This document shows positions 1 to 37,251 of a stretch of DNA of 37,251 nt, piece after piece. The DNA comes from Patescibacteria group bacterium (lineage in GTDB: Bacteria; Patescibacteriota; Patescibacteriia; JAACEG01). The notes below the pieces were generated by a model. It was not told the origin of the DNA and ran no database searches. It saw only the letters and a list, made by a program, of their open reading frames with translations. The position numbers and the translations under genes are program-made. Location: NCBI GenBank assembly GCA_034660655.1, contig JAYEJU010000037.1:1-37251 (forward strand). Direction: 5' to 3'. Numbering within the stretch: position 1 is the first letter of the stretch; every line of letters starts with the position of its first letter.

Positions 1-2
1 AT

Positions 3-8
3 TATACA
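3..8 (+). promoter_or_regulatory. Possible -10 box of the first SAM riboswitch transcript
   Basis: TATACA lies about 7 nt before the 5' strand of the riboswitch P1 helix, the right distance for transcription to start just ahead of the aptamer. The -35 region would fall outside the window, so this is only half a promoter. Confidence 0.35.
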
Positions 9-14
9 ATTTAA

Positions 15-116
15 TTTATCAAGAGTGCAGTAAGGGACTTAGCCCGACGACCTGCCAGCAACCCCGAAAATTATTTTCGGAAGGTGCTAATTCTAAGCCC
101 GAAAGGGAAAGATAAA
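15..116 (+). ncRNA. SAM-I (S-box) riboswitch, copy 1
   Basis: The RNA carries the S-box hallmarks. P1 is closed by TTTATC (15-20) and GATAAA (111-116). A P2 arm with kink-turn-like AGCAACC follows, then a P3 hairpin with CCGAAAA/TTTTCGG arms, then the highly conserved AAGGTGCTAATTC core. The P2b loop CTTAG (38-42) can pair with CTAAG (93-97) to form the expected pseudoknot. P4 is formed by CCC/GGG around GAAA. S-box RNAs bind S-adenosylmethionine and normally shut off methionine or SAM genes. Here the downstream genes are small unknown proteins, which is unusual. Identification rests on motif and pairing, not a covariance search. Confidence 0.88.
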
Positions 117-130
117 AATTATTTTTTTAA

Positions 131-158
131 AATCTTTCTCTTTTCGGGAAAGATTTTT
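131..158 (+). terminator. Riboswitch-controlled terminator with antiterminator overlap
   Basis: AATCTTTC (131-138) pairs with GAAAGATT (148-155) and is followed by a T run. The 5' arm and loop (about 132-147) are also complementary to CCCGAAAGGGAAAGAT (98-113), which includes P4 and the 3' strand of P1. SAM binding, by holding P1, would therefore free the terminator; without SAM the antiterminator would form. This is a transcriptional OFF switch by design. Confidence 0.8.
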
Positions 159-178
159 TAAATATTAACAACAAAATT

Positions 179-400
179 ATGCTAGAAAAAATTAAAAACA
201 TTTCTGTAAAAACAATTTTTGAAATTATTACAATTTTAATTTATACATATTTTAATCTATATATAATAAAAACTATTATTAATATGGATTATTGGTGGTT
301 ATATATTATACAAAATAAAGAAGGTGTTATTTTTTTAAGTATTATCATGGGATTATTTTTAAATGCAGGATTAATTTTATATTATCTTCGTAAAAAATAA
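179..400 (+). CDS. Small membrane protein, first gene of a SAM-riboswitch operon
   Basis: 73 residues with two predicted transmembrane helices (about 13-32 and 49-69) joined by a short aromatic-rich linker (MDYWWLY) and ending in a basic YYLRKK tail, which suggests both ends are cytoplasmic. No enzyme motif is seen and I do not recognise the family. No clear Shine-Dalgarno precedes the ATG. It starts 20 nt after the riboswitch terminator, so its expression should follow SAM level. The next gene begins 18 nt downstream, consistent with one transcript. Holin-like or transporter-accessory roles are possible but unsupported. Confidence 0.7.
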   Translation: MLEKIKNISVKTIFEIITILIYTYFNLYIIKTIINMDYWWLYIIQNKEGVIFLSIIMGLFLNAGLILYYLRKK

Positions 401-418
401 TTAATTTAACAAATTATT

Positions 419-847
419 ATGGCAATATTTAATGTTTCAGAACTTAATCCAAAAATACGAGAAATGAAAACTTATTCTGATCCTGAAACTGGCTGTTATT
501 CTTATAATGACCAGCAAGCTTTTGAATCTTGTAAACAAACTTATTATTTAAAAAAACAGAATGAGATTTTAAGTCAACAAGAGAATAATTTTGTACCTGA
601 ACGAAATAATATAGATCAAAAAGATATTGAATTAATGAAATCTCAAATAGAAACAATGCAACAAAAAATTGAGTTACAACAGAAAAAAATAATAGCAGCT
701 AAAACTCAGCAAGATGTTCAAATCTCGCAAAAAGATAATATATTTTTTACAGATTTACAAAGTATGCTTGCCTTATGTTTATTAGTTATTTTAATTGTTG
801 GATTCGTGGCTGGAATTTTATTCGCGAAAAAAATTATGAATAAATAA
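419..847 (+). CDS. Coiled-coil protein with C-terminal membrane anchor
   Basis: 142 residues. The N-terminal third is polar with two cysteines (near residues 25 and 40). Residues about 60-102 form a Gln/Lys-rich coiled coil with heptad-like spacing (for example SQIETMQQKIELQQKK). Residues about 115-136 form one transmembrane helix followed by a basic KKIMNK tail. The layout is that of a tail-anchored protein with most of its mass on one side of the membrane. It sits between two other membrane-linked unknowns in the riboswitch-led operon, and the following gene starts 3 nt after its stop codon, which suggests translational coupling. Function unknown. Confidence 0.72.
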   Translation: MAIFNVSELNPKIREMKTYSDPETGCYSYNDQQAFESCKQTYYLKKQNEILSQQENNFVPERNNIDQKDIELMKSQIETMQQKIELQQKKIIAAKTQQDVQISQKDNIFFTDLQSMLALCLLVILIVGFVAGILFAKKIMNK

Positions 848-850
848 TCT

Positions 851-1387
851 ATGAAGGATTGTAGTTATAACAATTTTTTACCAATCATTGGAACTTTAAT
901 TGGAGTTATCGTTGGATTTTTATTATCAATTGTGTATGAAATTGTTAAAAATAAACTATCGGTCAAAAGAAAAAAAAGAGCTATCAGAAATGAATTAAAT
1001 ACCAATTTAGGATTAATCCCTCAAAAAATTGAGCATATAAAAAGTTTGAAAAAAACTCTTGAAAGGCAAAAAATTTTACCATGCCAAAATGTTCACTGTA
1101 CAACATATCTTTATGATTTTTATATAGGAGATATTGGTATACAGCTGACTAAAGATGAGCGAGAGAATCTTCATGTGATATATGAGAGTATAAGAGTAGT
1201 CGATAAATTTTTAGACGATGTATTTATACAATTTATCAATTTTAGAATGTCAGGACAGATATCAAAACCTTTTGAATTCTATATCGGAATGTGTGAGGAA
1301 TTAATCAATAGATGTAATTTGGTACAAAATTTAATTAAAGAATATCTCGACGGTAATCTAAGAAAAATTACGGGTAACAAATTTTAG
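851..1387 (+). CDS. Membrane-anchored helical protein of unknown function
   Basis: 178 residues. One N-terminal transmembrane helix (about 10-30, rich in Ile, Val and Gly) is followed by a strongly basic stretch (KNKLSVKRKKRAIR), so the rest should be cytoplasmic. The remaining 140 residues look mostly alpha-helical, with a CQNVHC pair of cysteines near residue 80. An N-terminal anchor plus a helical cytoplasmic domain recalls membrane-tethered effectors or scaffold proteins, but no family motif is visible. It follows the preceding gene by 3 nt and is the third gene of the unit under the first SAM riboswitch. Confidence 0.72.
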   Translation: MKDCSYNNFLPIIGTLIGVIVGFLLSIVYEIVKNKLSVKRKKRAIRNELNTNLGLIPQKIEHIKSLKKTLERQKILPCQNVHCTTYLYDFYIGDIGIQLTKDERENLHVIYESIRVVDKFLDDVFIQFINFRMSGQISKPFEFYIGMCEELINRCNLVQNLIKEYLDGNLRKITGNKF

Positions 1388-1407
1388 TTTAATACCCCTA
1401 ATTATTT

Positions 1408-1533
1408 ATGAACAATAAACGCAATGAAAAATTAGAATGTGACCATTGGTTAAATTCTTGGTGGGCGGAGATTATAATTTCTTTAATAATTATTTACAGC
1501 GTTGTAATAAATATTTTTCAAGTTATATATTGA
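1408..1533 (+). CDS. 41-residue single-pass membrane peptide
   Basis: A short ORF starts with ATG 20 nt after the previous stop codon and ends with TGA. It encodes a hydrophilic N-terminus (MNNKRNEKLECDHW), a Trp pair, then one hydrophobic helix (EIIISLIIIYSVVINIFQVI). Its position inside the operon and clean TM topology support it being real, though 41 residues is short enough to arise by chance in AT-rich DNA. Its 3' end overlaps the probable -10 of the second riboswitch promoter. Confidence 0.45.
   Translation: MNNKRNEKLECDHWLNSWWAEIIISLIIIYSVVINIFQVIY
1502..1531 (+). promoter_or_regulatory. Probable promoter of the second SAM riboswitch
   Basis: TTGTAA (1502-1507) and TATATT (1526-1531) are separated by 18 bp. 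Transcription would start near 1538, just before the riboswitch P1 helix at 1544. The boxes lie inside the end of the 41-codon ORF. Confidence 0.45.
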
Positions 1534-1543
1534 ATAGTAATTA

Positions 1544-1645
1544 TTTATCAAGAGTGCAGCGAGGGGCTTAGCCCGATGACCTGCCAGCAACCCCGAAAAT
1601 TATTTTCGGAAGGTGCTAATTCTAAACCCGAGAGGGAAAGATAAA
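1544..1645 (+). ncRNA. SAM-I (S-box) riboswitch, copy 2
   Basis: Nearly the same sequence as the copy at 15-116, with the same P1 closing pairs (TTTATC 1544-1549 / GATAAA 1640-1645), AGCAACC turn, P3 arms and AAGGTGCTAATTC core. Differences are mostly in loop or paired positions: the P2b loop is GCTTAG and its pseudoknot partner CTAAA, which weakens the pseudoknot by one pair, and P4 has GAGA instead of GAAA as its loop. Two S-boxes 1.5 kb apart, each ahead of a separate unit, suggest a duplicated control element. Confidence 0.87.
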
Positions 1646-1667
1646 GAATAGTTTAATTTTATTAGAA

Positions 1668-1697
1668 GTCTTTCTCTTTTCGGGAAAGATTTTTTTA
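1668..1697 (+). terminator. Terminator of the second SAM riboswitch
   Basis: TCTTTC and GAAAGA arms close a short hairpin followed by seven T residues, 20 nt before the next start codon. As in copy 1, the 5' side and loop are complementary to the P4 and P1 3' region of the riboswitch (about 1627-1641), giving the alternative antiterminator. Confidence 0.75.
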
Positions 1698-1717
1698 ATT
1701 ATCTAATATAAAATGTT

Positions 1718-2026
1718 ATGAAAAATTTTTTCACTATCAAACAAAAAATCGCGGGGGGAATAAAAGAAAAAAAAATTTATGAAATCGACAGTAGTGAAAT
1801 AAGCGATTACCTTTTATTAGGTAGAGCTTTGGGGATTAATATGGAGCATTGCCTTGATTTGGGCGCAAAACACAAAGAAAACTTTTTTGGAAGAGTTTCT
1901 GCATATAGAATTATAGAAGATTCTAAAACAAAAAAGATTTCTGCCGAAATCAAAAAAATTACGAGTAAAGATATGCAATATATATCAGTATGCTTTTACG
2001 AAAAATTGGATAAAAGCGAAAAATAA
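1718..2026 (+). CDS. Unknown 102-residue soluble protein under the second SAM riboswitch
   Basis: A mixed alpha/beta-looking sequence without signal peptide or membrane segment. Charged Lys/Glu blocks alternate with short hydrophobic strands (YLLLGRALGI, FGRVSAYRII, YISVCFYEKL). Two cysteines are present, one in EHCLDLGAKHKE. I do not recognise the family. The start codon is 20 nt after the riboswitch terminator, so SAM should repress it. It is the only gene of this unit, since the next gene has its own strong promoter. Confidence 0.68.
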   Translation: MKNFFTIKQKIAGGIKEKKIYEIDSSEISDYLLLGRALGINMEHCLDLGAKHKENFFGRVSAYRIIEDSKTKKISAEIKKITSKDMQYISVCFYEKLDKSEK

Positions 2027-2083
2027 GCGTCGGCGAAGTTGAGTAAAATCAAAATTTTATATTATGCTAATCCTTGCCATACC

Positions 2084-2112
2084 TTGACAAATGTTTATTA
2101 TTAAAATATAAT
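2084..2112 (+). promoter_or_regulatory. Consensus sigma-70-type promoter
   Basis: TTGACA (2084-2089) and TATAAT (2107-2112) are both perfect matches separated by the ideal 17 bp. Transcription would start near 2119, giving a leader of about 25 nt for the RHH protein gene at 2145. Confidence 0.85.
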
Positions 2113-2144
2113 GAAAACATAATAAAAGAATTAATTTTAAAATT

Positions 2145-2393
2145 ATGATTACTTATAACATCTCTTTAAATAAAGAATTAGCGAAAATCGTTGATAAACA
2201 AATTAAATCAGGAAAATTTGCTAATCGCAGCGAATTTTTTCGCCAGCTTTTGCGGTCTGTGTTTTTGTCAAGAGAAAAGAATGATATTACCGACGATTTT
2301 ATTTATAGAGAGCCGTATTATAGCGAATTAAAACAAAGAGTAAAAAATTTAGAAACAGAAAAAGAAAAATTTATAAAAAACAATAAAAAATAA
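2145..2393 (+). CDS. Ribbon-helix-helix (CopG/ParD-like) DNA-binding protein
   Basis: 82 residues. Residues 2-40 fit a ribbon-helix-helix fold: an N-terminal beta strand (ITYNISLNKEL), helix A (AKIVDKQIKSG) and helix B after FANRSEFFRQLL, the typical 'RSEFIR' pattern of CopG/ParD-type antitoxins and regulators. RHH proteins bind DNA as dimers through the paired strand. The C-terminal half is charged and helical, as in antitoxins that wrap a toxin, yet no toxin gene is adjacent: the next gene on this strand is far away and the following one is convergent. A stand-alone regulator or an orphan antitoxin are both possible. The gene has its own promoter and terminator. Confidence 0.75.
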   Translation: MITYNISLNKELAKIVDKQIKSGKFANRSEFFRQLLRSVFLSREKNDITDDFIYREPYYSELKQRVKNLETEKEKFIKNNKK

Positions 2394-2427
2394 AAAAATC
2401 ACTTGATTTTATCAAGAGATTTTTTAT
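2393..2427 (+). terminator. Rho-independent terminator after the RHH gene
   Basis: AAAAAATC, A, CTTGAT, loop TTT, ATCAAG, A, GATTTTTT form a long hairpin with one A/A mismatch and a closing U run. It begins at the stop codon. The A run on the other side would also serve the opposite strand. Confidence 0.85.
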
Positions 2428-2471
2428 TAGCTATTAAAAATTTTAAAACACCCTTTGTTTTTAATATTTTC

Positions 2472-2515
2472 AATTGTTGTAAAATTGATGCGGTCGCGCT
2501 TATTTTACAACAATT
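2472..2515. repeat. Perfect 14-bp inverted repeat between convergent genes
   Basis: AATTGTTGTAAAAT (2472-2485) is repeated exactly in inverse at 2502-2515, with a 16-nt loop that is unusually GC-rich for this window. No T tract follows on either side, so it is not a standard terminator. It could be a bidirectional transcript-end structure or a protein-binding site. Confidence 0.6.
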
Positions 2516-2560
2516 CAATTATTCATTTTTAAATATCAAAAAAAGACTTATCAAAAAAAT

Positions 2561-4243
2561 TTACAATTTTTTAATCATATAAGTCCCTTCCAATTTATAC
2601 CCTAATTTTCTATAATATTCTCTTACGCCTATTCCTGAAATTACAGCTATTTTTTTAAATCTTTTTTGCTTTGCGATTTCTTCGGCTTTCAACATCAAGC
2701 GTTTTCCTAATCCTTTGTGCTGAACCGCTGATTTACCTTTACTATTTTTAATTGGAACTATTTTTCCATAAGTATGAAGCTCGCGTATTATTGCTGAATT
2801 TTTTAGCTCTGGAAAATTATTATAAAATCCCCCTACGCCCTTCAGCATCAAGTGCGGAGCAGACTCTTTGTCGAAGGGGGAAATATTATTTTTAAAATTG
2901 GGGATTCTTAAGCGCAAAAAGGCGAATAAAATTTTCCTGTCTTTTGATTCAAAACTTAAAAAATATTCTGTTCCGTCTCCAGCTTGATATTTTTCAATAA
3001 ACAATTTTAAATCATTTTGTTTTATTTCTCTATTTCTCGCTTCTCTGCAACGAATACATTTGCAAACAACGCCCTCGTCCAATAAACGTTTTTGCAGAAC
3101 TTGTCTTAAATTAGAAATTTTATTTCCCGCTTCTATGGAAACAGTCGGGATATCGCGGATTAATCTAATAATCCTTACATAATAAGGAACAGCCTTTTTC
3201 ATTTTTATTAATAAATTTTCTAATTGTTTATCTGCGTATGGCTTATATTTTCCACGTTTCCACCAGCCATATAATCGCGAACCTTTTACAACAGCGCATG
3301 GATAAATTTTTATTTGGTCAGGACGAAAATTTCTATTTGAAAAAATCTTTTTAAATAGTGCTAAATCTTTCGCAGGCGTTGACCCAGGCAAATTCGGCAT
3401 CAGATGATAGCAAATTTTAAATCCAGCCTGCCTTAATAATTTAGTCGCTCTAATAATATCTTTTATATCACTGCCTCTTCTGTTTAATTTTAAAATTTTA
3501 TCATCAATGGCTTGAACCCCAATTTCAACCCTTGTGCATCCTAAATTTCTAAAATTGATTATTTCTTTTTCATTTATATAATCAGGCCTTGTTTCTAAAG
3601 TTAAGCCCACTATTCTATATTTTGCTTTTTCATTTTTCTTCTGTTCTTTTATTAACTCTTTTTTTAATTCTTTAATTTTTAATTTCGAATAATTATTTCG
3701 TAATTCGTAATTCGTAATTCGTAATTCATTGTTATATTCATTAGCTGAACGAAAACATTCTTTAATAAACCAATATTGATATTTTTTGCTAAAAAACGAC
3801 CAAGTACCTCCCATCACAATCAGTTCAATTTTTTCAACATTATGCCCGTTTGCTTCCAACGCTTTAATGCGGATTGAAACTTGTTTATAAGGATTAAAAT
3901 TACAAATTATCGCGCGCATTACAGCGGGTTCATTTGAAAGATAACTTTTGGGAATATTTTTTTCAGTAGGGCAATAAACGCATTTGCCCGGGCAAGAATA
4001 AGATTTTGTTAAAACAGCAATCGGCGCCACGCCTGAAAGCGTTCTGATTTTTCTTTTTTTTAATATTTCTTTTATTTTGTCGCCTTGCTTATTGTTTAAT
4101 TTATTGTATAATTTTAATAATTCAGCGTTTGAAATTTGTTTCATTTTTTTCTGATAAAAAAATTCTCTTTTCAAACGCAAAAACTCCTCATTGTTTTGAG
4201 GATTAGCTTGGATTATTTTTTTAACTATTTTTTTTACTTCCAT
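2561..4243 (-). CDS. elp3: Elp3-family radical SAM / GNAT tRNA-U34 modification enzyme
   Basis: 560 residues, the usual Elp3 length. The radical SAM cluster motif is CxxxCxxC at C84, C88, C91 (SCPGKCVYC). The core contains the Elp3-typical IELIVMGGTWSFF, GLTLETRPDYI, VEIGVQAIDD and CYHLMPNLPGS segments. The C-terminus is a GNAT acetyltransferase domain with QHKGLGKRLM acetyl-CoA-binding and YYRKLGYKLEGTYMIK end motifs. Elp3 adds a carboxymethyl group to uridine 34 of tRNA. It is general in archaea and eukaryotes but scattered in bacteria, where it acts without the rest of Elongator. An Asn/Glu/Leu/Arg-rich insert near residues 172-186 is encoded by heptamer repeats. It is transcribed alone, convergent with the RHH gene. 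Confidence 0.92.
   Translation of the reverse strand: MEVKKIVKKIIQANPQNNEEFLRLKREFFYQKKMKQISNAELLKLYNKLNNKQGDKIKEILKKRKIRTLSGVAPIAVLTKSYSCPGKCVYCPTEKNIPKSYLSNEPAVMRAIICNFNPYKQVSIRIKALEANGHNVEKIELIVMGGTWSFFSKKYQYWFIKECFRSANEYNNELRITNYELRNNYSKLKIKELKKELIKEQKKNEKAKYRIVGLTLETRPDYINEKEIINFRNLGCTRVEIGVQAIDDKILKLNRRGSDIKDIIRATKLLRQAGFKICYHLMPNLPGSTPAKDLALFKKIFSNRNFRPDQIKIYPCAVVKGSRLYGWWKRGKYKPYADKQLENLLIKMKKAVPYYVRIIRLIRDIPTVSIEAGNKISNLRQVLQKRLLDEGVVCKCIRCREARNREIKQNDLKLFIEKYQAGDGTEYFLSFESKDRKILFAFLRLRIPNFKNNISPFDKESAPHLMLKGVGGFYNNFPELKNSAIIRELHTYGKIVPIKNSKGKSAVQHKGLGKRLMLKAEEIAKQKRFKKIAVISGIGVREYYRKLGYKLEGTYMIKKL
3699..3726 (-). repeat. Heptamer tandem repeat (CGTAATT x4) inside elp3
   Basis: Four exact copies of CGTAATT in a row, with partial copies on each side. 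Because 7 is not a multiple of 3, reading it through gives an alternating NELRITNYELR-type peptide. It stays open in frame and lies in a surface-like charged region between the radical SAM strands, so the protein probably tolerates it. Confidence 0.8.
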
Positions 4244-4348
4244 ATATAAATGATTATATTATAAGTTTTTTAAACATACAAATTTATAGCTATTAAATAT
4301 AATTAATTTTGACTATTTTGAACCAAAATGTAAATTCAAGAATTTAAT

Positions 4349-4934
4349 GCGCCACTTTTGACATTTTCAGTATTTTAAAACATAAATTCAGCAATAATCT
4401 CATTTGGCGTTTTATAATTTAAAATTTTTCTTGGCATGTTATTTAATAATTCTTGAATTTTATAAATATCTTTATCATTAATATTATCTAAATTTGTTTT
4501 TTTTTGGCAAATATTGCCTGATAAGTTTGTTAAAATTTTCATCTCCTCCTTTTTGCTAAGAACAATAAGGATCGCAGAAATAGGATTGGACATTGAAAAT
4601 TTCTTTTGTTTTTTCATGATTCGCATTTTCAGTTCCATTATCTCTTGTTATAGTTTTAATAAGATTATAAGATAGCAAAGATTCAATTGTTTTCTAAATG
4701 GCTTGTTCTATTTTTTTAGCTGTTTTGTCTTCGCATTTATGGATTCTGCAAAACATGCTTTTTCTTTCATATTGCGTTGATAGGATATCTTTTTTTGTAA
4801 AAATCATACTGTCTGTTTCCCCAATCGCCAATTCTTTGTTTTTTTATCATAGGCAATAATTAACCTGCTCTCCAAGGTTTGGTTAACCAAATTAATGTTA
4901 TTGCTTATGATAAATGATAAGTAAGAGTGGCGCA
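4349..4934 (-). mobile_element. IS30-family insertion sequence remnant
   Basis: The interval is bounded by imperfect inverted ends sharing TGCGCCACT (4349-4357) and AGTGGCGCA (4926-4934). On the minus strand it encodes decayed IS30-type transposase pieces. At about 586 bp it is roughly half the length of an intact IS30 element, and the N-terminal helix-turn-helix part is missing. Confidence 0.7.
4375..4850 (-). pseudogene. Degenerate IS30-family transposase
   Basis: Read across frames the minus strand gives the IS30 order: a GDW-type start, an ERKS segment, CEDKTAKKIEQAI followed by a stop, TITRDNGTENANHE containing the second Asp of the DDE triad, YFCDPYCS, NFNKLIRQYLPKKT, and the C-terminal LNNMPRKILNYKTPNEII, the standard IS30 ending. 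At least two frameshifts and one stop interrupt it, so no active transposase can be made. An open stretch of 87 codons (4375-4638) is only the tail of this gene partly read in the wrong frame. Confidence 0.85.
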
Positions 4935-4967
4935 ATAGGTTTTGAATGTAGTGACCAGTACACATTA

Positions 4968-4996
4968 TTGACATTGTATTTTTAATATGATATTCT
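4968..4996 (+). promoter_or_regulatory. Promoter of khpA
   Basis: TTGACA (4968-4973) and TATTCT (4991-4996) are 17 bp apart. Transcription would start near 5003. The leader then contains a hairpin with arms ACCAGTT (5010-5016) and AACTGGT (5032-5038). Confidence 0.65.
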
Positions 4997-5076
4997 TTTA
5001 TTTAGAAATACCAGTTAATCTAAAAAGGTCGAACTGGTCTAATATAGAAAATTTATTAAACTACTAAAAGAAATAT

Positions 5077-5412
5077 ATGGCAGATAAAACACCAGACCAA
5101 GAATTCGTGGAATACATTGTAAAAAACATCGTATCACATCCCGATGATGTAAAAACTGTAAGAACAGTAGACGAAATGGGAGTTCTTTTAACTCTTAAAA
5201 TCAATCCTGAAGATATGGGTTTTGTTGTTGGACGGCAAGGGCAAACTGCTCGCGCTATCCGAACATTACTTAAAATCATCGGAGCTAAAGCAAACGCAAG
5301 AATCAACCTAAAAATTGAAGAGCCAGAAGGCGGAAGACGCCCAGCCCCAAGAAGAGAAGAAAAACCAGCTGAAAATGTTGACGCGGATATGGTTGATGAC
5401 TTAAAAATCTAA
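5077..5412 (+). CDS. khpA: KH-domain RNA-binding protein KhpA
   Basis: 111 residues. Residues about 5-85 form a single KH domain of the KhpA/YlqC type with the RNA-contacting GxxG loop GRQG at 52-55 followed by TARAIRTLLKIIGAKA. The last 25 residues are a charged, Arg/Pro/Glu-rich tail that is longer than in most KhpA proteins. KhpA binds RNA, often with KhpB, and affects cell length and division in Firmicutes; it is frequently linked to rpsP and trmD. Here it is followed directly by trmD, but a strong terminator lies between them, so they are probably separate transcripts. Confidence 0.9.
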   Translation: MADKTPDQEFVEYIVKNIVSHPDDVKTVRTVDEMGVLLTLKINPEDMGFVVGRQGQTARAIRTLLKIIGAKANARINLKIEEPEGGRRPAPRREEKPAENVDADMVDDLKI

Positions 5413-5430
5413 ATTTAGTTAGATTCACAT

Positions 5431-5463
5431 AAAAAGTCGCGGTTGTAAAATCGCGACTTTTTT
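5431..5463 (+). terminator. Rho-independent terminator after khpA
   Basis: AAAAAGTCGCG (5431-5441) and CGCGACTTTTT (5452-5462) form an 11-bp perfect stem with a 10-nt loop and a U tract. Confidence 0.92.
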
Positions 5464-5480
5464 GATAGAATTATAATAAT

Positions 5481-6161
5481 ATGAAATTTAATATTCTTAC
5501 AATTTTTCCTAATATTTTTGATTCCTATTTTTCAGAATCCATTTTAAAAAAAGCGCGAGATAAAAAGTTAATTAACATTAATATTGTTAATATCAGAAAC
5601 TTTACAAATGATAAGCGCAAAACAGTTGATGATTCGCCTTATGGCGGAGGCGCTGGGATGATAATGAAAGTTGAGCCAATTTATAAAGCATTGCGATCAT
5701 TAAAGAAAAAAAACAGGAAAAAAAGAAAAATTATTTTGTTAACTCCCACTGGAAAACAGTTTGACCAAAAAATAGCTAATAGATATTCTAAATTAGATGA
5801 GCTAACTTTTATTTGCGGACGATACGAGGGAATTGACGCCAGAATTGAAGAATTTACTGATGAAAAAATTTCTATCGGACCATATATATTAAATGGCGGA
5901 GAAATTGGAGCTATCACAATTATTGAAACAGTATCAAGATTAATCCCTAAAGTATTAGGCAATGAAAAATCTTTACAAGAAGAAACTTTTGCGTTAGAAA
6001 AAAAATCAAAAAAGTTTTTTATTGAATATCCGCAATATACGCGCCCTGAAATTTTTAAGATAAATAAAAAAAAATACAAAGCGCCAAAAATTTTGCTTTC
6101 TGGCGATCATAAAAAAATAGCAGAATGGAGAAATAAAAAATCTCGGCTCGTTGATCATTGA
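5481..6161 (+). CDS. trmD: tRNA (guanosine(37)-N1)-methyltransferase TrmD
   Basis: 226 residues, matching the family. It begins with FNILTIFPNIFDSYFSESIL and carries VDDSPYGGGAGMIMK. The SAM-binding trefoil knot is formed by ILLTPTGKQFDQ, FICGRYEGIDAR and ISIGPYILNGGE. The C-terminal RNA-binding part has QYTRPEIFK and LLSGDHKKIAEWR. TrmD methylates G37 next to the anticodon and prevents +1 frameshifting. TATAAT at 5472-5477 lies only a few bases before the ATG, too close to serve as its -10 unless the transcript is leaderless. The stop is TGA, which shows that TGA is not recoded here. Confidence 0.97.
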   Translation: MKFNILTIFPNIFDSYFSESILKKARDKKLININIVNIRNFTNDKRKTVDDSPYGGGAGMIMKVEPIYKALRSLKKKNRKKRKIILLTPTGKQFDQKIANRYSKLDELTFICGRYEGIDARIEEFTDEKISIGPYILNGGEIGAITIIETVSRLIPKVLGNEKSLQEETFALEKKSKKFFIEYPQYTRPEIFKINKKKYKAPKILLSGDHKKIAEWRNKKSRLVDH

Positions 6162-6190
6162 TTGACATTTTAATAAAAAAAAGTTAATTT
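6162..6190 (+). promoter_or_regulatory. Probable promoter of the tRNA-Arg / tRNA-His unit
   Basis: TTGACA (6162-6167) immediately after the trmD stop and TAATTT (6185-6190) are 17 bp apart. Transcription would begin about 7 nt before tRNA-Arg. An alternative -10 (TATTAT, just upstream of 6201) lies closer to the tRNA. Confidence 0.5.
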
Positions 6191-6203
6191 ATTTTTATTA
6201 TAC

Positions 6204-6275
6204 GCGCCCATAGTTCAATGGATAGAACACCAGCCTTCTAAGCTGGTTATGGGGGTTCGATTCCCTCTGGGCGTA
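6204..6275 (+). tRNA. tRNA-Arg (anticodon UCU)
   Basis: A complete cloverleaf: acceptor GCGCCCA/TGGGCGT with a G1-U72 wobble, D arm with TAGTTCAATGG, anticodon stem CCAGC/GCTGG with loop CTTCTAA (anticodon TCT), and T arm around GGTTCGATTCC. The 3' CCA is not encoded. It reads AGA and AGG, the main Arg codons in such AT-rich genomes. Confidence 0.96.
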
Positions 6276-6282
6276 CTGATAT

Positions 6283-6357
6283 GGTGGCTATAGCTCAATG
6301 GTAGAGCACTGGTTTGTGGTACCAGTGATGAGGGTTCAATTCCCTCTAGCCACCCCA
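6283..6357 (+). tRNA. tRNA-His (anticodon GUG)
   Basis: Acceptor GTGGCTA/TAGCCAC, anticodon stem CTGGT/ACCAG with loop TTGTGGT (anticodon GTG), T loop TTCAATT. An extra G at 6283 faces C73 at 6354, the G-1:C73 pair that identifies tRNA-His to its synthetase. Unlike tRNA-Arg just upstream, CCA is encoded (6355-6357). It lies 7 nt after tRNA-Arg and they should be cotranscribed. Confidence 0.96.
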
Positions 6358-6382
6358 AATGAAAAAGCAAATCTTGTATTTT

Positions 6383-7021
6383 ATGCTAACAAAAGTTATA
6401 AAAATAAATCCTAAAAACCCTGAAAAAGAAAAAATAAAAAATATAGTTAAAATTTTAAAAAAAGGAAAATTAGTCGCTTTTCCAACAGAAACAGTTTACG
6501 GACTTGGAGCTGACGCCTTAAATATTGACGCTGTAAAAAAAATATATTCTGTAAAAAAAAGACCTTTTAGCAAACCTCTGATAATTCATATCGCGAATAA
6601 AAAAGATGTTTATAAATTTGCCAAAAATATATCATCTGAAACAAAAATATTAATAAATAAATTCTGGCCAGGGCCATTAACTATTATATTTGAAAAAAAA
6701 GAAATAATTCCTGACATAATAACAACAAAAAAAATTGCCGTAAGAATGCCTAACAATAAAATAGCATTAGCGATTATTAAAAAATTTGGACATCCGATTA
6801 CGGCGCCAAGCGCGAATATTTCAAAAAAGGCAAGCCTTATTGACGCTAAAAAAGTAATTGAAAATTTGTCAGGAAAAATAGAAGCAATTATTGACGGTGG
6901 AAAATCAAAAATCGGTGTAGAATCTACTATTATTGATTTAACCGAACATCAACTTATTCTATTACGACAAGGCGCGATCCCTTTTGAAAAAATTAAAAAG
7001 GTTTTAAAAAAATTTTATTAG
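6383..7021 (+). CDS. tsaC: L-threonylcarbamoyladenylate synthase (Sua5/YrdC/TsaC family)
   Basis: 212 residues from the chosen ATG. An upstream in-frame ATG at 6359 would add eight residues but begins only 2 nt after the tRNA-His CCA, so 6383 (MLTKVIKINP, the usual family start) is preferred. The YrdC fold shows LVAFPTETVYGLGADA, KRPFSKPLIIHI, FWPGPLTIIFEKK, VAVRMPNN-like AVRMPNNK, ITAPSANIS and the terminal GVESTIIDLTE. The enzyme makes threonylcarbamoyl-AMP from threonine, bicarbonate and ATP for t6A37 of ANN-decoding tRNAs. Its partner TsaE is encoded at 15947. It lacks the C-terminal Sua5 domain, so it is the short TsaC form. It may be cotranscribed with the two tRNAs. Confidence 0.93.
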   Translation: MLTKVIKINPKNPEKEKIKNIVKILKKGKLVAFPTETVYGLGADALNIDAVKKIYSVKKRPFSKPLIIHIANKKDVYKFAKNISSETKILINKFWPGPLTIIFEKKEIIPDIITTKKIAVRMPNNKIALAIIKKFGHPITAPSANISKKASLIDAKKVIENLSGKIEAIIDGGKSKIGVESTIIDLTEHQLILLRQGAIPFEKIKKVLKKFY

Positions 7022-7072
7022 TCTTTATCTTATTATACAAATTGTCAATAGACATTGAAAAATGTATAAACA

Positions 7073-7102
7073 AAAAACGAATAAATATTTATTCGTTTTT
7101 TT
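7073..7102 (+). terminator. Rho-independent terminator after tsaC
   Basis: AAAAAACGAATAAAT is followed directly by its exact reverse complement, giving a long AT-rich palindrome that ends in seven T residues. The symmetry means it can act on either strand. Confidence 0.85.
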
Positions 7103-7269
7103 ATTTGATAAAAATTTTTTTGAAATAACTGGTTATTATACAAACTTTTGATTTTTTAATAACAAAAATTTGTATGTTATATAAACTCGTGATATATTGA
7201 AATTAACTATTCATAATTATATAATAATATAATAATATTTTTTACGCAAATAAAAATATTTAAAAATTT

Positions 7270-7524
7270 ATGACTTTTTTAGGAAAAATAATTTTTGGTT
7301 TAATCGGCATATGCATTGGATTTTTACTGGTTAAATATTCAAATTCAATCTGCCAAAATTTTGGCTCTGTATATTCAGCTGAAAAATATTTTGGTTCTTT
7401 TGGAGGAACGCGTTTAATGTGGAAATTTTTCGGCTCGTTAATAATTTTTATTTCTTTTTTGTTGATGACGGGACTTTTGGGCAAATTTATAACAACAATA
7501 TTATCTCCATTTATGCCAAACTAA
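7270..7524 (+). CDS. Small two-helix membrane protein
   Basis: 84 residues with transmembrane helices at about 5-22 and 53-77 and a polar central loop containing SNSICQNFGSVYSAEKYFGSFGGTR. Conserved-looking glycine pairs and the absence of charged residues in the helices support a genuine membrane protein. I do not recognise a function. It stands alone between two terminators. Confidence 0.65.
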   Translation: MTFLGKIIFGLIGICIGFLLVKYSNSICQNFGSVYSAEKYFGSFGGTRLMWKFFGSLIIFISFLLMTGLLGKFITTILSPFMPN

Positions 7525-7547
7525 CAATTTTTTTCTATTTTTAAAAT

Positions 7548-7574
7548 AAAAAACGGTTTAAAACCGTTTTTTTT
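7548..7574 (+). terminator. Rho-independent terminator
   Basis: AAAAAACGGTTT and AAACCGTTTTTT arms with a 1-nt centre and a run of eight T residues, just after the small membrane protein gene. Confidence 0.88.
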
Positions 7575-7613
7575 GTTTGTAAATTTTAAAAATTCTTGTA
7601 GATAATGTTAGTA

Positions 7614-7660
7614 TGTGTAGATAGAATTCCTGCCTGCCGGCAGGCAGGGAACCATCGACA
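7614..7660 (-). pseudogene. Broken copy of the tRNA-Ile 3' part with a 20-bp palindrome inserted
   Basis: GTGTAGATAGAATT (7615-7628) and GAACCATCGAC (7649-7659) match the 3' half of the tRNA-Ile at 7706-7781 (GTGTAGATGGAATT directly followed by GAACCATCGAC) with one mismatch. A perfect palindrome of exactly 20 bp is inserted between them, within what would be the T loop. The copy lies about 45 bp downstream of the real tRNA 3' end and in the same orientation. Confidence 0.8.
7629..7648. repeat. 20-bp GC-rich palindrome
   Basis: CCTGCCTGCCGGCAGGCAGG is its own reverse complement and stands out in the AT-rich surroundings. A variant copy interrupts lgt at 32147-32167. The two positions show that the unit inserts into existing sequence. 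Confidence 0.9.
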
Positions 7661-7705
7661 TCCTATTTATCCCACACTAATTATATTTATATATTTATAA
7701 GATTT

Positions 7706-7781
7706 TGGTAGGTGTAGATGGAATTGAACCATCGACCCCCACGTTATAAGCGTGGTGCTCTAACCCCTGAGCTATACACCC
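7706..7781 (-). tRNA. tRNA-Ile (anticodon UAU)
   Basis: On the minus strand: acceptor GGGTGTA/TACACCT (G1-U72 wobble), D arm TAGCTCAGGGGTTAGAGC, anticodon stem CCACG/CGTGG with loop CTTATAA (anticodon TAT), T arm GATGG/CCATC with loop TTCAATT, discriminator A and an encoded CCA. UAU reads AUA directly. Most bacteria instead use a CAU anticodon modified to lysidine by TilS. Confidence 0.93.
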
Positions 7782-7868
7782 AAAAATCACTTTAACACTT
7801 TAACCACACAAACACTTTAACATTTAAACAATTCAATCATTAGTCATTAATTTTCTATTTATAATCTC

Positions 7869-7897
7869 ATTATACCACAAAAAACAGCAGGGGTTAA
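7869..7897 (-). promoter_or_regulatory. Extended -10 promoter for tRNA-Ile
   Basis: On the minus strand TTAACC (7897-7892), 17 bp, then TGG-TATAAT (the -10 at 7874-7869), with the TGn extension. Transcription would start about 80 nt before the tRNA. A similar TTTGTGGTATAAT stretch precedes the gene at 18173-19171. Confidence 0.55.
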
Positions 7898-7901
7898 TAA
7901 G

Positions 7902-9038
7902 CTATTTTTCTAACACACTTTTCAATTTTTCTACCATTTCTTTTTCAGCTTCTAACAAATGCTTTCTTGATGTGGTTAAAACTACCATTCCATTATCTTC
8001 TCGCGGACAATAAGCTGACAGAATAGAAAGAAGATCTATTTTATCTTTGTCTTTCAAAATTACCTTGATTTTATTATCCGCATCTTGAAAAAATAAAACT
8101 GCTAATTTTACTGTTGGCATATTTATTATCAAATCGTCTATGACTCCCCTCAGATAACTTTCATTAGTGTTTGTTTTCACAAAATCTTCATTAGTGACTA
8201 ATGACCAAACCAATTTTCCGCTAACGTCTTCTTTCAACCTTGCTAAAATTCTGCCCCATAATTTTAAATTGTCAACTGAATAAACTTGATGCAAATTTTC
8301 AATTATTTTTTCTCTGTTCGCGCCCAATGCTATTAGCTCAGCTACGACAGTTAATGTCTTTGCAGTGACAGACATTGATTTAAAGCTATTTGTGCTGTCA
8401 ATTATTCCTGCTAAAAGCAAATCAGCGATTTTTTCATTTATTTTTGAATCGTTTTTGTCTTTTTTTAACAAAAAGAAAATTATTTCAGCCGTGGAGCTGG
8501 CTGTTAATTCAACTAAATTAATTTGCCCAAATCGTTCATTGTTTGGAAGATGATCAATATTGATGATAGTAGTATTATAAAAAAAGTTGGCGTGATTTTC
8601 AAAAATTTTTCCCAAAGATTCTAAATCAGGAGAATTAATTGTAAAAATAAGATCATATTTTAATTCTGGCTCTTTCGCTGTTATATCGTTTTTTGAAAAA
8701 TAACCGCTTTTAGGCTCAATGATAATATCAAGGGAATTTTCTTTTCTCTCATATCTTAAAGAGTCAACTTCTATTTTAGATGTGTCTAAGCTTATCACAA
8801 ATTTTTTATCTTGCTGAAAACCAGACTTTATATCTTCTATATAAGGCAAAAAATTAAATTTGTCTTTTATTTTAAAATCATCGCAAATAACATCAACTGG
8901 CTTGCCAATGCTTTGCAAAAAATAAGACAAACTCAACGCCGAGCCAATGGTGTCTCCATTATAATTTTTGCGAAAAATAATTAAAATATTACTGCTTTTT
9001 TCTATGGCAGCAAATATTTGCTCTTTTGTTTCCAACAT
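7902..9038 (-). CDS. DHH-family phosphoesterase-like protein with altered active site
   Basis: 378 residues with the two-domain plan of NrnA-like DHH proteins, which normally degrade nano-RNA and pAp using two metal ions. Motif I, usually P-D-G-D-A-I-G-S, reads YNGDTIGS here (first Asp replaced by N27, D29 kept). Motif II DTSK is present. The signature DHH reads IDHLPNN, so the second His is Leu. The C-terminal DHHA1 part lacks the GG-H loop (YCPREDNGMVVL). Several metal or substrate ligands are thus missing, and the protein may be inactive, or bind rather than cleave nucleotides. It is the only gene of its unit. Confidence 0.75.
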   Translation of the reverse strand: MLETKEQIFAAIEKSSNILIIFRKNYNGDTIGSALSLSYFLQSIGKPVDVICDDFKIKDKFNFLPYIEDIKSGFQQDKKFVISLDTSKIEVDSLRYERKENSLDIIIEPKSGYFSKNDITAKEPELKYDLIFTINSPDLESLGKIFENHANFFYNTTIINIDHLPNNERFGQINLVELTASSTAEIIFFLLKKDKNDSKINEKIADLLLAGIIDSTNSFKSMSVTAKTLTVVAELIALGANREKIIENLHQVYSVDNLKLWGRILARLKEDVSGKLVWSLVTNEDFVKTNTNESYLRGVIDDLIINMPTVKLAVLFFQDADNKIKVILKDKDKIDLLSILSAYCPREDNGMVVLTTSRKHLLEAEKEMVEKLKSVLEK

Positions 9039-9120
9039 AATTTTGATTAAAACTAAAAAAATTTAACACGAATTTATTGCAACAATTATATTATAATATA
9101 TAATTAGATTATAAAAGTCA

Positions 9121-9137
9121 AGGGTTATTTTATACTT
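9121..9137. repeat. 17-bp target duplication, left copy
   Basis: AGGGTTATTTTATACTT is repeated exactly at 10508-10524. The two copies directly abut the inferred ends of the insertion element between them. Confidence 0.8.
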
Positions 9138-9159
9138 GTAAAGGTTAAATAGAAATGTC

Positions 9160-9547
9160 CTATTTGGACATTTTAACGAATTTATTAGAATATTTAAATT
9201 TTGGCCAAAGATGATTTTTAGGCGGTATATATGGCTTTCTGTTTGTCGGCGTTTGCGCGATAACCCATTTTGTTTCTTAATTGTTTTTTTTAAGTCTCTC
9301 TGGCAATAATTTGTAATTAAGATATTTTCCCATAATCCTGAAATGAATAGTTTTATCCGTTCTTTCTTCAACAATGATTTTATCTTGTTTGCAAATTGTT
9401 GCTGGCTGGTTATTTCTTAGTTGGTAATAATTTTTTTTATGGCTTATTGTAAAATCATTTCTAACTGTTCTTTGATATTGTCTTGAGAATATAGAATCTA
9501 ATTTGCTTGTTTCCTGTTTAGTTAATTTGGGTAAAGTTTGAAATTTC
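9160..9547 (-). pseudogene. C-terminal remnant of an IS1202/ISNCY-family transposase
   Basis: Read across frames the minus strand gives the family's tail: a QRTVRNDFTIS segment, YYQL, QPATICKQDKIIVEERT, TIHFRI, KYLNYKLLPERPKK, and a proline-rich ending near KNHPW. The catalytic domain is gone, the frame is broken more than once, and the remaining piece stops at the boundary of the inserted IS1595-like element. Confidence 0.7.
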
Positions 9548-10372
9548 GGACTAAAAGTGATATGCTTTTAGTATGAAATTAAATTGTAAAAATTGTAATT
9601 CAAAAAGATTTTGGAAATTAAATGACAACCGATTTAAATGTAAAAAATGTTTTTTAAAATTTTCTCCTAATAAAAATAAAATTAAAATTTCCAATAAACT
9701 TTTAAAACAAATAATCTCAGAATTTGTTTTAGAACATTCCACTAATACTATTTTAGACAGAATTAATATTTCCAAATATAAATTATTAAAAATATTAACT
9801 TTGCTTAGAATAGAAATGACTAAGGATGTTCCAAAAATATTTGAAGGAATTGTGGAAGTCGATGAAACTTATCTTGGCGGGCAATGGAAAAATAAAAGGC
9901 TTGGTATTAAGAAAAAGGCTATATTACAAGGAAAAATAAACAAGCGAGGGTTGGGAATAATTAAACAACCAGCCTTTGGAATACTTTGCAAAAATGGAAC
10001 TGTCTGGGCGGAAATTGTAAGTTGAGTTAAAAAAAAGATCTGCAACCAAGAATAGAAAAACAAGTTAAAAAAGGTTCAACAATTTGCTCCGACACTTGGA
10101 GAGGTTATACTGGAATTGCTCAAAAAGGATATGTCCATAGATTAGTAAATCATTCTAAAAACGAATACTCTAATAAACGAGGAAACCACATTAACGGGCT
10201 GGAAGGATTTTGGGGATATATGAAAAGAAAGCTGTCCGCGAGAGGCGGGGTTAGAAGGGAAAAACTGCATTTATTTTTGGGAGAATATGTCTGGAAATAC
10301 AATCATAGAAAATTGAATTTTAAAGAGCGAGAAAACCTTTTATTTAAGCTAATAATTAAGTATTTTAAGTCC
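9548..10372 (+). mobile_element. IS1595 (ISXO2-like) insertion sequence, inactive
   Basis: Begins GGACTAAAAGTGATAT and ends in a sequence whose reverse complement is GGACTTAAAATACTTA, imperfect inverted ends. The 8-bp flanks GAAATTTC and GAATAATC share five of eight positions and may be a decayed target duplication. Its transposase gene is broken. It lies inside the older IS1202-like remnant. Confidence 0.7.
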
Positions 10373-10378
10373 GAATAA
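9573..10378 (+). pseudogene. IS1595-family transposase, disrupted
   Basis: The N-terminus has the family's zinc ribbon (CKNCNSKRFWK...CKKC), then EGIVEVDETYLGGQWKNKR with the first catalytic Asp. The frame ends at TGA (10023-10025). Continuing in another frame are KQVKKGSTICSDTWRGYTG (second Asp) and NHINGLEGFWGYMKRKLS (the Asn/His third position) up to a stop at 10376-10378. Restoring the family sequence needs both the TGA reverted and one A added to the following A8 run. Two lesions make programmed frameshifting unlikely. Since TGA terminates other genes here, it is a true stop. Confidence 0.88.
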
Positions 10379-10507
10379 TCGAACTTAACCATAATATACT
10401 TATCCATATTGATTTTATATTTAGTTAATTAAATAACTAAATATCTTACCACATTAGATAGGACATTTCTATTTCCCCTAAGTAGGACATTATCATATAA
10501 TTTTCAC

Positions 10508-10524
10508 AGGGTTATTTTATACTT
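10508..10524. repeat. 17-bp target duplication, right copy
   Basis: Exact second copy of AGGGTTATTTTATACTT (see 9121-9137), 14 bp before the next gene's start codon. The insertion therefore sits immediately upstream of the nucleotidyltransferase gene and may have replaced its promoter. Confidence 0.8.
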
Positions 10525-10537
10525 ATTTTAATATTCC

Positions 10538-11473
10538 ATGAGCAATGATTTACAAAAATCAATAATTTCAACTTTGGTTTTTTTTGATATGTTTGATTAT
10601 CCGTTAACAGAATTAGAAATTTGGAAATTTTTTTACAAAAATAATTCTTATAATAATTATTCTAATTTTTCTATATTTGATATTAAAAAAATTTTAAATA
10701 ATGAATTATCAAATAAAATTAAAAACAAAAACGGATTTTATTTTTTGCAAGGAAGAGAGAATATCGTTGATATTAGAAATAAACGATATAATCAAAGTTT
10801 TTATAAATTTCAAAAAGCAAAAAAAGCCAGCAGAATTTTTTCATTGCTTCCTTTTATCAAAATGATTGGCATAGGAAATTTTATGCCGTCTAATAATACA
10901 AAAAAAGAAAGCGACATTGATTTTTTTATTGTTGTTAAAAAAAATAGAATCTGGATATCAAGATTTTTCTGTGTTTTAATTTCTCAACTACTTGGCTGGC
11001 GACCGACTAAAAAAAATAAAGAGGATAAAATATGCCTTAGTTTTTTTGTTACTGAAAAAAATCTTGCTTTGCGAAATATCGCGATCGCTAATGAAAAAAT
11101 CAATGACATTTATCTCTGTTGTTGGATAGCAACACTTTATCCTATCTACAATAAAAACAAAACTTATGAAAATTTTATCAGCCAAAACAGCTGGGTAAAA
11201 AAATATCTGCCAAATTTTACTGAAATAATGCCAAGTCAAAAAAGAAAAATAAATCCTTGTTTTTTTTCTTTTATTTTTTTATTTTTAAACTTTAATTTTT
11301 TAGAAAAAATTGCAAAAAAGATCCAGCTAAAAATTATGCCTGAAAATTTAAAAAATCTTGCCAATAAAAGCGACGGCGTGATTGTCAATGACAATATTTT
11401 AAAATTCCACGATAATGACAAAAGAAAATATTATAGAAGTAAATTTTTAAACACCTATGAAAAAATTATTTGA
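10538..11473 (+). CDS. Nucleotidyltransferase-fold protein linked to O-antigen ligase
   Basis: 311 residues. An N-terminal winged-helix-like segment (FFDMFDYPLTELEIWKFF) is followed around residues 105-135 by a polymerase-beta-type nucleotidyltransferase motif: IGIGNFMPSNNTKKESDIDFFIVV, with the metal-binding DxD-like SDID pair. The second half is helical and unassigned. The substrate is unknown. It overlaps the following ligase gene by 17 nt in a different frame, so the two are translationally coupled and probably act in the same surface-glycan process. Its start lies 14 nt after an IS target duplication. Confidence 0.7.
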   Translation: MSNDLQKSIISTLVFFDMFDYPLTELEIWKFFYKNNSYNNYSNFSIFDIKKILNNELSNKIKNKNGFYFLQGRENIVDIRNKRYNQSFYKFQKAKKASRIFSLLPFIKMIGIGNFMPSNNTKKESDIDFFIVVKKNRIWISRFFCVLISQLLGWRPTKKNKEDKICLSFFVTEKNLALRNIAIANEKINDIYLCCWIATLYPIYNKNKTYENFISQNSWVKKYLPNFTEIMPSQKRKINPCFFSFIFLFLNFNFLEKIAKKIQLKIMPENLKNLANKSDGVIVNDNILKFHDNDKRKYYRSKFLNTYEKII

Positions 11474-12809
11474 ATATTCGTTGTATCTTTTTATTTTTTT
11501 ATTGCCGTTACAAACCTGTTTTATTATACGGAACGTAATTATTAACGGATACAAATGGCAATATGGAACAATTTGTTTTTATTTAAGCGACGCTGTTCTG
11601 ATTGTTCTGCTTTTAAGCGGGCTTTATAATTTAATTTTAAAAATCAAAAAAAATCCTCCTTTAAAAACTTCCTGGCGAATGGCAATCACAGCAATTTTAG
11701 GACTGTTTATTTGCTATTCTTTTATTTCTGTTTTTTGGGCAATAGACAAACAGCTCGCGTGCTATTCAGCAATAAAGCTTGCCTCGGCAATAGCGCTTAT
11801 TTTTATTATTCTTAATACAAGAATTAATTGGAAAAAAATACTGATTATTTTTATTCTATCAGCTGTTTTGCAAGCTGGATTAGGAATATGGCAATTTTCA
11901 AATCAAAAAACTTTTTCAAACAGCTGGCTTGGAATAAGCAGTTACGACCCAAGCGATGTCGGTGTGTCAGTAGTACAGACAACAGAACACAGGCGATGGT
12001 TGCGATCTTATGGTGGTTTTCAGCATCCTAATATTTTTAGCGGTTATCTGTCAATAGCCTTGCTTTCAGCAATAGGTCTTTATTTAAAAACACAAAAATC
12101 TGAAAAGAATTATCAGAATTTATTGCAAAATTCTTTTATTCTATTTAGCGTAATTATATTATTCACAGCGCTTTTAACATCTTTTTCCCGCGCGTCATGG
12201 CTTGCTCTTGCAATAGGATGCGCTAGTATATTCTTTTTTAAACTAATTAAAAAAGATAAAGATGATTTGTTTAGCCTTTTTAAAATCTTTCTGATTTTTA
12301 TTCTGATTTCAGGAATACTTGGTTTTATTTTTAAAGAAGCTTTTATCGCCCGATTGTCAATGAATAATCGGCTGGAAGTGAAATCAATTACTGAACGAAT
12401 TGATTATTCACTTCAAGCAAAAAATCTAATAAAAAATAATTTATTTTTTGGAGTTGGCGTTGGAAATTACACTTTGGCTAATTATCATAAAATAAATAAA
12501 GAATATCCTGCATGGTATTTCCAACCTGTTCACAATACTTATATTTTAATTCTTGTTGAATTAGGAATAATCGGCGCGACTCTGTTTTTAGCCCTTTTAA
12601 TTTTATTGTTTTATAAATCTTTAAAATTAACGTCAATTATTTTTAAAAATAATAATTTTACCATTATATTTTTCAGCTGTCTGCTTTCTCTGTTTGTAAT
12701 AATGTTTTTTGATCATTGGCTTTGGAGTTCTCATTTTGGCATATTGCTGTTTTGGCTTATATTTGGAATCTATCTAAAATTTTTAAACGCAAGTGAAATA
12801 AAAAATTAA
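11457..12809 (+). CDS. O-antigen ligase / polymerase family membrane protein
   Basis: 450 residues with about 11 transmembrane helices. The family's large periplasmic loop precedes a re-entry, with RWLRSYGGFQHPNIFSGYL in the middle and FFGVGVGNYTLANYHKIN followed by FQPVHNTYILILVELGIIG near the C-terminus, the Wzy/WaaL signature (GxGxGNF...HNxYLxxxxExG). Such proteins transfer or polymerise lipid-linked glycans at the outer face of the cytoplasmic membrane. Here it may attach glycans to lipid or to surface-layer protein, since these cells generally lack lipopolysaccharide. It is cotranscribed with the nucleotidyltransferase-fold gene. Confidence 0.87.
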   Translation: MKKLFEYSLYLFIFLLPLQTCFIIRNVIINGYKWQYGTICFYLSDAVLIVLLLSGLYNLILKIKKNPPLKTSWRMAITAILGLFICYSFISVFWAIDKQLACYSAIKLASAIALIFIILNTRINWKKILIIFILSAVLQAGLGIWQFSNQKTFSNSWLGISSYDPSDVGVSVVQTTEHRRWLRSYGGFQHPNIFSGYLSIALLSAIGLYLKTQKSEKNYQNLLQNSFILFSVIILFTALLTSFSRASWLALAIGCASIFFFKLIKKDKDDLFSLFKIFLIFILISGILGFIFKEAFIARLSMNNRLEVKSITERIDYSLQAKNLIKNNLFFGVGVGNYTLANYHKINKEYPAWYFQPVHNTYILILVELGIIGATLFLALLILLFYKSLKLTSIIFKNNNFTIIFFSCLLSLFVIMFFDHWLWSSHFGILLFWLIFGIYLKFLNASEIKN

Positions 12810-12811
12810 AA

Positions 12812-12846
12812 TAAAAAAAACCCGCTGACTTCACGCCAACGGGTTA
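12812..12846 (-). terminator. Terminator of the Mur ligase operon
   Basis: On the minus strand AACCCG and CGGGTT close a hairpin with an inner GGC/GTC pairing, followed by a run of eight T residues. The T tract exists only on this strand, so it serves the convergent Mur ligase gene rather than the O-antigen ligase gene. Confidence 0.75.
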
Positions 12847-12859
12847 AAACTCTTATAAA

Positions 12860-14203
12860 TTATAATTTTGTCAATTCTTCTCGCGCGACTTTTCTATCAT
12901 CCCATGGAATTTTTTTGCCGTTAGCCACGCAAATCGCTTGCTCACTTCCTTTGCCAGTGATCAAAACCAAATCGCCTTTTTTTGCCAAAAAAAAGGATTT
13001 TTTAATTGCTTCCCTTCTGTCTAAAATTTTAAAAAGATTTTTATTTAAAATTTTACCTTTTTCTATCGCGCCTTGAGACACATCATCTATGATTTTTTTT
13101 GGATCATCGTTATAAGGATCTTCATTTGTTACTATAATATAATCAGCGTTTTTACCGGCAATTTTTCCTAAAATAGGACGGCGCGCTATGTCTCTTCCGC
13201 CGCCGCAAGATCCCAAAATATGAATTATTTTATTTGTTTCTAAACTGTTTACAAATTTATATAATTGTTTTAAAGATTCTGGTTCAGGCGCGTAATCAAC
13301 AATAATTTTGAAATCCTGTGCTTCGTCAATAATTTCCATTCTTCCTGGAATTTTTTTTATTTTTTCTAAAATATTTTTTATTTCATTTATATCCAATCTT
13401 TGGCTTAATCCAACCCCGATACTTGCTAAAGAATTGTAAATATTAAATTTACCTAACAATTTTAAATTAAAATTTTGGTCTTTTAATTCAAAGCTTAAAC
13501 CTTGTTTTTTACATTCACAATTTTTAGCTAATAAATATTTATTAACTAATTCAAATTTTTTATTTTCTGGATTTAAAAAATAACCAATTTTCTGATCAAC
13601 TTTAAAATCTAAAAAATCTTCGCAATGCTTGTCGTCTAAATTTGCCACAATTATTTTTTTGATTTTTTGATTATCTATTATTTTACGCTTTGATTTTTCC
13701 AAATGTTTGAATAGTTTAAGCTTTGCTTTTTTATAATTTTCAAATCCGCGATGCGCTTCAATGTGCTCAGGAGTTAAATTAGTAAAAACAAGAATATCAT
13801 AATTTATTCCCAAATGCCGAAATTGTTTTATGCCTTCTGAAGAAGTTTCTATAACAGCGTATTTGCATTTTTTTTTAAACATTTGCGAAAGCATTTTTTG
13901 CAATTCGAACCTGCCAAGCATTGTCATTTTTTTATCATTAAGCCATTCTTTGTTGGCAATTTTAAAAAGCGTTGTGGAGGTTTCTCCTGTTTTTATTCCT
14001 TGTGCTTCTAAAATTTTGGCAATTAAATGAGTTGTTGTTGATTTTCCATTAGTTCCCGTAACTCCGATTACAATCAATTTATCGCTTGGACATCCATAAA
14101 AAAAATTAGCCGAATAACTCATAACTTTATGATAATAAGGCTGAAAAAATTTAAACACTGTTTTAGGAATAATTTTTTTAATCGCGATAAAAATTTTTTC
14201 CAT
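12860..14203 (-). CDS. MurE-like Mur ligase with truncated N-terminal domain
   Basis: 447 residues. The P-loop GVTGTNGKSTTTHLIAKIL starts near residue 46, whereas classical MurE has about 100 residues before it, so the UDP-binding domain is almost absent. It keeps the MurE ETSSEGI, FTNLTPEHIEAHRGFENYKKAKLKLF and IVDYAPEPESL segments. The amino-acid-selecting region reads TNEDPYNDDP instead of the DNPR that marks diaminopimelate ligases, so the added amino acid cannot be inferred. Mur ligases join amino acids to muropeptides using ATP in the cytoplasm. This form may act on a different acceptor or need a partner. It is last in a unit with ruvA (18-nt gap) and the AI-2E transporter gene. Confidence 0.85.
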   Translation of the reverse strand: MEKIFIAIKKIIPKTVFKFFQPYYHKVMSYSANFFYGCPSDKLIVIGVTGTNGKSTTTHLIAKILEAQGIKTGETSTTLFKIANKEWLNDKKMTMLGRFELQKMLSQMFKKKCKYAVIETSSEGIKQFRHLGINYDILVFTNLTPEHIEAHRGFENYKKAKLKLFKHLEKSKRKIIDNQKIKKIIVANLDDKHCEDFLDFKVDQKIGYFLNPENKKFELVNKYLLAKNCECKKQGLSFELKDQNFNLKLLGKFNIYNSLASIGVGLSQRLDINEIKNILEKIKKIPGRMEIIDEAQDFKIIVDYAPEPESLKQLYKFVNSLETNKIIHILGSCGGGRDIARRPILGKIAGKNADYIIVTNEDPYNDDPKKIIDDVSQGAIEKGKILNKNLFKILDRREAIKKSFFLAKKGDLVLITGKGSEQAICVANGKKIPWDDRKVAREELTKL

Positions 14204-14221
14204 ATTAAAACAAAAATATTT

Positions 14222-14806
14222 TTATTTATTTTTTCCTATTTCTTTCAACGCTTCTTTAATTTTATTATCAATACCTTTAACTTCTTTTGGCAATGATTTA
14301 ACTATCTGCTGTGAATTATATAAACTATATCCTAAATTAATTAAAGCATTAACAACATCTCCATCTTCATCAGAATATTTAATCTCTTTTAAATTTTCAT
14401 CCCCAACAACAAGTGCTTTGTTTTTTAGTTCAACAATAATTCTATCGGCTGTTTTTTTTCCTAAGCCAGGAGCTTGGCTTAAAATTTCAGGACGATTACC
14501 AGCAATCGCTGATTTAACACTATTTACGCCGATAGAATCTAATAATGCCGAAGCTGATTTCGGACCAACGCCTGAAATAGAAATCAGTAAAATAAATAAA
14601 TCCAACTGTTGCTTGTTTTCAAAACCGTATAATTTTATCGCGTCCTCTCTCCAATATTGATAAGTGAACATCTCTATTTCTTGCGTTTTTTTAATCCTGC
14701 TTAAAAAATTTTCGTGAAGCAAAATTTGATAACCAACATCGCCAGCCAATAAAATCACGGACTTTTCATCTTTTTCTATAACTGTTCCTTTTAAATAAGC
14801 TATCAT
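14222..14806 (-). CDS. ruvA: Holliday junction helicase subunit RuvA
   Basis: 194 residues in the usual three-domain layout. The N-terminal OB fold begins IAYLKGTVIEKDEKSVILLAGDVGYQI. Tandem helix-hairpin-helix motifs follow (LLISISGVGPKSASALLDSI and LSQAPGLGKKTADRIIVELKNK). The small C-terminal domain III (about 145-191) is DVVNALINLGYSLYNSQQIVKSL, which contacts RuvB. RuvA tetramers bind four-way junctions and load RuvB for branch migration. ruvB and ruvC are not in the window. The gene lies 22 nt after the AI-2E transporter gene in the same direction. Confidence 0.96.
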   Translation of the reverse strand: MIAYLKGTVIEKDEKSVILLAGDVGYQILLHENFLSRIKKTQEIEMFTYQYWREDAIKLYGFENKQQLDLFILLISISGVGPKSASALLDSIGVNSVKSAIAGNRPEILSQAPGLGKKTADRIIVELKNKALVVGDENLKEIKYSDEDGDVVNALINLGYSLYNSQQIVKSLPKEVKGIDNKIKEALKEIGKNK

Positions 14807-14828
14807 AATTTAAAATTATTGATATTAG

Positions 14829-15866
14829 TTATACTCTTTTTTTATCCGTTTTTGGCAAAAAAGACAAAACAACAATTATTAAAATCGCCAACGGAATTGC
14901 CAAAATTGCGCCAAACATTCCTCCTACTTTAAATCCTGCCATTAAAGCAACAATGCTGATAATAGGATTAATTCCAACAACCTTTTGCATAATTTGCGGA
15001 ACTAATACCATATTTTCAAATTGCTGGATAACAACATAAATAATAATAACAATCAAGGCGCTAACAGGAGATTGGAAAAGAGCTAAAAATACTGCTGGAA
15101 TTGCTCCAATGATCGGGCCTAAATAAGGAATAAATTCTGTTAATCCAGCAATCAAAGCCAAAACAAGCGCATATTTTATTTTAAAGATAGATAATGCTGT
15201 AAAGGTTAAAACAAAAATAATCAGACTTAATAACATCTGCGCCCTTGCCCAATCCCCTAGCTTGTCTTTGATTTTATTTGACAATTTTACAAAATCTTTT
15301 CTATATTTTAATGGAATTATATTTTGCGCCATATTGTTAATAAAAGATTTTTCTATTAACATATAAAAACTAATTACTAAAATTATGAAGAAAGACGCGA
15401 ATCCTCCAAAAATTCCAGCTATGATTGATACAATACCCTTAATCCCGCCTCCAATACCCGCGCTTAATACATCTAAATTATTCTGAACATTTTCTTTAAT
15501 TCCGTATTTATTATAATATTCTTCTAATTGCGAAAAATTTGCAAAAGCTTTGTCTAAATAATGCGGAAAAATTTTAATTAAATCACCGACTTGGCTGATA
15601 ATAATTGGAACAAGAAGAATAAAAACTGAAATTATAATAATAAATAAAAATAGATAAATAATAGCAACACCAGCTGGACGCGGTATATTATAAGACTGCA
15701 TTTTATTCACTATTGGATTAAACGCCGCAAAAAGAATAAACGAAATAAAAAGCACTAATACAATATTAGACGCTAAATACAAAAAATAAAAAAGTAGAAA
15801 AAAAATTGCGATTTTTACGATTGAAGCAGTTGATATGCTTAATTCGTTTTTTGTTAAATTTGACAT
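14829..15866 (-). CDS. AI-2E family transporter (UPF0118)
   Basis: 345 residues with about eight transmembrane helices: two pairs at the N-terminus (about 15-80), a helical periplasmic-type segment containing FPHYLDKAFANFSQLEEYYNKYG, then the conserved C-terminal block LTEFIPYLGPIIGAIPAVFLAL and VIQQFENMVLVPQIMQKVVGINPIISIVALMAGFKVGG. Members export varied small molecules or exchange ions; the AI-2 name reflects one member and does not prove quorum signalling. It is first in a transcript with ruvA and the Mur ligase gene. The start is divergent from tsaE across 80 bp. Confidence 0.93.
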   Translation of the reverse strand: MSNLTKNELSISTASIVKIAIFFLLFYFLYLASNIVLVLFISFILFAAFNPIVNKMQSYNIPRPAGVAIIYLFLFIIIISVFILLVPIIISQVGDLIKIFPHYLDKAFANFSQLEEYYNKYGIKENVQNNLDVLSAGIGGGIKGIVSIIAGIFGGFASFFIILVISFYMLIEKSFINNMAQNIIPLKYRKDFVKLSNKIKDKLGDWARAQMLLSLIIFVLTFTALSIFKIKYALVLALIAGLTEFIPYLGPIIGAIPAVFLALFQSPVSALIVIIIYVVIQQFENMVLVPQIMQKVVGINPIISIVALMAGFKVGGMFGAILAIPLAILIIVVLSFLPKTDKKRV

Positions 15867-15946
15867 AAAATTAATTTAAAATATTAGACTTATTATTTAA
15901 TAATGTTAAAGTAAAAAAAACAATAAAAATTTCTAATTAAAACCCT

Positions 15947-16396
15947 ATGAAAAAATATATTTCTAAAAGCGAAAAACAGACTCTGTTTTTCGCTAAAAAT
16001 TTTGCTAAAAAATTAAAAGGCGGTGATGTTATATCGCTAATTGGAAATTTAGGAAGCGGGAAAACAGTATTTACAAAAGGGGTAGCAAAAGCGTTAAATA
16101 TTAAAGAGCGCGTATCCAGCCCTACTTTTAATATAATCAAAATTTACAATATACCGCGAACAACAGGCAAAAAAATTAACGCTAAATATTTATACCACAT
16201 TGACGCTTACCGTTTAAAAAATTCAAAAGATTTAATAAATTTAGGGATTGATGAAATGTTATCATCTAAAAAAACAATTACAATCATTGAATGGGCTGAT
16301 AAAGTAAAAAATATTCTGCCCAAAAATAATATCTCTATACAATTTCAAACAACTAATAATAAAAATGAAAGAATAATAATTATACGCAATCGCTAA
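15947..16396 (+). CDS. tsaE: tRNA threonylcarbamoyladenosine biosynthesis ATPase TsaE
   Basis: 149 residues with Walker A GNLGSGKTVFTKG, the switch-like VSSPTFNIIKIY, the HIDAYRL motif and TIIEWADKV, in the standard TsaE order. TsaE uses ATP to reset the TsaB-TsaD complex that transfers the threonylcarbamoyl group to A37. The Sua5/TsaC-type enzyme at 6383 makes the donor; TsaB and TsaD are outside the window. It stands alone between two divergent or convergent genes. Confidence 0.95.
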   Translation: MKKYISKSEKQTLFFAKNFAKKLKGGDVISLIGNLGSGKTVFTKGVAKALNIKERVSSPTFNIIKIYNIPRTTGKKINAKYLYHIDAYRLKNSKDLINLGIDEMLSSKKTITIIEWADKVKNILPKNNISIQFQTTNNKNERIIIIRNR

Positions 16397-16464
16397 CCAA
16401 TTTGGTAACATTTTTAACAGCTTTGGTTGGATAGCTTAAATTGAAAATTGAAAATTTTATAATT

Positions 16465-18165
16465 CTACTTTGAAACCCTAAACACTTCTTCAACTGTTGT
16501 TATACCCTTAATAGCTTTCAAAATTCCGTCTTGAGCCATGGTTACCATTCCTTTATTAATAGCTGTTTCCTGCATTTTAGCTTCAGAAATATTTTTATCA
16601 GATAAAACTATATCTTTCATATCTTTATTAAAGTCAATAATTTCAAAAATTCCAATTCTGCCTTTATATCCGATGTTTCCGCATTTATCGCACCCATTGC
16701 CTTTGTAAAAATCAATTTCGTTTAATTTATTTAAATTTATTTTTTCTCGCAACTGTTTTGTGGATTGAGTAAAAATATTTTTAATTTGTTCTATTGTTTT
16801 ATCATCTATTTTTATTTTTTCTTTGCAATGCGGGCAAATCCTCCGAACTAATCTTTGCGCCATTATAGTATTTAAAGCCGGCACTAACAAAAAATCCTTT
16901 ACCCCCATAGACAAAAGCCTGGCAATCGCACCAGAGGCGCTGTTTGTATGAACAGTGCTTAAAACCAGATGCCCTGTCAGAGCTGATTGAATGGCAGTAT
17001 CAGCTGTGTCAATATCGCGAATCTCGCCAACCATTATAATATCAGGATCCTGCCTTACAAGAGAACGGATTGCTTTAGTAAATGTATAACCGCTGTCTGA
17101 ATTAACACTGCTTTGGTTAATGCCTTCCAAACGATATTCAATAGGATCTTCAATGGTTATAATTTTAATTCCTTCCTTATTTAGTTTGGTTAAAATAGAA
17201 TATAAAGTTGTAGTTTTTCCAGAGCCGGTGGGTCCTGTATTTAATATCATTCCATTTGGGCTTTTTACGCCTTTTTCTAAAATTTTAGAAGATTCGTCGC
17301 TCAAGCCAAGCTCTTTGATGGTCAACATCTCACGTGAAAACATTAAAATTCTAATCGCGACGCTCTCGCCAAAAGCAGTGGGAAGGGTGGAAATTCTAAT
17401 ATCGATCTGTTCTTTATCTATAAAAACTGTAAATCTTCCATCTTGAGGTTTATCATTAACATTAATCTTAAGCCCTGACACTAATTTGATTCTTGATATT
17501 AAAATTTTCCATTTTTCTTTTGGTAAAACAGTCACATCATGCAAAATCCCATCAATTCTAAATCTAACTTTAACACTATCTTTTTCAGCTTCAATATGAA
17601 TATCAGAAGCATCAATATTTATCGCAACACCCAATAATAAATTAACAACATCTGTTAAAGAAATTTTTTTAATTTTATCAGTTATATCTTTAAAATTTTT
17701 GATATCTTTAAATTTTTTTAAATCTTTTCCTATTATCCGCACGCCATCATCTTTCTTTTTCTCTTCCGGCAATTTGGCATATCCATTAAATGCCATAATA
17801 AAACTATTCTCTGAAATTAAATAAACAACTATTTTTTTATTAAAAAAAATATCTTTTATTTTAGCAATAAAATCTTGAACTTTTTTTTCTTTTGGATTAA
17901 CAACGCCTAACCGTAGCTGCCTGTCGCCATAAAAAAAACAGACCATTTTATATTTTTCAGCATCAGCTTTGCTAATTATTTTTAAAGCGTCTTGAGAGAT
18001 AGGAAAGCCAAACAAATTTATATAAGCAAAATTAAACTCTTTTGCGTCGCTTTTTATAAATTCTTCCTTCTCTTTCACGTCAATCTCTTTAATTTTAACA
18101 TTAAAATCATCTATAGTTTCATCACTAGCAAGTTGAACTTTTTTTCTGTTTGTTATATCGCTCAT
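16465..18165 (-). CDS. pilB: PilB/GspE-type secretion or pilus assembly ATPase
   Basis: 566 residues. An N-terminal MshEN-like domain (about 30-140) precedes the ATPase. Motifs in order: DASDIHIEAEKDSVKVRFRIDG, LNTGPTGSGKTTTLYSIL (Walker A), IITIEDPIEYRLEGINQSSVN (Asp box), IRSLVRQDPDIIMVGEIRD (Walker B), TGHLVLSTVHTN (His box), and a tetracysteine zinc site CPHCKE...CDKCGNIGYKGR before the C-terminus. It powers assembly of type IV pili in the cytoplasm. Other pilus genes are absent here. The preceding gene, for a membrane protein, ends 7 nt before this start, suggesting joint transcription. Confidence 0.92.
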   Translation of the reverse strand: MSDITNRKKVQLASDETIDDFNVKIKEIDVKEKEEFIKSDAKEFNFAYINLFGFPISQDALKIISKADAEKYKMVCFFYGDRQLRLGVVNPKEKKVQDFIAKIKDIFFNKKIVVYLISENSFIMAFNGYAKLPEEKKKDDGVRIIGKDLKKFKDIKNFKDITDKIKKISLTDVVNLLLGVAINIDASDIHIEAEKDSVKVRFRIDGILHDVTVLPKEKWKILISRIKLVSGLKINVNDKPQDGRFTVFIDKEQIDIRISTLPTAFGESVAIRILMFSREMLTIKELGLSDESSKILEKGVKSPNGMILNTGPTGSGKTTTLYSILTKLNKEGIKIITIEDPIEYRLEGINQSSVNSDSGYTFTKAIRSLVRQDPDIIMVGEIRDIDTADTAIQSALTGHLVLSTVHTNSASGAIARLLSMGVKDFLLVPALNTIMAQRLVRRICPHCKEKIKIDDKTIEQIKNIFTQSTKQLREKINLNKLNEIDFYKGNGCDKCGNIGYKGRIGIFEIIDFNKDMKDIVLSDKNISEAKMQETAINKGMVTMAQDGILKAIKGITTVEEVFRVSK

Positions 18166-18172
18166 AATTTTA

Positions 18173-19171
18173 TTATTTTTTAAATTTACTGGCTAAATTT
18201 ACCATAACACTTTTCCCTGTCCTCTTGTTATTATTTAAATGTATAAACATTAGTGTCCACACAGAATAATTATAGGAAACTAACATAGATATAAAAAATA
18301 AAATCAATAAAACTATAAAGCAAGGAATAAATATAAAATAAAAATTAAAGCTAACCCAGCTTGACATATAAAGACTAAAACTGCCTAAGGACGTTAAAGG
18401 AATCAACAAAATTATAGCCACTAATATCATTATATATTTAAAAATAGAGTTAATTATAAACAAAAAAAACGCCATCTCAAAATTTACAAGACAATTTTTA
18501 TAAAATAAAATTGCTCCATCTTTAATAGAAATTATTGGATTTTTGCCTTTTAAAACAACAAAAGCCAAAGAATATTTCATTATTAAAGAACAAATTACTA
18601 AAATAATAGTAATTATAATTGAAAAAATAAAAGACCAAATCGCAATAATTGACGACTCAGCAACAAATGCTAAAACGCTAAATGTTGCCAATAAAAATGA
18701 TAAAGTCCATATTATATATTTTTCAATAATATTCAAACTTAAAATCCGCCAAAAATTTCCGCGCCCTATGGATAATCCGCTGGGAATATCTATTTTTTCT
18801 TTTTTATTTAATTTAAAAACAGAATAAACCAATCCTCCTTGGGCTATAACTGAAATAAAAATCAGAATAATGGATATAAATATAATCAGAAAAAACATAA
18901 AAACAATCATAAAAAATGAAAACCAATCAGAAATTACCGCATTTTTTATATTGCTAAAAAATGAATTGCTAAAAATTCCAATATCAACAAGGCTAAAAAT
19001 AATACCGTCTTGTTTGAAAATTCCAGAAAAAGAGCTTGAAGTAAAATTATACCAGACCCCACCGCCAAAAATAAACGAGAATAGCCCGAAGAACCATAAA
19101 AGTTTATTGCGCCAAACTAATTTCCAAGAATCAATCAAGATTCTTAAATAAAAAATGTTTTGTTTAATCAT
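18173..19171 (-). CDS. Polytopic membrane protein of unknown function
   Basis: 332 residues with about six transmembrane helices: one near 22-40, and others around 85-110, 150-170, 175-200, 235-265 and 275-305. The first segment RILIDSWKLVWRNKLLWFFGLFSFI resembles the N-terminus of a broad family of bacterial membrane proteins often found near secretion or stress genes, without a known activity. The start is well supported by AGGAGG 9 nt upstream and a promoter with extended -10. It is transcribed with the PilB-type ATPase gene. Confidence 0.75.
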   Translation of the reverse strand: MIKQNIFYLRILIDSWKLVWRNKLLWFFGLFSFIFGGGVWYNFTSSSFSGIFKQDGIIFSLVDIGIFSNSFFSNIKNAVISDWFSFFMIVFMFFLIIFISIILIFISVIAQGGLVYSVFKLNKKEKIDIPSGLSIGRGNFWRILSLNIIEKYIIWTLSFLLATFSVLAFVAESSIIAIWSFIFSIIITIILVICSLIMKYSLAFVVLKGKNPIISIKDGAILFYKNCLVNFEMAFFLFIINSIFKYIMILVAIILLIPLTSLGSFSLYMSSWVSFNFYFIFIPCFIVLLILFFISMLVSYNYSVWTLMFIHLNNNKRTGKSVMVNLASKFKK

Positions 19172-19180
19172 AAATTTTTT

Positions 19181-19186
19181 CCTCCT
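19181..19186 (-). promoter_or_regulatory. Strong Shine-Dalgarno site
   Basis: AGGAGG on the minus strand, 9 nt before the ATG at 19171. Most genes in the window lack such a strong site, so it marks a well-translated start. Confidence 0.85.
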
Positions 19187-19210
19187 AAATTAAATTTGTT
19201 ATTTAAATTA

Positions 19211-19219
19211 ATTATACCA
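19211..19219 (-). promoter_or_regulatory. Extended -10 promoter of the membrane protein / pilB unit
   Basis: TGG-TATAAT on the minus strand (TATAAT at 19216-19211) inside a TTTGTGGTATAAT stretch that also occurs before tRNA-Ile. No good -35 is seen, which extended -10 promoters can do without. Confidence 0.5.
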
Positions 19220-19253
19220 CAAATCTATTATTTATTATTAATTTATAATTTAA

Positions 19254-20429
19254 TTATATCAATCCACTTAAAAACTTATCAGCGCTGATTATTCTGATAT
19301 TATCCTGTAAAAAATCAACACCTGATTCTTTCACAACTTGATATGAAAACGGGATATTTAGTTTTTTGCTAAAATATTTTAAATGTTTGGAAACTTGTTT
19401 GTCAGACGATTTTGCTTCAACTGCTATCCATGGTTTTTTGTTCACTGTTATTAAAAAATCAACTTCTCTTCCTTCTATGTCCCGCAAAAAACGCAAATCA
19501 GTTTTATATCCTTCGTTATCATATAAAAAATGCGACATTTTTAAAAGATGCGAAGCAATTATATTTTCAAAACGCGAATCAATATTTTCAACTTGAGACC
19601 AATCCCATAAATACATTTTGGGCTCTTTTCGCAATGTTTTTATTAAGCTGGCTGAAAACGGATAAATTCTAAAATGATAATAAAATCTTTCTAAAATATC
19701 CACCCATAAAGAAACTGTTTTATGCGTTACTTGCAAATATTCCCGCAAAGAATTCAAAGACAAAAGCGATCCGACTTTTTCTTGTAAAATATCAACTAAA
19801 ACTTGCAAAGATGACAAATCGCGCACCTGCTCTACATCTCTGATGTCCTCTTTCACCAACCTGTCTAACCGCTCATTGTGAAAACGGCGCAATGTTCTTT
19901 TGTCTTTTTTAATAAACGGTTCTGGGAATCCTCCAAAATTTAACAAGTCTTTAAAATTTTTTTCTATGTTTTTAACATCTGGAAAAAATATTTCTTTAAA
20001 TATTTTTAAATCTGGCTTTAATTGTAAAACTTCAGCAACTGAAAAAGGATGAAGCCGAAAATAACGATACCTGCCCATTAAAGAATCACCGCCCTTGCGA
20101 TACAAATCAAGCCGCGCGCTTCCAGTGACTAAAATATTAAACTTGTCTTTATATTTATCAAACTCGCCTTTTAGATAATTTTTCCATTGTTTGTATTTAT
20201 GAATCTCGTCAAAAATAATCAATGCGGATTCTGCTTCAAATTTTCCCCGCAAAATTATTTTTCTGTCTTCGCGATTATCCCAATTAAGATAAGTGTATTT
20301 TTTATAATCCTTATCTCCAATATATTTGGCCAAAGTTGTTTTGCCGACTTGCCTTGGTCCGCCAATAAAAACCATTTTTTCTTTTAAATCAGAGGCTACG
20401 GAAGAATGCAAATATCTTTTTTTAATCAT
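19254..20429 (-). CDS. AAA (AAA_14) ATPase with DUF4143 domain, copy 1
   Basis: 391 residues. The N-terminal AAA_14 domain has Walker A GGPRQVGKTTLAKYIG (about 23-38) and Walker B ALIIFDEIHKYKQW, then LVTGSARLDLYRKGGDSLMGRY (sensor 1). The C-terminal DUF4143 domain has RDIEGREVDFLI and AVEAKSSDK, a PD-(D/E)xK-like arrangement. These proteins are common accessory ATPases in reduced genomes, with unknown substrate, and some may act in DNA-mobile-element or toxin-like functions. Its promoter lies within the adjoining 90-bp repeat. Another member is encoded at 35789-36970 with low similarity. Confidence 0.9.
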   Translation of the reverse strand: MIKKRYLHSSVASDLKEKMVFIGGPRQVGKTTLAKYIGDKDYKKYTYLNWDNREDRKIILRGKFEAESALIIFDEIHKYKQWKNYLKGEFDKYKDKFNILVTGSARLDLYRKGGDSLMGRYRYFRLHPFSVAEVLQLKPDLKIFKEIFFPDVKNIEKNFKDLLNFGGFPEPFIKKDKRTLRRFHNERLDRLVKEDIRDVEQVRDLSSLQVLVDILQEKVGSLLSLNSLREYLQVTHKTVSLWVDILERFYYHFRIYPFSASLIKTLRKEPKMYLWDWSQVENIDSRFENIIASHLLKMSHFLYDNEGYKTDLRFLRDIEGREVDFLITVNKKPWIAVEAKSSDKQVSKHLKYFSKKLNIPFSYQVVKESGVDFLQDNIRIISADKFLSGLI

Positions 20430-20459
20430 AATATTTTATTTTATTATTATTCATAAATA

Positions 20460-20549
20460 TTATACCATAGTCTAAAAAAAACGCAAGAATTTTCTACTTG
20501 GGTCAAAACTATCGGATTTTGTAAAATTCCATTATTCGCTTAATTTTTT
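20460..20549. repeat. 90-bp direct repeat, distal copy (ftsH 3'-end duplication)
   Basis: Identical to 25833-25922 except at one position (20472, C against T). On the minus strand it holds the last codons KKLSE and stop shared by dinD and ftsH, a large hairpin (GAATTTTAC pairing with GTAGAAAATTC) followed by a T run, and a promoter (TTGCGT, 16 bp, TGG-TATAAT) that points at the DUF4143 ATPase gene. With the other copy it brackets a 5.3-kb accessory island. Confidence 0.95.
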
Positions 20550-21368
20550 ATTTTTAATCATCTTAATATCCCTTGCTTCAATTTTCTTAATATGTTTTTC
20601 TGGTTTTAAATTTTCTGGCATAGTTCCACCAATTTCTTTAATGGTACTTCTTACTTTATTTCCTACATCAAAATGAGTCACATTAGCTTTTTCTTCTCCT
20701 GAAATTTTTTCTTTAATAATTTTTTCATCAGTCTGGGTAATACGAAATAAATTAGCCGCTAGTTCAGTAGAACCAGCCCTGTCCAAAATATTATCTTTGC
20801 CAATTCCTTTTTTTATTTTTATATCATCTGCTGTTAAGCCGTATAAACCTAAATATCCATAATTATTAAATTTGCCGAAATTACTTACGCCTGCTTTTTG
20901 CGCTGTTTTAAATAATTTTTTATTATGGTCTTTAACTTCTTTTCTAACAAATAATCTTTTTCTATCTTTATCCATTTGCTGAAATATTTCCTGCTTTCTA
21001 GTCTGTATCGCAAAATATGTCTGAGCTGTCGCAATTTCCTGCTTTCTTGGATCGCCATTTTGGGCGATTAAATAACAGGCATATCTTGAAAGATGATAAT
21101 CTTCTATTTTTCTAATCGCTTCTTTTGCTGTATCTTTAGCGATTTTTATCATTTTGAGTGCGTACACAAAATGATCCTTTACTTCTTGTTCTGAGCTTTC
21201 GCAAGCAATCTTAGCTTTTTTAATTGCATTTTCAAAATCACGCCAATTTTTATACCCCAAAAGAGGCATCAATTCTCGCGCTTCCCAATATTCCACGCCT
21301 TGCTTATTTATTTTTTTAATACTTTCAAAATTTTTATTCGGTCCTAATAATGTTATTTCTCTTGGCAT
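20532..21368 (-). CDS. dinD: DinD-like protein (BRO-N family)
   Basis: 278 residues. The N-terminus (EYWEARELMPLLGYKNWRDFENAIKKAKIACESS) is the BRO-N-type DinD start; the middle DYHLSRYACYLIAQNGDPRKQEIATAQTYFAIQTRKQE and the later GLYGLTADDIKIKKGIGKDNILDRAGSTELAANLFRITQTDEK are DinD signatures. DinD is SOS-induced in E. coli and inhibits RecA strand exchange in vitro. The last residues KKLSE and stop fall in the 90-bp repeat and match the end of FtsH, so the C-terminus is probably a fusion created by integration. It is the outermost gene of the island. Confidence 0.88.
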   Translation of the reverse strand: MPREITLLGPNKNFESIKKINKQGVEYWEARELMPLLGYKNWRDFENAIKKAKIACESSEQEVKDHFVYALKMIKIAKDTAKEAIRKIEDYHLSRYACYLIAQNGDPRKQEIATAQTYFAIQTRKQEIFQQMDKDRKRLFVRKEVKDHNKKLFKTAQKAGVSNFGKFNNYGYLGLYGLTADDIKIKKGIGKDNILDRAGSTELAANLFRITQTDEKIIKEKISGEEKANVTHFDVGNKVRSTIKEIGGTMPENLKPEKHIKKIEARDIKMIKNKKLSE

Positions 21369-21417
21369 AGTTTTATTTTCTGAATCTATTTTTTATTGTT
21401 ATTTTGTCCATACTTAT

Positions 21418-22122
21418 TTATAAACTTTTATAATATCTTTCAATCTTTTTAGCCATTAATTTTCGACGCATCTCTAAAAATTCAAAATAATCATCAATAT
21501 TCATATTAAATATTTCTTCAGGAATACAATGCTTTTCTAAATTTGTTTTTAAATCATTCATATTCATTATACCACCGTATTTTAATTTTTCTCCATTACA
21601 TTGTTTTATTATTTCTTTAAAATATTCGCTTGGCGCTTTTTTACCTATTCTAATATTAACTTCTGTTTGTGTATATACAAAATTGGCAATTTGGTTATAA
21701 TCGCTTCTAGATTTGTATTTTGTTTTTAAATATTCTTTTGGAAAAATATGATGAATATCACCACGATGACTTATCATATTATCTACTGTAATATCTGTTG
21801 AAAGAAATCCTTTATCCCTATTTTTAACTTGAGACGCAAAAAATACATTAAGATAGGGACTATTAACCGTTGCCCTATCTAAATTACTCACTAACCCAAC
21901 ACTCCAAAAAATATCTGATAATTCAGCATCTTCTATAGACTGCAAATACCCGCTAACCCCTTTGTTAGAAATATTTTTAATATCAAAATCAAATTTTGAC
22001 TCAGGAGATCCTGAATATCTACCTGTTAGTAATGACATCACAAACCATTTTTGAACATATTTTTCTATTAACGCGCTTTCTTGTTTCTTGCTCTTTAAGT
22101 TTAAGATAAAGAATATAAGCAA
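21418..22122 (-). pseudogene. GmrSD-like restriction protein, C-terminal (DUF1524) part out of frame
   Basis: The HNH-type DUF1524 domain has SHRGDIHHIFPKEYLK followed by YNQIANFVYTQTEVNIRIGKKAPSEYF, the family's catalytic region (HH-x-x-P). It is separated from its N-terminal half at 22019-23218 by a 7-bp tandem duplication. The authentic sequence resumes at about 22077 with SALIEKYVQKWFV; residues encoded upstream of that in this frame are spurious. With one heptamer removed, the two halves join as a 597-residue protein of normal length. Confidence 0.85.
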
Positions 22123-23218
22123 AATTTAAAGCATTTTGTGAGCGGATTAAACTTCTGCTAATAAAACCACAAGACTTGATTATCATTACAAATCTCTCAA
22201 AATTAGTTTTATTTATAAAACATAAAACACCTGCCTTTAATTTTTGAAATGATTCTTCCATTATTTCCTGATCAAATGACTTGGTTATGAAATTTCTGCC
22301 TGAAAGCAAGCTAACTAATTCACTCATTTTCCCTCGCTCAAACTCTTTAGTAAAACTAACCCTTAAGATATCAGAATAATCAGGATCATAAAGATCATCA
22401 TTAATATTTTTTAACCAAGCAATTTTTTGTAGATATAATGTATTATTGCTAAATTCTTTATCATTTTCTTCAATATTTTTATAAAATTTTGGCTCTTTGG
22501 CTAAATGCGCAAAATAATCAATACACTTTCTTAAATTAACTCCAAATTTATCTTCCGTATCATAAGAAGCAATTTTTGACATAGCAAAATCTGCTTGGCT
22601 CAGCACTACTCCTTTTGAATTGATACGAATAAAAATTTCCGTAACTGTTTCTATATCTAAACCTGCCTCTAGATCAATGAAACCAACTTGCTTATTTTTT
22701 ATTTCTAACAAGCGAGTAATATTTTGTTCAATTAAATCTTTTCTAACATCAGGATTTTTTTGGCAATATTCATTAACAGCTCTGATTAAAGTTCCTTCCT
22801 TGCTCATTAATTCAGAAATGTCGTGAATCCATTTAGCGTCTCTTTGTATTGCCGGCGTTAAAGTGGCAAATTTCTCTATAATTGGATTAAAAGCAATATA
22901 TATTCTTTTTTCTTTATAATCTTGATCAACAATTTTTTCTCCCAAAATAGTTGCCCTTAATGCTGTAATCCTTTGTTGACCATCTATTAAAATTTTTTTG
23001 CCTGCTGATAAACCACCATCTTTTAAACACACATCTGGATTTTTCCAAGAAATAATATATCCGATAGGATAACCGCGATAAAGTGAATCCATTAAATCTC
23101 TTACTTTTATTGTATTCCAAACAAATGGTCGCTGAATTTCTGGGATAGCAATTTCTTTTGATTGCACCCAATTTAAAATATTGCTAATTAAATATTGATT
23201 TACACTATATTTTTGCAT
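22019..23218 (-). CDS. GmrSD-like restriction protein, N-terminal (DUF262) part, frameshifted
   Basis: DUF262 domain with AIPEIQRPFVWNTIKVRDLMDSLYRGYPIGYII (about 24-56) and KKILIDGQQRITALRAT (about 74-90), the ParB-like NTP-binding motifs, and FIRINSKGVVLSQADFAM near residue 195. GmrSD systems are type IV restriction enzymes that cut modified, especially glucosylated, phage DNA; the N-terminal part is the NTPase and the C-terminal part the nuclease. Correct sequence runs to residue 378, where CAAGAAA is duplicated and shifts the frame; about 21 spurious residues follow. As it stands the product lacks the nuclease. Confidence 0.87.
   Translation of the reverse strand: MQKYSVNQYLISNILNWVQSKEIAIPEIQRPFVWNTIKVRDLMDSLYRGYPIGYIISWKNPDVCLKDGGLSAGKKILIDGQQRITALRATILGEKIVDQDYKEKRIYIAFNPIIEKFATLTPAIQRDAKWIHDISELMSKEGTLIRAVNEYCQKNPDVRKDLIEQNITRLLEIKNKQVGFIDLEAGLDIETVTEIFIRINSKGVVLSQADFAMSKIASYDTEDKFGVNLRKCIDYFAHLAKEPKFYKNIEENDKEFSNNTLYLQKIAWLKNINDDLYDPDYSDILRVSFTKEFERGKMSELVSLLSGRNFITKSFDQEIMEESFQKLKAGVLCFINKTNFERFVMIIKSCGFISRSLIRSQNALNFAYILYLKLKEQETRKRVNRKICSKMVCDVITNR
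22077..22090 (-). repeat. 7-bp tandem duplication that breaks the GmrSD-like gene
   Basis: On the minus strand CAAGAAA occurs twice in a row (plus strand TTTCTTG at 22077-22083 and 22084-22090). Removing one unit restores codons gag caa gaa agc gcg tta, giving EQESAL and an open frame through the DUF1524 domain. Confidence 0.9.
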
Positions 23219-23272
23219 AATCTAAAAAATTTAATTTTTTTATTTACCCTTTATTATTACAATATTTGATCC

Positions 23273-23923
23273 TTAAATAATTACATTATTTTGAGGTTCA
23301 ATTATCGTTAAAAATTTATCAGACATTGAACATAACTTATAAACACCAAAAATAAAAAATATTAATAATATTAACCCAGTGATAATTTGTTTTTTATTTT
23401 TTTCTAAATTGGTTTTTTCCCAAAGATACCAAATGGCTATAGACGGAACTGTTAAATACCATATCCAAAAAGATAATAAAATTATTATTATTAAATAAAT
23501 TATTTTGATTATATTTTTTTGTTTTTTCTTTATGACCATTTTATGTCTTAATTTTTCTTCCTCGGATATATATTTTTCAAAAGTAATAATCACTTTATCC
23601 TTATTGTGACCAGCCAATAAAACTAATGGCATAAAAATACAAAATAAACAACATCCTTTCCCCCCTTTATATCTCCCAGCTTCCGTAATTCTACTTTTTT
23701 CTTTCCAGCCGTATTTTTCCATTTCTAAAATTTTTTTAGCCATTTCTTTCTGTCCTCTTTGCGTAATTTCAAATGTTAAAGTTTTAATAATTTTATATTT
23801 TTCTTTTGCTTCTTTTTTCTTCTTTTGAATATTCAGCATACTTCCACAGTGCTTACATTTAATAGCTTCAACATTAATTTATTCAGCGCAAAACGGACAT
23901 TTTTTAGTATTTTCTTCAGACAT
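23273..23923 (-). pseudogene. Zinc-ribbon membrane protein with in-frame stop
   Basis: From ATG at 23923 the frame reads SEENTKKCPFCAE, a TAA stop (23879-23881), then INVEAIKCKHCGSML, and continues open to 23273. The CPFC...CKHC pair is the common double zinc ribbon, usually CPFCAEEI at this place, so a single G-to-T change in a GAA codon explains the stop. Downstream are a basic linker, a hydrophobic CCLFCIFMPLVLL stretch and two transmembrane helices (about 111-137 and 152-170 counted from the ATG at 23839). Restart at that internal ATG would give 188 residues without the zinc ribbon. Function unknown. Confidence 0.7.
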
Positions 23924-23982
23924 AATTTTATATAATCCTAAATAATAAAATTTTATAGTTTAAAATATAATCAATAATTTTA

Positions 23983-25071
23983 TTATGGCAAACTTTCGCA
24001 CACTACGCCATCATCATCTGCGTCTAATTTATGAATATCGCTTCCAACTTTTTTAATGCAACAATCATAAACAGATTGAGCTTCTACTTGAGTTGAATAA
24101 TCAGAGCAATTATAAAGATTGCCGCTGCAATCACATTCTGTAATAATTATCACTTCCTCATTATTATTGGCGCTATTCTCTGGATCATAATTCTCGCATA
24201 CTCCATCAGCCCAAAGACCATTTTTATTTTCTCTTGCAAATTGCTCTGCTTGCTTAAATTCGTTTTGATATTTATATGGCAAAAAATAAGTGTATTCGTA
24301 AGCATAACCATCGTTAATCATCAGCTTGTTAAAATTTGTTCCATCTTCTAAAAATACATATCTTAACAATCTATTATATTTATCTCTTTCTCCTTGCGTA
24401 TCATCACTTTCTAATTTTACTTTTTTCCCAGTCAATAAATTTTTTGCTTTATTTGACGCTTCTATACCAAAACATTCTACTGTTTTAGTTGGATGAACAG
24501 TTTCAGGAGTATCAATTCCTATAAGTCGCAATGTTTCATTATTGCCATCTATATCTACAGTTATTGTATCGCCGTCAATAACTTTAATTACAGAATAATA
24601 TTTTTCAATAAAAACAAAATTTGAATTATTTGATATTTTAATTTGTTCAAGATTATCATTATTTATTCCAAGCCCCAAATTTCTCATTACTTGAAAAGCG
24701 TCCGCTGGTCTGCCCAAAAAATACATTTTTAAATCAATTGGATTAACATAATACGCTTTTCCGCTGTCTTCAATTTTAAGCAAAATCTTGCCAGATAATC
24801 TTTTTGGCGCGACATTATTGAAAGAATCAAAATCTTTATTTGAAATCCCCAATCCTAACTCCCGCATTGCATTAAATGCGTCTGCTGGACGACCTAAAAA
24901 ATATCTACTTGAATTATCAGGGTTGATATACCACACCTCGCCATTAGATTCAACTTGCAATAAAATTCTCCCTTTTAATCTATCTGTTAAATTTTCAGCA
25001 CTTGAAAAATCAGCAGGAATTAACCCAAAAACAAAAATTAAAATTGATAAAATTATAAACTGTTTTTTCAT
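23983..25071 (-). CDS. Secreted thermonuclease with GRPADAF repeats and excalibur domain
   Basis: 362 residues. A signal peptide (about 1-25: KKQFIILSILIFVFGLIPADFSSA) is followed by two 40-residue repeats of the type GRILLQVESNGEVWYINP...YFLGRPADAFNAMRELGLGI (about 34-76 and 94-137). The staphylococcal-nuclease domain (about 157-290) has VIDGDTITVDI, LRLIGIDTPETVHP and DKYNRLLRYVFLEDG, keeping the two catalytic Arg and the Glu. A C-terminal excalibur-type calcium-binding motif, DADDDGVVCESLP, ends the protein. It should cut extracellular DNA or RNA, for nucleotide scavenging or against neighbours. The repeats are frequent in Parcubacteria exported proteins and may bind the cell surface. Confidence 0.9.
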   Translation of the reverse strand: MKKQFIILSILIFVFGLIPADFSSAENLTDRLKGRILLQVESNGEVWYINPDNSSRYFLGRPADAFNAMRELGLGISNKDFDSFNNVAPKRLSGKILLKIEDSGKAYYVNPIDLKMYFLGRPADAFQVMRNLGLGINNDNLEQIKISNNSNFVFIEKYYSVIKVIDGDTITVDIDGNNETLRLIGIDTPETVHPTKTVECFGIEASNKAKNLLTGKKVKLESDDTQGERDKYNRLLRYVFLEDGTNFNKLMINDGYAYEYTYFLPYKYQNEFKQAEQFARENKNGLWADGVCENYDPENSANNNEEVIIITECDCSGNLYNCSDYSTQVEAQSVYDCCIKKVGSDIHKLDADDDGVVCESLP

Positions 25072-25161
25072 AAAATTAAAAACTATTTTAAAATCATTTT
25101 TGTTATAATACTAATTATAATTTTAACTATTTTATCTTTTTAAAATCTAAACGAGTCAATT

Positions 25162-25407
25162 TTATAACTCTCTTTTTATATCATCCCAAATAATATCACT
25201 GTATTTTTCTATTTCCTTAATTACATAATACAAAATATGTTTATGCAAATTCAACGGAATAGTGATTGATTTTTGTGTCTTAATGCAAGTCGCTTTAATA
25301 TGGCTTCCTTTTCCGCCTTTTTTGCTAATATTAAAACCAAGACGATCTAATGCCTTGGTCAATTTATCTCTATTTAATTTACTTGGCAATTCGCTACGCG
25401 TAGGCAT
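25162..25407 (-). CDS. hicA: HicA-type toxin (mRNA interferase)
   Basis: 81 residues from ATG at 25407 (MPTRSELPSKLNRDKL); longer versions upstream would run through the end of the antitoxin gene and carry basic residues unlike the family. It has the double-stranded RNA-binding-like HicA fold with LGFNISKKGGKGSHIKATC and the active-site His in GSH, then SITIPLNLHKHI. HicA cleaves mRNA when free. It overlaps the upstream hicB by 14 nt. Here the antitoxin gene comes first, as in the hicBA arrangement. Confidence 0.85.
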   Translation of the reverse strand: MPTRSELPSKLNRDKLTKALDRLGFNISKKGGKGSHIKATCIKTQKSITIPLNLHKHILYYVIKEIEKYSDIIWDDIKREL

Positions 25408-25720
25408 AAACTTGATTTGTCTCGTTAATTTTATGAATTCCAGCTTCTTTTTTATACGAAGACGGAATTTCAAACGAAGTTAATATAGCGTCTTTAATAT
25501 TTTTTTCTAAATCCTCTTTATTTTTGCCAGATGTTATAATTGAACCGTATCTATAATTTTTGCTAATTGCAATTATTTCTCCGTTCTCTTCTTTAAAATC
25601 AAATTCAATAGGACCGTTGCTTCTAAAATATTGCGACAATTCAAAAAGTTCTTCTGGAACAGATTTGCCTTCCCAAAGAAATTTAATCAAATAATCTTTT
25701 GTTTGTTTTATAATAGACAT
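25394..25720 (-). CDS. hicB: HicB-like antitoxin
   Basis: 108 residues. The partial RNase-H-like fold of HicB shows FDFKEENGEIIAISKNYRYGSIITSGKNKEDLEKNIKDAILTSFEIP, with the canonical 'TSGKNKEDLEKNIKDAI' helix. No C-terminal HTH or RHH is obvious, so DNA binding for autoregulation is uncertain. It overlaps hicA, which ensures co-expression. Its promoter may lie within the nearby 90-bp repeat (TTGCAT, 16 bp, TATAAA), about 110 bp upstream. Confidence 0.8.
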   Translation of the reverse strand: MSIIKQTKDYLIKFLWEGKSVPEELFELSQYFRSNGPIEFDFKEENGEIIAISKNYRYGSIITSGKNKEDLEKNIKDAILTSFEIPSSYKKEAGIHKINETNQVYAYA

Positions 25721-25832
25721 AAAATACTATTATTTTTATATTATTTAATTATAGAATAGCAAAAATAACCAAAAAGTCAATAAAAAATATTTTATAAAAT
25801 TAGATGATATTTTTAATTACAAATCCAAAATT

Positions 25833-25922
25833 TTATACCATAGTCTAAAAAAAATGCAAGAATTTTCTACTTGGGTCAAAACTATCGGATTTTGTAAAAT
25901 TCCATTATTCGCTTAATTTTTT
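25833..25922. repeat. 90-bp direct repeat, proximal copy (ftsH 3' end)
   Basis: The genuine 3' end of ftsH with its terminator-like hairpin. It matches 20460-20549 at 89 of 90 positions. Beyond both borders the sequences diverge at once, which marks the exact edges of the duplicated unit. Confidence 0.95.
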
Positions 25923-27761
25923 GTTTGGATTTAAATCAGCTTCTGTTTTCTTTTTTTTAAACAAACTGTCAAATTCTTTTCTTTCTATTGTCTCTTTCTT
26001 TAATAAAATCTTTACTATTTCTTCAATTTTTCCTTTATTCTCTTTAATGATTTTTTCAGCCGTGGCGCAAGCATCATTGATCATTTCAGATATTTCCAAG
26101 TCTATTGCTTCTGCTGTTTTTTCGCTATAATCTTTTTGTTCGTGAATTTCTTTGCCTAAAAAAATCATTTCTTCCTGCTCGCCATAAGTGCGTGGCGGAA
26201 GATTTTTAGACATTCCAAATTCCGTAATCATTTTTTTGCATAATTTAGTCGCTTGCCTTAAATCATTTGTTGCTCCAGTAGTTATTTCATCAAAATGAAT
26301 TTTTTCTGAAATATAGCCTCCTACTAAAACAGCAAGCTCATCAATAAATTTGGAACGAGTATTAAACTTTCTGTCTTTTGACGGCAGTTTAATCGTGTAG
26401 CCTGCTGCTTTACCGCGGGAAATAATAGAAACTTTATGAACTGGGTCCGGATTTGGCAATTTTTTTGCCACTAATGCGTGCCCTGCCTCATGATAAGCTG
26501 TTATCTTTTTTTCTTCTGGCCCTAAAATATGGCTCTTTCTTTCTGGCCCTATTAGAACTCTTTCAATGCTATCAAGAATCTCCTGATGTCCGACTTTTTT
26601 ATTATGGCGACGGACAGTAAGTATTGCTGCTTCGTTTAATAAATTTTCTAAATCAGCCCCTGAAAATCCAGGAGTTCTTTCCGCTATTTCTCTTAAAGAA
26701 ACATTTTTTTCTAAAGGCTTTTTAAAAGAATGCACTTTTAAAATTTCTTCTCTTTCGCCAATATCAGGCAAATCAATCATTACTTGTCTATCAAATCTTC
26801 CAGGGCGTAAAAGCGCTGGGTCTAAAACATCAGGCCTGTTAGTGGCCGCTAAGACTATAACATTGTCATTTTGGTCAAAACCGTCCATCTCAACTAATAT
26901 TTGATTTAAAGTCTGTTCGCGTTCATCATGCGAACCGCCCAAACCAGCTCCGCGCCTTCTGCCAACAGCGTCAATTTCATCAATAAACAAAATTGACGGC
27001 GCGTTTTTTTTAGCTTTATTAAACAGATCTCGAACACGAGCCGCTCCAACTCCTACAAACATTTCAACAAATTCTGAACCAGAAATATGAAAAAAAGGTA
27101 CGCCTGCTTCACCGGCGACAGCGCGCGCAAGCAATGTTTTTCCAACACCCGGAGCTCCAAGAAGCAAAACCCCTTTTGGAATTTTAGCGCCTAACTCAGT
27201 ATATTTTTTATGATCCTTTAAAAAGTCAACTATTTCAAAAAGTTCTTCTTTTGCTTCTCTCGCGCCTGCGACATTTTTAAAAGTTACCTTTTCTCCAGCG
27301 CCTTTTACATTTTTAGCCTTGCTTTTCCCAAACATCATTGCTTTTTGATTCATTCCTTGAACTTGCCTCATCATAAAAAAAATAAATAGTCCAATTAAAA
27401 GCAAAGGAATTAAATATGGCAAAAGACTGCTCATCCAAAAACCAGCCCCTGATTCATCTTCAACAACAATATTTACTTTTACTAATTTTTCAGTAGAAAC
27501 GCCAAAATTTTTAAACATTGCTGAAACTGATTCAACGCCCTCTTTTTGCGCTTTTTGTTTTTCATCTGACAATAAAATAATTTCCAATTTATTGCCTTTA
27601 ACAACAATTTCTTTAACCTTTTCTTGATTAACTTCATCAACTAATTTAGCAATGCTGATTTTTTCAACTTTTTGCTCTGGCTCAGCGTATAAGCTAATAA
27701 ACCCCGCCACCATTAAAATAACCAACAAAACAATTAAAAAATTTTTTAAAATATTTTTCAT
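25905..27761 (-). CDS. ftsH: ATP-dependent zinc metalloprotease FtsH
   Basis: 618 residues from ATG at 27761; an upstream GTG at 27773 would add four residues and is less likely. Two transmembrane helices (about 5-24 and 112-130) flank the periplasmic domain. The AAA module carries Walker A GAPGVGKT (202-209), [11 protein letters not shown], the second-region-of-homology [20 protein letters not shown] and the pore motif FVGVG. The protease zinc motif is HEAGH (424-428). FtsH degrades misfolded membrane proteins and short-lived regulators. The C-terminal tail ends KKLSE within the 90-bp repeat. It is divergent from the glycosyltransferase gene. Confidence 0.97.
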
Positions 27762-27837
27762 AAATAAAAACACTTAACTAATAAGATTTTACTAAAAGTA
27801 TAAATCATTTTTATAAAATAAGCAAATAAAATATAAA

Positions 27838-27864
27838 TTGACAATAATAACAATTTGTTATAAA
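27838..27864 (+). promoter_or_regulatory. Promoter with palindrome before the glycosyltransferase gene
   Basis: TTGACA (27838-27843) and TATAAA (27859-27864) are 15 bp apart. Between and over the -10 lies the 15-bp palindrome ATAACAATTTGTTAT (27847-27861), which has operator-like geometry. The spacing is shorter than ideal. Confidence 0.4.
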
Positions 27865-27889
27865 TTTTAAATATAAATTAAATAAAAAA

Positions 27890-28999
27890 ATGAAGAAAAC
27901 AGACCACAAAAAAATTATAATTTTGCAAGACTATTTCCTATATAAAGGCGGCGGCGAACGGCTGATAATAACTTTGGCAAAATCGCTAAAAGCTGATATT
28001 GTAACTTCATTTATTCATCAGGACGCTTTTAATCCGCGTGATTATGGAATTAAGACGACTGAGCTGACAAAGCAAGGCGGATTTTCCCATATTCCTGGAT
28101 TTCGTTTTTTAAAAGTCCAGTTTTCTTTTTTATTCAAAACAAAATTTTTAAAAAATTATGATATTGTGATTTACAGCGGAGACTGCTTAAACGCTTTGCG
28201 CAACGCGAAAAACAAAATAAATATAGCTTATATACACACTCCGCCAAGGCATCTTTATGACAATTATAAATTACGTTTATCAGAATACAAATTTTGTAAA
28301 CGCCAAATATTCAAAATTTTTGCCCTTGTTAATCGTATTCGTTTTAAATGTTTAACAAAAAAAATGAACCTGTTAATCGCGAATTCAAAAACCGTGCAAG
28401 CAAGAATTAAAAAATATCTAAATTTAAATTCAGTTGTTATTTATCCGCCTTGCGATGTTAATAGATTTAAATGGGCAGGTCAAAACGATTATTATTTTTC
28501 ATGGGCGCGGCTTTATGATGTGAAAAGGGTTGATAAAATAGTTGAAGCCTTTGTTAAAATGCCTAATAAAAAATTAGTTGTCGCTTCTGGCGGGCCAGAA
28601 TTAAAAAAAATTAAAAAAATAGCCAAGGGATATGATAATATTAAAATATTAGGATGGATTTCTGATGAAAAATTATTAGAATTATTAGGCAATTGCATTG
28701 CGACTATTTATATTCCTCTTAGAGAAGATTTTGGAATGAGTCCTGTTGAATCAATGATGGCTGGCAAACCAACTATTGGAGTGGACGAAGGCGGAATAAA
28801 AGAAACAATTATTCATAAAAAAACAGGTGTTTTATTAAAACCTGATTTTAATATTAATGATATCATCAACGCTGTTAAAAAAATGACTCCTGACATAGCT
28901 TTAAAAATGCGTTTTGATTGTGAAACTCGCGCCAAGCTTTTTTCAGAAGAAAATTTTATTAATGACATGAAAAAAGCAATAGAAAAAATTATAAAATAA
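27890..28999 (+). CDS. Family 4 (GT-B) glycosyltransferase
   Basis: 369 residues. The N-terminal Rossmann-like half has YKGGGERLIITLAKSL, the usual acceptor-side glycine loop, and IAYIHTPPRHLYD. The C-terminal half contains NRFKWAGQNDYYFSWARLYDVKRVDKIVEAF, KLVVASGGPEL and the donor-binding EDFGMSPVESMMAGKPTIGVDEGG with the E-x7-E pair. GT4 enzymes move a sugar from a nucleotide-sugar to lipid or glycan at the cytoplasmic face of the membrane. HTPPRHLYD is typical of mannosyl- or fucosyl-like GT4 transferases but does not fix the donor. The gene is monocistronic. Confidence 0.9.
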   Translation: MKKTDHKKIIILQDYFLYKGGGERLIITLAKSLKADIVTSFIHQDAFNPRDYGIKTTELTKQGGFSHIPGFRFLKVQFSFLFKTKFLKNYDIVIYSGDCLNALRNAKNKINIAYIHTPPRHLYDNYKLRLSEYKFCKRQIFKIFALVNRIRFKCLTKKMNLLIANSKTVQARIKKYLNLNSVVIYPPCDVNRFKWAGQNDYYFSWARLYDVKRVDKIVEAFVKMPNKKLVVASGGPELKKIKKIAKGYDNIKILGWISDEKLLELLGNCIATIYIPLREDFGMSPVESMMAGKPTIGVDEGGIKETIIHKKTGVLLKPDFNINDIINAVKKMTPDIALKMRFDCETRAKLFSEENFINDMKKAIEKIIK

Positions 29000-29001
29000 A
29001 A

Positions 29002-29040
29002 CGGGACAGCTATTAATAAGCTATCCCTTAAAATTTTTAT
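29002..29040. terminator. Bidirectional terminator
   Basis: GGGA-AGCT and AGCT-TCCC arms (29003-29027, with one mismatch per arm) are followed by a T-rich tract on the plus strand and by TTTTATTTT on the minus strand. It can end both the glycosyltransferase gene and the convergent small ORF. Confidence 0.65.
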
Positions 29041-29225
29041 TATATGGCAGAATAATTATATCTGCCTGTAATTTTTTCTTTTCTTTTTCTAATGTCTTTG
29101 AGCTGGAACTCCAGCTTTTTTCTCTCTCTTGTGTCAAAAATTTTCTTTAATTTATTTTTGACTCCTCTTTCTTCATTCAACAAACTCATTAATCTTGCTG
29201 GTAAACCTGTTCCTGATCCTATCAC
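29040..29225 (-). CDS. Small basic protein, GTG start with strong Shine-Dalgarno
   Basis: 61 residues, rich in Lys and Arg (KNKLKKIFDTRERKKLEFQLKDIRKRKEKITGRYN), with a predicted helical centre. The start codon is GTG, chosen because GGAGG lies 5 nt upstream, stronger than for most genes here. No family is recognised. It follows another small ORF with the same kind of ribosome-binding site, so the two form a small operon that should be well translated. The charge suggests nucleic-acid or ribosome contact, which is only an inference. Confidence 0.6.
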   Translation of the reverse strand: MIGSGTGLPARLMSLLNEERGVKNKLKKIFDTRERKKLEFQLKDIRKRKEKITGRYNYSAI

Positions 29226-29250
29226 AACAACCTCCTTTTTTTTGTTTTTG

Positions 29251-29406
29251 TTATGCTAATTTATTTATTTTCTCGCGCAAGAGAAACAAATCTATTTCCA
29301 AGCGAAATATATGCCCTTTTTTTAATGGAGAAAACTTTAGTATTCTCTCTATCTCCTCCGCCTCCAAAATTAACTCTTTCAACGGTTTTAATAATTTTTT
29401 GTCCAT
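29251..29406 (-). CDS. Small helical protein, 51 residues
   Basis: Starts at ATG 29406, 12 nt after GGAGG (29423-29419). A TTG further upstream would put the Shine-Dalgarno site inside the gene. The product is a strongly helical, charged peptide (DKKLLKPLKELILEAEEIERILKFS...HIFRLEIDLFLLREKINKL), probably a coiled coil. It precedes the small basic protein gene by 25 bp. Function unknown. Confidence 0.55.
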   Translation of the reverse strand: MDKKLLKPLKELILEAEEIERILKFSPLKKGHIFRLEIDLFLLREKINKLA

Positions 29407-29485
29407 TTTTTGTTGTAACCTCCTTTTTTGTATTTGCAATAAATTTTAAAACTCTTTTTTAAAAAAGTCAAGATAAAATAAAAAT

Positions 29486-29514
29486 GGGACAGCCATCTGT
29501 AAGCTGCCTCCTGG
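29486..29514 (-). terminator. Terminator of the receiver / ndk operon
   Basis: On the minus strand GGCAGC and GCTGTC arms with a short loop are followed by CCCATTTTTATTTT. It shares the core GGGACAGC with the hairpin near 29003. Confidence 0.7.
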
Positions 29515-29552
29515 TAAAATTACGATAATATTTTTATTGCTTATTAATTTTT

Positions 29553-30158
29553 TTATTCTTTCACGCCGTCCATATTAACATCATAAAGAATTTGCTCTTG
29601 AATTAAGCGATAATCTAACAGCTCTTTTTTTGAAAACCAAAGCGCAATTTCTTTTTTTGCTTCTTCTGTTTCTCCTGACGCGTGAATTAAATTTCTAATA
29701 GGACGACCATCTGTGTCAGCAATTTGATAAGCGTCGATCGTAAGGTCGCCTCTGATTGTCCCAACATCAGAAGTTAACGGCTCTGTTCCGCCGGTAATTT
29801 TACGAACAATTCCAACAGCTTGATTTCCTTCCCAAACCATGGCAATTACAGGCCCTGAGGTCATATATTTCTTTAAATTATTTAAAACCTTTCTTCCAAC
29901 TTTCTCAGGATCGCTATACGGAGCTTTCATGCCTTTTTTTTCATAAGAAAGAATTGATTTTTCACCAACTTTTTTCATCCATTCTGGATCAACTAAATAA
30001 TGTTTTTCAACTAAATTCACGTCAGGCGCAAGCATTTTTAATCCTACTAATTTTAAGCCAGTCCTTTCATAGCGCTTTATTATTTCTCCGATTAATGTTC
30101 TTTGAATACCGTCTGGCTTTATAACAATCAAAGTTCGTTCTTTTTTTGGATGTATCAT
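29553..30158 (-). CDS. ndk: Nucleoside diphosphate kinase with internal insertion
   Basis: 201 residues, about 50 longer than a typical Ndk. It starts RTLIVIKPDGIQRTLIGEIIKRYERTGLKLVGLKM, has GPVIAMVWEGNQAVGIVRKITGGTEP and GTIRGDL, and the catalytic histidine in NLIHASGE. The extra length comes from an insertion of about 35 residues at 70-105 (DPEWMKKVGEKSILSYEKKG...) and a longer C-terminus. Ndk transfers phosphate between NTPs and NDPs through the phospho-histidine. It is the second gene after a CheY-like receiver (12-nt gap). Confidence 0.93.
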   Translation of the reverse strand: MIHPKKERTLIVIKPDGIQRTLIGEIIKRYERTGLKLVGLKMLAPDVNLVEKHYLVDPEWMKKVGEKSILSYEKKGMKAPYSDPEKVGRKVLNNLKKYMTSGPVIAMVWEGNQAVGIVRKITGGTEPLTSDVGTIRGDLTIDAYQIADTDGRPIRNLIHASGETEEAKKEIALWFSKKELLDYRLIQEQILYDVNMDGVKE

Positions 30159-30170
30159 AGAATTATAAAA

Positions 30171-30551
30171 TTATTTTTTAATTTTTAAAAATTGTTTTAC
30201 TTTTTCTAATATCTGTGTCGGCGTTAAAGTTGCTTTTACTAAATAGCCTGATGCTCCTAATTTTTTTCCTCGCTCCACATCTTCTTCTTGTTTTAAATTA
30301 GTTAAAAAAAATACTGAAATATTTTTTGTAACTTCATTCTTTTTTAATTTTTCCATTACAGAAAAACCGTCCATCTGCGGAAGAATTATATCCAATAAAA
30401 TAATATCAGGCTTATTTTTTATAGCTAACTCATATCCGTCTAATCCATTCGAAGCTTTAAAAACATCAAATCCAGATTCTAAAAATTTTAAATTGTACAT
30501 ATCAAGAAGCATTTCATCGTCTTCTATCAAAAGTACTTTTTGTTTTTGCAT
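30171..30551 (-). CDS. Stand-alone response-regulator receiver (CheY-like)
   Basis: 126 residues, a single receiver domain. The acidic pair EDDEM (D11, D12 approximately), the phospho-accepting Asp in ILLDIILPQMDG (about 54), the Thr in FFLTN and the Lys in YLVKATLTP are all present. There is no output domain. Such proteins act by protein contact, often on pili or motility. No histidine kinase is encoded in the window. It is the first gene of a unit with ndk. Confidence 0.92.
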   Translation of the reverse strand: MQKQKVLLIEDDEMLLDMYNLKFLESGFDVFKASNGLDGYELAIKNKPDIILLDIILPQMDGFSVMEKLKKNEVTKNISVFFLTNLKQEEDVERGKKLGASGYLVKATLTPTQILEKVKQFLKIKK

Positions 30552-30636
30552 ATTTTTTAAAATTAATTTAATCTTTAAAAATTCACATTATATTATTAAA
30601 CAACAAATAAAATTTTTTAGCAAGAAAATTTTCAAT

Positions 30637-31698
30637 TTAATTAAATTGTTCCGCTACCTTTTCTATTAAATTATTTATATTATGATTTTCTTTCACCATT
30701 TTTCTCATCCTATCTTTTAATATTTTCTTTTTATTAAAATCTTGACCTTTGACTTCTATTATTTTTTTCGCAAGTGTTTTAAAATCATTTTGTTTTATTA
30801 TCTGTTTTTCATCAAGGATGCCGATAAAAGCCTCATTGCTGGTTAAAACAAAAACACCGCAAGACATTGCCTCTAAAACTGCTTTATCAACACTGCCTGT
30901 ATTGCTTAGATTAATAAATAAATCAGATTCTGCCAGCATCAGCGGAATATCTTTATTTGCTATTTCACCGTAAAATTTTATATGCTCAGAAAGATTCATT
31001 GCCTTTACCATTTTCAAAAGCGCATTATAATAACTTTGATGATTTTTTAAACCAGGAGCGCCGATTATTTTCACGACAATATTCTTTGCTTGAAAATCAT
31101 TAACTGCAATATCAACGGCTTTAACAAGGGTTTCTAAGTCTTTGGTTGGTGAAATTCTCCCAACAGATATTATTACAAATTTTTCTTTTGAATTTTCTTG
31201 TTTTGGTTTAAATTTTTCAATATCAATTCCATGTCCTGTAATAATAACTTTTTTGCTAAATAAGCGAAATGATTTTTTGGAAGGCGTTAAAATTCTGTCA
31301 GTGATTTTTTCCATTAACTTTAATCTTAAAGTAATCTGCTTATGCGCGTACCAGCTAACAATTTTTTTATTGAAAATTTTAGCCAGCGGATAAACAGCGA
31401 TTGTGTATTCAGGATTCATATGGCAAAAAACTCCGTCAACTTTTTTAATATTTTGTAAAACTAATTTTTGAAATATTATAAAATCCCTAATTTTACGAAT
31501 TACAATATTATTTGAATTCTTATCATTTCTTAAAGAAAAAATTTTTACATTTTTACCAAGCCCCTCAATATTTCCTTTTTCCAAACAAATCACAAATAAT
31601 TTTTCAGCCTTTGAGCTAATTCTGTCAATCCAATTATAGGTAAAACCAGCCAAGCCGTCATTTTTATCAACTTTACGCGTTATCATTAATAATCTCAT
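30637..31698 (-). CDS. Family 4 (GT-B) glycosyltransferase
   Basis: 353 residues. Near the N-terminus, MITRKVDKNDGLAGFTYNWIDRIS supplies the acceptor-side part. In the C-terminal half are TGHGIDIEKFKP, VGRISPTKDLETLVKAV, FYGEIANKDIPLMLAESDLFINLSNTGSVDKAVLEAMSCGVFVLTSNEA, the GT4 donor-binding region with the E-x7-like acidic positions D and E. This probably takes part in surface glycan synthesis along with the other GT4 gene and O-antigen ligase. The donor sugar cannot be read from sequence. It is transcribed alone, its upstream region carrying a foldback element. Confidence 0.88.
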   Translation of the reverse strand: MRLLMITRKVDKNDGLAGFTYNWIDRISSKAEKLFVICLEKGNIEGLGKNVKIFSLRNDKNSNNIVIRKIRDFIIFQKLVLQNIKKVDGVFCHMNPEYTIAVYPLAKIFNKKIVSWYAHKQITLRLKLMEKITDRILTPSKKSFRLFSKKVIITGHGIDIEKFKPKQENSKEKFVIISVGRISPTKDLETLVKAVDIAVNDFQAKNIVVKIIGAPGLKNHQSYYNALLKMVKAMNLSEHIKFYGEIANKDIPLMLAESDLFINLSNTGSVDKAVLEAMSCGVFVLTSNEAFIGILDEKQIIKQNDFKTLAKKIIEVKGQDFNKKKILKDRMRKMVKENHNINNLIEKVAEQFN

Positions 31699-31712
31699 AT
31701 TGATATTAAAAA

Positions 31713-31892
31713 AGACTTAATAGACTTATTGCGTAATTAGTTTTGTGACGAAATTTTCAAATTTTGAGGCATAATTTTTCAAACAATTTTTTTAGCCTAC
31801 CCTTAGGTAAGGTAAAAAAATTTAAGAAAAATTTGACCAAAATATGAAAATTGCAGTAAAAACTAATTACGCGATAAGTCTAACAAAAGTCT
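31713..31892. mobile_element. MITE-like foldback element
   Basis: About 180 bp between the glycosyltransferase gene and lgt. TAGACTTATTGCGTAATTAG at the left end (from 31721) is mirrored by the right end finishing at 31882, and imperfect pairing continues inward over roughly 75 bp per arm to a small CTTA loop between CCTACC and GGTAAGG. An extra AGACTT/AAGTCT pair lies outside (31713, 31887). It has no coding capacity. A folded transcript terminator is possible, but the length of the arms and the terminal motif fit a miniature inverted-repeat element better. Confidence 0.7.
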
Positions 31893-31931
31893 AAAAATAA
31901 GGGTAATAAAAATAGATAAATCGCTTAAATT

Positions 31932-32780
31932 TTATCTGACACGACAAGCATGGTTGTTTCTTATTCTTATTATTAATAATATCACGATAAAAATAAAAAG
32001 CAAGCAACTTAAAACTTGTGGAAAACGCAACCCAAAAATAAGGGCTGTTTCATCAACGCGTATAAATTCCATTACAAAACGAATAACAGAGTAATTTAAT
32101 ATGTAAATTAAAAAAATATTGCCGTTAGATAATATTTTTAATTTTGCCTGCCTGCCGGAGAGGCAGGAATTTGCGATTTTTTTCTTGTGCAAAAAAAGCA
32201 AAAAAATAAAATTTAAAAAATTCAAAATAGACTCATATAAAAACGCGGGATGAAAATACTCAAAATTTTGATACACTGAAAATGATTTGTTAAAACTGTC
32301 TATTGGAATTCCCCATGGCAAGCTGGTTGAAAAACCAAATAACTCTTGATTAAAATAATTTCCCCAACGACCGATTGCCTGTCCCAAAGCTAATGATACG
32401 GCGACAATGTCAGCGTTTAACAAAAAATTCATTTTGTGTTTTTTGGAATAAAAATAGCCTGCTATAATTCCGCCAATAATCGCGCCGTGAATTGCCAGCC
32501 CTCCTTGCCAAAATTTAAAAACGCTTAACGGATGCTGAATATAATAATTCGCTTCTATAAATATATGATAAATTCTAGCTCCTAAAAGTCCGAACACAAT
32601 TATATAGACAGCTAAATCAAAAATTTTTTGCTGTTTAATCTTATATTTTTTGCCTAATTTCTGCCCAACAATTATTCCAACTATTATTGCCAGGCTAATA
32701 AAAAAACCATACCAATAAAATTGAAAAAATCCAAAAGAAAACATTATAGGATCTGGGTGATAAGTATGAATAAACATCAT
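31932..32780 (-). CDS. lgt: Prolipoprotein diacylglyceryl transferase Lgt
   Basis: 282 residues with seven transmembrane helices. The family motifs are present: FYWYGFFISLAII near the start, GGLAIHGAIIGGIIAGY with the conserved His, and the signature GQAIGRWGNYFNQELFG with the essential Arg and Asn; the C-terminal block has FVMEFIRVDE. Lgt attaches diacylglycerol to the lipobox Cys of exported lipoproteins. An extra segment (NSCLSGRQAK) near residue 210 is encoded by a GC-rich palindromic repeat. Its start overlaps the stop of the xer gene by 1 nt. Confidence 0.95.
   Translation of the reverse strand: MMFIHTYHPDPIMFSFGFFQFYWYGFFISLAIIVGIIVGQKLGKKYKIKQQKIFDLAVYIIVFGLLGARIYHIFIEANYYIQHPLSVFKFWQGGLAIHGAIIGGIIAGYFYSKKHKMNFLLNADIVAVSLALGQAIGRWGNYFNQELFGFSTSLPWGIPIDSFNKSFSVYQNFEYFHPAFLYESILNFLNFIFLLFLHKKKIANSCLSGRQAKLKILSNGNIFLIYILNYSVIRFVMEFIRVDETALIFGLRFPQVLSCLLFIFIVILLIIRIRNNHACRVR
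32147..32167. repeat. GC-rich palindrome variant inside lgt
   Basis: CCTGCCTGCCGG, then AGAGGCAGG: a near-copy of the 20-bp palindrome at 7629-7648, in frame within lgt and translated as SCLSGRQ. It falls in a cytoplasmic loop between transmembrane segments, where an insertion should be tolerated. Confidence 0.8.
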
Positions 32781-33724
32781 TATTTGTTATGAAATTTTTT
32801 ATGAATTTCTTTTAATCTTTTATTTGTAATATGCGTATAAATTTGCGTTGTGGCGATTGATGAATGCCCGAGCATAGTTTGCACACTGCGAATGTCAGCG
32901 CCGTTCGCGAGCAAATCCGTCGCAAAACTGTGCCGGATAATATGAGGAGTCACTTTTTTTGTCAGCCCGGCAATTTTAGCGTATTTTAAAGTTAATCTTT
33001 CAATTGAACGCGCGTTTAAAGGAAGCTCATCTTTATCGCTTAATCGTTTGGATGCTTTATCATGGCGGACAAATAAAAAAGGCGACATATCAATCCGTTT
33101 TTCCAAATATTCTTTTAAATATTTTTTTGCTTGGTCTGATAAAAAAACAATTCTCGGCTTATTTCCTTTTCCTCGCACGGTAAATTCGTCTTTTTTTAAA
33201 TTGATTGATTCTTTTGTCAAATTAGCCAGCTCTGACACGCGCAAACCTGTTGAAAAAAGCAATTCCAAAATCGCTTTGTCTCTTTTTTTAATAACATCTT
33301 GGCCGTCTGTTTCTAACGGAGCTTCTAACAATTTTTCCAAGTCTTCTTTTTCTAAAAATTCAATTATATGCTCGCCCAATTTCGCGAGTTCTATTTTTTC
33401 AGGAGCCAAACTTTTTATGTCCCGCTTGGAAAGATATTTTAAAAAATTTCTCAACGCGATAAGATGATAATTTTGAGTTGATTTTTTTAAATTATCGCCT
33501 TTAAAATTTTTCTGCCGATTTAACCAAAGACGAAATTTTCTGACACTGTCCGTTGTTATTTCATCAGCTGATTTTATTTTCGTAAATTTTATAAATCTTT
33601 CTAAATAAAATCTATAATTGCGGACGGTCTTTAAAGAAGACCCTTTCTCAATTTCTAAATACTCCAAAAAATCATTTATTAAAATTTGTATTTCTGTTTT
33701 TAGTTTATTATTATTTTTATTCAT
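32780..33724 (-). CDS. Xer-type tyrosine recombinase
   Basis: 314 residues. The N-terminal core-binding domain has FLEYLEIEKGSSLKTVRNYRFYLERF. The catalytic domain carries the first Arg in FSTGLRVSELANL, the Lys in VRGKGNKPR, HIIRHSFATDLLANGADIRSVQTMLGHSSIATTQIYTHI with the H-x-x-R, H and nucleophilic Tyr. The sequence and length suit a chromosomal XerC/D/A enzyme that resolves dimers at dif. It is coupled to lgt, and it is the only intact tyrosine recombinase in the window, so it is also a candidate for integration at the gene 3' ends described here. Confidence 0.92.
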   Translation of the reverse strand: MNKNNNKLKTEIQILINDFLEYLEIEKGSSLKTVRNYRFYLERFIKFTKIKSADEITTDSVRKFRLWLNRQKNFKGDNLKKSTQNYHLIALRNFLKYLSKRDIKSLAPEKIELAKLGEHIIEFLEKEDLEKLLEAPLETDGQDVIKKRDKAILELLFSTGLRVSELANLTKESINLKKDEFTVRGKGNKPRIVFLSDQAKKYLKEYLEKRIDMSPFLFVRHDKASKRLSDKDELPLNARSIERLTLKYAKIAGLTKKVTPHIIRHSFATDLLANGADIRSVQTMLGHSSIATTQIYTHITNKRLKEIHKKFHNK

Positions 33725-33779
33725 ATTTATAATTATAACTTTTATTATTATTTTTCCATAATTAAAATTTCGGACATAG

Positions 33780-34076
33780 TTATTTTTTTCTCTTTTTTAA
33801 AATCCTTCTAACCTCTTTGTCAAAATCAGATTGATATATTTGAACTATTAGGAATTTCCTAATAGTTATCTTTTCTTCTAATTCTTTTGCCTTATAAATA
33901 TTTTTCAAATGCTCATTTATAGTGGGAATTTTCACATCAAAAAGTTTGGCTATTAACTTTTGGGCTAGCCAGACATTTTCATCTTACACTCGCACTTCAA
34001 TTCCATCTTCTCCTGCCTGAGAAGTAAAGATTAAAAATTCCGCCACGCTATTCCTAATAGTTAATTTTTTTGTCAT
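33780..34076 (-). pseudogene. RhuM-family protein N-terminal fragment with in-frame stop
   Basis: From ATG at 34076 the frame reads MTKKLTIRNSVAEFLIFTSQ, GEDGIEVRV, a TAA stop (33984-33986), then DENVWLAQKLIAKLFDVKIPTINEHLKNIYKAKEL and TIRKFLIVQ before a stop at 33780. This is the N-terminal helix-turn-helix part of RhuM-type 'virulence' proteins, normally over 300 residues, whose role is unclear. Most of the gene is missing and the rest is interrupted, so it is dead. Confidence 0.8.
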
Positions 34077-34168
34077 ATTAATTTTTTAATTAGATTTTTA
34101 AAAAATTTCACATCAAACCCGCGCGCTTCTTGAATATCTGATTTTTTTGTGGTTGAAATTTGGGGCAT
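34073..34168 (-). CDS. Possible 31-residue ORF overlapping the RhuM remnant
   Basis: Begins ATG at 34168 (MPQISTTKKSDIQEARGFDVKFFKN) and stops at TGA sharing an ATGA overlap with the RhuM start. The coupling looks deliberate, but the peptide has no recognised motif and lies in decayed DNA, so it may be the end of a lost gene. Confidence 0.25.
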   Translation of the reverse strand: MPQISTTKKSDIQEARGFDVKFFKNLIKKLI

Positions 34169-34182
34169 ATTTTTTCAACCTT

Positions 34183-34800
34183 CTAGTCTAAATTATCAAA
34201 TTTAAAATCATCTATTCTTTTCAATGCTTTGCAATTACTTAAAACTAAATTAAGTAATTTATTCCAATTTTTACCCAATAAATTTACTTTTCCAATAATC
34301 AATTTCAATATATTTTCAGTAAGATATCCTTTTGTTTTTGAAATTTCTATATGATTACTATCTGCGCTTCCAGCTAAAGATATTTTATGTCCATGGACAA
34401 GCAAATTTCTTATGTCTGTTATTTCTTTAAATATTTTTTCTATTTCTTTTTTTGCAAGAATTGCTTCGTTTTTTTTCTCCAATAAAAAATATTTCACAAA
34501 ATAAAAAAGTTTTCTTTTTATATTTAATTTTTCGTTCTTTATCCATTCTTCATATTTCGATCTATTATTACGTTTAAATTCCAATCTAATAACATGTCTC
34601 ATATTTTGATGTAAAAAATATTCTATATATATTTGCAACATGATAAATATCAAAATTAGTGTATGTTCTGACTTGTCTCTTTCAAATTTTTTTAAATAAT
34701 AATTAAATTCATTTCTAAAAATAATAGCATCAGTTTCAAGTTCCCATGCTGTTTCTTCACAAATATTAATATTTTCTTTTAATATAATTTTATGATCCAT
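34183..34800 (-). CDS. HEPN-like protein with RN-x3-H motif
   Basis: 205 residues, nearly all alpha-helical. Helices contain YLKKFERDKSEHTLILIFIMLQIYIEYFLHQNMRHV, then EIEKIFKEITDIRNLLVHGHKI, with R-N-L-L-V-H near residue 137. This matches the R-x(4)-H (commonly RN-x3-H) catalytic motif of HEPN ribonucleases, placed at the start of a helix as expected. HEPN proteins serve in toxin-antitoxin, abortive-infection and CRISPR RNases. No nucleotidyltransferase (MNT) partner is adjacent. The assignment rests on one short motif and helical content. Confidence 0.5.
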   Translation of the reverse strand: MDHKIILKENINICEETAWELETDAIIFRNEFNYYLKKFERDKSEHTLILIFIMLQIYIEYFLHQNMRHVIRLEFKRNNRSKYEEWIKNEKLNIKRKLFYFVKYFLLEKKNEAILAKKEIEKIFKEITDIRNLLVHGHKISLAGSADSNHIEISKTKGYLTENILKLIIGKVNLLGKNWNKLLNLVLSNCKALKRIDDFKFDNLD

Positions 34801-34815
34801 ATATTAATTTTATCT

Positions 34816-34900
34816 CCAAAAACTCAACCCCTGCTCCTTCCCCCACTTCTCAAAAGCAAAAGTGATATCGTCTAAGTCGTGTTTATCATAAATGAAATTA
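34816..34900 (-). pseudogene. Gene 3'-end relic, 'FEKWGKE' copy 1
   Basis: On the minus strand an open tail reads FIYDKHDLDDITFAFEKWG then KEQGLSFWR and stop. No start or upstream body belongs to it. It is about 80% identical over some 50 bp to the tail at 35170-35235. The parent gene is not identified. Confidence 0.6.
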
Positions 34901-34932
34901 AATTAAATTAAAAACCCTTATTTTAAGCCTAT

Positions 34933-35169
34933 TTAAGAACTTTTTGAATTTATTTTCAAGTGCCTTGATAATAAATCTTTCTCTAAAATAGTACCAGGCT
35001 TAATATAATAACTTCCTTTTTTTGATTTGCCAGCTTGCTCAAGAATTCCGCTATTTACCCATTGTCCAAACAATCTTGACATTTCAACGCTATCTGTAAT
35101 ATCAGTTATCTCACGAGCTTTTTGTGGTTTAATATAATGATTTTCATAATTTATTTTTAAAAAATTATT
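34933..35169 (-). pseudogene. Winged-helix-like C-terminal fragment
   Basis: An open frame whose plausible part begins near FLKINYENHYIKPQKAREI and continues TDSVEMSRLFGQWVNSGILEQ to SKKGSYYIKPGTI, the look of a C-terminal winged helix as found in Fic or AAA-type accessory proteins. The frame upstream of this (to 35310) reads through a 3'-end relic in a different frame and is not meaningful. No start is seen, and the body is missing. Confidence 0.45.
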
Positions 35170-35235
35170 ATCTCCAAAACCCCAACCCATTTTCCTTCCC
35201 CCATTTCTCAAAAGCAAAAACGATAGCGACCGATT
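35170..35235 (-). pseudogene. Gene 3'-end relic, 'FEKWGKE' copy 2
   Basis: The minus strand reads SVAIVFAFEKWGKENGLGFWR and stop, parallel to copy 1 at 34816-34900. Its upstream frame runs back to about 35330 through low-complexity sequence with repeated TTGCAAGT sites. A third, shorter match (GAGAAGTGGGG-AAGG) lies at 35683-35699. Confidence 0.6.
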
Positions 35236-35264
35236 TGCGACTAAAAATTTTCTTAGTTGCAGGC

Positions 35265-35312
35265 TTGCAAGTAGGAAAATCTCCACTTGCAAAAAACAGG
35301 ATATTTGCAAGT
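35265..35312. repeat. Three TTGCAAGT sites at 20-bp intervals
   Basis: TTGCAAGT (35265), its inverse ACTTGCAA (35285) and TTGCAAGT (35305) begin exactly 20 bp apart, and each contains the palindrome TTGCAA. Two helical turns of spacing fit a protein-binding array, and neighbouring inverse copies can pair as a hairpin. Confidence 0.6.
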
Positions 35313-35327
35313 AAAAAATATTTATAA

Positions 35328-35690
35328 TTACATTATTATTTTTATCAAATTATCAAAAAAATAGGTTCTATGCTGGGATTTTTTATCATCAGAAAAAATT
35401 TTTTCATCAGACAAAAATTTCAAAATCCTAAAAGAAGCGTTTTCTTTTATTCTTGTATGTCTTCTGAAATCGCCAGAGTCAAAAATTGGCATAGAAAAAA
35501 TAAAATCTAAAACTTTAATAGAATTTTTTGGCGTTGGAATATTGATAATCTTTTCTTTTGTTCTATTATAAAGATTTAAAATAGATTCTACTTTCTGGGT
35601 ATTTATTTCTGATTGTTTTTCTACAGCAACAAGAAAAAACTTTATCCAATTTTCCCAGTCATTATTTTTTGAAATACCTTCCCCACTTCT
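35328..35690 (-). pseudogene. Fic-family protein, C-terminal fragment
   Basis: The frame contains NDWENWIKFFLVAVEKQSEINTQKVESILNLYNRTKEKI, the linker after the Fic catalytic domain, followed by a winged helix (VLDFIFSMPIFDSGDFRRHTRIKENASFRILKFLSDEKIF and QHRTYFFDNLIKII). The Fic motif HPFxxGNGR and everything N-terminal are absent. Fic enzymes AMPylate proteins and often form toxin-antitoxin pairs, but this remnant cannot. The first 11 codons come from another sequence (the third FEKWG-like match). Confidence 0.75.
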
Positions 35691-35712
35691 CAAAAACAAT
35701 ATTATATAATTT

Positions 35713-35787
35713 TTACATCTCGTCTAAAGTTTCTATCCCCAATAAATCAAGCTTTTTAAAATTGTTTGCCCAACGCAGTAAATTTTA
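35713..35787 (-). pseudogene. Relic of the argS 3' end
   Basis: On the minus strand IYCVGQTILK, a one-base deletion, LDLLGIETLDEM and stop, against IYCVGQTIKKGLDLLGIEVLDEM in argS at the right edge of the window. DNA identity is roughly 80% over about 75 bp, including third-position changes, so the copy is old or came from another species. It starts directly behind the stop codon of the DUF4143 ATPase gene. Confidence 0.85.
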
Positions 35788-35788
35788 T

Positions 35789-36970
35789 CTAAAATATCTT
35801 TTTAATTTTTTCTATTGTTTGAGATAATGATCCTATTGTTAAATCGCCATATTCTTGTTTTGAATCATATGCGTTTTCATAATACGGAACAACAATACAA
35901 GTGTGATCGGGTTTAATATTTTTAATTGCGGATATGCAGGATTTTGTAAGAGATGGAGTTTTTGATGTTTTTATTTCAATCGCTATAATCTTATTATTTT
36001 TTTGCAATATCAAATCAACTTCTTCGCCATTACTCGTGCGATAATATGATCCTTCACAATCATCAAAAACAGATAATAAATTTTCAATAACATAGCCTTC
36101 AAAAGAATTTCCGTACAATGGATGCGCTATTAATTCTGATTTATTATGAATTCTCGCAACCACATGTAATAATCCCGAATCTCTAATATACCACTTAGGA
36201 CTTTTTATAAGCCGTTTTTTGCTATTTTTAAAATATGAAGGAAGCCGTCTAACAAGATACATTGACTCTAATGTATCAATATAGCTTTTTATAACCACCT
36301 CGCCCACAGAAAAATTTTTTGCCAGTTCAGCATAATTTTCTCTCTGCCCGTGATAATGCGCTAAAAATCTTAATAACTTTAAAACAACCACACTATCAAT
36401 TTTTCTAAATTCCTGAATATCTCTTTCAATAATATTTTTCAAATAAGCGTCTCTCCAAATAAAACTACTTTTATTATCAACGGCTAAATAGCTTTCTGGA
36501 AAACCGCCCCTAACCCAATGACTTTTAATGTCCAAACTTAGCACTTCCAAAATATGAAATGGGGTCAATTCTATATAGCCTATTCTCCCCGCCAAACTTT
36601 CCGATGTTTGTTTTATTAATTTTGGAGAAGCAGAACCTAATATAAAAAACCGACCGTTTTTCCTATTTTTATCAATCACGCCGCGCATTGTCGCAAAAAT
36701 ATGCGGCAATTTTTGAATCTCATCCAAACACACAATTTTGTCTTTATGAGTATTAAAAAAAGACAAGGGGTTTTCAGTAACTTTCGCTAAATCATCATAT
36801 TTTTCCAAATCAAAATAAGCAACATTCTCAATATCTTTTAAAAAATGTTTAATCAAAGTGGATTTCCCGCACTGTCTCGGTCCTAAAATTCCAACCGCGG
36901 GAAAAATATTTTGGTAGCTTGCTATTTTTTGTCTAACAAACCTTTTAAGATAAGTTTTATGCATTTCCAT
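35789..36970 (-). CDS. AAA (AAA_14) ATPase with DUF4143 domain, copy 2
   Basis: 393 residues. Walker A GILGPRQCGKSTLIKHFLK (about 27-45), Walker B KIVCLDEIQKLPH, sensor FFILGSASPKLIKQTSESLAGRIGYIELTPFHILEV; C-terminal DUF4143 with YYRTSNGEEVDLILQ and IAIEIKTSK, a nuclease-like acidic pattern of unknown activity. It is the only intact gene between the real argS end and the argS relic, and has its own consensus promoter. Relative to the copy at 19254-20429 it shares only family motifs, so the two were acquired separately rather than by local duplication. Confidence 0.9.
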   Translation of the reverse strand: MEMHKTYLKRFVRQKIASYQNIFPAVGILGPRQCGKSTLIKHFLKDIENVAYFDLEKYDDLAKVTENPLSFFNTHKDKIVCLDEIQKLPHIFATMRGVIDKNRKNGRFFILGSASPKLIKQTSESLAGRIGYIELTPFHILEVLSLDIKSHWVRGGFPESYLAVDNKSSFIWRDAYLKNIIERDIQEFRKIDSVVVLKLLRFLAHYHGQRENYAELAKNFSVGEVVIKSYIDTLESMYLVRRLPSYFKNSKKRLIKSPKWYIRDSGLLHVVARIHNKSELIAHPLYGNSFEGYVIENLLSVFDDCEGSYYRTSNGEEVDLILQKNNKIIAIEIKTSKTPSLTKSCISAIKNIKPDHTCIVVPYYENAYDSKQEYGDLTIGSLSQTIEKIKKIF

Positions 36971-36993
36971 ACTTTAACTATAGATTTACATAA

Positions 36994-37022
36994 ATATTAC
37001 TTTAATAAATTATTTTTGTCAA
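36994..37022 (-). promoter_or_regulatory. Promoter of the second DUF4143 ATPase gene
   Basis: On the minus strand TTGACA (37022-37017), 17 bp, TAATAT (36999-36994). Transcription would start about 20 nt before the ATG at 36970. Confidence 0.75.
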
Positions 37023-37096
37023 GTATTTTTTATTTCTGCGTAAAATTATCCCAATCAAGATTAGAAACAAACAAATCTAAATAAAATTTTTATTTT

Positions 37097-37251
37097 TTAC
37101 ATCTCGTCCAATACTTCTATTCCTAATAAATCAAGCCCTTTTTTGATTGTCTGTCCAACGCAATAAATCAAAAGCAAGCGGGCTTTTTTTGTTTCTTTTT
37201 TAGCTGTTAAAACAGGGCAGATGTGATAAAAACTATGAAAAGATTTTGCCA
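37097..37251 (-). CDS. argS: Arginyl-tRNA synthetase, C-terminal end only
   Basis: The window cuts the gene; the last 50 codons are present and read AKSFHSFYHICPVLT, a Lys/Glu-rich turn, RLLLIYCVGQTIKKGLDLLGIEVLDEM and stop. This is the end of the DALR anticodon-binding domain of ArgS, with the typical LAxAFHxFYxxCxV start and GLDLLGIxxxxxM ending. ArgS charges tRNA-Arg, one of which is encoded at 6204. The 3' end is duplicated about 1.4 kb downstream. Confidence 0.93.
   Translation of the reverse strand, partial: AKSFHSFYHICPVLTAKKETKKARLLLIYCVGQTIKKGLDLLGIEVLDEM

Follow-up and report, generated by a model that had tools for sequence, protein, structure and literature searches.

The window analyzed here is a whole contig of 37,251 nucleotides (JAYEJU010000037.1, referred to below as C37) from a Patescibacteria group bacterium (assembly GCA_034660655.1), whose 932-kb genome is assembled into 65 contigs and is about 98% complete. 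At the right-hand end of the window, read along the direction of transcription, the end of argS, the gene of arginyl-tRNA synthetase (stop at 37097), is followed by 108 bases with a promoter-like sequence, the gene of a DUF4143 ATPase, five bases that separate the stop codon of this gene (35791-35789) from a second, decayed copy of the argS end, and this relic itself (Table 1). On the 3' side of the relic lie older debris, then xer (33724-32780) and then lgt. The argS gene is cut by the contig end: the last 155 bases of the window are its end on the reverse strand, with the last 50 codons at 37249-37097, and the body of the gene sits on another contig, C49, whose positions 1-127 coincide exactly with positions 37125-37251 of the window. 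An exact overlap of 127 bp is as expected where an assembler cuts a graph with 127-base words; its location inside argS marks a branch of the assembly graph at the insertion site, possibly reflecting strain variation. A third contig with the argS end, which would represent an alternative allele at the C37/C49 break, was not found in the genome, the only matches being C37 and C49.

The original prediction, made from the letters of the window, was that the end of argS recurs behind the ATPase gene in a copy about 80% identical and with one base deleted, and this has been borne out. In a local alignment, positions 35783 to 35694 pair with positions 37168-37079 with a score of 73, whereas the best of 200 dinucleotide-preserving shuffles reached 36, so that the chance match against which the prediction had cautioned is not the case. 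The coding part of the relic comprises 71 nt aligned with the final 72 nt of argS, identical at 58 of 72 positions and with one base missing, and the similarity extends for about 18 nt past the argS stop codon, which the relic retains, into the 3' flank. A search of the whole 932-kb genome with the relic as the query matched these two places only (E = 4.9e-14). An assembly duplicate is excluded by the position of the relic, about 1.4 kb within the contig, and by its identity to argS of only about 80%. Between the two copies of the argS end, the DUF4143 gene stands alone, as had also been predicted, with no recombinase gene beside it.

Table 1. Features of the window that bear on the duplicated gene ends
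Feature	Position	Strand	Basis
Duplicated ftsH end and spacer, behind a Bro-N gene and ahead of the second DUF4143 gene (19254-20429)	20410..20553	-	Alignment
ftsH end and spacer, functional copy	25783..25926	-	Alignment to 20410-20553: 86% identity in 146 bp, of which about 95 bp are nearly identical
xer-type tyrosine recombinase; ancestral downstream neighbor of argS, not cassette-borne	32780..33724	-	Pfam
Relic 1 of the second gene end (ending in HDLDDITFAFEKWGKEQGLSFWR and a stop), then a 205-aa ORF	34805..34885	-	Further copies elsewhere
Relic 2 of the second gene end, then an unrelated ORF	35163..35228	-	85% identity to 34806-34870; 95% to C36:1444-1501
Second gene end, partial relic bordering on the argS relic (...FEKWGK..., type I restriction-modification-like); short, tentative	35677..35701	-	Comparison with 34805-34885
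argS 3'-end relic; coding part 35713-35783, one base missing	35694..35783	-	Alignment, shuffles, three-way comparison
DUF4143 gene: AAA_14 ATPase, winged-helix-like middle, PD-(D/E)XK nuclease; PADLOC PDC-S01	35789..36970	-	Pfam, PADLOC, AF2 model
Left end of the cassette, with promoter-like TTGACA-18-TAATAT at 37023-36994	36971..37078	-	Sequence, by eye
Functional copy of the duplicated segment (argS end and 18 nt of flank)	37079..37168	-	Local alignment with 35694-35783
argS 3' part (arginyl-tRNA synthetase); rest on C49	37097..37251	-	TIGR00456 match, model positions 519-569

The DUF4143 protein

The protein encoded by the cassette matches the Pfam families AAA_14 (2.5e-28) and DUF4143 (8.2e-40), both above the curated cut-off. 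Hits to several PDC-S01 models of PADLOC (best 2.6e-86) were obtained with each of the two DUF4143 proteins of the window, whose architecture is that of this system (AAA_14 plus DUF4143, COG1373). The AF2 model (pLDDT 83.6) shows an AAA core and a helical or winged part, and D319, E332 and K334 sit in the helix-strand arrangement at its C-terminal end. The Walker A motif GPRQxGKS is conserved and the PD-(D/E)XK motif, D319...E332-x-K334, is intact, its three residues being invariant or nearly so in 42 sequences. The best fold matches of the model are the archaeal ATPases SSO1545 (2fna) and PABY2304 (2qen), with TM scores of 0.47-0.51, which likewise have an AAA-type ATPase followed by a winged helix but share only 15-17% identity over the alignment; no solved structure for a whole DUF4143 protein was found in the structure search. 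Intact reading frames are present in 77 of 78 sampled DUF4143 genes, and the phyla are mixed in their tree. Four further DUF4143 matches were observed in the same genome as the window (C53:786-1226, C45:9204-9647, C9:8898-9329 and C62:6647-6859), one of which has in-frame stops and one of which is a below-cutoff fragment; at the C9 match, 31 bp from the start of the downstream gene are present twice.

PDC-S01 has been reported among the most frequent defense candidates of bacteria and archaea, mostly outside defense islands. It has been described as an ATPase fused to a PD-(D/E)XK nuclease, the fourth most common defense across prokaryotes, which spreads by transfer and for which experimental proof is pending (PMC12988326), and COG1373 is among the genes common to different genera in gut mobilomes (PMC10782964). 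The DUF4143 protein is probably a stand-alone anti-phage ATPase-nuclease, and is treated here as a candidate for this role.

Cassette-free relatives and the origin of the relic

In G004, a genome of the same family, the argS stop codon is followed after about 21 bp by the xer homologue, with no cassette, which provides the empty argS 3' junction that the prediction called for in a relative. In G001, of the same genus, argS and xer are separated by a gene of 161 codons that looks NUDIX-like by eye, and in G003 this place is occupied by an insertion sequence and another gene. Therefore, argS-xer is the ancestral order, and different lineages have received different inserts at this site. The predicted insertion of a one-gene cassette at the argS 3' end, with a copy of that end brought in or left behind, is supported by the empty junction, and it appears very likely that a unit of about 1.3 kb, consisting of a promoter and the DUF4143/PDC-S01 gene, was inserted there.

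The divergence of the relic had been attributed either to an argS of another species or to the age of the event, and a comparison with argS genes of other lineages had been proposed as a way to trace a foreign source. Compared with argS of about 30 genomes, the relic scored highest with its own genome (73), followed by the congener G001 (69), against 12-33 for other genera, which rules out a distant argS as its source. In a three-way comparison of the relic, argS and the G001 gene over 72 sites, the relic and argS agree against G001 at 8 positions; the 6 private changes of argS all fall at third codon positions, and the 8 private changes of the relic are spread 3/3/2 over the codon positions and look neutral. 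Because of these shared states and this spread, the relic is understood as the argS end of the same or a very nearly related lineage, evolving without selection while selection continued to act on argS itself. On this evidence from the alignments, the relic is an old copy, either home-made or derived from near kin; the part of the proposal that concerned age thus stands, and the part that invoked another species, taken as another lineage, is not supported. The best explanation of the timing is that the cassette was inserted after the split of this lineage from the sampled congener.

Direct repeats around DUF4143 genes in other genomes

The prediction that DUF4143 genes would be found beside duplicated gene ends was followed up with a scar test, defined as the best same-strand local alignment between the 800 bases upstream and the 300 bases downstream of a gene, with a threshold score of 45 that was set after the argS case had been seen. 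Among Patescibacteria of the same class, this score was reached at 15 of 66 DUF4143 genes, compared with 1 of 153 control ORFs in the same loci. A second set was drawn with a narrower clade, the full alignment being too diverse, and therefore samples one subfamily; for its relatives, which come from named genomes across many phyla, the counts were 14 of 78 and 5 of 192 controls. Pooled, direct repeats flank 29 of 144 DUF4143 genes and 6 of 345 controls (Fisher p ~1e-11, odds ratio 14), a strongly positive outcome; at a score of 60 the pooled counts are 21 and 3, and none of 660 trials with shuffled flanks reached 45. The repeat arms are 30-157 bp long and about 74-100% identical, and about half of the pairs are ends of neighboring genes. 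About 80% of the DUF4143 genes lack such a footprint, and not every repeat is a gene end, those at loci L097 and L098 and several of the second set, for example, being dispersed elements; given these elements in the second set and the post hoc threshold, the rate of true scars is below 20%. At L097 (G003:C9), two DUF4143 genes are separated by a repeat that has a terminator-like hairpin and occurs three times (897-1041, 2932-3121 and 4857-5066), possibly through serial insertion.

The duplicated gene differs from locus to locus and is not argS each time. The 3' ends of genes are duplicated at argS and at L070, L077, L061, L108, L121, L128, L120, L059, L192 and L239 (the insert at L121 also has a PIN gene, and this locus falls outside the 800-base test), and 5' ends are duplicated at L125 (81 bp, 97.5% identity), L094 (31 bp, identical) and L221 (ABC transporter, 73 bp); the DUF4143 gene of L118 is flanked by a tRNA-Leu relic. 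Of the 29 cases, 18 have a downstream copy that starts 0-25 nt past the DUF4143 stop codon, and usually 12-190 nt separate the end of the upstream copy from the start codon; therefore, the inserted unit consists of a promoter, the gene and its stop. No shared terminal sequence was seen by eye when the junctions of about 20 cassettes were set side by side, and neither an integrase nor a common attachment core was found in the cassettes examined. At some loci, the differences between the copies are mostly synonymous and point to a related donor (synonymous to nonsynonymous codon differences of 11:3 at L070, 5:1 at L121 and 10:1 at the Bro-N locus L263); no synonymous bias is present at L125, L077, L061, L221 and L192.

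Gene-end duplications around other genes

The scar test was also positive for 4 of 29 Bro-N genes and 2 of 28 PIN/VapC genes. GxxExxY genes were rejected as a second example, as the only positive among 25 was due to an internal repeat of the gene itself. DUF4143 genes are flanked by direct repeats more often than the three comparison accessory families pooled (29 of 144 compared with 7 of 82, p 0.02). At two PIN loci, L283 and L287, VapC-type genes lie between duplicated gene 3' ends, and at L287 the relic begins right after the PIN stop codon, with differences that by eye are mostly synonymous.

Two further cases were found in the window. The two copies of the ftsH end lie 5.4 kb apart, around a 5-kb insert with a nuclease, a DUF262-like and a Bro-N gene. 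This insert is absent from G001, which retains the spacer and, of the second DUF4143 gene, only the final 38 bases; because of this arrangement, the insert is recent and was not made by a DUF4143 gene inside it. The end of a second gene is repeated about five times, three copies lying in the window at 34805-35701, one of them (35677-35701) tentative, and two on contig C36 (L041) at 1430-1501 and 2367-2418; each copy is followed by a different reading frame. Its fragments have no Pfam match and are type I restriction-modification-like by eye, and the copies look like a stepwise array of inserts. Since the Bro-N and VapC genes, the ftsH insert and this restriction-modification-like array all show the scar, it is not exclusive to DUF4143.

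Further repeats were noted in the window and on C49. The repeat 14-163 / 1543-1699 was rejected as another cassette, as it consists of two SAM riboswitches: SAM-I riboswitches at 13-118 and 1542-1647 are 1.5 kb apart and 88% identical over 157 bp. On C49 (L040), inverted repeats (5836-5907 and 7008-7083) surround a single 339-aa gene (5968-6987), perhaps another one-gene unit, and the segment 5760-5839 of the same contig recurs at 7126-7205 of the window. Long imperfect intergenic palindromes of about 165-170 bp were observed at 31721-31882 of the window and at 2162-2333 of L040.

DUF4143 units on plasmids

A 1.36-kb DUF4143 unit with the same limits and 92.6% identity is found in unrelated contexts on Agrobacterium and Rhizobium plasmids (L311 2889-4249 and L318 2501-3861), with neither a direct repeat nor a terminal inverted repeat found at it. 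The left end of this unit holds ATGCATTTCAAATGCAT, and its last 10 bases, TTATGGAACT, are also present at the pyc end of a plasmid without the unit. Only 1 of 11 plasmid-borne DUF4143 genes has direct repeats, and the plasmid copies therefore add no support to the association with scars. On Acinetobacter plasmids (L314, L322), a DUF4143 gene takes a slot between an HNH gene and DUF4236, beside BREX-type genes, that is held by a Fic gene on another plasmid; this neighborhood is only circumstantial evidence for a candidate role in phage defense. No close relative of the plasmid DUF4143 gene tried as a query was found in E. coli genomes.

How the cassette was inserted

The manner of insertion is inferred from the duplication, from the empty junction in a relative and from the like arrangement at many DUF4143 genes, all three of which are direct observations. 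The explanation favored here, with moderate confidence, is a homology-anchored insertion at argS. The cassette would arrive in DNA of a close relative that carries a stretch of the end of the neighboring gene, and recombination would take place at this homologous end, either by a single crossover of a circularized piece or by homology-facilitated illegitimate recombination (HFIR). The argS end would be kept or restored upstream of the cassette, and the resident end would be pushed behind the cassette, where it would decay. At L070, L121 and L263 the copies have diverged as working genes do, which would be expected if one of them came from a related cell and not if both arose in place, and the mix of loci with and without synonymous bias would be covered as a whole by homologous gene ends from donors of varying closeness. 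In agreement with this explanation, the arms vary in length, unlike a fixed target duplication, and the same footprint accompanies Bro-N genes, VapC genes and the ftsH insert without a DUF4143 gene inside. The genome also encodes the DNA-uptake channel ComEC, and Patescibacteria have been described as competent (PMC12455944). In E. coli conjugation, partial lacZ-end duplications of 109-950 bp have been attributed to single crossovers of shortened circles (PMC3240628), and the immunity-gene arrays of Vibrio have been explained via homology-facilitated insertion (PMC5361080). Several observations count against the homologous-end explanation: the 3/3/2 changes of the argS relic are no less compatible with an identical copy that arose in place than with a donor end; synonymous bias is absent from the five loci named above; the right-hand limit of the cassettes is tighter than an illegitimate junction should give and suggests a unit with defined ends; DUF4143 genes exceed other accessory families in scar frequency; and the majority of them carry no footprint. 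No donor of the incoming DNA was found.

An accident of replication or repair that duplicates the target or switches templates, independently of DUF4143, followed by the spread of the filled allele through homologous recombination, which would mix the copies, is an unlikely alternative, yet one that accommodates identical-type and diverged-type copies together, as well as the variable arm length and the involvement of several gene families. It requires two processes, however, and predicts neither the tight right-hand boundary nor the excess of DUF4143.

This boundary and this excess would be accounted for if the DUF4143 protein moved its own gene, the ATPase-nuclease making a widely staggered break that is joined and filled in to give a long target duplication of variable length, so that the gene would be a new one-gene mobile element. 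The discrete plasmid unit, with the same ends in the unrelated contexts of Agrobacterium and Rhizobium, and the tight limit of the cassettes speak for such self-mobilization; the conservation of D319, E332 and K334, the intact reading frames of nearly all the sampled genes and the resemblance of the argS relic to a decayed identical copy are also in keeping with it. On the other hand, no terminal sequence shared among the cassettes was seen, similar footprints occur without DUF4143, several copies had already diverged while functional, and the plasmid unit has no direct repeat. The fixed-length, identical target duplication that characterizes transposons is not what is seen here, the arms being of 30-157 bp and about 74-100% identity. 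We regard self-mobilization as rather improbable. The more general proposal that DUF4143/PDC-S01 ATPase-nucleases form a class of one-gene mobile elements, which make staggered cuts at gene ends, leave target duplications of 30 to >100 bp, have no terminal repeats and are retained for host defense, is doubtful.

Duplicated gene 3' ends around an insert are a hallmark of integrase-type islands, and the tyrosine recombinase gene 2 kb away could suggest a classical element of this type that attaches at the 3' ends of genes, as islands do in tRNA genes and guaA, the relic being its attR. This is very improbable, as xer is the ancestral neighbor of argS in cassette-free relatives, which rules it out as the integrase of the element, the cassette itself has no recombinase gene, the target differs at each locus and is sometimes a 5' end, and the copies do not amount to a short core of identical sequence. 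For the argS relic, a match by chance, a dispersed repeat or an artifact of assembly, which the AT-rich sequence, the exact overlap of the two contigs that share argS and the dispersed repeats among the wider survey might have suggested, has a negligible probability and is refuted by the score of the relic, by its match to only two places in the genome, by its argS stop codon and flank and by its position well inside the contig.

Comparison with known systems

The homology-anchored insertion resembles HFIR and single-crossover duplications in that one homologous end anchors the foreign DNA, the insert being joined here to a second copy of the gene end; it differs in the tight limits of the cassette and the over-representation of one gene family. 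HFIR as described usually deletes recipient DNA at the far end. The islands known from gene 3' ends (tRNA genes, guaA) likewise lie between an intact gene end and a partial copy, whereas the present inserts have no integrase, consist of one gene, vary in target and are bordered by long and diverged copies. In the type VI immunity arrays of Vibrio and orphan Rhs tips, new modules displace older gene ends stepwise (PMC5361080), to which the segment 34805-35701 may be compared; in those arrays, the end that is displaced is part of the same toxin-type locus, whereas here a housekeeping gene is left whole and an unrelated gene is inserted. In an integron cassette, a promoterless gene with an attC hairpin stands next to an integron integrase; the cassette behind argS has a promoter-like sequence. 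No published account of the insertion of PDC-S01/DUF4143 genes or of their insertion scars was found in the literature searched, in which subscription journals and preprints are thinly covered, and as far as this literature goes, the gene-end duplications around PDC-S01 genes are new.

Implications

These results suggest that a very common candidate defense gene spreads as a cassette of one gene, with duplicated gene ends left at its sites of insertion. The insertion scar offers a way to count and date acquisitions of PDC-S01, to find empty sites and to test self-movement against recombinational uptake. It also carries a warning for annotation, since short argS-like or ftsH-like tails in such genomes are scars and not pseudogenes of second copies. 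Similar scars at Bro-N genes, toxin-antitoxin genes and ftsH point to a general way in which very small genomes may add single genes behind essential genes that remain unbroken.
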